Shown here: positions 1-64,000 of the stretch, piece after piece
Numbering within the stretch: the stretch's first letter is position 1
Layout of the letters: the number at the start of each line of letters is the position of its first letter
Source: Prevotellaceae bacterium
GTDB taxonomy: Bacteria > Bacteroidota > Bacteroidia > Bacteroidales > Paludibacteraceae
Reading direction: 5' to 3'
Assembly (NCBI GenBank): GCA_031271465.1
Contig: JAISVR010000043.1
Coordinates: 1-64,000 of the forward strand
DNA: 64,000 nucleotides
Translations under genes and position numbers: made by a program
Notes under the pieces: generated by a model
Told to the model about the DNA's origin: nothing
Seen by the model: the letters and a program-made list of their open reading frames with translations, nothing else
Database searches by the model: none

Positions 1-2933
1 TCCCAGTTGTAGCTATAGCTGTCTGTTGTGGCTATGCCGTCAATTGTTGTCGCGGCGGCAAAGATTGTCGTATGGGGTGGGGTTGAACTGATGGATACTT
101 CTTCGTCGGGGACGCTGAGAAGGGGAAGGTTGATTTCCTTCGCTGTAAAATTACTTCCATCGCATACCACCACGCGGTATGTCGCATTGGGAGCAGCATC
201 GGGGAAACTTTGAGCAGCCGGCAAACCGGTAGCATCCCAATCTACTCCGTTCCATTTTTGCCATACATAGTCGAGCGGATTACCAAAAGGCGATGTACCC
301 GATGCGTTGAGAGCAATACTGTGCGCGACATCATCGTTACAGCCGGCAGTCAGGTTAACAACTACCGGATCGGGGTCGGAAACAACCACTTTCAACGGTT
401 GAGCTTTTTGCCCGGTATAGTCTTGAAGCACCACATCGTAGGTACCGGCAGGCAATCCGTCGGCAACAAATGTATAATCGGGACTTGCCGATGTAGAGTA
501 GGCTCTATACACCTCGTTATTGCTTGCATCTGTTACGATACACAGATAACCCGGCGTACCGTTAGAGGCTTCTATCTCTAATTTGCCATTGCTACAACCC
601 ACACAGTCGGTATAATCATTTATACCTGCCGTTTCGGGTATTTCGACAACGGTAGGGATTTTTGCCAATTCAAGGTCGAAAATAAAGGTTTCTTCACAAT
701 CATTAGGAGGCAAAACAGCCTCTGCTGTATATTGCTGTACCAAGTCGTCCGGCGTTACTACAAAAGTTTCTCCCGGATTGACAATAATACCATCTCTGTA
801 AATAGCATAATGCGAAAGGTCTGCCGGATCCAATCCGATTTTAGCGTATTGCGCTGCCAAAATAGCTTTTAGTTCTGTTACAATATTCACTTGCGGTTGC
901 AGGGGAATGGTAGAATTATTGATACGCGTTACCAAATCTACCCAAGCAGGTTCAGAGGCACTGCTGTTAATCTTCATAGTGTGAGTATTCTTGTATTGAT
1001 CTTCCAGGGCTTGACTGGATATTTCTGTTATAACAGGGATACCGTCGGCATCGCAACCAAGCTGCGAAAGCGTACCCGAAGGCACAGATCCGATGCTGGT
1101 AGGCGTACCTGCCCCTACGGTGTAATGCGCTTTTGCCACATTCATTACATAACGGTTACAACCATAAGAATAAATATCCGTACGGGAGAGGTCTTTAATA
1201 TCTACCGTATATCTTATGGTAACCGAATCGCTGGCAACAATTCCATCGCCTGCTGCAATAATTGGCAGATAAATTTTCAGGCTTTCGTTGTCCGTATCTT
1301 CGCCGGTTACTTCGGGAGCCGGCAGTGTGCCTGTAATATCTGCACCATTTTTATCAAACACTTGAATCGTTCCCAAATTTTGTAAATCCGCCACAATGGG
1401 CAATGGATTCTCTACATACGCACCGGCAGTGGTAGCCAAAGTCCCAATGTTTTCCACCTTAATTTCATAAGTAAGCTGTCCACCCGGTGGCACCGTAGTA
1501 GGCATTGGGTCGGTCTGCATATATACTTTTAGGTTTGCCTGCAAGGTTTCTATAGCCAAGTATGCCATACGAGCAGAGTAACTACTGCCATTTACTTCTG
1601 TTGGTAAAGTAAGCGTTACTTTATTGGCATTAGCAGTAATTGCTCCTTGCGGAAGACGAATGTGGTGTGCATCATATCCTGCAGTATAGCGCGTGTCTGG
1701 CAAACGAAGAAAACTCGCCCCATTCTTACCAGTTATTTTATCAAAAGTTGTCAGCGTGGAAGACACAGGGCTATCATATGCTTGCGAACAATAAAGTCCT
1801 CCATTAATATCATAAACAGTTAAAGGAGCTTGGTCTAAAAATTGTTGAATTTTTGTTACCGGTCCATTGTTTGGCTGCACTCTAACAGATGCTGCATCGG
1901 TAGTAGCATCCACTATGTTTGTTATTGTTCCAGGGCAATCAATTGTATAGGCAAAGTCTTCTGAGTCTGTACCAATATAACCCAAATAAGAAATTGAATT
2001 GGCTGTTGCCGGAGGATCAGATAAGTTTAGCCCTACCTGAGAACCATCTCCCACAGCACCATCTACTAATAAAATAGAACGCGGAGGCGCATTCGGTGGG
2101 CGGAAAATAACCACCAAACTCCAACCGGTAGAGGCATTCGTAATAGAATAATCAGAAGCTACATTGGCTACCCAAAAATAACCACCCGATTTACCTTGTA
2201 CATATTGCGTAACATCCGCTACAAAAGTATTACATTCTCCTGCTGTTGCAGTTGTTCTTGTCCCCGTTATGTTTTTTATATAATCGGTTTCTCCCGGAGG
2301 CTTAAACCAAACATTATCAGTATTACTTGTACTGCCTCTACCGATATTTGCACCACTTCCTGTGTAGGAATTCATTGTGGGCAAGCCGGGATAAGGTGTT
2401 GTGTAACTTACCGGACCTTCTTTGCTGGCAGTTGACCAATAAAGAAAAGCCTTTTCTATTGTTGTACAAGCCATTTCTGCACCGAAATCAAGCTTTGCCG
2501 CTGATGATTGAAAAGTAGAATTATCTTCGTCGCAATCGGCATACGCCATACCCGTTTGAACAGTATTAGCAGTAGTGCTCACTACAGATTGAGACGGAGC
2601 CAACGACACAATATGAGCCGTTTTTCGTTCATTTGGGAAGTCTGAGATGCGGTTATTTTGATTCAGGGCATCACCTGCTTTTAATTGCTGCTCTGTTGTG
2701 ATAGCCTCTACAACAGTAAAGTTTGTTTTCGTAGAACTTGCAGTCAACCACACAGGATGCAATACCATACCGGATATCATCACAATATCCAGCGGCTCGG
2801 AGCCATTACTTTGGTAACGAGGAGGATTTGTATTACCAAGCCCAGCTCCATTTTGCGCCCAAGCTACCGAACTACACAAACTCATAATTAACACTACGAG
2901 TAATGATTTTGCAGTTATTCTTTTAGTTTTCAT
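1..2933 (-). CDS. Large exported repeat surface protein, C-terminus beyond window
   Basis: The frame is open from an ATG at 2933 to the left edge, about 977 codons, so the C-terminus and any sorting domain lie outside. The N-terminus is a signal peptide (hydrophobic stretch ending SSVAWA-QN). Residues around 160-480 carry a module with the landmarks KAFLYW, WSLVVIF and GYDAHH. The same landmarks occur in the same order in the 3075-residue protein of this locus, so the two are paralogous there. A DUF11-like segment follows (LTYEIKVENIG). The last visible part has SprB-like features: a CSNGKLEI start and an AGTYDVVLQD end. Its start is 41 nt after the stop of the upstream 694-residue gene, so the two are probably one transcript. 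A role as a T9SS-exported adhesin is inferred; the exact function is unknown. Confidence 0.8.
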   Translation of the reverse strand, partial: MKTKRITAKSLLVVLIMSLCSSVAWAQNGAGLGNTNPPRYQSNGSEPLDIVMISGMVLHPVWLTASSTKTNFTVVEAITTEQQLKAGDALNQNNRISDFPNERKTAHIVSLAPSQSVVSTTANTVQTGMAYADCDEDNSTFQSSAAKLDFGAEMACTTIEKAFLYWSTASKEGPVSYTTPYPGLPTMNSYTGSGANIGRGSTSNTDNVWFKPPGETDYIKNITGTRTTATAGECNTFVADVTQYVQGKSGGYFWVANVASDYSITNASTGWSLVVIFRPPNAPPRSILLVDGAVGDGSQVGLNLSDPPATANSISYLGYIGTDSEDFAYTIDCPGTITNIVDATTDAASVRVQPNNGPVTKIQQFLDQAPLTVYDINGGLYCSQAYDSPVSSTLTTFDKITGKNGASFLRLPDTRYTAGYDAHHIRLPQGAITANANKVTLTLPTEVNGSSYSARMAYLAIETLQANLKVYMQTDPMPTTVPPGGQLTYEIKVENIGTLATTAGAYVENPLPIVADLQNLGTIQVFDKNGADITGTLPAPEVTGEDTDNESLKIYLPIIAAGDGIVASDSVTIRYTVDIKDLSRTDIYSYGCNRYVMNVAKAHYTVGAGTPTSIGSVPSGTLSQLGCDADGIPVITEISSQALEDQYKNTHTMKINSSASEPAWVDLVTRINNSTIPLQPQVNIVTELKAILAAQYAKIGLDPADLSHYAIYRDGIIVNPGETFVVTPDDLVQQYTAEAVLPPNDCEETFIFDLELAKIPTVVEIPETAGINDYTDCVGCSNGKLEIEASNGTPGYLCIVTDASNNEVYRAYSTSASPDYTFVADGLPAGTYDVVLQDYTGQKAQPLKVVVSDPDPVVVNLTAGCNDDVAHSIALNASGTSPFGNPLDYVWQKWNGVDWDATGLPAAQSFPDAAPNATYRVVVCDGSNFTAKEINLPLLSVPDEEVSISSTPPHTTIFAAATTIDGIATTDSYSYNW

Positions 2934-2974
2934 CTGTATTTAATTTATTTTATTATTCTGTATTTATTTTAATC

Positions 2975-5059
2975 TTACTGTCCACAAGTGAAATCCACAT
3001 CACCAGTCAAGCGGAATACTCCTACTTTGTCTGTTTCGGGCACCGGTGTACTTAGTGGAGGCGTTGCCGAGGGATCTGCCGGTAGAAGGTTTGAGGCTTC
3101 CACTTTGTAAGAAAACATAAAGTTGGCATCGTCCGATTTGTCCGCAGGCGTTAATCCGGCAATATCGCAGAAATATGTTCCGGCTGGGGCAGTACAGGTA
3201 GCCCCGGGTATTGCATTTCCTGCCTTGTCATACACCGTAACAGTATAAACGGTTGTGGACGACTCATTCGGGTTTTTTGACCAATTGGCACGGAAACCGT
3301 CGTCGTTCACATTTTCGGGGATATAGGCAGTAAAGCCTCCGGAAGAATTACAAGGGTTACAACCGGTTCCTATAGGAGCTAATTTTACCGTAATCAAATT
3401 CGGCGTAGTAGCATCAGGTTTAATGCGGATAGTGCGAAAATCTGATGTACTACCGGCATTGTCGCTCCAACCGGTAATATAATAGCCGCTTTCGGGTATA
3501 ACGGTAACTTCTACCGTAGAGCCGTAAGGATAGAGCGGACCGGCAAGGGATAATTTAATAATAGCCGTACCGGCAGGGTCTGCTGCAAACTCCAAAGCGT
3601 GAAGTGGAGGTTTCAAGTCGAAAGTTTCCAATCGCAAGGGAACTGTCAGCGTAGAACCACCTGATGTGATAACCATAAATGAAGTCGTTTCGTCGTGAAG
3701 CGAGGCTGAGGGAGTTCCGGTGTAGGTAATCGTAAAAGTAGCTCCTTTACCTGCTTCTAATGCCGAAAATGAGGCTTTAGAAGCTTTCAAACGACCAGCC
3801 ACCGGACCGGTAAATGATACGGTAGCATCTGCTGTCAAATATATACCGGCAAAAGAGTAAGTCTGTGACACAGGCTCAATAACCGAAGTATAGAACGGAA
3901 TTACATCAGTGGATCCTATTAACTGCGGATTGGTAGTGCCATCGTCTGTAATGCCGGTAAGGGCTACCTTATAGTTTCGTGCAGGGTTTGTTGCATCGGC
4001 AATAACTAATACTGCCGAACCAACTCCTGCCTGTGAAGATGGCGAGAATTGTAAGGGAACAGGTACACCTGCCGCAGTAATAGCATCGGCATTAGGAATA
4101 GTAAGCGTAGGAACAGCATTTCCAGCACCATCATTGAAAGAAAATTTACCTGCATCGGCTCCTTCGAGGCTTAATATGATATCGCCAGAAATATTCCAAC
4201 CTTTTACATTCACAGCTGCATTAACAGCCACGCCGCTATATGCCGCTCCGCCTGCCGTACCACGCATAGTATGCGGAGCAGCATTGGGGTCATTAATCAG
4301 GTTTGCATAATTGGTAGAGGCTACATAAGGGGTTGTGCCAACAGTGGAATAGACTTTGAGTTGAAGAATGCGGGAATCACGGCTGCCAAATTGAACTGTT
4401 TTCATTCCTGTAAATTGAGCTGCCGGCAAGCGGTACGAAACTTTGTACAAAGCCCCTGTACTGCGAGTAACGAATGCATTACCGGCATGATATACTCCTA
4501 CCTTAGCTGGGTCAATTGTATTTCTATCCGCACCATTTGTACCCACTGCCATATATGTAGTAACAGCGGGACCGTTTTGGGTCCCACTTGCAACACCGGT
4601 TCTATCCAGTCTTCCGGTAGGAGTTCCGTCTTCACCGGGAACAGGTCCTTCTATACCTACTGCATTTGCATTCAGCACATACATATTGCGGGTAGAAGTA
4701 TTATTCGTGCAATACCAAATTTCCACCACGCCACCTTCTACAAAATTAAAAGCAGGAGTTATGGCATAGTTATTATCCTGATTGAACCACAAAAAACCTG
4801 TCATTCCACAAGAAGTTGAGTTTGGTTCAACATTGGGGCGACCCTGCACCGAAAAGCCGGCACCTCCACCGGTTGTAATGGCGTGAAGGTCAGAACCATT
4901 CGTTATAGCCATCGGTGTCCAGTCCCGAAAATCGGTTTCATAGAGCAAAATGTCTTTGCCAACAGTAGGCGCTGTTTGCGCCACAGCAGAATAAGACAAA
5001 AATGCAAAGAACACGCATAAAGCAATCTTTGATAAAATTGTTTGCATTAAATTTTTCAT
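2975..5059 (-). CDS. Exported Ig-like surface protein, no recognised sorting domain
   Basis: This encodes 694 residues with a signal peptide (about residues 1-28, ending SAVA-QT). The rest is rich in Gly, Thr, Ala and Asn and looks like stacked beta-sandwich domains. Residues 30-220 resemble a jelly-roll or choice-of-anchor domain (YETDFRDW near the start). The C-terminal third contains an Fn3-like stretch with DGFRANW. The protein stops at DVDFTCGQ with neither a type A nor a type B T9SS C-terminal domain, which is odd in this locus. A promoter-like -7 box lies 44 nt upstream of the start, and the next gene follows after 41 nt. It could be a subunit of a surface structure, or be retained in the periplasm or outer membrane. 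Function is not assigned. Confidence 0.8.
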   Translation of the reverse strand: MKNLMQTILSKIALCVFFAFLSYSAVAQTAPTVGKDILLYETDFRDWTPMAITNGSDLHAITTGGGAGFSVQGRPNVEPNSTSCGMTGFLWFNQDNNYAITPAFNFVEGGVVEIWYCTNNTSTRNMYVLNANAVGIEGPVPGEDGTPTGRLDRTGVASGTQNGPAVTTYMAVGTNGADRNTIDPAKVGVYHAGNAFVTRSTGALYKVSYRLPAAQFTGMKTVQFGSRDSRILQLKVYSTVGTTPYVASTNYANLINDPNAAPHTMRGTAGGAAYSGVAVNAAVNVKGWNISGDIILSLEGADAGKFSFNDGAGNAVPTLTIPNADAITAAGVPVPLQFSPSSQAGVGSAVLVIADATNPARNYKVALTGITDDGTTNPQLIGSTDVIPFYTSVIEPVSQTYSFAGIYLTADATVSFTGPVAGRLKASKASFSALEAGKGATFTITYTGTPSASLHDETTSFMVITSGGSTLTVPLRLETFDLKPPLHALEFAADPAGTAIIKLSLAGPLYPYGSTVEVTVIPESGYYITGWSDNAGSTSDFRTIRIKPDATTPNLITVKLAPIGTGCNPCNSSGGFTAYIPENVNDDGFRANWSKNPNESSTTVYTVTVYDKAGNAIPGATCTAPAGTYFCDIAGLTPADKSDDANFMFSYKVEASNLLPADPSATPPLSTPVPETDKVGVFRLTGDVDFTCGQ

Positions 5060-5102
5060 AGTTATATATGTATTTATTTGATTTAATAGAGAAAAAACGC
5101 TC

Positions 5103-5110
5103 CAAAGTTA
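5103..5110 (-). promoter_or_regulatory. Bacteroidota-type -7 box upstream of the 694-residue gene
   Basis: On the minus strand this reads TAACTTTG, matching the TAnnTTTG -7 consensus of Bacteroidota sigma factors. It lies 44 nt before the ATG at 5059. A TTG about 21 nt further upstream could be a weak -33 element. Confidence 0.55.
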
Positions 5111-5390
5111 GAAATTATTCTATATATAAGCAATATTATGCAATAATTAATTGTTAATTATTAACGAAATAATTCTTAAAACTAACATATTGACAGATTT
5201 ATCCTTTACTTCTGCAAGTCTGAAAAAGATAATTTCGAAATTAAAAACACGAAAATGTGAATAAATTTAATTGATTTGTCAATTGACAACGCAAAATTAC
5301 AGTTACTCGCTTCGTAAAACTTGGAAAAAAAGGACATATATTCACAGTGCGGTACAATAACGGTTGTTGTTAGTTTGCGCAAGAAAAAAG

Positions 5391-5418
5391 AAAGGCACAA
5401 GTTGGAAACTTGCGCCAA
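5391..5418. repeat. REP-like palindrome, copy 1 (intergenic)
   Basis: A short imperfect palindrome (ggcacaagtt-gga-aacttgcgcc). It is one base different from two copies at 39.5 and 40.25 kb. It lies in the 384-nt gap 5060-5443, downstream of the PorP/SprF-like gene. Apart from this palindrome and the -7 box, nothing else was recognised in that gap. Confidence 0.6.
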
Positions 5419-5443
5419 TCGGAGATACTGCGTCACACTGCTA

Positions 5444-6457
5444 CTATCGACAGAATTTGGAGGTATGGCATAGCGTATATCCAATCATCAACTCGTGAGT
5501 ACCGGCACTGTAGCGCACCATTCGATTGAGATTCGCTCCGAAACAATATGCAATGTGAAATTTGTCTATTTGAAAACCTACCATGGGTTTGAGCGTGAGG
5601 ACTTGATAACCGCCTTTGTTATCGGCAAGGGTAAGCTTATCTATATAACTTCCTTTATTGATACTTTGACGAAGGGTGAGTTGTGCCCACCATGAGAAAT
5701 CGTCTTTCGAAGCTTCGCGGGCATAACGGAGGTTTAAATCCATTGCCATCGATCCGTTGGCATCGAACATATACATCAGGGAAGGTTCGAGCGTTTCGCT
5801 TTGGGTTACTTGAAATTCGTTTCCAATTATAAAATTACCTGTAATCGGCAGATCGGGTTCGCTGTTTTCATCGTAGCTTGCCATCTTGGTTTTGGTAAGA
5901 TTGGTTAAACTTAAGCCTGTAAAAAATCCATAAGATGTAAAATAAGCTCCGAAATTGGCATTGATGGTCGTGGCTGCTCCGAGGTCTTCCATGGCAGGGT
6001 CGTACCAGCCGCTGTTGTGATAAATGTCGCCTATTTCATCGTCGAAGCCGTAGTTAAACAATTTGAGCGATACGGCGAAAGAGAGCTGCCTGTCGCGGCG
6101 AATAGAACGCGTGCTACGCTTGCCGGGTGTCATATCTATGTGGTAAGCAGCGGTAACTTGTCCGCCTTGCTGGGTAGAAAAACCATTTTTATCGTTGTAA
6201 AAATAGGCTCCTATACCGAAGTTGTTTTTTAGACGGGTTTGAAAACTAAGCGAAGTAGTATAGGGTGCATCTTCGATACCTATCCAGTTTTGTGCATGAG
6301 TAAGCATAAAATATGAGCACTCGTTTGCTCCGGCTAAAGCTGGATTTACTAAATAATAGTTGAAATAGTATTGATTATATACAGGATATTCTTGCGCACG
6401 CAATATGAAATTTCCGATAAGTAACAAGGGTAAAAGGAGTAAAATTCGTTTTCTCAT
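5444..6457 (-). CDS. PorP/SprF family type IX secretion outer-membrane protein
   Basis: This encodes 337 residues with a signal peptide (1-21, ending LRA-QE). The mature N-terminus matches the family: YNQYYFNYYLVNPALAGA, with the NPALAGA motif at 38-44. Alternating beta-strands suggest an outer-membrane barrel. Family members, such as SprF for SprB in Flavobacterium johnsoniae, are needed for secretion or surface anchoring of T9SS cargo with type B C-terminal domains. Here the gene lies directly downstream of, and on the same strand as, the 3075-residue protein that has such a domain. The pair is therefore probably cognate (inference from gene order). A terminator-like hairpin separates the two, so this gene may be expressed by read-through or from its own promoter. 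Confidence 0.85.
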   Translation of the reverse strand: MRKRILLLLPLLLIGNFILRAQEYPVYNQYYFNYYLVNPALAGANECSYFMLTHAQNWIGIEDAPYTTSLSFQTRLKNNFGIGAYFYNDKNGFSTQQGGQVTAAYHIDMTPGKRSTRSIRRDRQLSFAVSLKLFNYGFDDEIGDIYHNSGWYDPAMEDLGAATTINANFGAYFTSYGFFTGLSLTNLTKTKMASYDENSEPDLPITGNFIIGNEFQVTQSETLEPSLMYMFDANGSMAMDLNLRYAREASKDDFSWWAQLTLRQSINKGSYIDKLTLADNKGGYQVLTLKPMVGFQIDKFHIAYCFGANLNRMVRYSAGTHELMIGYTLCHTSKFCR

Positions 6458-6546
6458 AACATCAAGTATTTACAGGGTACAACTAATCTCTTCATTTTTC
6501 TATCAGAGTATATTTTTAACCGGAACTATCCCTTGAGGCGTGTTCA

Positions 6547-6613
6547 TCATTGCGAGGAGGAACGACGAAGCAATCCAAAATATAGTACGAGATTGCTTCG
6601 TTCCTCGTAATGA
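6547..6613. repeat. MITE/REP-like inverted repeat
   Basis: Imperfect inverted repeat with arms at 6547-6575 and 6591-6613 (core gaagcaatc / gattgcttc). A related half-element occurs at 48337-48366, so this is a dispersed family. It occupies the 301-nt gap 6458-6758 together with the terminator-like hairpin at its right end; nothing else was recognised there. Confidence 0.6.
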
Positions 6614-6719
6614 CAGCGATGGTTTGCTTTACAAGCCTATAATAAGGATAAGTCCGTTTTTAATCAAAACTGTTCAAATCTATGTATTATTCTACAATAA
6701 TGCAACAGAAATTTTAATA

Positions 6720-6753
6720 AAGAAGGAAATTGCTGTGCAATCTCCTTCTTTTC
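6720..6753 (-). terminator. Rho-independent-type terminator after the giant adhesin gene
   Basis: 14-nt arms (6720-6733 and 6737-6750) with one mismatch and a 3-nt loop, starting just after the stop of the 3075-residue gene and followed on the minus strand by a T/A-rich tract. Confidence 0.6.
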
Positions 6754-6758
6754 CATAA

Positions 6759-9700
6759 TTATCGTTTCAGCAAGAAGTGTCCAACCATTCTTTCGCCTGT
6801 TTCGCGTACCATAATTACATACCAATAGTCGGTCGAAGGCATATCGTTTCCAAGGTATTTACCATTCCATCCTACAAAATCTTTTGCATTCAGTTTCAAC
6901 AGTTCTTTACCATAACGGTCGTGAATAAAGATTTCGGATTCGGGATAGAGTTCAATATTTTGCACTTTCCACAGGTCGCGTTCTCCATCACCATTAGGCG
7001 AGAACCATGCATCGGGTATCAAAGGCACTGCATCGACGAAGAAAGTTGCTTCGGTAGCACAGTTATTTGCATCGGTAATGCTTACAATGTGTTGTCCGTA
7101 AGGTATCAAACCGAGGTCGACAATATTGCTGTATGAATTACCCGTGATGTTTGGACCATATACTAAGAACTCAAACGGCGATTGTCCTGTTGCCATCGTT
7201 ACTGTTGTACCGATTGTGATATCCGGAACAATACTCGATATCGAAGGTTTTTCTACGATTTCCGTTGCTATTTCTTCAATATCGGAGCGACAGTTGTTGC
7301 TTTGTGCCTGAACATAGTAGGTTGACGACGCTATGATATTTCTATCTATTACAGGTGCAGGTATTGTTGCTCCACCAAACGATGTAGCATACCAATTAAG
7401 GATACCTGAGCTGGCATGGAATATTTTTCCAAGTTCGAGTTTGGCATTTTCCTGACAGTATTTGTCTTCCAGGGCTCCAAGTATTGAAGGGACTTCGTTC
7501 ACTTTGATTGTTTGTGTTGCTGTTAATACGCACCCGTAGGCATTTACGGTATAGGTAATTGTATGAGTGCCAACACCGGCTGCCGCAGGGTCGAAGCTAT
7601 TGCCTGTGATACCTGCACCGGAATATACTCCTGCAAGACTTTGGTCATTACTTGCCACAATAATACGGGGTGCTTCATTTTCACAAATATCGGCAAGCGG
7701 ATTGAATGTGAGTTCCGGCATTACAGGTACGGTAATTTGCACCGTAGTAGTACTTTCGTTGCCTACAGCATCTTTTACGCTCACTGTTACAACGGTATTG
7801 CTTGTAATAACGCTACCGTCGGCAGGTGTTTGTACTATGACAAGGTCGGGTTGTGCCGTACAATTGTCAGTCGAAACCGCGCGAACAGCTGTTATTACAT
7901 CGGGCACCACAAATTGGCAAAGCCCCTCTGTTGCCGGTGTTGCCGGAATCGATGATGCAATAGTAGGTGCTATTGCGTCGGTAGCAACGATAGTGTCGGT
8001 TATCGGTGTTACAATTTCGCAATGACTTGTATCGCGTACATTTATCGAATAAGCTCCAACAGATACATTACTGATTGTTCCTCCACCGGCAATTGCTGTC
8101 CATGCACCGCCGTTGAGACTATATTCATAATTGGAGCTTGCATCGGGCGAACCTCCGCTGATAGTCATTGTGATACTACCTACTCCTCCCGGACATAGAG
8201 CATCGGTTTTTGTTGCCGTAGCCGTGAGTTGAGTCGGCTGCGTAATGACTATCGGTTGTGCTGCCGCCTCACAATCTTTACTGTCTTTTACCAACACATT
8301 ATAAGTCGTTGCAGTTAATCCGGTAAATACATTGGTATTTTGCCATGTTGCTCCATTATCCTTGCTGTACTGATAAGTACCGCTACCGCCTGTTGCCGAT
8401 GTTACGGTTATCTGACCGTTATTGCCGCCATAGCAACTCACATCTTTATCTTTCGCTGCGGTGAATGTTACAGCTTGTGGTATAACTACTCCTGTGATTA
8501 CCGTATCGAGTTCACAATCGTTTGCATCGCTCAGCGTAAAGGCTGTATCGGAAACCAGGTTAGGTATTGTATAAACTCCGGGCGCAAATGTTGTCCACGA
8601 AGCTTCTCCGTCAAGCTTATATTTATAGGCACCGCTTCCTCCGGTTGGAACAAGCGTAACTGTAGCTGTTCCGGTAGAACATTCGGGATTACTAACCGTA
8701 TAGGTCAATGCAAGTTTAGCAGGTTCGTTAATTTGTACTGTGCTTGTACCCACGCAACCTTTGGCATCTTTTGCCTTGATAGTGTAAGTTCCTGCGGTCA
8801 GGTTACTGAATGCCGAATCGTTGAGTGCAGCATTGTAATTATCGGCTGTTGTTAAACCGGCACTGAAATAATATCCACCCGGGTTACCGCCTGTGGCTTG
8901 CAGTTCGAGTTTTCCGGTGTTGCCGCCGTTGCACGATACATCGCTCGACACTTTCTTGCTTACCGTTATCGTTGCCGGCTCGCCTACTTTGATTCCGGTT
9001 GCAATAATTGCAGGTGCAGAATTTGCATCAATTACCCGTATCCGGTATGTACCGGCTGCAAGAGAGCCAAATGTTTGTTCCACATCTTCTGCCACACCTG
9101 TTTTTGTTAACGCGGTTTGCTCAATATAATTCGTTCCATCGTGTTTATCCAAAATTACCTGATAATCAGGTGTTCCGCCTTCGGTTACTGTTGCGCGAAT
9201 GGCACCATCACTCAATCCGTTACAGCTAACCGAATCTGTTGCTACAGTTCCTTTTATATCTCCGGGATCGGTGATAATTTCGGTATCGATTAAAAATTCG
9301 CAACCGGCTACATTACGGGCATATATATTATATGTTCCCGCTTTAAGTGTGGCTGTAGTTTCGTCGTCAATAGTCCAACCTGTGGCAGGATACACCTGAA
9401 TACTGTCGCTAAGACCGTCCATTGTGGTCATCACATATTTGTATTCGTAAGAACCGCCGTTGCCACCTGTGGTTGAAGTTACTTTAAGACTTCCTTCGCT
9501 ACCACCCGGCGTCAACGCATCGCTCGGTGTTACCGTGCCGGTAATATTTGTTGGTATGGTTATATCAATATTACTGGTAGCACTACAACCGTCAGCATCT
9601 TGAACGGTCAAAGTTTGGTCGGCAGTTAAATTATGAATCGAGTCGCCCGATTCAATTACCGTACCGGGGAAGGTTGCCGTGAAGCTATATTCGTAAGGAG

Positions 9701-12700
9701 CCGTTCCTCCACTGATAATAACTTCCGCACTTGCCTCGTCGGTAACACAAAGAGGATTTTTCACCGTATTGCTCACCGTAAGAGCCGTCGGAATTTTTAC
9801 CGTAACAGTTTGTGCCACGCTTTCGTTGTTGCAAGAATCTTTCAAATAGATTGATACTACTGTGTTTGCCGTAATTACAGTACCTATCGCCGGGTCTTGA
9901 CGGTAAGTGATACCGGATTCGGAACTACAGTCATCGGATTTTGCTGTTACCAAGTTTTCCAAATCGGGCACTTGGAAGATACAGCTTCCAGCCGAAGTGG
10001 CGATTGAATCTGTTGCAGTCAATGAGAAAGTTGGAGCAGTATTGTCTGCCTGTACGGTAATTGTTACTTCATCAGTTGCGGTACAAGTTCCATTCGTTAC
10101 TATCCACACAAATGTATGTACACCCACCGGCAAATCGGTAATGGTAGTTCCTTTCAGATTCACATCGGTGATAGTACCTTCTGTTGTTCCGGCTTTTTTA
10201 GTCCATACACCCGTACCTACATCGTTTGTGGCAGCCATAGTAGCTGTAACGCTACCGGTTGCGCATGCGCAGGTTATCGTTTGGTCGGTTCCTGCGTTGA
10301 GCGTAATTGCTTTATCTATGGTAACATTTCCAAGCGAAAGCGTTACCGAATCGCAAGCATTGATAGCATAATATTTAAGCTCTTTACCGTTGTGGGCAGC
10401 ATGTGTTACATTTGTGCCTGTATAAATTGTGCCGTCAAGCAACCAGCCTTGACGAATGATAGCAGCACCATTGTCATTGACAGTTGGTTCTTTTCCGGTC
10501 AAGTCGAGCGGATTGTTTTCGCATATTGCTGCAGGCAGGCTACCTCCACTCAGTGTAGGTTTATCGGTTACAGTAATATTTGCTGCTCCGCTTGGTGTAG
10601 CTGCGGCACAATTGTTGGCATCGGTAACACTTACCAAGTTATAAGCAGTTGTTACCAATGGATCAAGCAAAAGGATATACGGTGTGGCATTTGCCGTAAT
10701 TTCCGAAGAAGTAGTACTTCCGTCACTGTATGTAAATTTAAACGGAGCTTTACCCGTGAAATCGATTTTTACTGCCGTACCCGAAGTACTACCGGAACAA
10801 ATGGTAGTATCGCCACTCAATATTGCCGTAGGTAATGGGAATACCGAAAGTGCAATAGAATCTCTTTGGTCTTCTACAGTAACAGAGATATAATCCGGAT
10901 TATTAACGGTTCCATTGGCTTCAGCTATATAGGCAAGAATATCAATATCATTACCTGCTGTCGTTCCATCCAATTCAAAGGTGATATTGGCTGTTGTTCC
11001 GGGACCGGCAGCAATCGTACCAACCGTCCATCCTATAGTGGGATCATATATACCATCAACAGATTCCGGTGTAAAATTCAATTGGCTTGGCATATCAATT
11101 TTCACCACCACACCGGTTGCTTGAATACTCGCACGATTTTCCACTGTAAGGGTTAATTTTGTTGTGGAATTCAAACAAATATCTTCGGGAGAAAGGGTAT
11201 ATTTCAATACCAAGTCGCTACATATACGCACCGGGATTTTGTATGTTACCGGACTGCCTGTACAACCGTCGGCTGTCGGAGTAATCGTATAATACAGAGT
11301 ATCGGTGTTAGCATACATAGTTGAAAGCATTTCTGCCGGAATATCTCCATTTCCGGAAGCAGTATGACCGGTTACACCACTAAAAGAAGATGTTGTCCAT
11401 GCAAATGTAGTACCGGCTACATCGGCTGTGAGGGTTAATCCCGAACTGGACTCTCCGGAACATACCAATTGTTCCAAAAGCGTAGCATTGTTTATCTTGG
11501 GAACAGGCTTGATTGTCAATTCCCATGTTCCGGTAGATTTTTGCCAGTCTACACAAGTAGCGTCTTTTGCCTCGCGGCGATAGGTGCCGGCTTCCGTTGG
11601 AGTATACGATGCTGAAGTTGCGCCGGCAATTGGAGTTGCAGCGGCATCTTTAAACCAGCGGTAACTTATTGTGCCGTGTCCACCGGAAGCATCAACATCA
11701 CTGCCGATTGGCAATATTGCTTCACCATCGCAAATTTCCTGTCCTGCTGTTTCAATTGCACCGGCTTTAAATTCAGGATATACCGTAAGTTTAAACTCTT
11801 CGTCGGAAAGTTCAAAAGTAGTATTGCACAAACCATCTTTTGCTTTGCGAGTATAGGTATAAACCACATCGGCAGTTCCGGTATTTACGCGGTCGGCATC
11901 AGGAATTGTGTAAGTAGTTGAGTTGCTGCTTCCCACCGAAACGCCATCTTTAAACCATTCGTAAGTTATTGTACCATTGCCCCCCGTTGCAGCTGTGGTA
12001 TTTCCTATGGTCAAAACAGGTGTTGTACTGTTATGACATACAGCTTCACTTGTACCGGCAATTGCACCCGCGTCAAACGCAGCATAAACTTCCAAAGCAT
12101 AAGTTTTCACATCTGTTCCGCAAGCCGGTGTTGTATTACTTGTTACGGTCAATGTAAGCGTTACGGTTGTTCCTGCCTCTCCTGCTGCCGGTGTATAAGT
12201 AGGATTATCGGTATTTGCATCTGTCCAGGTACCTGTTCCGCCTGTCCAAGCCGGCGTTCCGTTTGTACTGGTTGAAGACAAAGTAAATCCTGTTTCGGAA
12301 CAGGTTTTCCCTCCTGCTGCGGTATTGATTGTGGCTGTCGGCAACGGATTAACGGTTAACACATAAGTTTTCACATCCGTACCACAATTCGGTGTTGTAT
12401 TGCTTGTTACGGTCAGTGTAAGCGTTACAGTTTTACCGGCATCGCCTGCTGCCGAAGTATAAGTAGCATCTTCGGCAGTTGCTGTTGCATTGAAACTACC
12501 TGCGCCATTGTGTGTCCAAGCTACTGTTCCTGCGGTTGCAGTTGCATCGAGCGTAAATGTTTTACCTGCACAAATACTTGCAGGTGCACTGTTGATTACA
12601 GCCGTTGGCAATGGATTAACCGAAATAGTAACTTTGAACGGCGTGCCCGCACATGTATTCGGAGCTGTTCCCGAAACGGGCGTTACTTCGTAAGTTGCCG

Positions 12701-15700
12701 TTTGTTGCGTAATGGCTGCATTTTGAATACTAAGCGTTTGCCCGATAGCTGTTTGAGCCGTAGGCTGTGCGCTTTCATCAAGGTTTGTATTATCTGTAGG
12801 TACTGTCCATGTGTATGTAGTATTGGCGGGAACAATACCGTCGGTACCATCAACAGGTGTTGCATCAAATGCCGTACCGCTGCAAATAGTGCGAGTTATG
12901 TCGGTAATTTGTGGTTTTGCTTTTACGGTAACTTCGACATCAAACGGCGTACCCGTGCAACTGCCAATTTTTGGCGTTACCACATAGGTAAGCGTTATGT
13001 CTCCACTAGTAGTATTGGTAAGCGTACCGGAAATACTGCTCTGGTCGGTTCCGGCAGTTGTGCCTGTTATACCCGTAATTGAAGGTGCAGACCATGTATA
13101 GGTTGTTCCTGCCGGAACAACATCAGGCAATGTATTGACAGGTGTAACCGTAAATGTTTCGCCGCTGCAAATGTCAGCCGTCTTGTTTGCAATTATCGGT
13201 TGCGGATTTACTATCACTTTCACATCAATCGAATCGGCACAACCACCGCTTGCCGTCCATATTGAACGGTAATACATGGTGTCGCTAAGCGCAGGGGTAG
13301 TGTAGTTTGCACCGGTTGCACCACCTATCACAGTCCATGTAATACTGTCGGTAGATTGTTTCCACACATACGAACTGATAGTTTGCAATTTAGCATCTGT
13401 AACGGTAATAGCTGCCGTTTGTCCCGCACATATCGGAGCAACCGGAGCTACCGACAAATCGGGCGTTTGCGAAAGATTTACCGTTAACATATTTTCTGCA
13501 GCGCAATGCACATCGGAACATTCGGCTGTAAGCGAATAGGCTTCGGCTTTCATCATCACGGAAGCGCTTTGCGAAGTTACGCTGTATTGCGCCGGGTCGT
13601 TTTGAATTTCCATTTCTTGCCATGTAGTTCCATTATCGTCGGAACGATACCATTTGTAGCCATAATTGCTGTCTACTCCGCCGACTGGTGTTGCCGTAAA
13701 GGTAATAACATTACCCACACAAGCACTGGTAGCTGTAAGGTCTACTGTTATATCGGGTACATTATCAATCAATTCCGGCGTAATGCCTTCTGATTTCTCG
13801 CAACCGTTGGCATCAATAACGATCACAGTATATTGACCGGCAGCCAACTCTTTGAATGTATATTGAAAGCTACTTTCCGTAATATTATCTAATGTATTTC
13901 CTGCATTTAATTCTCCACTATTTGCAAGTGTGCCTTTTGCCAAAATGTAAGTCATAGGCAACTGACCGCCACCGGTAGTAACTTCAATCAGACCGCTTTC
14001 ACTGTCTTTACAAACTACATTTTGCTTGGCTGCCGTAAGTGTTACATTGTTTATATTACAATACAAAAGTTGTATGCGATAGGTTTCGACACTTTCGGCA
14101 CAGGGGTTACCCGGATGCGTTGCAATGGTACGAGTAGCTGTGTACCAACCGTTTGTATTGGTATAGTCTGCAATATTACCTGCATTAACCGCATTACCTA
14201 TTGCACTGCCGTTGGCAGAATTTTGTTTGGTAAATGAAAAATCATTGATATAAGTAATATTACCTAAATGATCTCCTAAAACATCTCTCAAATAAGGTGT
14301 AAGATTACCGGCTGTAATCGGCAAATCGTCGCCTAACACAACCTTGATAATGGTATCATTCGATTTTATAGCTTCAAAATCCTCGATTACCGGCACTACG
14401 GTATAAGAAGGCGGATCGCAGCCGTTTGCTCCCGAAAAAGCGGTATAAGATTTCCCTGTATCGTCTTTGTAATTTATTTTGGCTCGGTTATAAATTTCGT
14501 GCATACAATTCATACGCCAAATTTCGGTAGCCGAAGCAGGTTTTGTTTTTACTTTGTAGGAAACTACCATTGTACCGTCTTTGGGTATCTGCGGCAAATT
14601 GGTAATTCTCAATTCTCTTGTTGTTCCATTCCAATTTACGGTATAGCCGCCCTGCACCACACCGTTTATTTTTACGCTAACATCGGCAGCCAAACCCGAG
14701 AAATCAAGATTATAATCTAATGTATCGGTAAAAATAACTTTATCTGCCGTGTTACCCGAAGATGATGTTGCCCTACCGCCAATATTTTCGGCTATCACCA
14801 TATATTGAAATGCCTGGTCGAACTTTACCGTAGGCGATGATGCCATTTTTGTTACACGCAACTCGGGTTGATTTTTCACAATACCCATGTACATCATAAA
14901 AGGATAAATAGAACCGCCTTCAATATCATTTATTGATATCGTAGCCGATGTAGCACCTGTACCTACAGAACCATCGGGTAAATCGAAATGGTGAGCATCG
15001 TAACCCAGCGTATTAAAACAGAAAGGCATACGCTCTACTTGTACGGCATTATAAGTCATTGTACTGGATAAAAAATCGTTCGTTGCACGCATCGCGTTCA
15101 AATCTTGCAAAGTTCCGATATTTGCCTTGAAAGTTACATCTTCACCATCATCATCATAGTCGCCGTCTATCGTAGCCATTCCTACAAAAGCAGAAATATC
15201 ACCGGTAGGTGCAGCAGGAAAAGTTGTAGTTTTTGTTATGGAACCTCCTCCATTTTTGTAAGCAATACCGTCCCACAGATAAAAATCGGTTGGCGGATAG
15301 TCAAGCGATTCGTACACGAGAACTAAGCTCCATGCAGCAGTCGGACCACCTTGTGTACCACCTTGATCCAATGTAGCTTGAATATCCGCTACAGTAAATG
15401 TTCCGGCACCTTGACCTGCCAATAAATAGGACACATCTTTCACACAATAATAAGGTTCCCGGTTGTTTCCATCACCCGCCGGACCCGGTATTTCCCAATA
15501 ATCGCAAGTGAATCCTGCCGAATAAGCTGCTTGCCCCGGACCTTTTATTCTGATTGCTTTTAGCCAATGACGATAATTGGCATCTGTATCGCCACCGGTA
15601 TGTTTTCGCGAACCAGCCCAATACAGAAAAGCATATTTTACTTTTGCCTCACAACCATTAATCCCAAGCATATCTTGGGTTACAATTGCTGCACTGGCAT

Positions 15701-15986
15701 TCTCTCCATCAATTTTAGTATATTCCGGAGGACCGTAATCCCTATCGGGCGCGGCTTCATTATTCCCTTCTGTTACAGGCAAACAGTCGCCCAATGCTGC
15801 CGAAATTTTAATAGACGAGTTACCTATCATCACTACTTTATAGTTGCCCGTTGTGCCCGAAGCAGTAGTAGAATAACGGGTATTGCCAAACTGCGCCATA
15901 AGCGATACCGAAAATCCTAACAATACGGTAAGAATCCACAGTTTCTTTACGAAAACTTTTTGGGAATTGATTAGTATTGATTTCAT
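6759..15986 (-). CDS. Giant SprB-like adhesin with type B T9SS C-terminal domain
   Basis: This encodes 3075 residues. The N-terminus (MKSILINSQKVF, then a hydrophobic segment ending SLMA-QF) is a signal peptide. Residues to about 375 form the KYAFLYW / WSLVLVY / GYDAHH module shared with the gene at the left edge. DUF11-like domains lie near 375-480 and 1590-1690. PKD-like and Ig-like repeats with recurring ICSG / CAGTPF motifs fill about 745-1590. HYR-like segments lie near 1985-2065 and 2675-2750. SprB-type repeats lie at about 2075-2680 (VSCNGLSDGAI, VSCNGGNTGKL, VSCYGGNNGQI, each ending AGTY- or TTYNVLVKD-like). Residues 2985-3075 form the gliding-motility-associated (type B) sorting domain with FSPNGDG at 2995-3001 and a final GHFLLKR. 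The protein should be exported by T9SS and act as an adhesin or gliding-type filament. The neighbouring PorP/SprF-like protein is its likely partner. Gliding itself cannot be inferred. Confidence 0.9.
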   Translation of the reverse strand: MKSILINSQKVFVKKLWILTVLLGFSVSLMAQFGNTRYSTTASGTTGNYKVVMIGNSSIKISAALGDCLPVTEGNNEAAPDRDYGPPEYTKIDGENASAAIVTQDMLGINGCEAKVKYAFLYWAGSRKHTGGDTDANYRHWLKAIRIKGPGQAAYSAGFTCDYWEIPGPAGDGNNREPYYCVKDVSYLLAGQGAGTFTVADIQATLDQGGTQGGPTAAWSLVLVYESLDYPPTDFYLWDGIAYKNGGGSITKTTTFPAAPTGDISAFVGMATIDGDYDDDGEDVTFKANIGTLQDLNAMRATNDFLSSTMTYNAVQVERMPFCFNTLGYDAHHFDLPDGSVGTGATSATISINDIEGGSIYPFMMYMGIVKNQPELRVTKMASSPTVKFDQAFQYMVIAENIGGRATSSSGNTADKVIFTDTLDYNLDFSGLAADVSVKINGVVQGGYTVNWNGTTRELRITNLPQIPKDGTMVVSYKVKTKPASATEIWRMNCMHEIYNRAKINYKDDTGKSYTAFSGANGCDPPSYTVVPVIEDFEAIKSNDTIIKVVLGDDLPITAGNLTPYLRDVLGDHLGNITYINDFSFTKQNSANGSAIGNAVNAGNIADYTNTNGWYTATRTIATHPGNPCAESVETYRIQLLYCNINNVTLTAAKQNVVCKDSESGLIEVTTGGGQLPMTYILAKGTLANSGELNAGNTLDNITESSFQYTFKELAAGQYTVIVIDANGCEKSEGITPELIDNVPDITVDLTATSACVGNVITFTATPVGGVDSNYGYKWYRSDDNGTTWQEMEIQNDPAQYSVTSQSASVMMKAEAYSLTAECSDVHCAAENMLTVNLSQTPDLSVAPVAPICAGQTAAITVTDAKLQTISSYVWKQSTDSITWTVIGGATGANYTTPALSDTMYYRSIWTASGGCADSIDVKVIVNPQPIIANKTADICSGETFTVTPVNTLPDVVPAGTTYTWSAPSITGITGTTAGTDQSSISGTLTNTTSGDITLTYVVTPKIGSCTGTPFDVEVTVKAKPQITDITRTICSGTAFDATPVDGTDGIVPANTTYTWTVPTDNTNLDESAQPTAQTAIGQTLSIQNAAITQQTATYEVTPVSGTAPNTCAGTPFKVTISVNPLPTAVINSAPASICAGKTFTLDATATAGTVAWTHNGAGSFNATATAEDATYTSAAGDAGKTVTLTLTVTSNTTPNCGTDVKTYVLTVNPLPTATINTAAGGKTCSETGFTLSSTSTNGTPAWTGGTGTWTDANTDNPTYTPAAGEAGTTVTLTLTVTSNTTPACGTDVKTYALEVYAAFDAGAIAGTSEAVCHNSTTPVLTIGNTTAATGGNGTITYEWFKDGVSVGSSNSTTYTIPDADRVNTGTADVVYTYTRKAKDGLCNTTFELSDEEFKLTVYPEFKAGAIETAGQEICDGEAILPIGSDVDASGGHGTISYRWFKDAAATPIAGATSASYTPTEAGTYRREAKDATCVDWQKSTGTWELTIKPVPKINNATLLEQLVCSGESSSGLTLTADVAGTTFAWTTSSFSGVTGHTASGNGDIPAEMLSTMYANTDTLYYTITPTADGCTGSPVTYKIPVRICSDLVLKYTLSPEDICLNSTTKLTLTVENRASIQATGVVVKIDMPSQLNFTPESVDGIYDPTIGWTVGTIAAGPGTTANITFELDGTTAGNDIDILAYIAEANGTVNNPDYISVTVEDQRDSIALSVFPLPTAILSGDTTICSGSTSGTAVKIDFTGKAPFKFTYSDGSTTSSEITANATPYILLLDPLVTTAYNLVSVTDANNCAAATPSGAANITVTDKPTLSGGSLPAAICENNPLDLTGKEPTVNDNGAAIIRQGWLLDGTIYTGTNVTHAAHNGKELKYYAINACDSVTLSLGNVTIDKAITLNAGTDQTITCACATGSVTATMAATNDVGTGVWTKKAGTTEGTITDVNLKGTTITDLPVGVHTFVWIVTNGTCTATDEVTITVQADNTAPTFSLTATDSIATSAGSCIFQVPDLENLVTAKSDDCSSESGITYRQDPAIGTVITANTVVSIYLKDSCNNESVAQTVTVKIPTALTVSNTVKNPLCVTDEASAEVIISGGTAPYEYSFTATFPGTVIESGDSIHNLTADQTLTVQDADGCSATSNIDITIPTNITGTVTPSDALTPGGSEGSLKVTSTTGGNGGSYEYKYVMTTMDGLSDSIQVYPATGWTIDDETTATLKAGTYNIYARNVAGCEFLIDTEIITDPGDIKGTVATDSVSCNGLSDGAIRATVTEGGTPDYQVILDKHDGTNYIEQTALTKTGVAEDVEQTFGSLAAGTYRIRVIDANSAPAIIATGIKVGEPATITVSKKVSSDVSCNGGNTGKLELQATGGNPGGYYFSAGLTTADNYNAALNDSAFSNLTAGTYTIKAKDAKGCVGTSTVQINEPAKLALTYTVSNPECSTGTATVTLVPTGGSGAYKYKLDGEASWTTFAPGVYTIPNLVSDTAFTLSDANDCELDTVITGVVIPQAVTFTAAKDKDVSCYGGNNGQITVTSATGGSGTYQYSKDNGATWQNTNVFTGLTATTYNVLVKDSKDCEAAAQPIVITQPTQLTATATKTDALCPGGVGSITMTISGGSPDASSNYEYSLNGGAWTAIAGGGTISNVSVGAYSINVRDTSHCEIVTPITDTIVATDAIAPTIASSIPATPATEGLCQFVVPDVITAVRAVSTDNCTAQPDLVIVQTPADGSVITSNTVVTVSVKDAVGNESTTTVQITVPVMPELTFNPLADICENEAPRIIVASNDQSLAGVYSGAGITGNSFDPAAAGVGTHTITYTVNAYGCVLTATQTIKVNEVPSILGALEDKYCQENAKLELGKIFHASSGILNWYATSFGGATIPAPVIDRNIIASSTYYVQAQSNNCRSDIEEIATEIVEKPSISSIVPDITIGTTVTMATGQSPFEFLVYGPNITGNSYSNIVDLGLIPYGQHIVSITDANNCATEATFFVDAVPLIPDAWFSPNGDGERDLWKVQNIELYPESEIFIHDRYGKELLKLNAKDFVGWNGKYLGNDMPSTDYWYVIMVRETGERMVGHFLLKR

Positions 15987-16020
15987 AATTATAGTGTATT
16001 TTTTGTATTATTATTGATTT

Positions 16021-16049
16021 CGTCATTGCGGATTAAATCCGCAATGACG
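16021..16049. repeat. Near-perfect 29-bp palindrome between two surface genes
   Basis: 14-nt arms (cgtcattgcggatt and its exact complement) flank a single base. It lies in the 74-nt gap between the 1180- and 3075-residue genes. It lacks a following T-run, so it looks like a REP element rather than a classical terminator. It could still attenuate or stabilise the mRNA. Confidence 0.7.
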
Positions 16050-16060
16050 GACTGTAATCT

Positions 16061-19000
16061 TTACGGAGCCACGGTTATTGTTGTTGTATTACCACCGGCT
16101 ACTGTTATGGTAACCGTTCCACTTGCTCCTTGTATATAGAGCTTACCTTTCATTTCTCCGAGTTCGGTTTCTGTCATTGCTACAAAATCTCCGTAAGCAG
16201 GATTTCCGGTCGAAACGGTCAAACCGCCTGTAGTAGTAATCGTTACTCTCGTTTCGTCCGGCAAGCCACCCGCTTTCCAAATATTAGTTTCTCCTACTCC
16301 GCCTACCGTTTTTACATTGGTATTATCGGTAGCCACCCCATTCGTTACAGTTGTTGCACCTTTCCAAGTGAGTGGAAAACTTCGGGTAAACGAACCCGAT
16401 GTAAGAGTAATACTACAATTCAAGTCTGCGCCCGGTGTATATTTTAAATAGAGTTTACGATTAGCCGGGTCTGTATCAATATCAAAGTTAAATGTAGCAG
16501 CATAATTTCCACCTTCGCAGTTGGCTAATTCTAATCCGCTGCAATTGCTGCTTGCTACCAATGGCTGGCAAAAATCGCCACCCGGAATATCAATACTGCG
16601 AATAGTTTCTACACCGATTGGAGAAGAAAAATCTACCCTGTCGGGTGCAAGCATATCGGCAGGCGGAGTAACATTACCGGAAAGCATCAAGCTTGCTTCT
16701 CCTTTTCCTTTGTTGCTTACAGTGATTACTTCGCTTGCATTGAAAGCTGTTGCTGCTGCCGTTCCTTTTTGACGAACGAATATTTTCATACCTGCAAGCG
16801 GGAATTTGCCGGTATATTCTATTGTTGTTCCCCAAGTTATCTCATCGCGCGAAAACTCATACTGCGATGTTGCAGCATTAGAAGTAAATGTAAGATTGCT
16901 GGTAGGATTACCTTCTTCCATACATTGACCTACTACAACGAAAGTCTGTGAAGCGGACGGACAATCTACACTACCCGATTGAAATCCGCTAAGCATGGCT
17001 GTTGAAAGCGTAATGTTGGTTTTAGCTACACCGTTTACTACAATATCCCAAATTTCGTGGTTGGAATTAACAGTAGTAAATCTCACTTTGACGCTACCAC
17101 TAAGAATTACCGAAGATAAATCTATGGTAAACTTGTAGGCTGTTTTAGAAGGAGTTGTAAATGCAGGATGAGTATATATAACATTGTTTGAAGCATCAAG
17201 CAGGGTTACCGTAACACGATTACTGCCCGAACTGTTAGTTGGCTGTGTATAAAAAGAGATTTCTTTTAAATCCAACTCGCCTAAAATGACTGTAGGCGAG
17301 GTGAGTGATTTACCCCCGGATAAGCGGAAATGGCTGTTTTCATTACCTGCACCGTCTGATGTCCAAGGAGTATTGAGCACATAATCCTGCATCCAATTAC
17401 CGGCAGAGGTAGTACCTTTCATATTAAGTACAGTTTGCGTTTCACCGCAAGGAAGGGTGAGCGGAGTATCGCTTACTTTGCCCGAAAGTATTACCATGGG
17501 GGGAGTTTTGGTATAACATCCGGTAGCATGAACTTCTACCGTAACAGTATAATCGGCTGTACTCAATCCGGCTTTCAGACGCACCTGAACCAGTTGTGCA
17601 AACGATGAACTTGTGTAGGGGAAAGATGCCGTAGTGCCGGTACTCCAAGTAGCACCACTGTCGAACGACACTTCAAAATTACCCAGATTGCGCAATTCAA
17701 TTGTTCCGCTTTCGCAACCCAAATCGGTAGCGGTAACCGTAAAGGTGCGAATTGCCGACGGACCCATATCCACTACATAGTTCATACCGCCGGCATCGGG
17801 AGCTGCGGTTAAATTCATGGAGCTACATTCAACGCTTACATCGTCAATATAGAAGCGATTTCTCCCATTCGTAGAACTTCCGTTTTCAATTCTAATTGAC
17901 GCCATCGATGTTCTTTGCGCGGCAGGCACAATTGCTTTCACCTCATACCAGGTAGTGCTATTGGCAGGAAGCTGTATCAATCCGGCTGCAAAAGTAGCCG
18001 GATTGCCGTCAATATAAACTTCTGTCATCTCAACGCCTGCAATGGATACTTTCAACCCTTCATTAGCTTGCAAAGCAGAGTTACTCTCTCTTTTTACAAA
18101 AAAAGTAATGGAATGGGGGTTATCTAAAACAGGTGTTTCTAAATAGCAGGGAACATCTCTAAAATGTATTGAAATTCCTCTACCTGCAGTTGTAATTGAA
18201 CGCAAACCTTTTACTCCCCACATTCCGGAAGGAAGCAATAATTGCGTTTTCCCGTTGGAACTTCCATCGTCCAAAACATTATTTCCATTTGTATCCCTCT
18301 CCGATTGATTTTGAGAATCTGTTTTTATTCCTTCAAAATTTTCCGTCAAGCAACCTACCGAAGCAGAAACCGGAGCTTTGGGCGTAGTAAATGGTGTTGC
18401 AGCACATTCGGGAGAATCGCCGCTGGTAGTACCGTTGCCTTTTACGATAAGTTTCACCGTATAGGTTGTTAACTGGGACAAGCCGGAGATGTTGTAAGAA
18501 TTAACATTTAAACCTACTGTTTGAGTTTGCTCCAATACTGCACCGTTATATACTTTTATAATGTATCCGTTATCGTTTGGATGGTCTGTCCATGAAAAAT
18601 CGGCTGTCGAATAAGTAACATTAGCTATTGTTAAATTGGTAGCACAACTTAGCGGTGTGAGGTTTACTACCTCGCCACACACAGCTACGGTTACAGCTGT
18701 AGCAATCCCACCACCGGAAACAGTTACATTTCTCGTACCTGTAGCGGGTATTCTTCCCACAGTGTTTTCCGATGCTGCAATGCGAACATTTAAAACCGTA
18801 TCAACTACACCGGCAGACTGCGGCAGCGTAAGCGTTGCCGGATTGGCAACCCAAGTACCTGTACCTGCCAACTGCACTTCAAAACCCGCAGGAGGCGCAA
18901 CGGTTACCGCCGTACCATCAAGGTCACTACCTGTAACCCTGAAACTTTCTACCGAAGTACTTCCCCCCGCAGCGATGTTTTTGGTCAAACAGTCGATGTA

Positions 19001-19603
19001 AGAGGCAGGAGTTGCAGTAAGAGCTGGACCGGAAGGACCTGCAATAGTAACCACTACATAGAAAAGACGAAATTCAGTATTCTTTGATGGCGAAACTCCT
19101 CCTATAGCTCCACGACCAATATATGCATATTGAGCCCCGGCGGGTGCTGTTGCCGATATTTCATTACAATAATCATAACCTCTCGCGGAAATATCTGTAT
19201 GATTTGTCCATGTAGCGTTATCTGTACTAAACGCATATTGTCCACGAACATCATTTGTGGAACCGGAACTGTTTTGACCTACTAAAAATCGTATGCTTTC
19301 AATTGTTTTTCCTGCTCCTGCATCAATAATCATACCTCCACCGGAAGAAAAAGAAAGAACATAAGTTTTTTCATCGGGAATAATTGCTCCACCGTCGCCA
19401 TTATTACATTGATTGGTTGTATTTTTGTTTCCTCCATTCGTAACTGTCAGCGTAATTCCATCTTTTACAAATGGAAAAGTAACAGTATAAGAACCTCCTG
19501 TATTAAATAAATCAAAGGTAGTTTGCCCTAAAACAGTCAAATTACCTAACACCAAAAGGCTCAACAGGAGCCAAAACGATTTAAGTTTAAAATATGTTTT
19601 CAT
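16061..19603 (-). CDS. Exported Ig/Fn3-like surface protein, no recognised sorting domain
   Basis: This encodes 1180 residues with a signal peptide (about 1-27, ending TVLG-QT). The N-terminal 190 residues look like a carbohydrate- or surface-binding beta-sandwich. An Ig-like repeat with GSDLDGTAVTVAPPAGFEV follows, then an Fn3 domain (residues about 325-410, with FSWTDHPNDNGYIIKV). Further beta-sandwich modules follow (FYIDDVSVEC; VEVHATGCYTKTPP). The chain ends VTVAGGNTTTITVAP without a T9SS type A or B domain. It heads the minus-strand surface locus and is followed after 74 nt by the giant adhesin gene. Co-export or assembly with that protein is plausible but unproven. Function is not assigned. 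Confidence 0.8.
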   Translation of the reverse strand: MKTYFKLKSFWLLLSLLVLGNLTVLGQTTFDLFNTGGSYTVTFPFVKDGITLTVTNGGNKNTTNQCNNGDGGAIIPDEKTYVLSFSSGGGMIIDAGAGKTIESIRFLVGQNSSGSTNDVRGQYAFSTDNATWTNHTDISARGYDYCNEISATAPAGAQYAYIGRGAIGGVSPSKNTEFRLFYVVVTIAGPSGPALTATPASYIDCLTKNIAAGGSTSVESFRVTGSDLDGTAVTVAPPAGFEVQLAGTGTWVANPATLTLPQSAGVVDTVLNVRIAASENTVGRIPATGTRNVTVSGGGIATAVTVAVCGEVVNLTPLSCATNLTIANVTYSTADFSWTDHPNDNGYIIKVYNGAVLEQTQTVGLNVNSYNISGLSQLTTYTVKLIVKGNGTTSGDSPECAATPFTTPKAPVSASVGCLTENFEGIKTDSQNQSERDTNGNNVLDDGSSNGKTQLLLPSGMWGVKGLRSITTAGRGISIHFRDVPCYLETPVLDNPHSITFFVKRESNSALQANEGLKVSIAGVEMTEVYIDGNPATFAAGLIQLPANSTTWYEVKAIVPAAQRTSMASIRIENGSSTNGRNRFYIDDVSVECSSMNLTAAPDAGGMNYVVDMGPSAIRTFTVTATDLGCESGTIELRNLGNFEVSFDSGATWSTGTTASFPYTSSSFAQLVQVRLKAGLSTADYTVTVEVHATGCYTKTPPMVILSGKVSDTPLTLPCGETQTVLNMKGTTSAGNWMQDYVLNTPWTSDGAGNENSHFRLSGGKSLTSPTVILGELDLKEISFYTQPTNSSGSNRVTVTLLDASNNVIYTHPAFTTPSKTAYKFTIDLSSVILSGSVKVRFTTVNSNHEIWDIVVNGVAKTNITLSTAMLSGFQSGSVDCPSASQTFVVVGQCMEEGNPTSNLTFTSNAATSQYEFSRDEITWGTTIEYTGKFPLAGMKIFVRQKGTAAATAFNASEVITVSNKGKGEASLMLSGNVTPPADMLAPDRVDFSSPIGVETIRSIDIPGGDFCQPLVASSNCSGLELANCEGGNYAATFNFDIDTDPANRKLYLKYTPGADLNCSITLTSGSFTRSFPLTWKGATTVTNGVATDNTNVKTVGGVGETNIWKAGGLPDETRVTITTTGGLTVSTGNPAYGDFVAMTETELGEMKGKLYIQGASGTVTITVAGGNTTTITVAP

Positions 19604-19893
19604 ATATTCCGAGATTTATGATTACTATGCGTTTGAATTTTCAATTCGTATTTTCCAGCATTGAATTTTACCGGTTCGTATTTCGACAAAACTCAATCTG
19701 CGTAAAGAACAACATATTGTTCTCTGTTAATACAAAAAAATAGCGGGAGAAAAAAGATGCTCTAAATAATGAAAAGAATCGCTGCTAACAGAAAGAGCGA
19801 TGATTACGAAAAGGAATATTTCGCAGGGTATTTTTTAGTTTAGAGTAGCATTTCCTCAATAGGCTATCACTTTATTTTTATTTAACAACGCCA

Positions 19894-19901
19894 CAAAACT
19901 A
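19894..19901 (-). promoter_or_regulatory. Candidate -7 box for the surface-protein locus
   Basis: The minus strand reads TAGTTTTG, matching TAnnTTTG. If used, it gives a leader of about 285 nt before the ATG at 19603. The gap 19604-20028 holds this box and, at its other end, the terminator of the surE operon; nothing else was recognised. Confidence 0.35.
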
Positions 19902-19964
19902 ACATAAAAAATTATTAATCTACTCGAAAAAATTATGTTATAAAACACATAAAAGAAAATATTA

Positions 19965-20000
19965 AAAAATGGAGCTGAGGCATTCCTCAGCTCCATTTTT
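19965..20000 (-). terminator. Terminator of the gldF-surE operon
   Basis: Perfect 15-nt arms (aaaaatggagctgag and its complement) around a short loop, with T-runs on both sides, 28 nt after the stop of the 102-residue gene. The symmetric A/T tracts could stop transcription in either direction. Confidence 0.85.
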
Positions 20001-20028
20001 CTGTCAAGAAATGAATGTTACTGCTGTT

Positions 20029-20337
20029 TTAAAACACCCAAAACATCAGTATAAAATAGGGAATACAGCCCACAAAGGCACCACTGATAGCGCGGTCTTT
20101 TTTGAGCATATAAAACACAAACATCAGCACCAAGTTTGGCAACACAGCTACCATAAGCCGCGAGATTCCGGTGTTGCGCAATATGATTGGAAGTTTTCCG
20201 AGTATATAGAAAACATCGCGTTCGGTATTTTGCATAATCAGTGCAAGAAGTATTACCACAGGCAACACGAGCGCAGGCACTAAACCTATCCAAAAATTGT
20301 CGCGTGCAGGTTTATTTTTTTGTTGATTCCAGGTCAT
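20029..20337 (-). CDS. Small conserved-type membrane protein downstream of surE
   Basis: This encodes 102 residues with three likely membrane segments (about 17-36, 50-72 and 84-102) and short charged loops. It starts 12 nt after the surE stop, ends just before a strong terminator, and so is the last gene of the operon. No catalytic motif is visible. A small gene of this kind next to surE is compatible with a housekeeping membrane role, but no function can be assigned. Confidence 0.7.
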   Translation of the reverse strand: MTWNQQKNKPARDNFWIGLVPALVLPVVILLALIMQNTERDVFYILGKLPIILRNTGISRLMVAVLPNLVLMFVFYMLKKDRAISGAFVGCIPYFILMFWVF

Positions 20338-20349
20338 AATCGAGCAAAA

Positions 20350-21135
20350 CTATTTTTCTATACTATTAACTTTAGTTTTCTCTTCCCAACTTGAAAAAAG
20401 TTTCAAATATTCGTAAGCAGTCATATCTACTTTTACCGGCACAATGGATACAAAATCGTGTTCGAGTGCCCATTCGTCGGTATCGTCGCTTACCGGTTCG
20501 GCGTTGATAAATTGACCGGTAAGCCAATAATAACTGCGCCCGGAAGGATCTTCACGGCGCAAAAACTCTTCCGACCAATAACCATCGCTTTGCCGGCATA
20601 TTTTGATTCCTTTGATATAAGGTACAACGGGAATATTTACATTGAGGCAAACAGCGCGAGGCAAACCCTGATTAAGGGTTTTCTGAGCTATTTTAGTGGC
20701 ATATTGCATCGCTTGGGTAAAATCGGCATTAGGGTCGTAGCTGCATAAGGAAAACCCGATGGAGGGAATATCCGACACACAACCTTCCATTGCCGCTCCC
20801 ATTGTACCCGAGTAAATAACGCTGATAGACGAATTGGTCCCGTGATTAATACCCGACACCACGAGGTCCGGACGACGATGAGCAATGCGGTTTATAGCCA
20901 ATTTCACACTATCGGCAGGAGTTCCATTGCATTGATATACCACAAGTCCGTCTTCTTCTTCAAGTTTTTTTACTCGCAACGGCGTAGTTACGGTGAGAGC
21001 ACTCGACTGTGCCGAACGAGGTCCATCGGGAGCCACCACAAGCACATCGCCCAAGGGACGCATACTTTCTATCAGAGCACGAATACCGCGGGCATTCACT
21101 CCGTCGTCGTTGGTTACAAGTATTAAAGGTTTCAT
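20350..21135 (-). CDS. surE: 5'/3'-nucleotidase SurE
   Basis: This encodes 261 residues, the usual SurE length. SurE is a metal-dependent phosphatase acting on nucleoside monophosphates in the cytoplasm. The N-terminal TNDDG motif (8-12) supplies D10 and D11. S41 (in GPRSAQSSALT) and N96 (in SGINHGTN) complete the known metal-binding set. The GTMGAAMEG segment after residue 110 is also typical. It starts 39 nt after the gldF stop and is followed after 12 nt by a small membrane protein, so the three genes probably form one transcript. Pairing surE with a gliding-type ABC permease is a matter of gene order, not evidence of a shared pathway. Confidence 0.95.
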   Translation of the reverse strand: MKPLILVTNDDGVNARGIRALIESMRPLGDVLVVAPDGPRSAQSSALTVTTPLRVKKLEEEDGLVVYQCNGTPADSVKLAINRIAHRRPDLVVSGINHGTNSSISVIYSGTMGAAMEGCVSDIPSIGFSLCSYDPNADFTQAMQYATKIAQKTLNQGLPRAVCLNVNIPVVPYIKGIKICRQSDGYWSEEFLRREDPSGRSYYWLTGQFINAEPVSDDTDEWALEHDFVSIVPVKVDMTAYEYLKLFSSWEEKTKVNSIEK

Positions 21136-21174
21136 ATTTTTATTGTATGAATATCATTAAGTTAGAATAAAAAA

Positions 21175-21897
21175 TTATCGCTTTACAATCCATTTCGTAG
21201 CAAAAATAAAAACAATGCTTACGGTAAGAAAATATACTACATCGCGACTGTCTATCACTCCACGGCTCATCGACTCATAATGAGCATTAATACCCAAGCT
21301 TTGAATGGCAGTTATCACTTTGCCGGAACTGAATATGGACGCCACCAAATCGAAACCAAGGAAGAAAACAAAACAAAGCAACATGGCAAAAATAAACGAT
21401 ACGATTTGATTTTCGGTAACTGAAGAAGCAAACACCCCGATAGCCACATACACAGTTGCCAAACAAAACAGCCCGATGAACGAACCCCAAAAAGCTCCGG
21501 TATCTACATTACCTATCGGTTCGGCGAGATACCACACGGTGAAATAATAAATCACAACAGGCAACAGCGAGAGCATCACCAACACCACGCTTGCCAGGTA
21601 TTTGCCAAGCACCAGTTGCAGAGTTGAAACAGGTTTAGTATAGAGCAATTCGATAGTACCCGTACGCTTCTCTTCGGCAAACGAACGCATGGTTACCGCC
21701 GGCACTAAAAACAGGTAAAGCCACGGAGCAAGCGAAAACAATCCGTCGAGCTGCGCATAACCCGATTCAAGCACATTATATTCGCCCGGGAAAACCCAAA
21801 GAAAAAGACCCGTAATAAGCAAAAATACACCTATAACAATGTATCCGGTAGCTGAGGAGAAAAAACTGCGTAATTCTTTTTTCAGTAAAACTATCAT
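21175..21897 (-). CDS. gldF: GldF-type ABC-2 transporter permease
   Basis: This encodes 240 residues with six hydrophobic segments and the ABC-2 permease pattern. RSFAEEKRTGTIELLYTKPV sits between the second and third segments, as in ABC-2 permeases of the GldF/NosY type. In gliding Bacteroidota GldF works with GldG and the ATPase GldA. No gldG follows here; surE is next. Homologues are also common in non-motile Bacteroidales, so transport of an unknown substrate is the safe call. A minus-strand -7 box (TACTTTTG, 21948-21955) lies 51 nt upstream, divergent from the gene at 22012. Confidence 0.8.
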   Translation of the reverse strand: MIVLLKKELRSFFSSATGYIVIGVFLLITGLFLWVFPGEYNVLESGYAQLDGLFSLAPWLYLFLVPAVTMRSFAEEKRTGTIELLYTKPVSTLQLVLGKYLASVVLVMLSLLPVVIYYFTVWYLAEPIGNVDTGAFWGSFIGLFCLATVYVAIGVFASSVTENQIVSFIFAMLLCFVFFLGFDLVASIFSSGKVITAIQSLGINAHYESMSRGVIDSRDVVYFLTVSIVFIFATKWIVKR

Positions 21898-21918
21898 CTT
21901 TTTATCAAGTATTTTGTA

Positions 21919-21926
21919 TATATTTG
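21919..21926 (+). promoter_or_regulatory. -7 box of the plus-strand envelope operon
   Basis: TATATTTG fits TAnnTTTG and lies 86 nt before the ATG at 22012. It sits beside an opposite-facing TACTTTTG box for gldF, so the two promoters overlap and could interfere. Confidence 0.5.
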
Positions 21927-21947
21927 CCGCTTTGAAAAAAACAGGGG

Positions 21948-21955
21948 CAAAAGTA
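21948..21955 (-). promoter_or_regulatory. -7 box of the gldF-surE operon
   Basis: The minus strand reads TACTTTTG, matching TAnnTTTG, 51 nt before the gldF ATG. Confidence 0.5.
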
Positions 21956-22011
21956 GTGATTTTTTGCGATTTACTGTTTTTATAAACAAATAAAACTTCA
22001 TCTAATTTCTA

Positions 22012-23886
22012 ATGAGAAAATACCTTTTACTGTTTTTCAGTCTTTATATCAGCATAAGTCTAAGTGCTCAATGTTTAGGCGACGACTGTTCTATTAAAGG
22101 ACGCAACAAAGCAGCTCAAAAAAAAGCAGCAAAAATGACAGGCAACAAGCGTGCAGGTCGCAGCTATGCCGGTAAAGGTCGTAAAACAAAACGCCCGGGT
22201 TCGGGTGGTTTCGACCCGTTTGCAGGCGGTGGCAGCAAAAAAAGCAATGCAGGCGGTTTCGACCCGTTTGCAGCAGCCGATAAGAAGAAGAAAAAAGGTA
22301 AAGGCGGAGGCTACGATCCATTTGCCTCGGGAAACAAAAAACGCAAGGGAAGCTCGAAAGGCTACGACCCGTTTGCAAGCAATGGAAAATCGAAAAAAGG
22401 CAAAGGTGGCGGAGGCTACGACCCGTTTGCAGGAGGCGGCAAGCGCAAGGGAGTTGCAAAAAGCTCTGCCTACGACGGCTGGGATAGCGGCACTCGTCGA
22501 AGCGGCTCGCGCGGCGGAGAAGCAAACGATTCGTGGGCTCGCAGTAAAAAACCAAGCTCAACCGGTGGTGGCGGTATTTGGGCAATGGGAGATGAAAAAC
22601 GCTCGGGCGGCTCACGCAGAAGTTCAGGTGGCGGCGGCTCAAACTGGTTCAACAACGATGCCTCAACCGGTATGGCTCCTCCGGCTTACGACCGTGAAGA
22701 TAACACGCCAAAATCATGGAGCGACTTCGATGGCGCAGCAAGCAATTATAGCAGCGACATTAGTTACTACGACCGCCCCCGGCAATACAAATTTTCGCTC
22801 ATCGCAGGACAAATTCTCGAACATTCGAACATCGTTAGCAATTATTTAGATACGGCTTCACTGCGTCCCGTACTTGGTGCCGAATTTGCCGTAGAATTTC
22901 CTACTACGGGAGGAAAAAACTGGCATCACTATTTCAATATGCCTGTTTGGGGATTGGGCTTTACCTATCTCAACCTGGGCAACAACGACTTGTTGGGTCA
23001 TGCCTTTGCCATATATCCATATATAGACATTCCGCTTGTGCGCACAAAAGCCATTGATTTCAATTTCACCAATGGTTTTGGCGTAGCGGGAGTAACAAAT
23101 TTCGACAAAAGCTCGCCCGATAATCCAGACCTGCAAAATCCGCTCATCGGCTCACCGATAAATATGTTTATCAAAACAGGTTTAAGTTTCAACTACCGTC
23201 CCGTAACTCAAATTCGCAACGAACGGCAAGAGAAATGGTCGCACTATACAATTAGCGCAGGAGTATCTTTACTGCATTTGTCAAACGGCAGTTTCTCATC
23301 ACCCAACGCAGGTATTAACATGCTGGCAGCGCAAGTAGGTATTAAGCACACTCCAATGGATTTTACGCAAGCATTGCGCCAACAGGTAGATAATATTCCG
23401 CATTATTTCACGCTCGATGTGATGGGCACAGCAGGTGTACGCGAAATGTATCGACTCGATACAAAAAAATATTTAGTAGGCAATTTCAATCTGGCAAGCT
23501 ATTTCCAAGTAGCAAATATCTACCGCTTAGGTGCAGGTCTTGACGCTTTCTACGACGAAGCTTTTGCCGACGAACACGGCGACCCCAACGACCGCTATCA
23601 CGATGCCGGCGGAAAACTCATTTACGATCCGGAACCGATGTCGTCGCGCATTCGCGGTGGTCTTTTCCTCTCCAATGAGTTTGTGCTTGGGCGTACCACA
23701 GCAGCTCTTGATGCCGGATTTTATGTTTACGACAACATCAAACAAAATGACGAAAAATTCTATTATCGCCTGGCATTGAAATACCGCTTTACCGACCATT
23801 TCTTTGGCGCAGTAGCCGTAAAAGCACATACAACAGGCGCCGAATTTGTATCGGCAGGTGTAGGTTATTCAATACCATTATATTAA
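22012..23886 (+). CDS. PagL-like lipid A deacylase with DPFA-repeat N-terminus
   Basis: This encodes 624 residues. A signal peptide (1-19, ending SLSA-QC) is followed by a basic, Gly-rich region of about 200 residues. That region has five copies of [FY]DPFA (67-71, 83-87, 101-105, 118-122, 136-140) spaced by Lys/Gly linkers. The C-terminal part (about 260-624) reads as an outer-membrane beta-barrel of the PagL/acyloxyacyl hydrolase type. H422, S424 and N425 in LLHLSNG and the following PNAGIN match the PagL His-x-Ser-Asn signature. The catalytic Glu of PagL was not located with confidence. PagL removes a 3-O-linked acyl chain from lipid A. It heads a plus-strand run with three PPIases and an OstA-like gene, which supports an envelope role. 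The disordered N-terminus is not part of known PagL proteins. Confidence 0.75.
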   Translation: MRKYLLLFFSLYISISLSAQCLGDDCSIKGRNKAAQKKAAKMTGNKRAGRSYAGKGRKTKRPGSGGFDPFAGGGSKKSNAGGFDPFAAADKKKKKGKGGGYDPFASGNKKRKGSSKGYDPFASNGKSKKGKGGGGYDPFAGGGKRKGVAKSSAYDGWDSGTRRSGSRGGEANDSWARSKKPSSTGGGGIWAMGDEKRSGGSRRSSGGGGSNWFNNDASTGMAPPAYDREDNTPKSWSDFDGAASNYSSDISYYDRPRQYKFSLIAGQILEHSNIVSNYLDTASLRPVLGAEFAVEFPTTGGKNWHHYFNMPVWGLGFTYLNLGNNDLLGHAFAIYPYIDIPLVRTKAIDFNFTNGFGVAGVTNFDKSSPDNPDLQNPLIGSPINMFIKTGLSFNYRPVTQIRNERQEKWSHYTISAGVSLLHLSNGSFSSPNAGINMLAAQVGIKHTPMDFTQALRQQVDNIPHYFTLDVMGTAGVREMYRLDTKKYLVGNFNLASYFQVANIYRLGAGLDAFYDEAFADEHGDPNDRYHDAGGKLIYDPEPMSSRIRGGLFLSNEFVLGRTTAALDAGFYVYDNIKQNDEKFYYRLALKYRFTDHFFGAVAVKAHTTGAEFVSAGVGYSIPLY

Positions 23887-23914
23887 GTCAGTATTAATAA
23901 AAAATATAAGTTCG

Positions 23915-25837
23915 ATGAAACATTTTATTTCATTTTTGATTTTATTTTTATGTATTTCAGCATTTGCACAAAAAGACCAAACGCTGATGACCGTAAACGG
24001 GAAAGACATTCCCAAATCCTATTTCGAATATCTCTACAAAAAAAATAACACCACTTCGGAGCAGGATAAAAAATCGCTCGAAGAATACCTCGATTTGTTT
24101 ACAATTTTTGAGTTGAAAGTAGCCGAAGCGCGCGCTCAGGGAATGGATACCGTTGCTGCACTCGAAAAGGAATTGAGCGACTACCGCAAGCAACTTGCTC
24201 TCCCCTACTTTACCGATAGCGCCACAATCAATCATTTAGCTGCCGAAGAATACGAACGCATGAAAACCGATATAGATGTAAGCCACATATTGATTAAAAT
24301 AGAGGGAACCGGCACTCCTGCCGACACACTGGCTGCATACAAAAAGGCGCTGGAAGTGAAAAAGCGTCTGAAAAAAGAAGATTTCGAAACGGTGGCAAAA
24401 GAAGTATCGAACGACCCTTCGGTAGCTAAAAACGGCGGACGATTGGGTTACCTGTCGGCATTGTTGACTGTTTATCCGTTTGAAACAGCCGCTTACAACA
24501 CCCCTGTGGGACAAATTTCGGCACCCGTGCGCACAATGCTTGGCTACCACATTTTAAAGGTGAACGACCGACGCGAGGCTGGCATAAAAGTACAAGTGGC
24601 GCATATTCTTCGGCTTGTGCCCGACAGTATTTCCGCAATTCAAGCCGCAGCTATTGAAGCAGAAGTAAATGCGATTTACAAACTGATTATCGACGGCGGA
24701 GATTTTGCCCAGTTGGCAATGGAATATTCGCAAGATTCGCTCTCGGCTGTGAAAGGCGGCGTGTTACCGTGGCTTGGCAGGGGACAAACGGTGAAGCAAT
24801 TTGAAGATGCCGCTTTCGCACTCACTACTATCGGACAATATTCACAACCCATAGAAACCGAATACGGCTGGCATATTTTGAAACTTATCGACCGTAAAAA
24901 CTTGGACAGTTTTGAAACACTGCGCCCCGGCATTGAGCAACGAATGATGCAAACCGATCGCGCCGAAATGATACGACAAGCGTTTGCCGATTCGTTGAAA
25001 AAACAATACGATTATAAAATCAACACAAAAGAAATGAGCCGTTTGAAAAAAATTGCTGCCGATGCCGAGTGGAATGATTCAATATTTTTCACTCAAATAG
25101 AAGACAGCTACGACGGGATATTTGAAACTAACGCATATAACCCAAAAATCAACAATGCGAAAGATTTTTCGCAATTTATGAAAGATAAAAAATTACCTGT
25201 TTCCAACCTCGACGCTGCGCTGGAAAATTATTCGTACGAAAAGCTTGCTGCATATAAAAATTCGCAACTCGAATGGGAATATCCCGAATTTCGCAACCTG
25301 TTGCAGGAATACACCGACGGTTCGCTGCTATTCAACATAAGCAATCGCGAAGTGTGGGAAAAAGCTGCACAGGATACCACCGGTTTGCGCCAATATTTTG
25401 AGGCAAACCGCGATAAATATCGTTGGGAAAAACCCTATTTCAAAGGAAGAGTATTGCATTGTAAAGACGAAAAAACTGCCAAACGGGTAAAGCGAATTTT
25501 GAAAACCGCTCACACAGATTCGATTGAAACTGAGTTGACCCGCTTGAACAAACAAAAGGGCGTGGTGGTAAAATCGGAACGAAATCTTTTTGCCCAAGGC
25601 GACAATAATGCCGTGGATTTTTACATTTTCAAAGAAGGCGCGCTGCAACCGCCTGCTGACTTCGAGATTGTGTTTGTCGATGGCAAGCAACTCGATTTCA
25701 CACCCGAAAGTTATACCGATATGAAAGGTGCTGTAATTCAAGATTATCAAGATTTCTTAGAAGCTCAATGGGTAAAATCGCTTCAAGCAAAATATCCGGT
25801 CGTAATCAATGAGGAAGTTTTAAAAACGATAAAATAA
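23915..25837 (+). CDS. Periplasmic parvulin-type peptidyl-prolyl isomerase, two PpiC domains
   Basis: This encodes 640 residues with a signal peptide (1-18, ending SAFA-QK). Two parvulin (PpiC/rotamase) domains follow: about 119-222 (starts VSHILIK, has GGRLGYLS, ends LGYHILKVNDR) and about 226-330 (starts VAHILRLV, has GGVLPWLGRG, ends YGWHILKLIDRK). The remaining 300 residues show no recognised domain and could be a substrate-binding chaperone region. Parvulins of this type help outer-membrane proteins fold. The gene follows the PagL-like gene after 28 nt and precedes a lipoprotein and SurA, so it is probably part of one operon. Confidence 0.88.
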   Translation: MKHFISFLILFLCISAFAQKDQTLMTVNGKDIPKSYFEYLYKKNNTTSEQDKKSLEEYLDLFTIFELKVAEARAQGMDTVAALEKELSDYRKQLALPYFTDSATINHLAAEEYERMKTDIDVSHILIKIEGTGTPADTLAAYKKALEVKKRLKKEDFETVAKEVSNDPSVAKNGGRLGYLSALLTVYPFETAAYNTPVGQISAPVRTMLGYHILKVNDRREAGIKVQVAHILRLVPDSISAIQAAAIEAEVNAIYKLIIDGGDFAQLAMEYSQDSLSAVKGGVLPWLGRGQTVKQFEDAAFALTTIGQYSQPIETEYGWHILKLIDRKNLDSFETLRPGIEQRMMQTDRAEMIRQAFADSLKKQYDYKINTKEMSRLKKIAADAEWNDSIFFTQIEDSYDGIFETNAYNPKINNAKDFSQFMKDKKLPVSNLDAALENYSYEKLAAYKNSQLEWEYPEFRNLLQEYTDGSLLFNISNREVWEKAAQDTTGLRQYFEANRDKYRWEKPYFKGRVLHCKDEKTAKRVKRILKTAHTDSIETELTRLNKQKGVVVKSERNLFAQGDNNAVDFYIFKEGALQPPADFEIVFVDGKQLDFTPESYTDMKGAVIQDYQDFLEAQWVKSLQAKYPVVINEEVLKTIK

Positions 25838-25874
25838 ATAAAAATTTCAGTTGTTTTTGCGTGCATCTTTAGAT

Positions 25875-26744
25875 ATGAATTTGATACGAATTATCTTTTT
25901 AACAATAAGCGTGCTGCTTTTTTTCGGTTGTAAAAAAACGGAAAAGCGAGACGAATCGCGTACACCTTACCTCGAAGTGGCGGGACAATACTTGTATGTC
26001 GACGAAATTGAATCGATAATTCCTAACGATTACAGCCGCGAAGACAGTATTTCTCTTGCCGACGATTACATTCGCAAATGGGTTACAAATGCGCTGGTAT
26101 ACGAATACGCCGAAGATAACCTCTCAAACCAGGCTGAAATCGAAGCTCTGGTTGAAGATTACCGTAAATCGCTCATTGTACACCAATATCGGCAAAAATT
26201 GGTAAAAGAACGGCTGAAAAGCCCTTCGGAAGAAGATATACAACATTTTTACGAACAGAATAAAAACAAATTCTTGCTCACAAGCAGCATCGTGAAAGGT
26301 ATTTACATAAAACTTCCGTTGGGTGCACCAAAACTTGAACAATTGCAATCGTGGCTACGCGCTTTCAACCAGAAACAAATGCAAAACATCGAAAAATACA
26401 GCATTCAAAATGCTACCGACTACCTGTATTTTGGCGAAGATTGGCATTTTTTCAACGAGTTGACGAAAAAAATGCCGTTGCAAATCAGCTCTTCTGCAGA
26501 GTTTATTCCCAACAACCGCTTTATTGAAACCCGCGACAGCAGCTACCTTTATCTGCTACGCATTACCGATTATCGGGTAGCAGGCAATGTAGAACCTTAC
26601 GAAATGGCAAAAGATAAAATCAAAACTATTTTAACCAACCAGCAAAAAACAGATTTCATTAAAAATTTCGAGCAAAAAATATACGATAAAGCATTGAAAA
26701 ATAAAAACATACAATATCTTACAAAAGAAAAAAAGCAAAAATAA
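25875..26744 (+). CDS. Lipoprotein related to SurA/PpiC chaperones
   Basis: The ATG at 25875 was chosen over an upstream TTG at 25851 because it places a clean lipoprotein signal at the N-terminus (hydrophobic residues 4-17, lipobox FFGC with C19). The 289-residue product has a SurA-N-like helical region (about 40-130, with SPSEEDIQHFYEQNKNKF). The later part has parvulin-like length but no convincing catalytic HILxK motif, so isomerase activity is doubtful. It lies between two parvulin genes (14 nt downstream of the first ATG alternative, 10 nt before surA). It is probably an inner- or outer-membrane anchored assembly chaperone (inference). Confidence 0.75.
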   Translation: MNLIRIIFLTISVLLFFGCKKTEKRDESRTPYLEVAGQYLYVDEIESIIPNDYSREDSISLADDYIRKWVTNALVYEYAEDNLSNQAEIEALVEDYRKSLIVHQYRQKLVKERLKSPSEEDIQHFYEQNKNKFLLTSSIVKGIYIKLPLGAPKLEQLQSWLRAFNQKQMQNIEKYSIQNATDYLYFGEDWHFFNELTKKMPLQISSSAEFIPNNRFIETRDSSYLYLLRITDYRVAGNVEPYEMAKDKIKTILTNQQKTDFIKNFEQKIYDKALKNKNIQYLTKEKKQK

Positions 26745-26754
26745 AATCGACATT

Positions 26755-28110
26755 ATGAAAAAACAAATAAATCTTTTATTGCTGTTGCTCGTTGCATTTC
26801 CGGTTGTTATGCAGGCGCAAAGCAATGTGATTGACGAAATTGTGTGGGTGGTAGGCGACGAAGCTATTTTCAAATCGGAAGTGGAAACACAGTTGCAACA
26901 AATGAAATATGAAAAAGCCGAAGTAGACGGCAATCCGTATTGCATTATTCCCGAGCAGCTTGCTATCCGAAAACTGTTTCTCCACCAAGCCAAACTGGAT
27001 AGTTTGACGGCAAATGAAAGCAATGTAAACATGCAAGTAAACATGCGGATTGACGAAATGATTGCACAAATCGGTTCGCAGGAAAAACTGGAAGAATATT
27101 TTGGAAGAAACATCAAGAAAATCCGCGAAGAACTCTCTACGCAAGCTCGTGAACAAGCGTTGATACAGCAAGTTCAGCAATCGTTAACAAGTAATTTGAA
27201 AATTACGCCTTCGGATGTGCGAAAAACATTTTCACAACTCAAAGAAGACGAAATACCTACGGTACCTGCCACGACCGAAGTACAAATTCTTACTATAGAG
27301 CCGCGCTACGACCCTGCTGAAATTGAAGCAATTAAAACTCGCCTGCGCGAATTTAAACAGCGCGTTGAAAGCGGCGATGCCTCGTTTTCGATGCTGGCTA
27401 CACTGTATTCCGACGACCTCGGCTCGGCGCGCAACGGCGGCGAACTCGGTTTTATGGGCAGAGCGCAACTTGTGCCCGAATTTGCTACCGAAGCATTTAA
27501 CCTTACCGACCCCAACAAGGTTTCGAAAGTAATTCAATCCGAATTTGGATTTCATATTATTCAACTCATCGAAAAGCGTGGCGACAAGGTAAATGTTCGT
27601 CATATTTTGCTCAAACCCAAAGTAAAATTGGAAGATAAAGTAACCGCCACCCGCCAGTTGGACAGCATAACCGACCTTATTCGTTCGAACAAAATTTCGT
27701 TTGAAAACGCAGTAATGCTTTTTTCGAACGATAAGGATACGCGTATGAACGGCGGATCGATGGCAAACCCCAAAGACGGCACTACAAAATTCGAATACAA
27801 GGATTTACCTCCCGAAATTTCTAAACTCGCATATCAACTCGGTGTGGGCGAATTGTCGAATCCTTTCACAATGACAAATCCGGCAACAGGACGCGAAGTT
27901 TGCGCCATAATCAAAGTAAAAGCAAAAACCGAAGCTCACAAGGCAAATATGGAAGAGGATTATCAGTTGCTGAAAAATTTTGTACAAAGCAAAGAAAGCG
28001 CACAGATAATCGACAAATGGATACGCGAAAAACAAAAAGACACCTATATTCGTATCGAACCTTCGTGGCAAAAATGTGAATTTCAGTATCCGGGCTGGGT
28101 GAAAAAATAA
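26755..28110 (+). CDS. surA: SurA-type periplasmic chaperone/peptidyl-prolyl isomerase
   Basis: This encodes 451 residues, close to SurA length. A signal peptide (1-21, ending VVMQA-QS) precedes a SurA N-terminal domain (about 24-160, opening IDEIVWVVGDEAI with the EAIFKSEVE helix). Two parvulin domains follow: about 174-275 (SARNGGELGFMGRAQLVPEF, FGFHIIQL) and about 280-385 (VRHILLKPK, NGGSMA). SurA escorts unfolded outer-membrane proteins across the periplasm. It starts 10 nt after the lipoprotein gene and is followed after 27 nt by the OstA-like gene, a neighbourhood that recalls the surA-lptD link in proteobacteria. Confidence 0.9.
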   Translation: MKKQINLLLLLLVAFPVVMQAQSNVIDEIVWVVGDEAIFKSEVETQLQQMKYEKAEVDGNPYCIIPEQLAIRKLFLHQAKLDSLTANESNVNMQVNMRIDEMIAQIGSQEKLEEYFGRNIKKIREELSTQAREQALIQQVQQSLTSNLKITPSDVRKTFSQLKEDEIPTVPATTEVQILTIEPRYDPAEIEAIKTRLREFKQRVESGDASFSMLATLYSDDLGSARNGGELGFMGRAQLVPEFATEAFNLTDPNKVSKVIQSEFGFHIIQLIEKRGDKVNVRHILLKPKVKLEDKVTATRQLDSITDLIRSNKISFENAVMLFSNDKDTRMNGGSMANPKDGTTKFEYKDLPPEISKLAYQLGVGELSNPFTMTNPATGREVCAIIKVKAKTEAHKANMEEDYQLLKNFVQSKESAQIIDKWIREKQKDTYIRIEPSWQKCEFQYPGWVKK

Positions 28111-28137
28111 TTGCTAATTATTAATTGTTAATTATCA

Positions 28138-29712
28138 ATGAAATCCCGCATTTTTAAGTTCTTAAATTTTCAAATTTTCCTCATCGGCATATTGGCATAT
28201 TGGCACATCGACAATTTGCATGCTGCTGAAAAAGTGCCTATCTACCTCGAACACTCCGAAACGCTTTCGTTCGACAACGAAGCGTTACCCGACTGCGAAG
28301 TGCTCGAAGGAAATGTCATTTTTCGTCACGAAAACACCCGATTGTATTGCGACCGGGCAAATTTCTACGAAAAACAAAATATGGTTGATGCCCTCGGAAA
28401 TGTGCATATTGTACAAGGCGATTCGCTGCATATTTACGGTGAATTTTTACACTACGACGGCAATACTAAAATGGGAAGAATAAAGGGCAAAGTAAGTGTG
28501 GAGCAAAATAACTCAATACTCGAAACCGACAGCCTTGATTTCAATCTGAACAGCAACATGGGTTTTTATCAAACCGGCGGAAAAATTTTTGACAACGAAA
28601 ACCTGCTTTCTTCCACACGGGGCGAATTGTATTTCAAACAGGATTTATGTGTTTTTTCGGGCGATGTACAGCTTATCGGCAAGGAAATGTTGCTCAAAAC
28701 CGATATGTTGCATTACAATACAAAATTAAAAATTGCCTATTTTGTAGCTCCAACTGCTATTATTTATGCCGAAAAAACCATTATTTATACCGAAAATGGC
28801 TGGTACAACACCATCACCGAAGATGCCCTGCTCACACAACGCGCTTCGATTGAGCACAACGATGGGAAACACCTCAAAGCCGACAGCATTTTTTACTACA
28901 AAAAAGACAGCACAGCAATTGCGTTGCGGAATATTCGGTTGGTAGACACGGTACAGCAAATGACCGTGTGCGGACATTACGGCAAATTTGAACAAAACGG
29001 CAATCGCGGTTTGGTACGCGATTCGGCTTTCGTCATCGAGCATTCAACTCCCGATTCACTTTTTCTTCATGCCGATACACTCAAAACACAAGGTGATTCC
29101 ACTTATCAACTCGTGCGCGGAATTGGCAATGTGCGTTTTTTTCGCATCGATTTGCAGGGAAGATGCGATTCTATCACTTATCATAGTTCCGACTCCATTC
29201 TAAAAATGTACGAAAATCCTGTCATCTGGTCGGATTCTACACAGCTTTGCGGCGAATTTATCCAACTATTTCAAAAGAATCAGAAGATAGACATGATTCT
29301 CGTAACCGGTTGGGCTTTAGGCGTTTCGCAAAGCGATTCAACGCGATTCAACCAGGTGCAAGGCAAATTGATGCGAGCCTACATGAAAAATAATCAATTG
29401 GACAGAGTGGAAGTAGAAGGCAATGCTATAACTATTTATTATCCTAAGGACGACGACGGTGAAGTGATTGGAATCAATCGCGCCGAAAGCAGTAACCTGA
29501 CAGCTTATGTGAAGGATAAAAAAATGGACAAAATTGTGATGAAACCAGCCAGTTCGGGTACGCTTTATCCCGAAGAGCAAATACCCGAAGACCAGCAACA
29601 GGTAACGCGGTTTGTTTGGCACGAAGAAATTCGTCCGAAAAACAAAGCCGATATTTTTACCCGTTACGACAGTTATAACCCAAGTAATAAGAAAAAAATA
29701 GTTGGAAAATAA
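28138..29712 (+). CDS. OstA-like (LptA/LptD N-terminal fold) lipopolysaccharide transport protein
   Basis: This encodes 524 residues with an N-terminal hydrophobic segment (about 10-29) acting as signal or anchor. The rest consists of repeating beta-strands of the OstA fold: LEGNVIFRHENTRLYCDRA, ALGNVHIVQGDSLHIYG, GKVSVEQNNSILETDSL and so on through residue 490. OstA domains form the periplasmic LptA-LptC-LptD bridge that carries LPS to the outer membrane. This protein has no LptD barrel, so it is LptA-like or a bridge extension. It ends the envelope operon; lptC lies at 56 kb on the other strand. Confidence 0.82.
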   Translation: MKSRIFKFLNFQIFLIGILAYWHIDNLHAAEKVPIYLEHSETLSFDNEALPDCEVLEGNVIFRHENTRLYCDRANFYEKQNMVDALGNVHIVQGDSLHIYGEFLHYDGNTKMGRIKGKVSVEQNNSILETDSLDFNLNSNMGFYQTGGKIFDNENLLSSTRGELYFKQDLCVFSGDVQLIGKEMLLKTDMLHYNTKLKIAYFVAPTAIIYAEKTIIYTENGWYNTITEDALLTQRASIEHNDGKHLKADSIFYYKKDSTAIALRNIRLVDTVQQMTVCGHYGKFEQNGNRGLVRDSAFVIEHSTPDSLFLHADTLKTQGDSTYQLVRGIGNVRFFRIDLQGRCDSITYHSSDSILKMYENPVIWSDSTQLCGEFIQLFQKNQKIDMILVTGWALGVSQSDSTRFNQVQGKLMRAYMKNNQLDRVEVEGNAITIYYPKDDDGEVIGINRAESSNLTAYVKDKKMDKIVMKPASSGTLYPEEQIPEDQQQVTRFVWHEEIRPKNKADIFTRYDSYNPSNKKKIVGK

Positions 29713-29806
29713 TCTCTGTCCAAATTAGTTTGTAAATAATTCAATTTCAGCTCTTTTTTTAAAAAACTTTTTAAAAAAAAATTTCATTTTATCTTCACAA
29801 TCATTG

Positions 29807-29814
29807 TATCTTTG
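29807..29814 (+). promoter_or_regulatory. -7 box of the nuo operon
   Basis: TATCTTTG matches the TAnnTTTG consensus and lies 44 nt before the nuoA ATG, in an A/T-rich gap of 145 nt. Confidence 0.65.
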
Positions 29815-29857
29815 CGGCTCAAAATTTTCGGATTAGAATTAATTTTCCCAATAAATT

Positions 29858-30208
29858 ATGAATGAATCGTTTTTACTTGTCGGAATTGTTACTGCAGTCG
29901 TATTGGTCGTAGCAGCTTTGACAATAGCTTATCTTGTTGCGCCAAAATCTTTCAACTCGCAAAAGGGTGAACCTTACGAGTGCGGAATTCCCACCAGAGG
30001 CAATTCATGGTTGCCATTCAAGGTGGGTTATTATTTATTCGCCATTCTGTTTTTAATGTTCGATGTAGAAGCCGTTTTTCTGTTTCCCTGGGCAGTAGTA
30101 ACACGCACATTGGGTATGCAGGGAGTTGCCATGGTTAGCTTTTTCATCGTCATTCTTGCATTAGGACTGGCTTATGCCTGGAAGAAAGGAGCACTGGAAT
30201 GGAAATGA
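29858..30208 (+). CDS. nuoA: NADH-quinone oxidoreductase subunit A
   Basis: This encodes 116 residues with three membrane segments (about 5-27, 60-82 and 88-109). The family signature YECGIPTRGNSW (40-51) and the FDVEAVFLFPW segment (68-78) are conserved NuoA features. NuoA is a membrane-arm subunit at the quinone-site junction of complex I. It is the first nuo gene after a good -7 box and overlaps nuoB by 10 nt. Confidence 0.97.
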   Translation: MNESFLLVGIVTAVVLVVAALTIAYLVAPKSFNSQKGEPYECGIPTRGNSWLPFKVGYYLFAILFLMFDVEAVFLFPWAVVTRTLGMQGVAMVSFFIVILALGLAYAWKKGALEWK

Positions 30209-30843
30209 AAGATATACACATAAAAAATATTCCAAATTCGGAGTTTAAGGACAATGAATACTTGGAAAAATACATCGACGAGTTACGCAAAAACGGCACC
30301 AATATTTTTGTAGGCAAGCTCAACGAGTTGATTAACTGGGGTCGGTCGAATTCCGTTTGGCCTCTCACTTTTGCAACAAGCTGTTGCGGTATCGAATTTA
30401 TGTGTGTGGGAGCTGCCCGCGCCGATTTTGCCCGCTTCGGCTGGGAAGTTACGCGCAACTCGCCACGCCAAGCGGATGTAATATTCGTAGCAGGAACAAT
30501 TGTACACAAAATGGCTCCCGTACTCAAACGCCTTTACGACCAAATGGCTGAACCGAAATATGTTATCGCCATGGGCGGTTGCGCTGTTTCGGGCGGTCCG
30601 TTTAAAAACGGCTATCATATTGTGAACGGCGTGAACGAAATTATTCCCGTCGATGTATATATCCCCGGCTGTCCTCCCCGCCCCGATGCAGTGCTCTACG
30701 GCATGATGCAACTACAACGCAAAATGAAAATCGAAAATTACTTCAAAATGGGCAACAAACCACTCGCTGATACTGTACAAAATCTTGTGTCGGCAGATTC
30801 AGCTAAAGGCTTGGTAAACAAAGCGATAAAACAGATTCTTTAA
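30199..30843 (+). CDS. nuoB: NADH-quinone oxidoreductase subunit B (N2 cluster)
   Basis: This encodes 214 residues. The ligands of the terminal [4Fe-4S] cluster N2 are present: tandem C62-C63 in SCCGIEF, C128 in GGCAVSGG and C158 in PGCPPRPD. NuoB passes electrons to the quinone. The start overlaps nuoA by 10 nt (translational coupling), and nuoCD follows after 12 nt. The 30-residue C-terminal tail after the PGCPP domain is not conserved core. Confidence 0.97.
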   Translation: MEMKDIHIKNIPNSEFKDNEYLEKYIDELRKNGTNIFVGKLNELINWGRSNSVWPLTFATSCCGIEFMCVGAARADFARFGWEVTRNSPRQADVIFVAGTIVHKMAPVLKRLYDQMAEPKYVIAMGGCAVSGGPFKNGYHIVNGVNEIIPVDVYIPGCPPRPDAVLYGMMQLQRKMKIENYFKMGNKPLADTVQNLVSADSAKGLVNKAIKQIL

Positions 30844-30855
30844 TGCAAATAAAAC

Positions 30856-32469
30856 ATGCAGGACAACATATTAAACAAAATAAAAGAGATTGCAGCGAAG
30901 GCGATTTTTGACGATAAATCAATCGTTGTTCCTGCAGAAGATTTCCGTTCGGTAGCCGAATATCTTAAAAACGAAGCCGGTTTTGATTATTTGCACGACC
31001 TTATCGGAGTGGATTTAGACGAATCGCTCGGCGTGATTTACCGCTTGTTTTCTACCGGAAAGAATCAGGAAATTACATTAAAAATCTTTACGACCGACCG
31101 CGAAAATCCGGAATTTTTCACAGTTTCCGACCTTTGGGCAAGCGCCAATCTTTACGAACGAGAAATATACGATTTCTTTGGAATAAAATTTATTAATCAT
31201 CCGGGATTGCGCCGCTTATTTTTGCGCGGAAACTGGGAAGGTTACCCCTTACGCAAAGATTACGATTTATCGAGCAACAAGCTCTCGATGCTGAATCAAA
31301 GTATGGAGGAAATGGAATATACCACTACTATCAATCTGACAGAAAACGGCGTGGTACAGAGCAATTTCCAACTCTTCGGCGAAAAGGAATATGTCATCAA
31401 TATGGGTCCGCAACACCCTGCTACACATGGAGTTTTGCATTTGCGCGTATCGCTCGACGGCGAAATAATTAAGAAAATCGACCCGAATTTCGGATATATT
31501 CACCGCGGTATCGAGAAAATGGTGGAAGGATATACTTATCCGCAAATTTTGCATTTGGCTGACCGCTTGGATTATCTTTCAGGTACAATGAACCGTCATG
31601 CTGTGTGTCTGTGCGTAGAAAAAGCTCTCGGCATCGAAGTTCCACAAAGAGCGCAATTCGTACGCACAATTTTAGATGAATTAACCCGTATTGCCTCCCA
31701 CCTTCTCGGTTGGGGTTCTATGTGTATGGATATGGGTTCTATCACAGCATTTGTGTATGGCATGCGCGACCGCGAAAAAATTATGGATATTTTCGAAGAA
31801 TCGGGCGGTGGACGATTGATGTGCAACTATTCGGTTATCGGCGGTTTGTCGCACGACATTCACCCGAATTTCATCCAACGGATAAAAGATTTTATCCCCT
31901 ATATGCGCAACATGTTGAAGGAGTATCATGTCCTGTTCACCAACAATCCGATTGCCAGCGGGCGTATGAAAAATATCGGTTTTCTAACCAAAGAACAAGC
32001 CATTTCGTTGGGCGTAACCGGTCCTGCGGGGCGTGCTTCGGACTGGATGAACGATGTACGCATACTTGAACCTTACGCAGCTTACGACAAGATAAAATTT
32101 AAACCGATGATGCGTACAAAAGGCGGTACTTTTGAACGCTATATTGTGCGCTTGGACGAGGTGGAAGAATCGCTCCGCATGCTCGAACAGCTTGTTGCCC
32201 AAATGCCCGAAGGCGATTATTGCGCCAAGGTTCCCAAAGTTATCAGGTTACCTGAGGGTGAATATTTCCAACGAGTAGAAAATGCGCGTGGCGATTTTGG
32301 TGTGTACATTCAGAGCAAGGGTGATAAAAATCCATATCGCGTGAAATTCCGTTCGCCTTGCATGACACTGGTTTCTGCTCTCGACCCTATTACGCGCGGC
32401 GAAAAAATTGCCGACTTGGTGATGATTGGGGCTTCGCTGGACTATGTGATTCCTTGTATTGACAGATAA
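30856..32469 (+). CDS. nuoCD: Fused NADH-quinone oxidoreductase subunits C and D
   Basis: This encodes 537 residues as a natural NuoC-NuoD fusion. The NuoC part spans about 1-140, with the signature EREIYDFFGIKFINHPGL around 101-118. The NuoD part runs from about 180 to the end, with GPQHPATHG from 184, and forms the quinone pocket with NuoB. Fusion of C and D is known in several bacteria, including many Bacteroidota. It follows nuoB by 12 nt. The expected next gene, nuoH, is displaced by an ORF6N gene that begins 2 nt after the stop codon. Confidence 0.96.
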   Translation: MQDNILNKIKEIAAKAIFDDKSIVVPAEDFRSVAEYLKNEAGFDYLHDLIGVDLDESLGVIYRLFSTGKNQEITLKIFTTDRENPEFFTVSDLWASANLYEREIYDFFGIKFINHPGLRRLFLRGNWEGYPLRKDYDLSSNKLSMLNQSMEEMEYTTTINLTENGVVQSNFQLFGEKEYVINMGPQHPATHGVLHLRVSLDGEIIKKIDPNFGYIHRGIEKMVEGYTYPQILHLADRLDYLSGTMNRHAVCLCVEKALGIEVPQRAQFVRTILDELTRIASHLLGWGSMCMDMGSITAFVYGMRDREKIMDIFEESGGGRLMCNYSVIGGLSHDIHPNFIQRIKDFIPYMRNMLKEYHVLFTNNPIASGRMKNIGFLTKEQAISLGVTGPAGRASDWMNDVRILEPYAAYDKIKFKPMMRTKGGTFERYIVRLDEVEESLRMLEQLVAQMPEGDYCAKVPKVIRLPEGEYFQRVENARGDFGVYIQSKGDKNPYRVKFRSPCMTLVSALDPITRGEKIADLVMIGASLDYVIPCIDR

Positions 32470-32471
32470 AA

Positions 32472-33053
32472 ATGGAATTGCAAGTAATTGAAAATAAAAT
32501 CTACGAAATTCGAGGGCAACAGGTGATGTTGGATTTCGATTTGGCGGCGATGTATGGGATAGAGACTAAAGTATTGAAGCAATCTATCAAGCGCAATATT
32601 AAACGGTTTCCTATCGACTTTATGTTTGAACTCACAAAGCAAGAGTGGGCAATCTTGAGGTCACAAATTGTGACCTCAAGTTGGGGAGGCTCTCGTTATC
32701 AGCCATTTGCATTTACAGAACACGGAGTAGCAATGCTCTCAAGTGTATTGAAAAGCGAAAGGGCAATTGCACTGAATATTGAAATTATCCGCGCCTTCGT
32801 AACTATTCGGCGGTATATTTTACAGGAAAACCCTATACAAAGCAGTATTGAAGAACGCATCAAAGCATTGGAACCGGCAAACGAAGAGCTGTTGAAAGAA
32901 ATGAACGATTTGAGCGAAGACACCCGTAAATCGTTCGATGAATTGTTTGATGCTTTTGCAAAATTGACAAACAGGATACATGTTAACAAAGCGAACATCG
33001 AATCTCGTCCACAAATTGGATTTAAAAGTAGTAAAGATATTGATAACAAATAA
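32472..33053 (+). CDS. ORF6N-domain (phage antirepressor-like) protein inside the nuo operon
   Basis: This encodes 193 residues. Residues about 8-95 match the ORF6N DNA-binding domain found in phage and mobile-element proteins: QQVMLDFDLAAMYG, then KRNIKRFPIDFMFELT and FTEHGVAMLSSVL. The rest is helical with a likely coiled coil (about 120-165). The gene is complete, starts 2 nt after nuoCD and ends 9 nt before nuoH, so it is inserted without breaking either neighbour. Genes of this type are often mobile and scattered in Bacteroidota genomes. A DNA-binding role is inferred from the domain; a link to respiration is not indicated. Confidence 0.85.
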   Translation: MELQVIENKIYEIRGQQVMLDFDLAAMYGIETKVLKQSIKRNIKRFPIDFMFELTKQEWAILRSQIVTSSWGGSRYQPFAFTEHGVAMLSSVLKSERAIALNIEIIRAFVTIRRYILQENPIQSSIEERIKALEPANEELLKEMNDLSEDTRKSFDELFDAFAKLTNRIHVNKANIESRPQIGFKSSKDIDNK

Positions 33054-33062
33054 ACACAATAT

Positions 33063-34139
33063 ATGTTTGATTTTGGAATAATAACAAGTTGGATAGACAA
33101 TCTGCTGCGGGTAGAATGGGGCATTCCCAATTTTTGGACACTGTTGATTGAGTTTGTCCTGACAGGCGTGGTATTTTTGCTGGCTTATGCCGTGCTCGCT
33201 TTGATACTTATTTATGTGGAGCGCAAGGTGTGCGCGTTTTTCCAGTGCCGAATCGGTCCGAACCGCGTGGGGAAATGGGGCTTGCTGCAAACGGTTGCTG
33301 ATATGATAAAAATCCTGTTGAAGGAAATTATCTATATCGACCGTAGCGACAAGTTTTTGTTTTTTATCGCACCATTCTTTGTGATAATGGGGTCAATTTT
33401 GGCTTTTTTTGCGCTTCCGTTTGGACGCGGACTGCACGCTATTGATTTTAATATCGGTATTTTTTTCCTGCTGGCAGTTTCGTCGCTGGGGATTATCGGT
33501 ATTTTGCTGGCAGGCTGGGCGAGCAATAACAAATATACGCTTATTGGCGCAATGCGCTCGGGCGCACAGTTGGTAAGCTATGAGTTGTCGGCAGCTTTAG
33601 CGTTAATGTCTGTGGTAGTGCTTACGGGCAGCATGCAGCTTTCGACTATAGTGGAGAGTCAGGCTATGGTGTGGAATATTTTCAACGGCTGGGCTGCTAT
33701 TCCGGCAATTATCGGTTTTGTGATTTATTTGATTGCCGGTCATGCGGAAACGAACCGCGGTCCTTTTGATTTGCCGGAAGCGGAATCGGAACTTACGGCG
33801 GGTTATCATACGGAGTATTCGGGCATCACTTTCGGATTTTATTATTTGGCGGAATACTTGAATATGTTTATCGTGGCAGCAATTGCTACAACGATGTTCC
33901 TCGGCGGATGGATGCCACTACACATTCCGGGTTGGGAGGCGTTTAACGAGGTGATGGACTATATTCCATCGGTAGTTTGGTTCTTCGGAAAAGCGGCGTT
34001 TTGTGTGTTTATGGCTTTGTGGGTGCGGTGGACATTTCCACGCTTACGCATCGACCAGTTGTTGAAGTTTGAGTGGAAAATTCTTATGCCAATCAGTTTG
34101 GTGAATCTTTTATTAATGGCTGTTTGTGTGGCTCTTTAA
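33063..34139 (+). CDS. nuoH: NADH-quinone oxidoreductase subunit H
   Basis: This encodes 358 residues with about eight membrane segments. The conserved loop [15 protein letters not shown] (near 60-74), [24 protein letters not shown] (about 152-175) and [21 protein letters not shown] (about 237-257) identify NuoH, which lines the quinone channel. It follows the ORF6N gene by 9 nt and has no evident promoter of its own. Its supply may therefore depend on read-through from nuoCD and ORF6N. Confidence 0.96.
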
Positions 34140-34149
34140 AGTGTTGGAT

Positions 34150-34632
34150 ATGAAAAGTTTTTTTAATTATATCAAAAGTGTATTGTCGGGGTTGTGGAAC
34201 TTGATGTTGGGGATGAAAATTACTATCATTAATTTTTTCCGCCCGAAAATTACGGAGCAATATCCCGAAAATCGTAGCAAACAAGTGATGTTTGAACGGT
34301 TTCGCGGGGAATTGATTATGCCTCACAATGCGGCAAACGAACATAAATGTACGGCTTGCGGCATTTGCCAAATGAATTGCCCGAACGGAACTATTTCGGT
34401 TATTTCGAAAATGGAAACTGACGAAACGGGTAAGTCGAAAAAGGTGCTGGATAAATATTTGTACGACATCGGCAGTTGTATTTTTTGCGACTTGTGCGTT
34501 TCTACTTGTCCGCAAGATGCTATCGAATGGTCGCAACAGTTTGAGCATTCGGTATTTACGCGTGAGAAACTGGTATATCAGTTGAATAAGGAAGGGTCGA
34601 AATTGGCGGAGAAGAAGAAGGTTGAAAACTGA
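34150..34632 (+). CDS. nuoI: NADH-quinone oxidoreductase subunit I (two [4Fe-4S] clusters)
   Basis: The ATG at 34150 is preferred to a GTG at 34126 because the latter overlaps nuoH. The 160-residue product has two ferredoxin motifs, CTACGICQMNCP and CIFCDLCVSTCP, binding clusters N6a and N6b. An N-terminal amphipathic region is typical of bacterial NuoI. The next nuo gene, nuoJ, is 5.9 kb away across an inserted cassette. The C-terminal tail (KEGSKLAEKKKVEN) is charged and not conserved core. Confidence 0.95.
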   Translation: MKSFFNYIKSVLSGLWNLMLGMKITIINFFRPKITEQYPENRSKQVMFERFRGELIMPHNAANEHKCTACGICQMNCPNGTISVISKMETDETGKSKKVLDKYLYDIGSCIFCDLCVSTCPQDAIEWSQQFEHSVFTREKLVYQLNKEGSKLAEKKKVEN

Positions 34633-34819
34633 AAGTTGAAAAACGACAAAGTAATAAATGTAAGCGTGAATGTATCGAATATAATGACGACAGAAAAAGG
34701 TGTGCAACTGAAAGAGGGAGATTGAGAAAAGACAGGGAAAGAATTTCCAATAACAGGAAGAGATTTTTTAATGAACAATAGAGTTTTTTTCAAACGATTG
34801 AAATATTTATGTAGCGACA
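34633..34819 (+). other. Left boundary of the nuoI-nuoJ insertion
   Basis: 187 nt without a gene. A coding-like but broken frame is visible (for example NDKVINVSVNVSNIM, then EKTGKEFPITGRDFL after a stop), which could be a decayed gene fragment. No -7 box of the TAnnTTTG type was found close to the next start. Confidence 0.3.
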
Positions 34820-35407
34820 ATGAAAAAGCAATTTTTAATTTTAGCGATATTTTTTAGCTTTTATGGTTTTTCGCAGGATTGTCCCTGTGTAAAAACTGCT
34901 ATTCTTGGAGAAAATTCGGAAGCCTCTTTTGTACATAACAATAAAGTTGTTGCTATGGATGATGCGGAAATAGGTGAAGGCGATTTTATAGAGCTTCGTA
35001 CAAAAGAAAGTATGGGTAAAGTTATCTGGTATAGCAACGGGCAAGAACTTGGCAGTAGTATTGTGCGTCCGGAAAAGACTACGGAATATACGGTTAAGTC
35101 TTCGTTGCATGATTGTCCGGATGCTTATGATAAAGTAATCATTTCAGTAAAAACAAACGATTTCCAAAAAGGAAAAGTTTTTATTTTCCCTAATCCTGTA
35201 AAAGAAATATTGACAATTACATCGGATAGCGGAATAAGAAATGTTGAAGTAAAGAATATAACCGGAGAAACGCTTCTAAACTTATCTTATACCGATTTGT
35301 CGAGCAAACAAAGCATCGATATTTCAACCCTACCAACAGGCATTTATCTTGTAAAGATAGATTTGCCGGATGGAAATTCAATTTTGAAAGAAGTTATTAA
35401 ACGATGA
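34820..35407 (+). CDS. Small T9SS-secreted protein with type A sorting domain
   Basis: This encodes 195 residues with a signal peptide (1-18, ending GFS-QD). A compact middle domain of about 90 residues contains four Cys (positions 21, 23, 94 and others). A type A T9SS C-terminal domain runs from about residue 122: IFPNPVKEILTI at its start, STLPTGIYLVKI, and a final ILKEVIKR. It overlaps the start of the PLD-RHS gene by 4 nt (ATGA), which points to translational coupling. The two products may be co-exported or form a complex; this is inferred from the overlap only. The middle domain was not recognised. Confidence 0.82.
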   Translation: MKKQFLILAIFFSFYGFSQDCPCVKTAILGENSEASFVHNNKVVAMDDAEIGEGDFIELRTKESMGKVIWYSNGQELGSSIVRPEKTTEYTVKSSLHDCPDAYDKVIISVKTNDFQKGKVFIFPNPVKEILTITSDSGIRNVEVKNITGETLLNLSYTDLSSKQSIDISTLPTGIYLVKIDLPDGNSILKEVIKR

Positions 35408-38400
35408 AAAAGCTTCAACATATATTCAGTATACTATTTTTATTCCTTTTTTGTGCACCAACTCTTTATGCACAAGATACGATTAAAATATCTTCGCAGG
35501 ATCTGCCTTATTCTATTCCGGTGGCGGTAAAACCATCGGAAGACAGTCGTATGATTTACAGATGGTTGGAAAACGGTCATATTGTAAATAATTCCAACTC
35601 TATTACAGGTTATATCGTGCCTTCCGGTAAAGCAGCCGGAATTTATACTTATATTTATCAGGTAAAATGTGAAGGTTGTACGGATTGGTTAAGCAGCAAT
35701 CCGTTTACGGTTGAAATAGAGGGAAATTCGCAGCGGAGAAATGCAAGCATAAATCCACTTTCCATTTCCGTAACATTTAGTCCGCAATCCGATTTACAGG
35801 GTTATGCGAGTGAGTTGATTGAGATGATAGAAAATGCAACGGAACATATTGATATTTCGTTGTATGATTTTAACAACGATGCTATTTTTCGTGCGCTAAA
35901 AAAAGCCAAAGACAAAGGTATTGCTATCCGTATGCTTTATGATGGTGCTCTCGAAGACCGGAAGCAAACGGGAGGAAGTTTTTCACACCGGCTTGAATCA
36001 ACCGGTATAGATGTTCGCTATGTTAATAAAATAAACCACCATAAATTTGCGATAACAGACAACAGTTTTCTTGTAACAAGCAGCGGAAACTGGACAGGTA
36101 ATGCCAATTGGATTAATGATGAAAATACACTTTGGGTAAATGACGCAGAATTGGTGTTGCGTTATCGTGCCGAGTTTGAGCACCTTTGGAATAATTCGAG
36201 GGAATTTGGACAAAGTTATACCTGGGATACGGTTTCGTCTGACAGTCTGTTGAACCTGATAGTAGACAATCCGGATGTAGATATGGTGTTTACATCGGCA
36301 AACTATCGTACTTATATTTCGGCAGCTAACGGACCTACTTTTGCCAAGGAAGGCGACCGGCAAAAGGCTGCAGATAAGATTGTTGAACTTATCGGACAAG
36401 CACAATCGTCAATAAAAATTGCTGCCAATCATTTGCGTTCGCGTCCAATTTCAGAAGCATTATTAGCTAAAAAGGAGCAAAATCCGGCTATTGATATAAA
36501 GGTTTATTTAGACGAGCAAGAACATATCACAGCTTCGTACAACGAAACGCAAAAAGAGAACAGGGAAAACTGCTTGTCTGGTGCAAACACGCCGGCTCAA
36601 ATTCGCGATTGCCTCGAAAAGAATTTCTATTACAGCTATGAATTGATTGAGGCAGGCATTGATGTGCGTTTCAAAACATACGCCTACAAGTGGGATGCCA
36701 GCACTGCAATGCTGATGCACAACAAATATGCTGTTTTTGACAACGAAACTGTGGCTACGGGCAGTTATAACTATTCGTATAACGCCGAAACCAACAGCAT
36801 GGAAAATGTGCTGGTGTTTAATAGCAATGCGGCGGCTGGCACGGTAGAAGAATTTGTTAACGATTTCGACCGTTTGTGGAACACGGGCAGAATAGAAGGA
36901 TATTATGATGATATTCTGGCTTATCTGGATTCCGGTTACCGCTATGTACCGGTATTGTTTGAGCCTTTATCTTTGACATACGAAGAACTCGGCACTTTGA
37001 AAGCTGCCATCGAAACTGCCTGCCCTGCCGTAAAATCGAACTATTTTAGAAATAACGGTCATCTGTATTCCTCCTATTTGCGAGGAGTGAACTTTACTTA
37101 CGCTTCGAACGGGAAAATTTCCAATATCACCAATTCGCAAACGCCCCAGTTTAGCATTGACTATACTTACGACAGCAATACACCGGACAAGTTCGCCGGA
37201 ATAACATTCGATGGCAACGGCGATGTTGATTATTTTGAAAACTATCTGTATAATTCCACAGGAAAACTTACGGGCTTTTCATCTTCATTATTTGATATTG
37301 ACTTCAGCTACACGAATGATACCCTGACCGGACTGAATTTCGGGCAGGGCGATTATACCTGGGCGGAAACAAAAACGCCGGAAGGGAGCAAGATTATCTA
37401 TTCCACTCCCTATCATAGCGGCTTTATGCAAAGCGAATGGAACAGGGATAATTTACCTGTTTATTTGTCGGATGCAGACGATAGAAATATTAACTGGTGG
37501 TACGACAGCGAGGGATATGTTGATTCTATCGCTTCGCCCGATAAAAATATTTCCTTTACAAACGAAAGCAACAGCAGCCTTGTAGAAACAAGCGACGGCG
37601 AAAGTCTGTCGGCAGTGCAGGCGGACGAAAATAATCTGACGGTAACATCTGCCGGAACGGTTAATGCTGCTATTGTTTACTCGTTGCAGGAACTGCCTGA
37701 CAAAAAACAAACGCTGAACATAGCTCTCACTTCGAACAATGTGGCAAGCGGCACAGGCAGAACAGCAAATATCAATTATCTGTACGATGTGTACGGACGG
37801 GTAATCGGAGCCGGCAATCTGGAAATAGAGCGGATTCCTTATTCGGGCGAAATTGTTTCTATCCGCAATGCCAATATGCAGGAAAACCGGAGCTACAACG
37901 ACTGGGGCTTGCTTACGCAGCAAACGGTAATGCGCGACAGCGTAGAATATTACAGAGCTGCATACGAATATGACGCTTTGCAGCGAATAACCCGTGTGAG
38001 CGAAAGTGTGCAGGGAACAACTGCCCTGTATGACTATCACTACAACACAGCCGGACAGCTGGCAAGTGTTTACAAGGACAGTGTGCTTACAGAATCGTAT
38101 CTGTATGACAGCTACGGCAACCGGACAAATGCTTCTACTGATTTTGACTACACTTACCAGCATAACACAGCTAACAGGCTTCACTCATTTTCGTGGCAGC
38201 AGTCGGGAAATACCCGTGCGAAGGAATTCAGCTATAACAACTCGGGACAGCTAACGGCAACCGCCAACAAAACCTACCGAGGCAGCTCGGCTACCACTAC
38301 ATCGAGCCGCAGTTTCGACTACGATGTGTTTGGCAACCTGAATGCCGTAAGCTGGGCAAGCCAGAACCTCGAATATAAATATGACGCTTTCGACCGCCAG

Positions 38401-39120
38401 ATAGCCACTATCCTGAACGGCAGCGTGAAACGCAAGCTGATTTATGGTTTGAACGACCAGCCCATTGCCGAACTGAACGAAAACGACCGCATTATCAATA
38501 CCTACATCTATGCAGACGGCTACACGCCGGTGCTGATGCGGAAAGGAAACACAGATTACTATATGATTTCCGACATACGCGGCTCGGTGCGTATGGTGGT
38601 GAAAGTTTCCGATGGCAATGTGCTCCAGCAAATGGATTATGATGCCTTTGGCAATGTAAGTGATGACAGTAACCCGGGCTATACGCCTTTCGGCTATGCA
38701 GGGGGACTGTATGAGCACAGGACGGGGCTGGTGAGATTTGGTGCAAGGGATTATTCGGCAGAAACAGGCACTTGGACGGCGGAAGACCCGATAGGGTTTT
38801 ACAGTAGAGATATAAACTTTTATGCTTATGTGGCTAATGACCCGATTAATCATATTGACCCAAGTGGGTTGTCGAAAGGGGGAAATGAGGAAATTTATAT
38901 AAAAGGTGTTGGAAAAATAAATAGAAATTTATTTCATAAGACAATAAAACCTAATATATTAAAAGCAGTAGGAAAATTAAAAAATTTCATTAAATCGGTA
39001 GGGAAAAACCCTGATATCATTGTAGAAAAAGGAAAAATTATTTTACAAGGTGCAAAAAACAGTCCTTTTAGTAAAAACACATTTCCAACAGGATTAAAAG
39101 CAACAGATTTTTTTGACTAA
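35404..39120 (+). CDS. Secreted phospholipase-D/RHS-repeat polymorphic toxin-like protein
   Basis: This encodes 1238 residues. A signal peptide (1-23, ending LYA-QD) precedes a small beta domain. A phospholipase-D-like region follows with two complete HxKxxxxD motifs (HHKFAITD at 212-219, HNKYAVFD at 439-446), so a full two-lobed active site is present. Residues about 540-1156 are YD/RHS repeats ending in the core motif FGARDYSAETGTW and HIDPSG. After that comes an 82-residue tip (about 1157-1238) of different composition. A 60-nt sample of the tip DNA (38941-39000) has 12 G+C, while a 60-nt sample of the RHS part (38401-38460) has 29. This is the usual architecture of polymorphic toxins with exchangeable tips. 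The tip family was not recognised. No T9SS domain is present on this protein; the 195-residue neighbour has one. Toxicity is inferred. Confidence 0.85.
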   Translation: MKKLQHIFSILFLFLFCAPTLYAQDTIKISSQDLPYSIPVAVKPSEDSRMIYRWLENGHIVNNSNSITGYIVPSGKAAGIYTYIYQVKCEGCTDWLSSNPFTVEIEGNSQRRNASINPLSISVTFSPQSDLQGYASELIEMIENATEHIDISLYDFNNDAIFRALKKAKDKGIAIRMLYDGALEDRKQTGGSFSHRLESTGIDVRYVNKINHHKFAITDNSFLVTSSGNWTGNANWINDENTLWVNDAELVLRYRAEFEHLWNNSREFGQSYTWDTVSSDSLLNLIVDNPDVDMVFTSANYRTYISAANGPTFAKEGDRQKAADKIVELIGQAQSSIKIAANHLRSRPISEALLAKKEQNPAIDIKVYLDEQEHITASYNETQKENRENCLSGANTPAQIRDCLEKNFYYSYELIEAGIDVRFKTYAYKWDASTAMLMHNKYAVFDNETVATGSYNYSYNAETNSMENVLVFNSNAAAGTVEEFVNDFDRLWNTGRIEGYYDDILAYLDSGYRYVPVLFEPLSLTYEELGTLKAAIETACPAVKSNYFRNNGHLYSSYLRGVNFTYASNGKISNITNSQTPQFSIDYTYDSNTPDKFAGITFDGNGDVDYFENYLYNSTGKLTGFSSSLFDIDFSYTNDTLTGLNFGQGDYTWAETKTPEGSKIIYSTPYHSGFMQSEWNRDNLPVYLSDADDRNINWWYDSEGYVDSIASPDKNISFTNESNSSLVETSDGESLSAVQADENNLTVTSAGTVNAAIVYSLQELPDKKQTLNIALTSNNVASGTGRTANINYLYDVYGRVIGAGNLEIERIPYSGEIVSIRNANMQENRSYNDWGLLTQQTVMRDSVEYYRAAYEYDALQRITRVSESVQGTTALYDYHYNTAGQLASVYKDSVLTESYLYDSYGNRTNASTDFDYTYQHNTANRLHSFSWQQSGNTRAKEFSYNNSGQLTATANKTYRGSSATTTSSRSFDYDVFGNLNAVSWASQNLEYKYDAFDRQIATILNGSVKRKLIYGLNDQPIAELNENDRIINTYIYADGYTPVLMRKGNTDYYMISDIRGSVRMVVKVSDGNVLQQMDYDAFGNVSDDSNPGYTPFGYAGGLYEHRTGLVRFGARDYSAETGTWTAEDPIGFYSRDINFYAYVANDPINHIDPSGLSKGGNEEIYIKGVGKINRNLFHKTIKPNILKAVGKLKNFIKSVGKNPDIIVEKGKIILQGAKNSPFSKNTFPTGLKATDFFD

Positions 39121-39123
39121 AAT

Positions 39124-39588
39124 ATGGCAACCAATTATTACAGTTTAAGAATCTTTGTAAAAGAAGAAAATTATGATTTGATTGAGAAAGTTTTAGGGAT
39201 AAAGCCACAAATACAATCAAAGTCTGCATGGTGGATAACAGAGCATATTCAGCAGGAAGGAGATGAGCATTTCCCATTTATTAAATACTATTTGTCCGTT
39301 TTGGAAGGAAAATACGATGCTCTTGAACATCTTGGAATCAGTAGAGATGACATTTCCATCTGGGAACTATATGCTTATGATGGACAGTGCAATATGGAAT
39401 TTCTGCCGGAAGATATGTATAATATAGGTAAAGAGGGAATATCTCTTTGTGTTTCGTGCTGGGAAGCTGTAGCGGAGGATACTCGGGAAAAGAAAAGGCA
39501 CAAGTTGCAAACTTGCGCCAAAAGAGGGATAAGGACTTGGATGGTTATCGGAATTTTCAAGAACTTTTTGAATATTGGAAAGGTGTAG
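39124..39588 (+). CDS. Candidate immunity protein (DUF4279-like), 3' end altered by a REP element
   Basis: This encodes 154 residues and begins 3 nt after the stop of the toxin-like gene, the normal place for an immunity gene. It is equally AT-rich (14 G+C in 39121-39180). Residues 1-118 form a coherent domain (YYSLRIFVKEENYDL at the start; CNMEFLPEDM and SLCVSCWE at the end) that resembles the DUF4279 family as remembered. From about residue 124 the frame is made by a 37-bp REP-like repeat. Behind it the +1 frame, not this one, looks like protein (DLDGYRNFQELFEYWKG, stop at 39606-39608). The native C-terminus has thus probably been replaced. Whether it still works is unknown. Confidence 0.65.
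   Translation: MATNYYSLRIFVKEENYDLIEKVLGIKPQIQSKSAWWITEHIQQEGDEHFPFIKYYLSVLEGKYDALEHLGISRDDISIWELYAYDGQCNMEFLPEDMYNIGKEGISLCVSCWEAVAEDTREKKRHKLQTCAKRGIRTWMVIGIFKNFLNIGKV
39493..39529. repeat. REP-like palindrome, copy 2 (inside the immunity gene)
   Basis: 37 bp identical to 40251-40287; palindromic core ggcacaagtt-gca-aacttgcgcc with one mismatch. It supplies the codons for residues about 124-135 of the immunity-like protein. Confidence 0.8.
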
Positions 39589-39625
39589 GTTGCCCCAAAG
39601 CAAAATGACTTAGCTAAAGGTATAT

Positions 39626-40147
39626 ATGGACATAACAATTGACACTTTAAAAACAATATCCCAACAACAAGAGGATATTGTAGGGAAGTTAATTTCATTT
39701 TTAGAAACAACCGATGATGATTACCTTGCCAACTGGACAGCGATGACATTAGCAGACCATTTCAAGGATGAGCGAATAGAACCTTGTTTGATGAACAAAA
39801 TACAAAATCCCAAATGGAAACAAAGACGGGGGACTCTTCTTTTTGCTCTGGAATGTTACTCTAATGAACCGAAATATTTGTATTTTTTGATAGATTTGAT
39901 ACTCAAAAATGAGAACGAACAGGATGGTGAGATTTTTATGAGTGCTTACGGTATGCTTTTAAAGCTGCATCCTCCATTAAACAGTAAAGAAATTGCACGC
40001 GCTTTGCAACGAGTGCGAAGAGAAGAAAAAAAGAAAAATTTGAATGGACATCATCGTCGCGTAGTTCATTCTTTATTAGATTATCTTGAAGGGCAAAGAG
40101 AAATAAGAAAATTTTATAAGCGTTTCTTAGCGCAGGAAGATTGTTGA
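39626..40147 (+). CDS. Second candidate immunity protein (HEAT-like, unrecognised family)
   Basis: This encodes 173 residues, almost all alpha-helical, with a HEAT-like pattern (LANWTAMTLADHFKD; TLLFALECYSNEPKYLYFLIDLI; MSAYGMLLKLHPPLNSKEIARAL). No signal peptide is present, so it stays in the cytoplasm. It is the last intact gene of the cassette before nuoJ. The end of a second, decayed copy of the same gene lies 235 nt downstream. Duplicated or remnant immunity genes are a hallmark of loci where toxin tips are exchanged. Family and partner are not established. Confidence 0.6.
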   Translation: MDITIDTLKTISQQQEDIVGKLISFLETTDDDYLANWTAMTLADHFKDERIEPCLMNKIQNPKWKQRRGTLLFALECYSNEPKYLYFLIDLILKNENEQDGEIFMSAYGMLLKLHPPLNSKEIARALQRVRREEKKKNLNGHHRRVVHSLLDYLEGQREIRKFYKRFLAQEDC

Positions 40148-40250
40148 TAGTTGCCCTTATTGGAGCAAGTTTAGTAAAGCGTAACATGTGCTAGCAAACA
40201 GAAATATGAGAGGAAAATAAGTGAATAAGAATTGAGATGCGGAAAGTTAA

Positions 40251-40287
40251 AAAAGGCACAAGTTGCAAACTTGCGCCAAAAGAGGGA
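40251..40287. repeat. REP-like palindrome, copy 3
   Basis: 37 bp identical to 39493-39529. It lies in the 400-nt gap 40148-40547, between the immunity-like gene and its decayed partial copy. Confidence 0.8.
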
Positions 40288-40333
40288 AAAATAAAACATT
40301 TGGTTATCGCATTATAAATGCTGATATTCAAAA

Positions 40334-40356
40334 CTGCTGAATTGCAAATTCAGCAG
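40334..40356. repeat. Perfect 23-bp palindrome with GCA centre
   Basis: Arms ctgctgaatt and aattcagcag around gca. It has the same geometry (10-GCA-10) as the neighbouring REP copies but different arms, so it could be a second REP family. Confidence 0.65.
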
Positions 40357-40382
40357 GACGGGGTGAACAGCACCGACAATTA

Positions 40383-40457
40383 ATTTATTCTCTATTAAAT
40401 TATCTTGAAGGACAACGAAAAATAACAACATTTTATAAACGATTCGGCGTAGGTTAA
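40383..40457 (+). pseudogene. Decayed 3' end of a duplicated immunity gene
   Basis: The frame reads IYSLLNYLEGQRKITTFYKRFG and then stops at 40455-40457. It aligns with the C-terminus of the 173-residue protein (VHSLLDYLEGQREIRKFYKRF). No start or upstream part remains in this frame. It is a remnant of a second copy. Confidence 0.8.
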
Positions 40458-40508
40458 ATAAGAATGGTCTTATTGTAAATATTGCTACAAATAAACAGAA
40501 TATTATTA

Positions 40509-40516
40509 TACTTTTG
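40509..40516 (+). promoter_or_regulatory. -7 box directly upstream of nuoJ
   Basis: TACTTTTG matches TAnnTTTG and lies 31 nt before the nuoJ ATG, just after the inserted cassette. It would let nuoJ-N be transcribed independently of nuoA-I. No clear -33 element at the usual spacing was seen. Confidence 0.5.
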
Positions 40517-40547
40517 CAAACGCAAAAATTGAATAAACAATAAATTT

Positions 40548-41060
40548 ATGGAAATCACTGCTAATCAAATTATTTTTTTCATTCTTTCGGCTATCATCGT
40601 GGTGTGCTCGGTGTTTGCGGTAACGGAACGGAAAATCCTGCGCGCGGCTACGCATCTGCTTTTTGTATTGTTAGCTACTGCCGGATTGTATTTTCTATTG
40701 AATTATCATTTCCTCGCTGCCGTACAAATTTCGGTATATGTGGGCGGGATTTTGATTCTGTTCGTATTCTCAATTTTTCTTACTTCGCAAGTGGGCAGCG
40801 AAATGCCTGCGGTGAAACTTTCGCGTAAGATTGCGGGATTGGTGGTATCGATAAGTGGCGCGGCTTTGTGTTTGTTTGTGTTGCTTACGCAAAATTATCC
40901 GGGCGCACAGGAAATTTCGGAAGGAGAAATCGACATGACTGAAATCGGTCAGGCATTGATGGGTGTGGACGAATTTCAATACTTGTTGCCGTTCGAGGCT
41001 ATCAGCGTGTTGCTGTTGGCGTGTATCATTGCTGCGATTTTAGTTGCTCGAAAGAAATAA
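40548..41060 (+). CDS. nuoJ: NADH-quinone oxidoreductase subunit J
   Basis: This encodes 170 residues with five membrane segments. The third segment carries the conserved VQISVYVGGILILFVFSIFL stretch (about 58-78). NuoJ links the quinone module to the antiporter-like subunits. It is the first gene after the cassette that splits the operon, with its own likely -7 box; nuoK follows after 39 nt. Confidence 0.95.
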   Translation: MEITANQIIFFILSAIIVVCSVFAVTERKILRAATHLLFVLLATAGLYFLLNYHFLAAVQISVYVGGILILFVFSIFLTSQVGSEMPAVKLSRKIAGLVVSISGAALCLFVLLTQNYPGAQEISEGEIDMTEIGQALMGVDEFQYLLPFEAISVLLLACIIAAILVARKK

Positions 41061-41099
41061 ACAGTTTGTTGATTAAACAATTAAACAAAAATAAGAATT

Positions 41100-41408
41100 A
41101 TGATTCCGATAGAATATTATTTTGTGATTAGTACCCTGATGCTCTTTATAGGTGTTTACGGGTTTATTACGCGACCCAATATGCTGGCAATGCTGATGTC
41201 GCTGGAGTTGATTCTCAATGCGGTGAATATCAATTTTGCGGTATTTAACCGCTATCTGTATGCCGACCAATTGGAAGGAATGTTTTTTTCTCTTTTCTCT
41301 ATCGGGATAGCTGCCGCCGAAACCGCTGTAGCAATAGCCATTATTATTAATGTGTTCCGCCATGAGAAAAAAATTGAAACCAACGAAGTGAAGAATTTAA
41401 AATACTAA
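41100..41408 (+). CDS. nuoK: NADH-quinone oxidoreductase subunit K
   Basis: This encodes 102 residues with three membrane segments. The conserved glutamates used in proton transfer are present: MSLELILNAVNINF (Glu near 36) and IAAAETAVAIAIII (Glu near 71). It is followed after 6 nt by nuoL. Confidence 0.96.
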   Translation: MIPIEYYFVISTLMLFIGVYGFITRPNMLAMLMSLELILNAVNINFAVFNRYLYADQLEGMFFSLFSIGIAAAETAVAIAIIINVFRHEKKIETNEVKNLKY

Positions 41409-41414
41409 CTTATT

Positions 41415-43328
41415 ATGCAGTCGTACATTATAATTATTTCGATTCTTATTCTTGCCCTCCCGTTGTTGAACTTTTTAGTTTTGGGACTGGCAGATAGCAG
41501 GTTTTCTCATAAAACTGCGGGTACTATCGGTACTTTTGGATTGTCTATTGTTGCAATTTTGTCGTATATCACGGCTTTCAATTATTTTTTCGATTTTGGA
41601 AAGATTGACGGTGTTTATCAAAAATTCACCCAAAGCGTTGAATGGTTGCGATTTAGCGATACGCTGCATATTGATTTAGGAATTTTATTAGATCCTATTT
41701 CGGTAATGATGCTTGTTGTAATCAGCACCGTTTCGTTGATGGTACATATCTACAGCTTGGGTTATATGAAGGGCGAAAGGGGTTTTCAACGCTATTATGC
41801 TTTTCTTTCGCTGTTTACTTTTTCCATGCTTGGTTTGGTTGTTGCAACCAATATTTTCCAAATGTATATTTTCTGGGAGTTGGTGGGTGTTTCGTCATTC
41901 CTTTTGATAGGATTTTATTATACGAAACCTTCTGCCGTAAAAGCTGCAAAAAAAGCATTTATCGTTACCCGATTTGCCGATTTGGGCTTTCTTATCGGTA
42001 TTTTAATCTTATCTTATTTTACCAATACATTCGATTTCGGGGCACTGACAGACCCTAACGGTTCTATTATCGGCAATCCTGCAAGTGCTACATTTATGGG
42101 CTTCTCTGTACTGAGCTGGGCTACCTTGTTAATCTTTATGGGAGGTGCGGGTAAATCGGCTATGTTGCCTTTACATATTTGGTTGCCCGACGCAATGGAG
42201 GGTCCAACTCCTGTTTCGGCACTTATCCATGCCGCTACAATGGTAGTGGCGGGCGTGTATTTGGTAGCTCGTTTGTTTCCGCTTTATTTCTTTGTTACGC
42301 CTGATGTGCTGACAGTAGTAGCTTATATTGGTGCTGCCACTTCGTTGTTTGCTGCGGTTGTTGCCTGTACGCAAACGGATATTAAGCGCGTGCTGGCATT
42401 CTCAACCATTTCGCAAATTGCTTACATGATGGTAGCGTTGGGAGTTTCGGGTTTTGGCGGACATGACGGGTTGGGCTATATGTCATCTATGTTCCATTTG
42501 TTTACACACGCATTCTTTAAAGCGTTGTTGTTCTTGGGTGCCGGTGCGGTTATTCATGCTGTTCACAGCAATGAAATGGGCGATATGGGCGGCTTGCGCA
42601 AATATTTACCGATTACACATATTACCTTCTTGATTGCCTGTTTGTCTATTGCCGGAATACCGCCATTTTCAGGGTTCTTCAGTAAAGACGAAATATTAGT
42701 TGCAGCTTTCCACCACGATAAGATTTTATTTGCCTGTCAGTATTTGGTAGCGGGATTAACTGCATTTTATATGTTCCGTTTGTATTTCGGCATTTTCTGG
42801 GGAAAAGAAACGCATTATCATCATACTCCGCATGAAGGAGGCGTTGCCATGAGCGCTCCACTTATTTTCCTTGGATTGCTGACACTTGTTACGGGCTTTG
42901 TTCCGTTTCACGATTTGATTACTACTAACGGAGTTTCTTTTGCTGCTCATATCGATTGGGCAATTGCTATCCCGAGCATTTTGGTAGGCGTTGCAGGTAT
43001 CGCGGTAGCAACTGTTATGTATAAGAAACCAAGTGATATTCCGAATAAGGTTGCGACTGCTTTTAACGGTTTTTATGTGGCTACAAAGAATAAATTCTAT
43101 TTCGATGAGATTTATCTTTTTGTTACCAAGAAAATAATTTTTAATTGTATTTCAACTCCTATTGCGTGGTTCGACCGCCACATTGTAGATGGCTTTATGG
43201 ATTTTCAGGCGTTTTGGAGCAATATGCTGTCGAGCAATATTCGCTATTTACAGTCGGGTCGGGTGCAACAGTATGTATGGGTATTTACAGCTTCGGCTAT
43301 AGTTATCGCCGCATTGGTAATCTTCTAA
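41415..43328 (+). CDS. nuoL: NADH-quinone oxidoreductase subunit L (antiporter-like)
   Basis: This encodes 637 residues with about fifteen membrane segments, the normal NuoL size. Family features include FWELVGVSSFLLIGFYY (Glu in the fifth segment), GKSAMLPLHIWLPDAMEGPTPVSALIHAATMV and FFKALLFLGAGAVIHA. The long C-terminal amphipathic helix and last membrane segment (about 540-637) distinguish it from NuoM and NuoN. It pumps protons at the distal end of the membrane arm. Confidence 0.96.
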   Translation: MQSYIIIISILILALPLLNFLVLGLADSRFSHKTAGTIGTFGLSIVAILSYITAFNYFFDFGKIDGVYQKFTQSVEWLRFSDTLHIDLGILLDPISVMMLVVISTVSLMVHIYSLGYMKGERGFQRYYAFLSLFTFSMLGLVVATNIFQMYIFWELVGVSSFLLIGFYYTKPSAVKAAKKAFIVTRFADLGFLIGILILSYFTNTFDFGALTDPNGSIIGNPASATFMGFSVLSWATLLIFMGGAGKSAMLPLHIWLPDAMEGPTPVSALIHAATMVVAGVYLVARLFPLYFFVTPDVLTVVAYIGAATSLFAAVVACTQTDIKRVLAFSTISQIAYMMVALGVSGFGGHDGLGYMSSMFHLFTHAFFKALLFLGAGAVIHAVHSNEMGDMGGLRKYLPITHITFLIACLSIAGIPPFSGFFSKDEILVAAFHHDKILFACQYLVAGLTAFYMFRLYFGIFWGKETHYHHTPHEGGVAMSAPLIFLGLLTLVTGFVPFHDLITTNGVSFAAHIDWAIAIPSILVGVAGIAVATVMYKKPSDIPNKVATAFNGFYVATKNKFYFDEIYLFVTKKIIFNCISTPIAWFDRHIVDGFMDFQAFWSNMLSSNIRYLQSGRVQQYVWVFTASAIVIAALVIF

Positions 43329-43373
43329 CATAAAAAATAAACTGCTATAAATCTGTCAATAATTTATCAAGAT

Positions 43374-44849
43374 ATGAATTTCCTGTATTTATTTGTAATA
43401 ATTCCCCTATTGATGATGGGTGGCGTAGTGTTGCTGAAGAGCGACAGGGCAATAAAAATTTTCATGTTAATCGGTTCGGGCGTGCTGCTGGCTGCGTCGC
43501 TGATATTGTTGCCTCTGTTCTTTGAAGCGCGGGCACTCGACCCCGAGGCTGCCATGGTTATGCGCAGCGATATTATGTGGTACGAGGCGCTGAATATTAA
43601 ACTCTCGCTGGGCATCGACGGCATTTCGGTTCTTATGATTATTCTCTCGGCGGTTATTGTATTCACGGGTTCGTTTGTTTCGTGGGCAATGACGGAGCAG
43701 GTAAAAGAATATTTCCTGTGGTTCCTGCTGCTGTCTATCGGTGTGTTTGGCTTTTTTATCACCGTCGATTTGTTTTCAATGTTTATGTTTTACGAGATTG
43801 CGCTTATCCCGATGTACTTGCTTATCGGGCTGTGGGGAACCGGTCGCAAGGAATATTCGGCAATGAAATTAACCTTGATGTTGATGGGCGGCTCGGCATT
43901 TTTGCTGCTCGGCATCTTGGGTATTTATTTCAGCGCGGGTATCAATTCGATGAATATATTGGAAATTGCGCAGGTACATATTCCTGTTGAGGCGCAAAAC
44001 TTATTTTTCCCGCTCACCTTTTTAGGCTTCGGGGTGTTGGGTGCACTGTTCCCATTCCACACTTGGTCGCCCGACGGACATGCCTCTGCCCCCACGGCAG
44101 TTTCGATGTTGCACGCCGGGGTATTGATGAAGCTCGGAGGTTACGGCTGTTTCCGCGTAGCCATTTACCTTATGCCCGAAGGTGCCGAAACTTATACAAC
44201 GCTTTTCCTTGTGTTGACCGGTATCAGCGTAATATATGGTGCATTTGGCGCTGTGGTGCAAAAGGATTTGAAATACATTAATGCTTATTCGTCGGTGAGC
44301 CATTGCGGACTGGTGCTTTTCGCCATTTTGATGCTGAATCAAACTGCCATGAACGGCGCTATTCTTCAAATGCTTTCGCACGGATTGATGACGGCTCTTT
44401 TCTTTGCTCTTATCGGCTCTATTTACGGACGCACTCATACTCGTATGATTACCGAAATGGGCGGTTTGATGAAGATTATGCCTTTTCTTTCGGTATGCTG
44501 GGTAATTGCCGGTTTAGCATCGCTGGGGCTGCCCGGATTAAGTGGCTTTGTTTCTGAAATGACCATTTTTGTCGGCTCATTCCAGCACGACGATTTGTTT
44601 CACCGAGTACTCACCATTGTGGCTTGCGCTTCGATAGTGATTACGGCGGTGTATATACTCCGCGTGGTGGGTAAAATCCTGCTCGGACCGGTGCAGGACA
44701 AGCATCACGAAGCATTGACCGATGCTGTCTGGTACGAAAAGATTGCTGCCGTAACGCTCATTATCGGTATTGCTTTTATCGGGCTGCTGCCTTTCTTGCC
44801 TTCGGAAATCATCAACGATAGTTTAACTGCTGTGATAAGCAAACTTTAA
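43374..44849 (+). CDS. nuoM: NADH-quinone oxidoreductase subunit M (antiporter-like)
   Basis: This encodes 491 residues with about fourteen membrane segments. Typical NuoM motifs: MFYEIALIPMYLLIGLWG (Glu of the fifth segment), FPFHTWSPDGHASAPTAVSM, YSSVSHCGLV and the SHGLMTALFFALIGSIY stretch. It lies 45 nt after nuoL and 6 nt before nuoN. Confidence 0.96.
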   Translation: MNFLYLFVIIPLLMMGGVVLLKSDRAIKIFMLIGSGVLLAASLILLPLFFEARALDPEAAMVMRSDIMWYEALNIKLSLGIDGISVLMIILSAVIVFTGSFVSWAMTEQVKEYFLWFLLLSIGVFGFFITVDLFSMFMFYEIALIPMYLLIGLWGTGRKEYSAMKLTLMLMGGSAFLLLGILGIYFSAGINSMNILEIAQVHIPVEAQNLFFPLTFLGFGVLGALFPFHTWSPDGHASAPTAVSMLHAGVLMKLGGYGCFRVAIYLMPEGAETYTTLFLVLTGISVIYGAFGAVVQKDLKYINAYSSVSHCGLVLFAILMLNQTAMNGAILQMLSHGLMTALFFALIGSIYGRTHTRMITEMGGLMKIMPFLSVCWVIAGLASLGLPGLSGFVSEMTIFVGSFQHDDLFHRVLTIVACASIVITAVYILRVVGKILLGPVQDKHHEALTDAVWYEKIAAVTLIIGIAFIGLLPFLPSEIINDSLTAVISKL

Positions 44850-44855
44850 TTTCTT

Positions 44856-46298
44856 ATGACTATGAATTATTTAGACAATATATTGGCGATGCGTGCCGAA
44901 CTGTTAGTGGTGGCACAAATTATCTTTCTGATAATTTACGATTTGTTTGCACCTAAAACAGCGGGCAAGACAATTGATTTTGTAAGCTGTGCTCTGTTTC
45001 TTGTTATCACGGCAGTGGGCTTTATTCCGCAGGCAGATGTAGAAGCTTTTGGCGGCATGTATCTTAGTTCGCCTATTACCGAGATAATGAAATCGGCACT
45101 GAACATCGGGGTGATACTTATGTTTCTTCAATCGAAAATGTGGCTCAACAGCGAGCAGATTGCCCATAAGCGCGCCGAAGTGTATATCCTTGTGTTGTCT
45201 ACGCTACTGGGTATGTATCTGATGATTTCGTCGGGGCATTTCCTTATTTTCTATATCGGACTCGAAATGGCATCGCTGCCGCTGGCGGCGTTGATTGCCT
45301 ACAACAAATATTCCTACAACTCGGTGGAAGCGGGCGTGAAATATATCCTTATGGCAGCTTTTTCGTCGGGACTATTGCTTTTCGGCATTTCGTTGTTGTA
45401 CGGATCGTCAGGCGGAGCAGGTTTGTATTTCGAATCTGTGCGCGCACTGGCAATCCCCAGCTCGCTGACGCTGCTCGGCTTGGTATTCTTTTTGGCAGGC
45501 ATGGCGTTTAAAATCTCTTTGGTGCCTTTTCACTTGTGGACTGCCGATGTGTATCAGGGAGCTCCTACAAATATTACCGCTTTCTTATCGGTGGTATCAA
45601 AATCTGCCGCAGCCTTTGCACTGATGCTCGTGCTGTTTAAAGTATTCCCCGCCCTGTTCGATTACTGGGAATATGTTGTTTATGCCCTTATTGTGGCAAG
45701 TATCACCATTGGTAACCTTTTTGCCATGCGTCAGAAAAACATGAAACGCTTTCTTGCCTATTCATCTATCTCGCAAGCGGGCTACCTCTTGTTGGGCATG
45801 CTTGCCGGCACCGCTTTCGGAATGACTTCTGCTGTGTACTATGTGCTGGTATATACTGTAGCCAACCTGGGTATTTTCGCCATCGTTTCGGAAATAGAAA
45901 ACAGAACGGGAAAAACAGAAATTTCTGACTACAACGGGCTGTACAAAACGAATCCTTATCTCAGCGTAGGCATGATGCTTTTTCTGTTTTCATTGGCAGG
46001 CATACCGCCTTTTGCAGGATTCTTCAGCAAATTCTTTGTATTTGCCGCAGCGGTCGAGAAAGAATACTATGGACTTGTATTTATTGCCCTGATTAATACC
46101 GTATTGTCGCTTTACTACTATTTGCTGGTGGTGAAAGCCATGTTTATCGGCAACGACAAAATAACTGCTATTGCCCGGTTGAAAACAAACGGATACACAA
46201 AAACAGCCTTGTTTATAGCGCTTGCAGGCACTTTGCTGCTCGGTTTGCTTAGCTGCATCTTTGCCTACATTGAAGATTTTTCGTTCGGATTGATGTAA
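44856..46298 (+). CDS. nuoN: NADH-quinone oxidoreductase subunit N (antiporter-like)
   Basis: This encodes 480 residues with about fourteen membrane segments. NuoN features: FYIGLEMASLPLAALIAYN, KISLVPFHLWTADVYQGAPT, RFLAYSSISQAGYLLLGM and SLAGIPPFAGFFSKFFVF. It is the last nuo gene. No nuoE, nuoF or nuoG is present in the window, so the complex encoded here would be an 11-subunit type lacking the NADH-oxidising module. Known 11-subunit complexes use other electron donors; the donor here is not shown. Confidence 0.95.
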   Translation: MTMNYLDNILAMRAELLVVAQIIFLIIYDLFAPKTAGKTIDFVSCALFLVITAVGFIPQADVEAFGGMYLSSPITEIMKSALNIGVILMFLQSKMWLNSEQIAHKRAEVYILVLSTLLGMYLMISSGHFLIFYIGLEMASLPLAALIAYNKYSYNSVEAGVKYILMAAFSSGLLLFGISLLYGSSGGAGLYFESVRALAIPSSLTLLGLVFFLAGMAFKISLVPFHLWTADVYQGAPTNITAFLSVVSKSAAAFALMLVLFKVFPALFDYWEYVVYALIVASITIGNLFAMRQKNMKRFLAYSSISQAGYLLLGMLAGTAFGMTSAVYYVLVYTVANLGIFAIVSEIENRTGKTEISDYNGLYKTNPYLSVGMMLFLFSLAGIPPFAGFFSKFFVFAAAVEKEYYGLVFIALINTVLSLYYYLLVVKAMFIGNDKITAIARLKTNGYTKTALFIALAGTLLLGLLSCIFAYIEDFSFGLM

Positions 46299-46337
46299 TT
46301 CTTTCGGATAAAAATTATGTTTTTAAATAAATCATAA

Positions 46338-46345
46338 TATCTTTG
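46338..46345 (+). promoter_or_regulatory. -7 box for the phosphate-transport pair
   Basis: TATCTTTG matches TAnnTTTG and lies 45 nt before the ATG of the DUF47 gene. Confidence 0.65.
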
Positions 46346-46389
46346 CCACGGTTTTTTTAACTGTAACTCAACATTTAATTAACATAAGA

Positions 46390-47040
46390 ATGAAATTAAA
46401 TTCTATCTTTTCTTTTTTGTTACCAAAAGAAAGCACCTTTTTCCCTTTATTCAAAAAGTCGGGTGCATTACTTGTCGAGGCGGGAGACAGTTTAGTCGAA
46501 TTTATCGGTACCGATGATGCCGAAATGCGCCGGATAATTTACAAAAGAATTAAAGCCGCCGAAACCAACGGCGATGCAGTAACGAACCAGCTTTTCGATT
46601 CGTTGAACGACACTTTCATCACGCCATTCGACCGCGAAGATATTCGCCACCTTGCCGATGCGCTCGATGATGTGCTCGACTACATCAACGGCTCTGCAAA
46701 ACGAATCGTGCTTTATCAACCCGAAAAATTGCCTGCTCAAACTGCCGAAATGGCAAACATTATTAATCAAGGCTGCAACGAGATTTACAGTGCCATGCTT
46801 TTGCTTAACAGCTTAAATTCGAAAGGCGAGCAACTGTTGAAGCATTGCAACGCCATGAAAAGCCTCGAGCAGCAAGCCGACGATCTCTACGAACAATTTA
46901 TGCTCGATGTATTTACGATGGAGAAAAACGCCATTGAGCTGATTAAACTGACTCAGCTGATGAAAGAACTCGAACGCACAACCAACTGTGTGAATGCGGT
47001 AGCCAAGGTGTTGAAAACCTTAATGATTAAATACGCATAA
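46390..47040 (+). CDS. DUF47 (PhoU-like) phosphate transport accessory protein
   Basis: This encodes 216 residues, all helical, of the DUF47/PhoU-like family. Conserved features are FTPFDREDIRHLADALDDVLDYI-like residues around 77-98 (here starting ITPFDRED) and the ERTTNCVNAVAKVL helix near the end. Such proteins sit beside Pit transporters and are thought to regulate or assist them. The pit gene follows after 14 nt, so the pair forms one operon with its own -7 box. Confidence 0.9.
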   Translation: MKLNSIFSFLLPKESTFFPLFKKSGALLVEAGDSLVEFIGTDDAEMRRIIYKRIKAAETNGDAVTNQLFDSLNDTFITPFDREDIRHLADALDDVLDYINGSAKRIVLYQPEKLPAQTAEMANIINQGCNEIYSAMLLLNSLNSKGEQLLKHCNAMKSLEQQADDLYEQFMLDVFTMEKNAIELIKLTQLMKELERTTNCVNAVAKVLKTLMIKYA

Positions 47041-47054
47041 ATCAATTGAATTGC

Positions 47055-48137
47055 ATGGTTTTAACTATACTCTTTGTTACAATATTTCTTTGCGTTGTAT
47101 TTGATTTCATCAACGGTTTTCACGACGCTGCCAACTCTATTGCCACAATAGTATCTACAAAAGTGCTCACTCCTTTACAAGCAGTTATCTGGGCGGGTGC
47201 ATTCAACTTTGTAGCCTTTTTTATTGCCAAATTTATTATCGGCGAGTTTGGTATTGCCAACACGGTATCGAAAGTTGTTCAAGACACACATCTGCACGGT
47301 ATCGACGGGCTGTATATCATTTTAGCCGGTATCATTGCCGCCATTGTTTGGAACCTGATTACCTGGTTTCTCGGCATTCCTTCCTCTTCGTCGCACACGC
47401 TTATCGGCGGGTTCTCGGGAGCGGCAGTTGCTGCCGTGGGCTTCAATGCAGTAAACATGGGCGTGGTAGGCAAAATTGCTGCCTTTATTATTCTGGCGCC
47501 GCTTATCGGTATGCTTATTTCGCTGTGCTTTACAACGCTCACGCTTCATATCTGCAAAAATGTAAAACCTCACAAAGCCGAAAAATGGTTTAAACGCCTG
47601 CAATTGGTTTCGTCTGCCCTGTTCAGCATCGGACACGGTTTGAACGACTCACAAAAGGTGATGGGTATTGTAGCCGCCGCCCTGTTTGCGGCAGGCAGTT
47701 TCGATGCCGCCGATACCTCTTTCTGGGGAAGCATACGCGGCTGGTTTGGCAATGTAGACAGCCTTGAGCACCTGCAAATGGACAATATAGATTTGGTTGC
47801 CGCTATCTGTTTTGGTGCAATAGCCCTGGGAACCATGTGTGGCGGGTGGCGTATTGTGAAAACGATGGGGACGAAAATCACCAAAGTTACCCCGCTCGAA
47901 GGCGTAATAGCCGAAACCGCAGGAGCATTTACACTTTATATCACCGAATTTCTGAAAATCCCCGTAAGTACCACCCACACCATTACCGGTGCCATAGTAG
48001 GGGTAGGCGCAATAAAGCGGCTCTCGGCAGTGCGCTGGGGCGTTACCATCAACCTTGTGTGGGCATGGATACTCACCATTCCAATCAGCGCTCTGCTGGC
48101 GGCAGGCATATATTATCTGCTTCAATTATTTGTGTAA
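47055..48137 (+). CDS. pit: Low-affinity inorganic phosphate transporter, Pit family
   Basis: The ATG at 47055 was chosen over a TTG at 47046. The 360-residue product has ten or so membrane segments and the duplicated Pit/PiT motif: DFINGFHDAANSIATIVSTK (17-36) and GHGLNDSQKVMGI (about 195-207). The second-half signature PVSTTHTITGAIVGVG is also present. It carries phosphate with a coupling cation across the inner membrane. It is co-transcribed with the DUF47 gene. A 98-bp inverted-repeat element lies 22 nt after the stop. Confidence 0.93.
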   Translation: MVLTILFVTIFLCVVFDFINGFHDAANSIATIVSTKVLTPLQAVIWAGAFNFVAFFIAKFIIGEFGIANTVSKVVQDTHLHGIDGLYIILAGIIAAIVWNLITWFLGIPSSSSHTLIGGFSGAAVAAVGFNAVNMGVVGKIAAFIILAPLIGMLISLCFTTLTLHICKNVKPHKAEKWFKRLQLVSSALFSIGHGLNDSQKVMGIVAAALFAAGSFDAADTSFWGSIRGWFGNVDSLEHLQMDNIDLVAAICFGAIALGTMCGGWRIVKTMGTKITKVTPLEGVIAETAGAFTLYITEFLKIPVSTTHTITGAIVGVGAIKRLSAVRWGVTINLVWAWILTIPISALLAAGIYYLLQLFV

Positions 48138-48159
48138 AAGCAAGAAGCTACAAAAATCT

Positions 48160-48257
48160 AAGAGCCTGTCCCAATGGTTTTTTAGTGAAATAAAATTTGC
48201 GTTCATTTGTGATATCTGCGGTATTTGCTTTCTAAAAAACTTTTAGGACAAGCTCTT
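48160..48257. repeat. 98-bp MITE-like element with 26-bp terminal inverted repeats
   Basis: Arms 48160-48185 and 48232-48257 are inverted repeats with about five mismatches (outer part aagagcctgtcc / ggacaagctctt). The inside has no coding content. It could also serve as a terminator for the phosphate operon, since the right arm ends in a T-run. Confidence 0.55.
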
Positions 48258-48336
48258 TTTTATATTGAAAATAAAAACGGGATTGTCCTTTTTATACGAA
48301 ATTATACCTTTGAGACTTGCAAAGCAAATTGTCGCC

Positions 48337-48366
48337 GTCATTGCAAGAAGGAACGACGAAGCAATC
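48337..48366. repeat. Half copy of the dispersed inverted-repeat element at 6.55 kb
   Basis: Shares gaacgacgaagcaatc and flanking bases with the left arm at 6547-6575. The matching right arm is missing here. Confidence 0.55.
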
Positions 48367-48399
48367 TCAGTACAGGCATGGATTCATCGAGACCTCGAG

Positions 48400-48428
48400 A
48401 CCTGTTAGGTTTTAAAAACCTGACAGGT
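48400..48428. repeat. 29-bp imperfect palindrome
   Basis: acctgttaggt ... acctgacaggt with a T/A-rich centre. It lies between the half element and the start of the long repeat array. Confidence 0.6.
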
Positions 48429-48450
48429 TATATCTTAACCCCTCCGCTTC

Positions 48451-49352
48451 GCTCGTCCCCTTTTAAAAAGGGGACAGTGTTGCACAGGCATCCTATTTGT
48501 GCAACAGGACTGTTTGCGCATAATTCTCCCCTTATTTTAACGGGCGTGTCCAAAGGGCGAGGGGTTAAAATAAAGGAGATGCGTTGCACAAACATTGTAT
48601 TTGTACAAAAAGAACAGTTTGTATTAAGCTCGTCCCCTTTTAAAAAGGGAGAGTATCTTTGTTTGGAGGAGATTCTACCTCATCCGTTCTATTTAAACCC
48701 CTCCGCTTCGCTCGTCCCCTTTTAAAAAGGGGACAGTATTGCTCAGACATCTGTTTGTGCAACAGGGCTGTTTGCGCATAATTCTCCCCTTATTTTAAGG
48801 GGAGTACCCCAACGGCGGGGGGTGAAAATAAAGGAGATGCGTTACACAAACATCGTATTTGTACAAAAAGAACGGTTTGTATTAAGCTCGTCCCTTTTAA
48901 AAAGGGGAAAGTGTTGCTCAGGCATCTGTTTGTGCAACAGGACAGTTTGTGCATAATTCTCCCCTTATTCTAAGGGGAGTACCCCAACGGGGGGAGGGGT
49001 TAAGATAAAGGATGCGTTACACAAACATCGTATTTGTACAAAAAGAACGGTTTGTATCAAGCTCGTCCCCTTTAAAAAAGGGGACAATGTTGCTCAGGCA
49101 TCTGTTTGTGCAACAGGACAGTTTGCGCATAATTCTCCCCTTATTTTAAGGGGAGTACCCCAACGGGGGGAGGGGTTAAAATAAAGGATGCGTTACACAA
49201 ACATCGTATTTGTACAATAAGAACGGTTTGTATTAAGCTCGTCCCCTTTAAAAAAGGGGACAGTATTGCTCAGGCATCTGTTTGTGCAACAGGACTGTTT
49301 GCGCATAATTCTCCCCTTATTTTAAGGGGAGTGCCCAAAGGGCGAGGGGTTA
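48451..49352. repeat. Repeat array, part 1: five copies of a roughly 177-bp unit
   Basis: Units start (at gctcgtccc) at 48451, 48710, 48886, 49061 and 49238; the last is truncated. A shorter 82-bp unit starts at 48628. Each long unit contains two palindromes, gtcccctttt-aaaaggggac-like and ctccccttattttaaggggag-like, and a tttgtacaaa. Spacings between adjacent long units are 175-177 bp. No frame is conserved between copies, so the array is non-coding. Confidence 0.85.
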
Positions 49353-49790
49353 ATAAATAACGGGGCGAGAGGGTAAGATATAAGAAAGAAAAAATAAAAC
49401 GCAGAACTCTAATAGAAATTCTTTCGACAAAAAAACATTGTGGAAACAACTTGTCCGAACAGTCGGGTTACTACACCCCTCCTCTTCCAACAACTTAGCT
49501 GTTGTACCACACGAAAGATTCGCGCGACAGCGGCTCCAAATCGAAGAAAAAATTTCCTCAAAAGGAACGAAAATTTTTCTCAAGTGGTAGATGAATTTTC
49601 CTCAAGTGGTACGGAAATTTTCCTCAAGTGAAAAATATTTTTTCCTCAAGTGGAAAATTCACCCCCCTCAGCACGGCGTAGAAGCTGCCTGCACCGCAGC
49701 TAAAAGCAAGTATCTTCACATGCAAGCAAAAAACAATTTAGAGATAACCGTAGAACCTGAAATATAAATAGAGTTTACCTTTTCTTGTTT
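49353..49790. repeat. Array spacer with five short TTTTCCTCAAGTGG repeats
   Basis: Between about 49540 and 49665 a motif close to ttttcctcaagtgg occurs five times at spacings of about 21-26 bp, with drift in the first copy. To its right a coding-like run ends at 49767 (EAACTAAKSKYLHMQ and EITVEPEI before a stop), which could be the tail of a lost gene. Nothing else was recognised. Confidence 0.5.
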
Positions 49791-49841
49791 CCATTATTTA
49801 AGCCCTCCCCTCCTCGTTATCTATTTAAACCCCTCCGCTTC

Positions 49842-50345
49842 GCTCGTCCCCTTAAAAAAGGGGACTGTGTTGCACAGGCATCCTGTTTCTACTACAGGGC
49901 TGTTTGTATTAAACTTCTCCCCTTATTTTTAAGGGGAGTACCCCAACGGGGGGGAGGGGTTAAAATAAAGGAGATGCGTTACACAAGCTTCCTGTTTGTA
50001 CAATAAAAGCAGTTTGTATTAAACTCGTCCCCTTTTAAAAGGGAGAGTATCTTTGTGCGGAGAAGATTCTACCTCATCCGTTCTATCTTAACCCCGCCGC
50101 TTCGCTCGTCCCCTTAAAAAAAGGGGACTGTGTTGCACAGGCATCCTGTTTCTACAACAGGGCTGTTTGTATTAAACTTCTCCCCTTATTTTAAGGGGAG
50201 TACCCCAACGGGGGGAGGGGTTAAAATAAAGGAGATGCGTTGCACAAGCTTCCTGTTTGTACAATAAAAGCAGTTTGTATTAAACTTCGCCCCTTATTTT
50301 AAGGAGAAAGCCCAAAGGGCAAGAAGTTAAGATATAACACGGAGA
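49842..50345. repeat. Repeat array, part 2: two more long units and a second 82-bp unit
   Basis: Long units start at 49842 and 50104 (181 and 180 bp). The short unit starts at 50023 and is about 81 bp. A worn unit begins at 50284. The order long-short-long repeats the order seen at 48451-48885, as if a block had been duplicated. Confidence 0.8.
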
Positions 50346-50398
50346 GGGGTTAAAATATAAGAATGACAAGCAAACCGGAGAAGTAATATAAAAGAAAA

Positions 50399-50419
50399 TC
50401 CCCCCTGAAAAAGGGGGGA
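50399..50419 (-). terminator. Terminator after the 267-residue gene
   Basis: G/C-rich arms (tccccccttttt-type on the minus strand, pairing with aggggg) followed by ttttctttt on the minus strand, 24 nt after the stop codon. Confidence 0.65.
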
Positions 50420-50442
50420 CGAGCCAATAGCAGGGACAACGA

Positions 50443-51246
50443 TTAATAAACCATCACTTTGCTAACATCTGCTCCCACGCATACGATATAAACTCCGGGC
50501 TGCGCAACGGATATACGAAACAAATCGCTGTTGGCTATCTGCTGAGCCGTCAGCTGTCCGGCAAGATTAAATACCAAAATATCCTCGTTCAACGCATTCT
50601 GTATTACTATGCTGCCGCGTTCGGCATAAATTGTCGAACCGTTGGAAGACATTTCGGGCACTACCGAAGTTTCGGGAAGCTCAAACCCCACATGTTTGCT
50701 TAAAGCAATCAGCTGTTCTTTCAACAAGGCGTTTTCCTCCTCCAGCCGGTTCAATTTGCTTTTCATGCATGCAGCTTCTTTAATCAGCTCAGACAAATCG
50801 GCAATAGAAATATCCACTTTCTTAATTTCGGGGTTGCTGTAACCGTCTATCCCCACCAAATAGCCCGAAGAGTTTGTGTTATAAGTATTCTTCAACTTCG
50901 GGTTGCCACCGCGATTAAATTCCGTTACCAGGTCGGATAAATCGGCAATAGAAATATTTACTTTCTTGATTTCGGGGTTGCTGTAATTATCTATCCCCAG
51001 CAAATAACCCGACGAATTTGTGCTGTAAGTATTTTTCAGCTTCGGATTGCCATCGTTGAAGTTTTTCATCAAGTCGACAATATCCCTGATAGGAACATCT
51101 ACCTTCCTGATTTCGGAATTGCTGTAACCGTCTATCCCTACCAGATAGCCGGACGAATAGGTACTCGAAGTGTTGGTCAACACCGGATTCTCTGCCGCCA
51201 TCAATCCGCAGATGAACAGCGCAACAAGGGTCAATTTTGTTTTCAT
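50443..51246 (-). CDS. Exported 47-residue-repeat protein with coiled coil and weak T9SS-like tail
   Basis: This encodes 267 residues with a signal peptide (about 1-18). Three tandem repeats of 47-48 residues follow (starting at N20, N67 and N115). Each has the pattern SSGYLxGIDxYSNxEIxKV and then a short amphipathic helix (ADLSDLVTEF-like). A leucine-zipper-like coiled coil comes next (about 160-185, NRLEEENALLKEQLIALSK). The last 70 residues (IVIQNALNEDILVFNLAGQL, then QPGVYIVCVGADVSKVMVY) resemble a type A T9SS domain but lack the usual NP motif at the start. It is flanked by the repeat island and rlmN. Function is unknown; surface exposure and oligomerisation are inferred. Confidence 0.75.
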   Translation of the reverse strand: MKTKLTLVALFICGLMAAENPVLTNTSSTYSSGYLVGIDGYSNSEIRKVDVPIRDIVDLMKNFNDGNPKLKNTYSTNSSGYLLGIDNYSNPEIKKVNISIADLSDLVTEFNRGGNPKLKNTYNTNSSGYLVGIDGYSNPEIKKVDISIADLSELIKEAACMKSKLNRLEEENALLKEQLIALSKHVGFELPETSVVPEMSSNGSTIYAERGSIVIQNALNEDILVFNLAGQLTAQQIANSDLFRISVAQPGVYIVCVGADVSKVMVY

Positions 51247-51309
51247 AGTCTTTCTCTTATTTAAAATGAATAAATTTATCGAATAGCAAACTTTCGACTC
51301 TATGAAAAC

Positions 51310-51349
51310 AAAAAGGTTTAATCCCGTAGCAGGATAAAACCTTTTTTTT
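51310..51349 (-). terminator. Terminator of rlmN
   Basis: Hairpin with arms aaaaaggttt / aaaccttttt overlapping the rlmN stop codon and ending on the minus strand in a T-rich stretch. Confidence 0.65.
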
Positions 51350-52364
51350 AGCTATTTTTAGCGGTAGAAAGCATTCCGCAGGCAGCAAAGATGTCTTCGC
51401 CACGCGATTTGCGAATGGTAGCAGTAACGCCGTGCAAATTAAGATAATCGCGAAAACGCAGCATTTGCTCTTCGTCGCTGCTGTGCAGATCGCTGTCGGG
51501 AATAGCATGAAAACGGATAAGATTAACGCGGCAATCCAGCCCCTTGAGCAACTTTACCAGGTCGCGGGCATGAGTAAGGCTGTCGTTCTGCCCGCCAAAA
51601 GCAATATATTCGAACGATACACGGCGTTGATGCGAAAAATCATAAGCCTTCAACAAGTCAATTATTTCGTGCAGCGGATAAGCCTTCTCGGCAGGCATAA
51701 GGCGTAACCGTTCGTCGTGGCGCGGATTGTGCACACTGACAGCCAAATGGCAGCGCGAATTCTCCAAAAACAGCTTCAATCCGGGTATCAATCCGATGGT
51801 CGACACCGTGATTCGCTTCGGACTCCATGCCAGCCCGTAGTCCGCAGTGAGTATTTCGAGAGCTTTAAGCACTTCCTGCGTATTATCGAAAGGCTCACCC
51901 ATACCCATAAACACAAGATTTGTAAGCCGTTCGCTCTCGGGAACGGAAAAAATCTGGTTAAGCATTTCGCCCGCGCTGAGTTGCGCCGCAAATCCCTGCC
52001 GCCCCGTCATGCAAAACACACAGCCCATTTTACAGCCCACCTGCGACGACACACAAAGCGTAGCCCGCTCGCCGTCGGGGATAAAAACCGTTTCCACATA
52101 ACCGCCCGAAGCCTCGAAAAGATATTTCTTCGTTCCGTCGGTAGAAATCCGAACCTCGGCAGCCTCACTGCGTCCCACACAATATTTCTCAGCCAAAGCA
52201 ACGCGATTCTTCGCCGAAAGGTTAGTCATTTCGGCTATATCGCTTATTTTTTTCTTATAAAGCCAGTCGGCAATCTGTTTGGCAGCAAAAGCAGGAAAAC
52301 CTAAGCCCGCAGCAATATGTTGAAGTTCGGGAAAAGTTTTCCCAAGAAGAGTATCGTTACACAT
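51348..52364 (-). CDS. rlmN: 23S rRNA (adenine-2503-C2)-methyltransferase
   Basis: The ATG at 52364 is preferred to one at 52412, because the latter lies inside the terminator hairpin of the neighbouring gene and would add 16 residues foreign to the family. The 338-residue radical-SAM enzyme has C111-x3-C115-x2-C118 for its [4Fe-4S] cluster (GCKMGCVFC). It also has MGMGEPFDN, and C329 in FAACGML, the known methyl-carrier cysteine position. RlmN methylates A2503 of 23S rRNA and some tRNAs. It follows ppiD by 88 nt across a terminator. Confidence 0.96.
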   Translation of the reverse strand: MCNDTLLGKTFPELQHIAAGLGFPAFAAKQIADWLYKKKISDIAEMTNLSAKNRVALAEKYCVGRSEAAEVRISTDGTKKYLFEASGGYVETVFIPDGERATLCVSSQVGCKMGCVFCMTGRQGFAAQLSAGEMLNQIFSVPESERLTNLVFMGMGEPFDNTQEVLKALEILTADYGLAWSPKRITVSTIGLIPGLKLFLENSRCHLAVSVHNPRHDERLRLMPAEKAYPLHEIIDLLKAYDFSHQRRVSFEYIAFGGQNDSLTHARDLVKLLKGLDCRVNLIRFHAIPDSDLHSSDEEQMLRFRDYLNLHGVTATIRKSRGEDIFAACGMLSTAKNS

Positions 52365-52390
52365 AGCATTTCGTCTGAATTCTGAATACG

Positions 52391-52421
52391 AAAAACGGAA
52401 TGAAAAGCTCATTCCGTTTTT
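52391..52421 (-). terminator. Terminator of ppiD
   Basis: Perfect 13-nt arms (aaaaacggaatga and complement) with a 5-nt loop, ending in a T-run on the minus strand, 32 nt after the ppiD stop. Confidence 0.85.
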
Positions 52422-52452
52422 CTAAGATTTGTGTGTAATTAAAGTATATAGA

Positions 52453-54567
52453 TTAATAAAATCTCGCGCGATTATCTACAATGTCGGCTTTCTCTTTCAA
52501 TGCCTGAGTAGCCCCGTATACCGAGTACATATAGCGGTTGGCAATCATCATCTTTTCAATCCTCACATCAAAAGGATTAATACTTGGCGTTTGAGCAATC
52601 TGTTTCAATACATACACGCCCTGCTTGCCCTTTACCGGCTCCGAAATTTTATCGGGAGCACTGTATACCGCAGCAACAATTACCTCAGGCTCGAAACCCG
52701 CCTTGCCGAATACCGACGACTCGAAGTTCACCTGCGCCGTATCGACCGAAGAAGCAATTTGCGAAGCCAGCACGCCAAGGTCGCTTGCAGTTTTAGCCTT
52801 CAATTCCGAAGCAATAAATTCGGCTTTTTTATCGACCACAAGCTCGGCTTTCAATTCGGCTTTCACGCTTTCTATCGGACGATAACCTTTAGGGCTTATA
52901 GCGGTTACGGTTGCCACAACAAATTGTCCGCCGCAATCGTACACATCGGAAACCGTTCCCTGTTCGTTTTCAAATGCCCAACGGATAACCTGACGGGAAT
53001 CTTTCATCGCACCCAAAGTAGGTGCATTAGCATCGAGCGCAGGGAAAGGCAGAATGATATATCCGTCTTTTTGTGCATTTTTTTCAAAATCGGTAAGCGT
53101 ACGACTCCCGGCAGCAAACTGTTTTGCCTGATTGTAAACCGCACCATAGGTTTCCTGACTTGGAATAATTTCCGACTCGATAACCGCAATTTTCACTTTG
53201 CTTACATTGGCGGTTTTTTCGGTAATTTGCATAATTTGGATAGCCTGCCCGTCTTTATAGGTAAAATACTTGTTCAACGGTTGTTTGTTAAGCGTGTTGA
53301 GCATATCGGGCACAAGCGAAGCTTCGGGCACCCAACCTATTTCGCCACCACTTTGAGCCGTTTGCGGCATTTGAGAGTATTTAACAGCCAAAGCAGCAAA
53401 ATCGGCGCCACCGTTGAGAGCAGTCAAAATACTGTCGGCAAGCGTTTGGGTTTTATTATCATCTTCGGCAATCACAACAATATGTTTCAATTTAAGCGAG
53501 TCGGGAGAAGAAATACCCGTTTCCATAATGCGAGCCATTTTAAGCGTATTGCCAAACAGCATGGGACCAAATACATCGCCTTTTTTACCGCCGAAAGCAA
53601 AATTTTTCAAATCAGGGTCGATACTTCTTGCCGACACAGGCATGTCGCTATACGGTTTCGAGTTTGAATTTACAATACCTACTATATCTTCGGTAGTCGA
53701 AAACTCCTCTTTCAGCCCGTTAATCCATGCTTGCGCGTTTTCAAAATCCTGCGGACTTGGAGTAAGGTTGAACGATACCAATTTTATATCGCGGCGTTCT
53801 TCGTTTTGTTTGTAGCGAGCTTTCGTTTCGTTGTATTTATCTGTAATCTCTTGGTCGGAAACACTCACTTTATCGTCGGCAACCGAACTGTATGGCTGCA
53901 TAACATACAGCACATCAACCGTATTCTTTTTCGCTTCGTAAGCCAATTTTGCTTCAATGGAATTCACATTAATTGCCTTCGACAAAAGCGTTTGGTATTT
54001 CTCTTCCAGTCTGCCGGTTTTGATAAGGTTTTCAAAATACATCCAATAATTTCTCAACTGCAAATACTGCTCTTGCTGTTCAGGGTCGGAAGGCTCGGTT
54101 TTGAGCTGGCTTAAGATTTGAGTCATGCGGCTTTTGTCGAATATGCCCGTTTCCGGATTGGCAAAAATACGGCGACCAAGCACCAACTGCGAAGGATTGT
54201 TTCCCGTTGTAAGGTCAAGCATTTCATTTTTACTCACCACCAGTCCGATTTTTTCGGCTTCGGTTTCAAGCAAGCTGTTGTTCAGGTAGCTATCCCACAC
54301 CGTTTGACGAATTTGAGCGTTCATCGCTTCGTCAATCGACGGCATTCCATACTCTATTTTATACACCTCGGTAAGCTGTTCCACTGCTGCTTGATATTCC
54401 TGTATATCAACCTTCTTGCCGTTTATCTTAGCAATATTTTCCTGTGAAAGACGAAAAAAGGTAGAACCGCTGTTCAAAAAATCGCCGATTACAAAAGCGA
54501 ATAGAGCTAAGCCGACTACTACCAATAAAAATACCCCTTTACTTCTGATTTTTTCTAATGTTGCCAT
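52453..54567 (-). CDS. ppiD: PpiD-like membrane-anchored peptidyl-prolyl isomerase/chaperone
   Basis: This encodes 704 residues. One membrane segment at about 12-31 (GVFLLVVVGLALFAFVIGDF) follows a basic N-terminus, so the body faces the periplasm. A SurA-N-like helical region spans about 40-230. A parvulin domain lies at about 340-450 (KLKHIVVIAEDD, SQMPQTAQSGGEIGWVPEA, plus a weak C-terminal strand). The remaining 250 residues are a large helical/beta region as in long PpiD proteins of Bacteroidota. It helps newly exported proteins fold near the Sec translocon. It is the last gene of a minus-strand run (coaX, outer-membrane protein, lptC, CorC-like, ppiD) and ends at a strong terminator. 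Confidence 0.88.
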   Translation of the reverse strand: MATLEKIRSKGVFLLVVVGLALFAFVIGDFLNSGSTFFRLSQENIAKINGKKVDIQEYQAAVEQLTEVYKIEYGMPSIDEAMNAQIRQTVWDSYLNNSLLETEAEKIGLVVSKNEMLDLTTGNNPSQLVLGRRIFANPETGIFDKSRMTQILSQLKTEPSDPEQQEQYLQLRNYWMYFENLIKTGRLEEKYQTLLSKAINVNSIEAKLAYEAKKNTVDVLYVMQPYSSVADDKVSVSDQEITDKYNETKARYKQNEERRDIKLVSFNLTPSPQDFENAQAWINGLKEEFSTTEDIVGIVNSNSKPYSDMPVSARSIDPDLKNFAFGGKKGDVFGPMLFGNTLKMARIMETGISSPDSLKLKHIVVIAEDDNKTQTLADSILTALNGGADFAALAVKYSQMPQTAQSGGEIGWVPEASLVPDMLNTLNKQPLNKYFTYKDGQAIQIMQITEKTANVSKVKIAVIESEIIPSQETYGAVYNQAKQFAAGSRTLTDFEKNAQKDGYIILPFPALDANAPTLGAMKDSRQVIRWAFENEQGTVSDVYDCGGQFVVATVTAISPKGYRPIESVKAELKAELVVDKKAEFIASELKAKTASDLGVLASQIASSVDTAQVNFESSVFGKAGFEPEVIVAAVYSAPDKISEPVKGKQGVYVLKQIAQTPSINPFDVRIEKMMIANRYMYSVYGATQALKEKADIVDNRARFY

Positions 54568-54688
54568 TTCTATGCTATTTTTTTAAGTTTTTGTATGTTC
54601 AAAATATTTTGAGCGCGCGAATATACACATTTTAAACGGGTTTTGCTTAATTTGCTCAAAAAAAATCGGAATTAGTTTACTGTTTTTA

Positions 54689-55945
54689 TTACGACAAAAC
54701 TTTTAAGCCGACTAATTCTATCTTATTATTTGTAACCCGCAATATCTTAAATTGCAAGTCATTAAACCGTATTATTTCGTTCACTTTGGGGAAATTCTGG
54801 TAATGATGCAAAATACAGCCTGCCACGGTAACATAATCGTTCGACTCGGGAATATCCAAATCAAATTGTTGATTTACAGTATCTATTTCAAGTCTGCCGG
54901 AAAGAATATACTCGCGATTGTTCATTTTTTTCGCTACCAGGCGTTTGCGGTCGTGCTCGTCTTCAATATCGCCAAATATTTCCTCCATAATATCTTCGAG
55001 GGTAACAATACCGGCGGTTCCGCCAAATTCATCAACTACCACTGCCATGCTTTTTTGTTCACGCATAAGTACCTGCAACAATTTATTGGCAGGCATGGTT
55101 TCGGGCACAATAGTCATGGGTTTTATGTGATTCTGCCAGCTTTCGGCATTTCGAAACATTTCGGAAGAATGGATATATCCTACTACATGGTCGATATCCT
55201 CTTCGAAAATCAAGATTTTTGAAAAACCTGTTTCGCTGAATTTTGCTTTGAGCGTAGGCAAATCGACCGTTTTATCAAAAGCTGCCACCTCGTTGCGCGG
55301 CACCATGCAATCCTTCATTTTCACCCTCGAAAAATCGAGCGCATTTTGGAGTATTTTTACTTCATGCTCAATTTCTTCGTTATTTGCCACATTGTCTATA
55401 CTTTCTTGCATCCAATAATCAAGGTCGGTACGGTTGAGATGGTATTCACTGCCTGCTTTATTATTTCGCAAACCCAACAGGCGTAATAAAAGAGCTGCCA
55501 ATGCGGTAGTAAATTTCGACACCGGATATAAAATCATATAGAACAGCCACAACGGAAAAGCAAATATTTTAAGCCATAAATTGGAATTGACACGAAAGAT
55601 GGTTTTAGGCAAAAATTCACCTGTAAAAAGTACAATAATGGTAGCAATAATAGTTTGCAACAAGGTAACAAGAGCAGCACTATCCACCACTTCTGCCAAA
55701 GGCGGATCGAGCAATATTGCCATTTGAAGCCCGTAAATTACAAGAGCTATATTGTTACCTACCAGCATGGTAGATATAAATTGCTGGGGATGCCGGAACA
55801 AATGAGCAAGGAAAAAAGATGAGAAATTTTTGTTCTTCTTATCCAATTCCATACGCAATTTATTGACCGAAAAATAAGCTATCTCCATTCCCGAAAAAAA
55901 GGCGGAAAATATCAACGAAATCAATATGATAGCAATCGTATTCAT
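54689..55945 (-). CDS. CorC/HlyC-type (DUF21-CBS) membrane protein, GldE-related
   Basis: This encodes 418 residues. The N-terminal DUF21/CNNM domain (about 1-180) has four membrane segments and the start [14 protein letters not shown]. Two CBS domains follow (about 205-325, with [11 protein letters not shown] and [23 protein letters not shown]). A CorC_HlyC domain is at the C-terminus ([15 protein letters not shown], then NDYVTVAG). The family includes magnesium or cobalt efflux proteins and GldE of gliding bacteria. Which of these applies is not decidable here. It follows lptC by 27 nt. Confidence 0.9.
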
Positions 55946-55972
55946 GTCATTTTTCTTTGTTCGATTCTTAGG

Positions 55973-56530
55973 CTACTGCTGGTTTTCTACCGGAATTTCT
56001 CCAATAGGTTTGCGTATGGTGTAACGCGTAAGCGAAGCATTGCTCTCGAAACCAATACCTGTAATGTTGCGTTCTTTTTGTTGAATATGAATAATAGAGT
56101 CGGAATAAAAACGGCTTTCGCCATTATTCCAAAACAACTGCTCGGTAGTAAACACTTCGTCTGCCAAATTTTTTACTTCTACTGCGCCGTTAAACTCCCA
56201 TAATTCACGGTTTTCATAATAAATTGCTTCACGGGCGCGCATAGTTGCTTCCACTTGATAATTTTCGTCAAAGCGTTCAAAATAAATACCTTTCGGAAAG
56301 CTCCAATAAGGCTCTGCCCGTTTATCAAAAATGAGCCATTGCGGAGCAGTAATGCGAAAACGCGTGATACCCGAGTCGGAAATAAGCGTACTCACATTTT
56401 CTTCGAGTAACAACGGAATCGAATCGCGCTTTTCCATAGCTACAATCTCAGGCTTGCTATCGCCACACGAAAGCAGGAACAAGCAAACTGCAACAAATAA
56501 AAACACAAAACTCTTTTCGAATCGAAACAT
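55973..56530 (-). CDS. lptC: LPS transport periplasmic protein LptC (lipoprotein form)
   Basis: This encodes 185 residues. The N-terminus is a lipoprotein signal (hydrophobic 8-20, C22 in LLSCG), as is usual for Bacteroidota LptC. The body is an OstA-fold strand series with the LptC features FRITAPQWLIF and PKGIYFERFD, then REAIYYENRELWEFNGAVEV. LptC passes LPS from the LptBFG extractor to the LptA-like bridge; an OstA-like protein is encoded at 28 kb. It lies 48 nt after the outer-membrane protein gene and 27 nt before the CorC-like gene. Confidence 0.88.
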   Translation of the reverse strand: MFRFEKSFVFLFVAVCLFLLSCGDSKPEIVAMEKRDSIPLLLEENVSTLISDSGITRFRITAPQWLIFDKRAEPYWSFPKGIYFERFDENYQVEATMRAREAIYYENRELWEFNGAVEVKNLADEVFTTEQLFWNNGESRFYSDSIIHIQQKERNITGIGFESNASLTRYTIRKPIGEIPVENQQ

Positions 56531-56578
56531 TTACTCCCTTTTTATATTACTCTTTTTCAACAAGATGTAAATGAAAGA

Positions 56579-57856
56579 TTAATCGAACCGGCGTTTAAAA
56601 AACCACATTTCGTTGAACGCCGCACTGAGATTGAATCGAAAATAATCTTCCCGAATTTGCCCTACAGCTGTACTTCCTCTGCGTCCATATTCAAAACCGA
56701 CATTGAGCGTCGAACGACGCATCGGCAACCCCAAACCGCAAGTAAGCCCAAAACTGCCTTCAGTTCGATTGTTAACATTTACATATCCGGACGAATAGTT
56801 GCCTCCTATACGATAAGCAACACGGCTGAAATAGTTTTTTGCATTACGGTTGGGAATAAACTCCGCACCCAAACTGAATTTTGAGCGACTGCGCAAGGTA
56901 TCTTTACGCCCAAAATAATTTACATTAGCCCAATCTTGATACATAAAATCGGCAGCTACGGTCAAGCGGTTTTTCCATTGATAAGATGCACCAACTCCTA
57001 TAAGGAGAGGCAGTTCAAAATTATCGCCGGCATTGGTTGAAATAGTATCTTCACCCTGTGTTTCGATGGTATAATCTCCATCAAGTTTTGTTTTATTTTC
57101 GAAAATAAGACCTGCGGTGAATCGGTCGGTTTCTCCTAAATCTGTAAAATACTGCACACCATAACGCAAGCGCAAATCTTGCACCCGAAGGCGTGTATCC
57201 TGCAAAGTTGATGCATAGCTTTTGAGCGAATCGTTTGTTGCACGGTTAGGCATAAACGCCAACGCTCTGCTGTTTGTTATTGTTCCAAAAAGATAGGAAG
57301 CATTTATCCCCACAGCAAAGTGCTCGCCGATTTTTCCCGACAAGCCAAGATATGCTTGCGTAATATTACCCGAACCGGTGTAGCCGGTCATATAATCCAC
57401 TTGGTCGTTGTTTCCGGCATAAGTAGGCATAGATGCCGAGCCTTGTGTAGTAAAAGAATAGCCCACATTCGAAAACGGAAGCAAACCTGCACTCACTGCC
57501 AAACGACGCGACAGGGGAAATTGCATTGCCAAATATTCGATGTTGCCCGTAAAGGTTTTCGATTTGGCTCCTGCACTCTCAAAAATATACTGTTTTGCCG
57601 AAACGCCAAACTCGAAAAGAAATGTCAAGCTGTCAATAGCCGTATATGAAGCCGGATTTGCAGTATTGATTTCATTACCCGAACGCATTCCGGTAGATAC
57701 TCCTCCCATACTGCGACTACGCCCGGACGAGAAGTCGCTCAGCTCTCCATAGCCATAACGGGAATAATACGAATTGGTATTGTTTTGAGCAAGAATGATG
57801 CCGGAAACGAATAGTAGAAAGAGCGTTGCACAAAGGCTTCTTTTATATTTTAACAT
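56579..57856 (-). CDS. Outer-membrane beta-barrel protein (FadL-like topology)
   Basis: The ATG at 57856 was chosen over a TTG at 57865. It gives 425 residues with a signal peptide (ending GIILA-QN). The mature part starts NSYYSRYGYGELSDF and has ARSMGG-type and NTANPASYTAID motifs seen in FadL/UPF-type barrels of Bacteroidota. Alternating strands follow to the end. Substrate is unknown. The gene overlaps the 3' end of coaX by 14 nt and precedes lptC, an arrangement suggesting one transcript and an envelope role. Confidence 0.8.
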   Translation of the reverse strand: MLKYKRSLCATLFLLFVSGIILAQNNTNSYYSRYGYGELSDFSSGRSRSMGGVSTGMRSGNEINTANPASYTAIDSLTFLFEFGVSAKQYIFESAGAKSKTFTGNIEYLAMQFPLSRRLAVSAGLLPFSNVGYSFTTQGSASMPTYAGNNDQVDYMTGYTGSGNITQAYLGLSGKIGEHFAVGINASYLFGTITNSRALAFMPNRATNDSLKSYASTLQDTRLRVQDLRLRYGVQYFTDLGETDRFTAGLIFENKTKLDGDYTIETQGEDTISTNAGDNFELPLLIGVGASYQWKNRLTVAADFMYQDWANVNYFGRKDTLRSRSKFSLGAEFIPNRNAKNYFSRVAYRIGGNYSSGYVNVNNRTEGSFGLTCGLGLPMRRSTLNVGFEYGRRGSTAVGQIREDYFRFNLSAAFNEMWFFKRRFD

Positions 57857-58571
57857 TATAATCAATTATGCGGTTTAAGCCAATAAATACTAAATTTGAA
57901 TTTGCAAAGATGCTACTTTTTAGTTTTTTTTCAAAGAAAAAAGCATCTCCACCCGTTAAAAATATCAAAAGTTGGGGATATTGTTCGCGTAAAGCCTGTG
58001 CATACGCCTCTATTTCGGCTATCATCCCGCCCACTACACCCGAACGGATTGCCTCATCGGTACTGCGTCCCACAAGGGGTGTATCTTCTTTTGGAGAAAG
58101 AAGCGGCAATTTGCCTGTAAACTCGTGCAAGGCACGAAAACGCATCGTCAATCCGGGAGCAATAGCTCCGCCGTGATAGCAGCCGTTTGCCGAAAGAAAA
58201 TCGAAAGTAATTGCCGTACCCGCATCAATCACCAAAATATCGTGTTGCGGCATTAGCGTATAAGCACCAATCACCGCTGCCAAACGGTCTTTCCCAAGAG
58301 TTTCGGGGGTAGAATAATCAATTTGTATGGGCAGAGGCGTGCGATGCGAAAGCTCAATGAAATGTTTCGTTTTTTGTTGCAAAAAACAAAGTAATTCTTC
58401 GTCGTTGCTCTTTACGGAAGACAGTATACCATTTTCGATATTATGCTGAGCAAAAAGTTCTTCCCAAGCCGGACTGAAAACACTTTCCATAGCCTGTGTA
58501 CAAAACAACTTATCACCTTCAAAAAGAGCGATTTTACTACGAGTATTACCTATATCTACGCTGAGATTCAT
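57843..58571 (-). CDS. coaX: Type III pantothenate kinase
   Basis: The ATG at 58571 was chosen over a TTG at 58601, because MNLSVDIGNTRSKIALF is the family N-terminus. The 242-residue product carries the DIGNT phosphate-binding motif (6-10), GKDRLAA (about 90-96) and IDAGTAITFD (about 116-125). It makes 4'-phosphopantothenate, the first step to coenzyme A, in the cytoplasm. It is the first gene of the minus-strand run down to ppiD. A -7 box lies so close to the start that the mRNA may have almost no leader. Confidence 0.93.
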   Translation of the reverse strand: MNLSVDIGNTRSKIALFEGDKLFCTQAMESVFSPAWEELFAQHNIENGILSSVKSNDEELLCFLQQKTKHFIELSHRTPLPIQIDYSTPETLGKDRLAAVIGAYTLMPQHDILVIDAGTAITFDFLSANGCYHGGAIAPGLTMRFRALHEFTGKLPLLSPKEDTPLVGRSTDEAIRSGVVGGMIAEIEAYAQALREQYPQLLIFLTGGDAFFFEKKLKSSIFANSNLVFIGLNRIIDYNVKI

Positions 58572-58577
58572 TGGGCG

Positions 58578-58585
58578 CAAAAGTA
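58578..58585 (-). promoter_or_regulatory. -7 box of the coaX operon
   Basis: The minus strand reads TACTTTTG, ending 7 nt before the coaX ATG. Transcription would then start at or very near the start codon. Confidence 0.5.
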
Positions 58586-58671
58586 GATATTTTTCATTCA
58601 AAAAAAATGTATTTTGAAATAATTCTTACGATTTTCAAAAAAACATACCGATAGCTTAGCTGTTTTTATTT

Positions 58672-58679
58672 TATCTTTG
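58672..58679 (+). promoter_or_regulatory. -7 box upstream of the 121-residue gene
   Basis: TATCTTTG matches TAnnTTTG, 116 nt before the ATG at 58795. A second weaker candidate, TATTTTTG, lies at 58744-58751. Confidence 0.45.
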
Positions 58680-58794
58680 CGGTTTATATTCTCATTGTGT
58701 CTAATTTTTTATAGACTTTTCAATATAAACATCAAAAAAAATGTATTTTTGCATTTAATTAATTTTTTATTATGAATTTTAAAAAATAAAAACG

Positions 58795-59160
58795 ATGAAA
58801 AAATGGATTGTAATCGTAGCTGTTGTGCTGCTGGTAATATTTGCAGGCGTATTTTATATACGCTATTATTTTGGGTTTGGCGAGGGCGTAAAAGCCGGAC
58901 AACTCAACTACATAGTGAATAAGGGTTATATATTTAAAACCTACGAAGGAATGCTGATACAAAGCGGTTTCCGTTCACAGGGAAATAGTACAATACAATC
59001 GTACGAATTTGTATTTTCGGTAAGAGACAAGGATATTGCCGATTCGCTGATGAAGTGTAGCGGCAAAGAAGTGGAACTGCATTATAAAGAATACCTTCAC
59101 CCGCTGATGTGGCGCGGTATGAGCGAATTTGTTGTAGACAAAATTGTAAGTGTAGAATAG
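58795..59160 (+). CDS. Small membrane-anchored protein of unknown function
   Basis: This encodes 121 residues. One N-terminal membrane segment (about 4-21) is followed by a short periplasmic domain: GFGEGVKAGQLNYIVNKGYIF, a GFRSQG stretch and LHYKEYLHPLMWRG. There is no lipobox and no recognised motif. The next gene, addA-like, starts 9 nt after its stop, so the two are probably one transcript. Function is not assigned. Confidence 0.75.
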   Translation: MKKWIVIVAVVLLVIFAGVFYIRYYFGFGEGVKAGQLNYIVNKGYIFKTYEGMLIQSGFRSQGNSTIQSYEFVFSVRDKDIADSLMKCSGKEVELHYKEYLHPLMWRGMSEFVVDKIVSVE

Positions 59161-59169
59161 CTCCACGCT

Positions 59170-62100
59170 TTGTCCGATTTTATCGCATACAAAGCCTCGG
59201 CAGGAAGCGGAAAAACCTACACGCTTGCTGTGGAATACATCAAGCAACTGTTGCTTGCCGATGATTTGTATCCGCATAGGCATATTTTGGCAGTAACTTT
59301 TACCAAAGAAGCCACGGGCGAAATGAAAGACCGAATCATCGCCGAACTTTATGGTTTGGCGGCAGGTTTAAGCGAAAGTCAAGATTTCCGTCGCTCGGTA
59401 CAGGAAAAACTCTCCGAAGCATTCAAACCGTTGTCCGACAACGAAATACAACAAAAATCCCGACAAATTCTCAGCGAAATTCTACACGATTACAGTCGCT
59501 TCTTTGTGGGTACTATCGACAGTTTTTTTCAGCGTGTGTTGCGTAATTTGGCGCGCGAACTGGGCAAAGGTTCCAAATTCAATATCGAACTAAACACGGT
59601 GCGCGTGGTAGATGAAGCAGTACGCGCAATGATTGAGAAATCGAACGAAAACCCTGCATTGCTCAATTGGATAAGCCGTTATGTGGAAGAAAAAATCGCA
59701 CAGGGGCAAAGTTGGAAGGTAGATAAGGAATTGAAGCAATTCGGACAAAATATTTTCAACGAATATTTTCAGGAACACGAAGCTGCGCTACGCCGGCAAC
59801 TCGAAGAAAACCCCAACTTGGTGGACGAAATGATTCGCGAACACAAAAAGATACGCGATACATTTGAGCTGAAAATGGAGGCTTTTGCCAATCGTTTTTT
59901 CAACAACAATCCATCGGAAGAAGATTTTTATTACAAAAAAAACGGTATTCCCGGCTATTTCAAAAAACTGAAAAACGGCGATTATTCTGAGCCAAATTCC
60001 TATGTTAAAAAGGTGCTCGACGGCGAAGCCGGTAAGACAGACGACTTGAAATATCTTGCTCTCTTACAGGAAACGGAACAGGCTCGTGAAGATGGTATTG
60101 AAAGCTTCAATTCGTCGGTCATATTGCTGAAAAACATTCATCAACTCGCTTTGTTATGGGACATTGCGCTTGAAATGGAGGAACAAAACAGGGAACAGAA
60201 TCGCTTTATGCTCTCGCAAACTGCTCTGTTTCTAAGCCAAATGATTGCCGACAGCGACGCCTCGTTTGTATACGAAAAAATCGGCTCGGAAGTAAAAACC
60301 GTGATGATTGATGAGTTTCAAGACACCTCGCGTTTGCAGTGGCGCAATTTCAAATCTTTGTTATCGGAAATTCTTGCTAATCGAAATTTCAGCCTGTTGG
60401 TAGGCGATGTCAAGCAGTCGATTTACCGCTGGCGTAACGGCGATTGGAGTATTTTCAACCAATTGGAACATGAATTGCCTGTAAATATCAAGAATCTCGA
60501 TACGAACTACCGAAGCACGCAGCGTGTGGTGGAGTTCAATAATACTTTTTTTGTACAAGCTGCCCGCAAATTGTCAAACAAATTGGTGGCAGAATTTTCC
60601 GACACGGTCGAAAATCCTTTTCCAACCGCCTATCGAGCAGAAAATGTGATACAAAAATGCAACAAACCTGATAAACATGGCTTCGTGTCGTTGCAATTTT
60701 TGGGAAAAGATGAAAATTTCGACTACGAAACGCAAGTTTATGCTGCCCTGCTTGAGCATCTCAAAAATCTCCGTTCAGCCGGTGTATCGGCACAGGATAT
60801 TTGCATTCTTACCCGTACCAATGCGCAGATAAAAAGCATTGCTGCACAGCTTTCGGCACAAAAAGATGCGTTACCGGAACTATATGCCGAAGGTTTTCTC
60901 AATATTATTTCCAACGATGCGTTTCAACTCGATGCCTCACCCGCGCTGAAAATTATTATTGAAGCTCTGCGCCTGCTAACGGATTGGGAAAACAAGGTGT
61001 ACCGTGCGGAACTGCTTATGCTGTGGAAAGAATTTGAAGCAAACAATGCGCGTAGCAATACCAATATGTACGAATTGCTTGCCAGCCGCGATTTGGACAG
61101 TCTGCTTCCCGAGGGTTTTCGCCGCAACGATTACGGCGCATTGGAACTTATGCCTTTGTACGACCTTGTACTGTATATCTATGAACTTTTCATAATGCCG
61201 ATTACGGACAATAAAAACACGACCGGCACTTATTTATTGCTTGACCAGTCGGCATATATGTACGCTTTTCTCGATAATTTGAACGATTATTTGCAGCAAA
61301 ATCCGTCAGATATCAAAGCGTTTCTTGCGTTTTGGGACGAAGAATTGTATCGTCGTCCCGTACCCAAAAAATCGGAATTTGCAGGTGTACATGCAATGAC
61401 AATACACAAGTCGAAAGGCTTGCAATTTCACACGGTTGTGTTACCATTTGCCGATTGGGATATGGCGCGTCCCTCAAATCCTTATCAAAAAAACCTTGTG
61501 TGGTGCAGTCGAAAAAATCCTCCTTACGACCTCGAAATTTTGCCCGTAGAATACACCCGCATGATGAAGCAATCGGTGTTTGCCCGCGAATTTGCACACG
61601 AAACGATGCAGCTTTGGCTCGACAATTTGAATGTGCTCTATGTAGCGTTTACGCGTGCGGAAAGCAATCTTATTGTACTCGGCAAACAACCGCCGAAACA
61701 AGGAAAAACACTTACTATTTCGTCGCTTATGTACGAAATGTTCGATGATTTCTCCATAGGTGAGAAAACTGAAAATTCGTTTATTTTTGGCGAAATTGTA
61801 CCGAGTGAAACAAAGACGGAAAGCGGCAGCGAAAATGTGATGAAGAAAAAAACCAACAGTGATAATGTAATGATAAAATTCGAAGTACAAGCTGCAGCAG
61901 TGGAATTTCGCCAATCGAATAAATCGGTGGAATTTGTGCAAAACGGCGAACTGCCTGAAGAAAAAAGCTACATTAAACAAGGAAATGTGATGCATGCACT
62001 GTTTGCGAAAATACGCACGACTTCCGATATTGAGTTTGCTGTTGATGAATTGATTTTCGACGGTTTGATACGCAGTACCGAAAAACAACAGTACATCGAA

Positions 62101-62406
62101 CGGATACAAGCTGCTATCTCCGAAAGTGGCGTACAGGATTGGTTTTCGGATAATTATAAATTATTCAACGAATGTGAGATTTTATTGAAAGATGAATGCG
62201 GACACAGCATCAGCCGTCGTCCCGACCGCGTAATGATAGGCAATTCCGAAGTATTGGTGGTAGATTATAAATTTGGCGAAGCAAACACTCGATACCAAAA
62301 ACAAGTGCAGAATTACGCCGCATTGCTCCGTCAAATGGGTTACTCAAATGTGAGTGGCTATTTGTGGTTTGTAAACGAAAATCGCATAGAAAAAATTCCC
62401 TCCTAA
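59170..62406 (+). CDS. addA: AddA-like UvrD-family helicase with C-terminal nuclease domain
   Basis: The TTG at 59170 is the chosen start: it is 9 nt after the previous stop, no in-frame ATG lies before the Walker A box, and the SDFIAYKASAGSGKT start fits the family. The 1078-residue protein has Walker A (9-16), Walker B/motif II IDEFQDTSRLQW (about 379-390), GDVKQSIYRWRNGD (motif III, about 412-425) and later motifs V (VHAMTIHKSKGLQF) and VI (LNVLYVAFTRAE). The C-terminus carries PD-(D/E)xK nuclease residues (RRPDRVM, then VVDYKFG, about 1016-1036). It would resect DNA ends for recombination. A partner AddB gene is not in the window. Confidence 0.9.
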   Translation: MSDFIAYKASAGSGKTYTLAVEYIKQLLLADDLYPHRHILAVTFTKEATGEMKDRIIAELYGLAAGLSESQDFRRSVQEKLSEAFKPLSDNEIQQKSRQILSEILHDYSRFFVGTIDSFFQRVLRNLARELGKGSKFNIELNTVRVVDEAVRAMIEKSNENPALLNWISRYVEEKIAQGQSWKVDKELKQFGQNIFNEYFQEHEAALRRQLEENPNLVDEMIREHKKIRDTFELKMEAFANRFFNNNPSEEDFYYKKNGIPGYFKKLKNGDYSEPNSYVKKVLDGEAGKTDDLKYLALLQETEQAREDGIESFNSSVILLKNIHQLALLWDIALEMEEQNREQNRFMLSQTALFLSQMIADSDASFVYEKIGSEVKTVMIDEFQDTSRLQWRNFKSLLSEILANRNFSLLVGDVKQSIYRWRNGDWSIFNQLEHELPVNIKNLDTNYRSTQRVVEFNNTFFVQAARKLSNKLVAEFSDTVENPFPTAYRAENVIQKCNKPDKHGFVSLQFLGKDENFDYETQVYAALLEHLKNLRSAGVSAQDICILTRTNAQIKSIAAQLSAQKDALPELYAEGFLNIISNDAFQLDASPALKIIIEALRLLTDWENKVYRAELLMLWKEFEANNARSNTNMYELLASRDLDSLLPEGFRRNDYGALELMPLYDLVLYIYELFIMPITDNKNTTGTYLLLDQSAYMYAFLDNLNDYLQQNPSDIKAFLAFWDEELYRRPVPKKSEFAGVHAMTIHKSKGLQFHTVVLPFADWDMARPSNPYQKNLVWCSRKNPPYDLEILPVEYTRMMKQSVFAREFAHETMQLWLDNLNVLYVAFTRAESNLIVLGKQPPKQGKTLTISSLMYEMFDDFSIGEKTENSFIFGEIVPSETKTESGSENVMKKKTNSDNVMIKFEVQAAAVEFRQSNKSVEFVQNGELPEEKSYIKQGNVMHALFAKIRTTSDIEFAVDELIFDGLIRSTEKQQYIERIQAAISESGVQDWFSDNYKLFNECEILLKDECGHSISRRPDRVMIGNSEVLVVDYKFGEANTRYQKQVQNYAALLRQMGYSNVSGYLWFVNENRIEKIPS

Positions 62407-62417
62407 TCCGCTCTGCT

Positions 62418-64000
62418 CTATCCAAACCACATAGCACTTCCGGTGTGGTGATGATTATCGTTTGCCTGTTGAGTTTCGGTTTCCTCGATGCGCTTTACCG
62501 ATTTTACCGATTTGATTTTTGAAAGAGTAACACCTATTTTGTCCACTTCTTCGGCGTCGTGTACAAAAATGTGAAAGTTGCCCGTAAAAATACCGTCTTT
62601 GATGTCGATGTTTATTTTCCGAATATCGACCGAATAATCTTGCGAAATCATCTTTATTATTTGCACCAGCACTCCTTGTGCATCAATTCCTCGAATTTCG
62701 ATAACAACAGGAAAAGATTGAATACGCTTCGAATGCCAATTTACTGATACGATGTTTTCGCCATGGTTCGATTTGAGTTTGGCAGCAACGGGACAGTCGA
62801 GTTTGTGCAACACAACCGAGTTATCGTCGTCGTCGATATATCCCAAAATATCATCTCCCGGAATAGGATGGCAGCATTCGGCTACTTTGTAATGAATCGA
62901 GCTTTTGTCCGAAAGCTGAAGCACTTTTTTCCGATCTATTTTTTGAGATTTCGATTTTGTGTTATCGCTTTCCGGTTTCGGCTCAGTGTGCTTCTGTAAA
63001 CCGCTAAAAGGGAATTTCAAATAATCCGTCCACTTATTACTTTTCTTTTTAAATATCTTTTTATCAATATCCTGTAAATCGCGAATTCCATAGCCAAGTT
63101 CATAGTACAATTCGTTGCGCTGCGTGAGATGGAAAAAATTGAGTGCCAATTGAATATTTTGATTATCAGCAGGCAAACCCAATTCCTTGAATTTTTCTTC
63201 GAGCAACACGCGTCCTTTTTCTATATACAACCGGTTTTCTTTTTTGAAAACTGATTTCAATTTAGCGCGCGCGCGTGCAGTGGTAACATAATTTATCCAT
63301 TCCGCCTGAGGTTTTTGACTGTGCGAAGTAAGAATTTCCACCTGGTCGCCGCTGGAAAGAACATGACTCAGGGGTTCGAGCTTGTGGTTCACCTTCGCGC
63401 CAATGCAGTGCATACCAATATCGGAGTGCAACGAAAATGCAAAATCAAGTGCCGTTGCTCCCTGCGGCAAAATTTTTGCCTCGCCTTTGGGGGTAAATAC
63501 AATGATTTCGTTCGCAAAAAGGTTGAGTTTAAATGTGTCGAGAAAATCAATTGCATTCGGGTCATCGCTTGCAAGCACTTCTTTGAGACTTTCGAGCCAT
63601 TTGTCGAGTTCGGTTGCAGGCGAATTATCATCGGATTTGTATTTCCAATGGGCAGACAATCCGCGTTCGGCAATTTCGTGCATTCGCTCGCTACGGATTT
63701 GCACTTCTATCCAATGTCCCTGCGTACTCATCACAGTGGTGTGCAAGGCTTCGTATCCATTTGCCTTGGGAGTAGAAATCCAATCGCGAAGCCGCTCGGG
63801 ATGAGGCTTATAATTATTGGTAACAACGGTATAAATTTTCCAGCTTTGCTCTTTTTCCGAAATATCTTCGCGGCATTTAAAAATAATACGCACCGCCAGC
63901 AAGTCGAACACTTCTTCAAAGCTGATCTTTTTTGTCTGCATTTTATGCCAAATCGAATACACCGTTTTGATGCGCTTTTCGATGTAAAAATCGTAGCCCA
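62418..64000 (-). CDS. rel: Rel/SpoT-type (p)ppGpp synthetase, N-terminus beyond window
   Basis: The frame is open to the right edge, so the hydrolase domain, if any, and the start are missing. The visible part begins in the synthetase domain (KRIKTVYSIWHKM, NGYEALHT, RGLSAHWKYK). It continues with a TGS domain (about ANEIIVFTPKGEAKILPQGATALDFAFSLH in pieces), a helical and zinc-finger-like region (HYKVAECCHPIPGDDILGY) and a C-terminal ACT domain (PVVIEIRGIDAQGVLVQII). It makes or degrades the stringent-response alarmone. It converges with addA, with 11 nt between the stops. Confidence 0.93.
   Translation of the reverse strand, partial: GYDFYIEKRIKTVYSIWHKMQTKKISFEEVFDLLAVRIIFKCREDISEKEQSWKIYTVVTNNYKPHPERLRDWISTPKANGYEALHTTVMSTQGHWIEVQIRSERMHEIAERGLSAHWKYKSDDNSPATELDKWLESLKEVLASDDPNAIDFLDTFKLNLFANEIIVFTPKGEAKILPQGATALDFAFSLHSDIGMHCIGAKVNHKLEPLSHVLSSGDQVEILTSHSQKPQAEWINYVTTARARAKLKSVFKKENRLYIEKGRVLLEEKFKELGLPADNQNIQLALNFFHLTQRNELYYELGYGIRDLQDIDKKIFKKKSNKWTDYLKFPFSGLQKHTEPKPESDNTKSKSQKIDRKKVLQLSDKSSIHYKVAECCHPIPGDDILGYIDDDDNSVVLHKLDCPVAAKLKSNHGENIVSVNWHSKRIQSFPVVIEIRGIDAQGVLVQIIKMISQDYSVDIRKINIDIKDGIFTGNFHIFVHDAEEVDKIGVTLSKIKSVKSVKRIEETETQQANDNHHHTGSAMWFG

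Follow-up and report, generated by a model that had tools for sequence, protein, structure and literature searches.

The window analysed here, a 64,000-nucleotide stretch of a Prevotellaceae bacterium genome, contains a repeat island at 48160–50345 that lies between two convergent genes. On its left is the forward-strand gene for a PiT-type phosphate transporter (pit, 47046–48137), and on its right a reverse-strand gene (50443–51246) encoding a protein with 48-amino-acid repeats and a weak match to a T9SS type A tail. A 144-bp tandem repeat (window positions 50792–51158) lies inside the coding sequence of the latter, with about 48 residues per repeat (GYLVGIDGYSNPEIKKV). The assembly is a 99.8%-complete draft of 2.32 Mb in 46 contigs, and the island is located inside a 149-kb contig.

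The original prediction described seven long units of 175–181 bp, of which one is truncated, together with two 82-bp units, a half element, a palindrome and a MITE-like element; we recovered all of these, with a long-unit length of about 176 bp. Long unit 1 (48452–48627, counted from the A palindrome described below) is followed by the first 82-bp piece (48628–48709), long units 2 (48710–48884), 3 (48885–49060, used as our search query) and 4 (49061–49236), and the truncated long unit 5 (49237–49353). The array resumes with long unit 6 (49843–50022), the second short piece (50023–50103), long unit 7 (50104–50283) and a terminal, degenerate B end (50284–50345), all on the forward strand. The long-short-long order does occur twice, and every long unit carries the two strong palindromes GTCCCCTTTTAAAAAGGGGAC and CTCCCCTTATTTTAAGGGGAG, or variants of them. 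The stretch 48710–49353 has a period of 176 with 93% match (TRF score 1095), and the island copies differ at 5–17% of positions. No reading frame is conserved, as had been proposed; the open reading frames over the island, such as that at 48225–48725, are translations of the repeats. The stated dissimilarity to CRISPR also holds: a CRISPR array needs short identical repeats and unique spacers, whereas the 176-bp units abut without spacers. The island is not, however, packed throughout, as 49354–49827 holds no unit. Nothing was found in favour of a replication- or recombination-linked structure or of a small-RNA source; an Rfam search of the window gave no match, and a tRNA search found none.

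Three unrelated repeats lie to the left of the array. The 98-bp MITE-like element (48160–48257) has 26-bp inverted arms (48160–48185 and 48232–48257) that are 85% complementary, and it has 12 genomic matches. The CGTC-type REP half (CGTCATTGCAAGAAGGAACGACGAAGCAATCTC, 48336–48368, forward strand) has 137 genomic matches at up to three mismatches, with none for a reversed control, and the 30-bp palindrome ACCTGTTAGGTTTTAAAAACCTGACAGGTT (48400–48429) was read from the sequence. A 22-bp repeat found by TRF within the unit-free gap (49548–49655; 14 genomic matches) belongs to another, fifth dispersed family. Elsewhere in the genome, the CGTC-type REP CGTCATTGCGAG..GAAGCAATCTC forms clusters with regular spacings of 112 and 145–161 bp (C17:45295-45794, C17:80468-80724 and C30:41537-41871); tandem growth of REP-bearing DNA is therefore recurrent here.

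One 176-bp unit used as a BLASTN query matched the 2.32-Mb genome 68 times, and the dispersed matches mostly span about 117–120 bp of the unit; because the element is nearly symmetric, some of the 68 are opposite-strand images of a single copy. The 22-base A end is present at 48 genomic places and its reversed control at none, which indicates about 45–50 copies in a census based on whole-genome searches and selected stretches. Dispersed copies are about 131–134 bp long and read AACCCCTC-mini-hairpin-palindrome-spacer-palindrome-mini-hairpin-GAGGGGTT. Two different REP-like end modules, A (AACCCCTCCGCTTCGCTCGTCCCCTTnnnnAAGGGGAC) and B (AACCCCTC(hairpin)ACTCCCCTTnnnnAAGGGGAG), thus form an inverted pair around a spacer of about 50 bp, each composed of an outer arm, a mini-hairpin and a strong palindrome. 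The ends are fixed and the interiors vary. Most copies are A-B and some B-B, with few lone A ends in the host genome. All copies lie in intergenic DNA or overlap only short open reading frames that the repeats themselves create; they take either orientation, whichever way the neighbouring genes point. Within the island, reverse-strand A-B elements were placed by alignment at 48435–48566 (both ends, AACCCCTC..GAGGGGTT) and 48697–48821 (B end degenerate), and two more with both ends lie at 49828–49961 and 50090–50222.

The hairpin stems of this family are maintained through two-sided changes. Stems take the forms CCCC/GGGG, GCCC/GGGC and CTCC/GGAG, with CTGC/GCAG and CAGC/GCTG in other genomes, and the palindromes also show pairs altered on both sides. 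Folded as DNA, one element gave a z score of −6.0. In nested copies (L163, 1106–1301; L165, 3368–3568), an inner element sits between two outer arms of A type; both of these arms carry the same substitution and so pair perfectly. A search for the corresponding empty nested-target palindrome, TCCCTAATA-n-TATTAGGGA, did not find it. No host copy showed a clean target-site duplication, and no empty site in a close strain was found.

Similar architecture extends to other Bacteroidota. Three metagenome-assembled genomes (Paludibacter SA7853_bin1, Bacteroidetes CTSoil_024 and Bacteroidota bin158(14d)) carry the same arrangement with different interiors, and versions with altered ends occur in G302 and G009, two genomes of the same taxonomic order. 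When 393 genomes from this order were searched with a covariance model, matches were strong only in the genome of origin; those in 11 others were weak because the interiors are not shared. The whole element matched nothing among plasmids and named phages, and the 22-base A end was found in 21 stretches of IMG/VR contigs. The phage form is mostly a single A module of about 39 bp in sense orientation within narrow gaps between co-directional genes (L175–L201, L220–L223, L241–L242, L321 and L350), often 0–8 nt past a stop codon and 13–45 nt ahead of the next start. Neighbouring genes encode portal, terminase, head protease, capsid, Mu-like transposition proteins and endolysin. Three phage copies lie within long open reading frames (L177, L178 and L187); in L177 and L178 the module seems to be read in frame as part of a very long protein. 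Doublets occur in two viral contigs (L185 and L188), and the one strict B-module pattern searched was absent from viral contigs.

Comparison of related phages establishes that the A module exists on its own as an insertion. The occupied Mu-like phages L241 and L242 read ...AAAAAAAGAGATG[AACCCC...GGGGACATTTT]AGAGATAGTTGG, and an empty relative with a 96% identical protein, L243, reads ...AAAAAAAGAGATAGTTTACAGTTGG; this is an insertion, with a possible 6-bp duplication in this single case. The site downstream of the endolysin gene is occupied in L220 and L223 and empty in L227–L230, and the gap between head protease and capsid genes holds an A module in only one related phage, the others having different hairpins there. 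Upstream of a capsid or terminase gene in L321–L330 and L358, different hairpin inserts, or none, are seen across related phages. Intercistronic gaps in phages behave as if they were exchange sites for host-type hairpins. A bolder proposal, to which we give low confidence, is that the ~39-bp module (AACCCCTCCGCTTCGCTCGTCCCCTT-n-AAGGGGACA) might be a DNA unit capable of transfer, present both in Bacteroidota chromosomes as A-B doublets and in their phages as single sense intercistronic inserts; it would be moved without RAYT by an undescribed enzyme, and phages would use it as an RNA element between cistrons.

For the island itself, we consider it probable that the units are copies of the non-autonomous, dispersed, REPIN-like element of about 131–134 bp, amplified locally in tandem. 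A tree of units was poorly resolved because their ends are mosaic, and interiors alone were compared instead. By this measure the closest kin of island copies are other island copies: the ~50-base interiors of units 1–5 share 88–96% mutual identity, and those of units 6 and 7 are 98% identical, with the nearest dispersed interiors at 80–82%. In the remaining ~57 bp of the unit, a stretch like a diverged interior (82% to the interiors of dispersed copies) precedes an A palindrome; the 176-bp period, or ~177-bp unit, is therefore made of two spacer-plus-palindrome halves. In the sequence searched, the middle of the 82-bp piece occurs only at its two places in the island. The earlier notion of a decaying satellite came close in that this is a locally amplified tandem array, but its unit belongs to a dispersed genomic family, of which the island is a secondary cluster.

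Such an array could have begun when the element inserted once or twice downstream of pit. The element can fold as a single strand, presenting two REP-like ends that each combine a small hairpin and a strong palindrome, and a trans-acting enzyme working on these folded ends would have spread its copies. Slippage or unequal recombination between palindromes might then have amplified the element together with its flank, perhaps as a ~260-bp long-short-long block first, with subsequent loss of the 82-bp piece yielding the 176-bp array. The MITE-like element, CGTC REP, palindrome and 22-bp repeat presumably inserted into this permissive space between the two convergent genes as well. This explanation does not call for a function of the array itself. 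Two genomes of the same genus, G002 and G003, have no island behind pit; there, another convergent gene, which judging by its sequence may be nitroreductase-like, follows after a short gap.

The genome encodes four Y1 transposases; each has the YIxNQ motif (IS200 or subclass 1.2 in the motif table of PMC6006769), and none is near an element copy. No RAYT (YIxxNP) was detected in its 99.8%-complete assembly. RAYT-like proteins (YIHxNP) are present in G302, G404, G405 and G406, mostly flanked by unrelated hairpins of the type CGTCGGATTTGCAATCCGACG, a linkage that served as the positive control for our test of transposase–repeat association. RAYT-like genes in other Bacteroidota (L102, L103, L109, L113, L114 and L120) likewise have their own REP hairpins CGTCGGATTTGCAATCCGACG alongside. 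With no YIxxNP protein detected, and with unrelated REPs carried by the RAYTs of related genomes, we rejected RAYT as the mobiliser in this genome. That the family is nonetheless a classical REPIN population mobilised by RAYT (TnpAREP) is very unlikely, although its doublet architecture, extragenic copies and tandem clusters do resemble those reported in PMC3116915. Descent as a MITE from a DDE insertion sequence, with terminal inverted repeats and a TA or TTAA target, is possible but doubtful. The element does have terminal inverted repeats of about 42 bp, with gaps (AACCCCTC..GAGGGGTT), most ends have TTAA or TA on their outer side (TTAA at 22 of the 34 A ends and at 25 of the 39 B ends), and the nested copies have symmetric outer arms; yet the two ends differ, some copies have no TTAA, and the genome lacks an IS630 gene. 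No autonomous parent with these ends was seen in searches that covered IS630 and Y1, and the lone A ends inspected had no insertion sequence.

Stems kept by paired changes, and the sense orientation of phage copies in narrow intercistronic gaps, might instead point to a transcribed element selected as RNA, for 3′-end protection or intercistronic RNA processing. We think this unlikely: host copies occur in both orientations between genes of every orientation, there is neither a U-tract nor an Rfam match, and mobility as single-stranded DNA accounts for the stems equally well. The assembly is a draft of 46 contigs, several of which end near family copies, and an assembler might have created the copy number or order. 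The 5–17% divergence among copies makes simple read collapse unlikely, however, and with the island inside a 149-kb contig and other regularly spaced REP clusters in the genome, an artefact is highly improbable.

We found no description of this family, and its motif GCTTCGCTCGTCCCC did not appear in the literature searched. As a kind of structure the island is ordinary; what looks new is the family, along with its missing mobiliser and its link to phages. The movement of REP doublets is attributed to RAYT transposases, and a Bacteroidota family that combines a conserved four-hairpin architecture, no detectable RAYT, tandem growth and lone insertion of the same end module in phage operons makes transposase-less REP movement directly testable.

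Among known systems, the closest likeness is to the REPINs of Pseudomonas fluorescens, where tandem clusters that include flanking sequence, and nested insertions, are known (PMC3116915). Like those REPINs, the copies described here are dispersed, extragenic, multi-copy and foldable, consist of two inverted REPs around a short spacer, occur as doublets more commonly than as singlets, and show paired stem changes. They differ in that A and B are dissimilar, the spacing is larger, single modules occur in phages, and we found neither a cognate RAYT in the genome nor a RAYT with the same REP on its flanks; because no RAYT is detectable, we liken the element to a REPIN and do not class it as one. 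A likeness to the CGTC- and GTAG-tagged REPs (PMC3733652) lies in palindromes near a CGTC motif; Bacteroidetes are among the hosts of CGTC repeats, and the CGTC REPs, which reportedly have no transposase of their own, show 8–9 bp stems, 4–5 base loops and mostly CCA tails in published cases. The A module (GCTCGTCCCCTTnnnnAAGGGGACA) departs from the definition of Di Nocera 2013, which asks for an unpaired CGTC at one end and a CCA-like tail, in that its CGTC overlaps the stem, its tail is ACA, and a mini-hairpin and an outer arm are present in addition; the true CGTC-like REP at 48336–48368 is separate from it. The BrickBuilt MITE of Porphyromonas gingivalis (PMC4596501) is similarly intergenic, MITE-like, tied to tandem repeats and found in Bacteroidota, but there a 23-nt tandem unit lies inside one element, whereas here whole elements with their flank make up the tandem unit.
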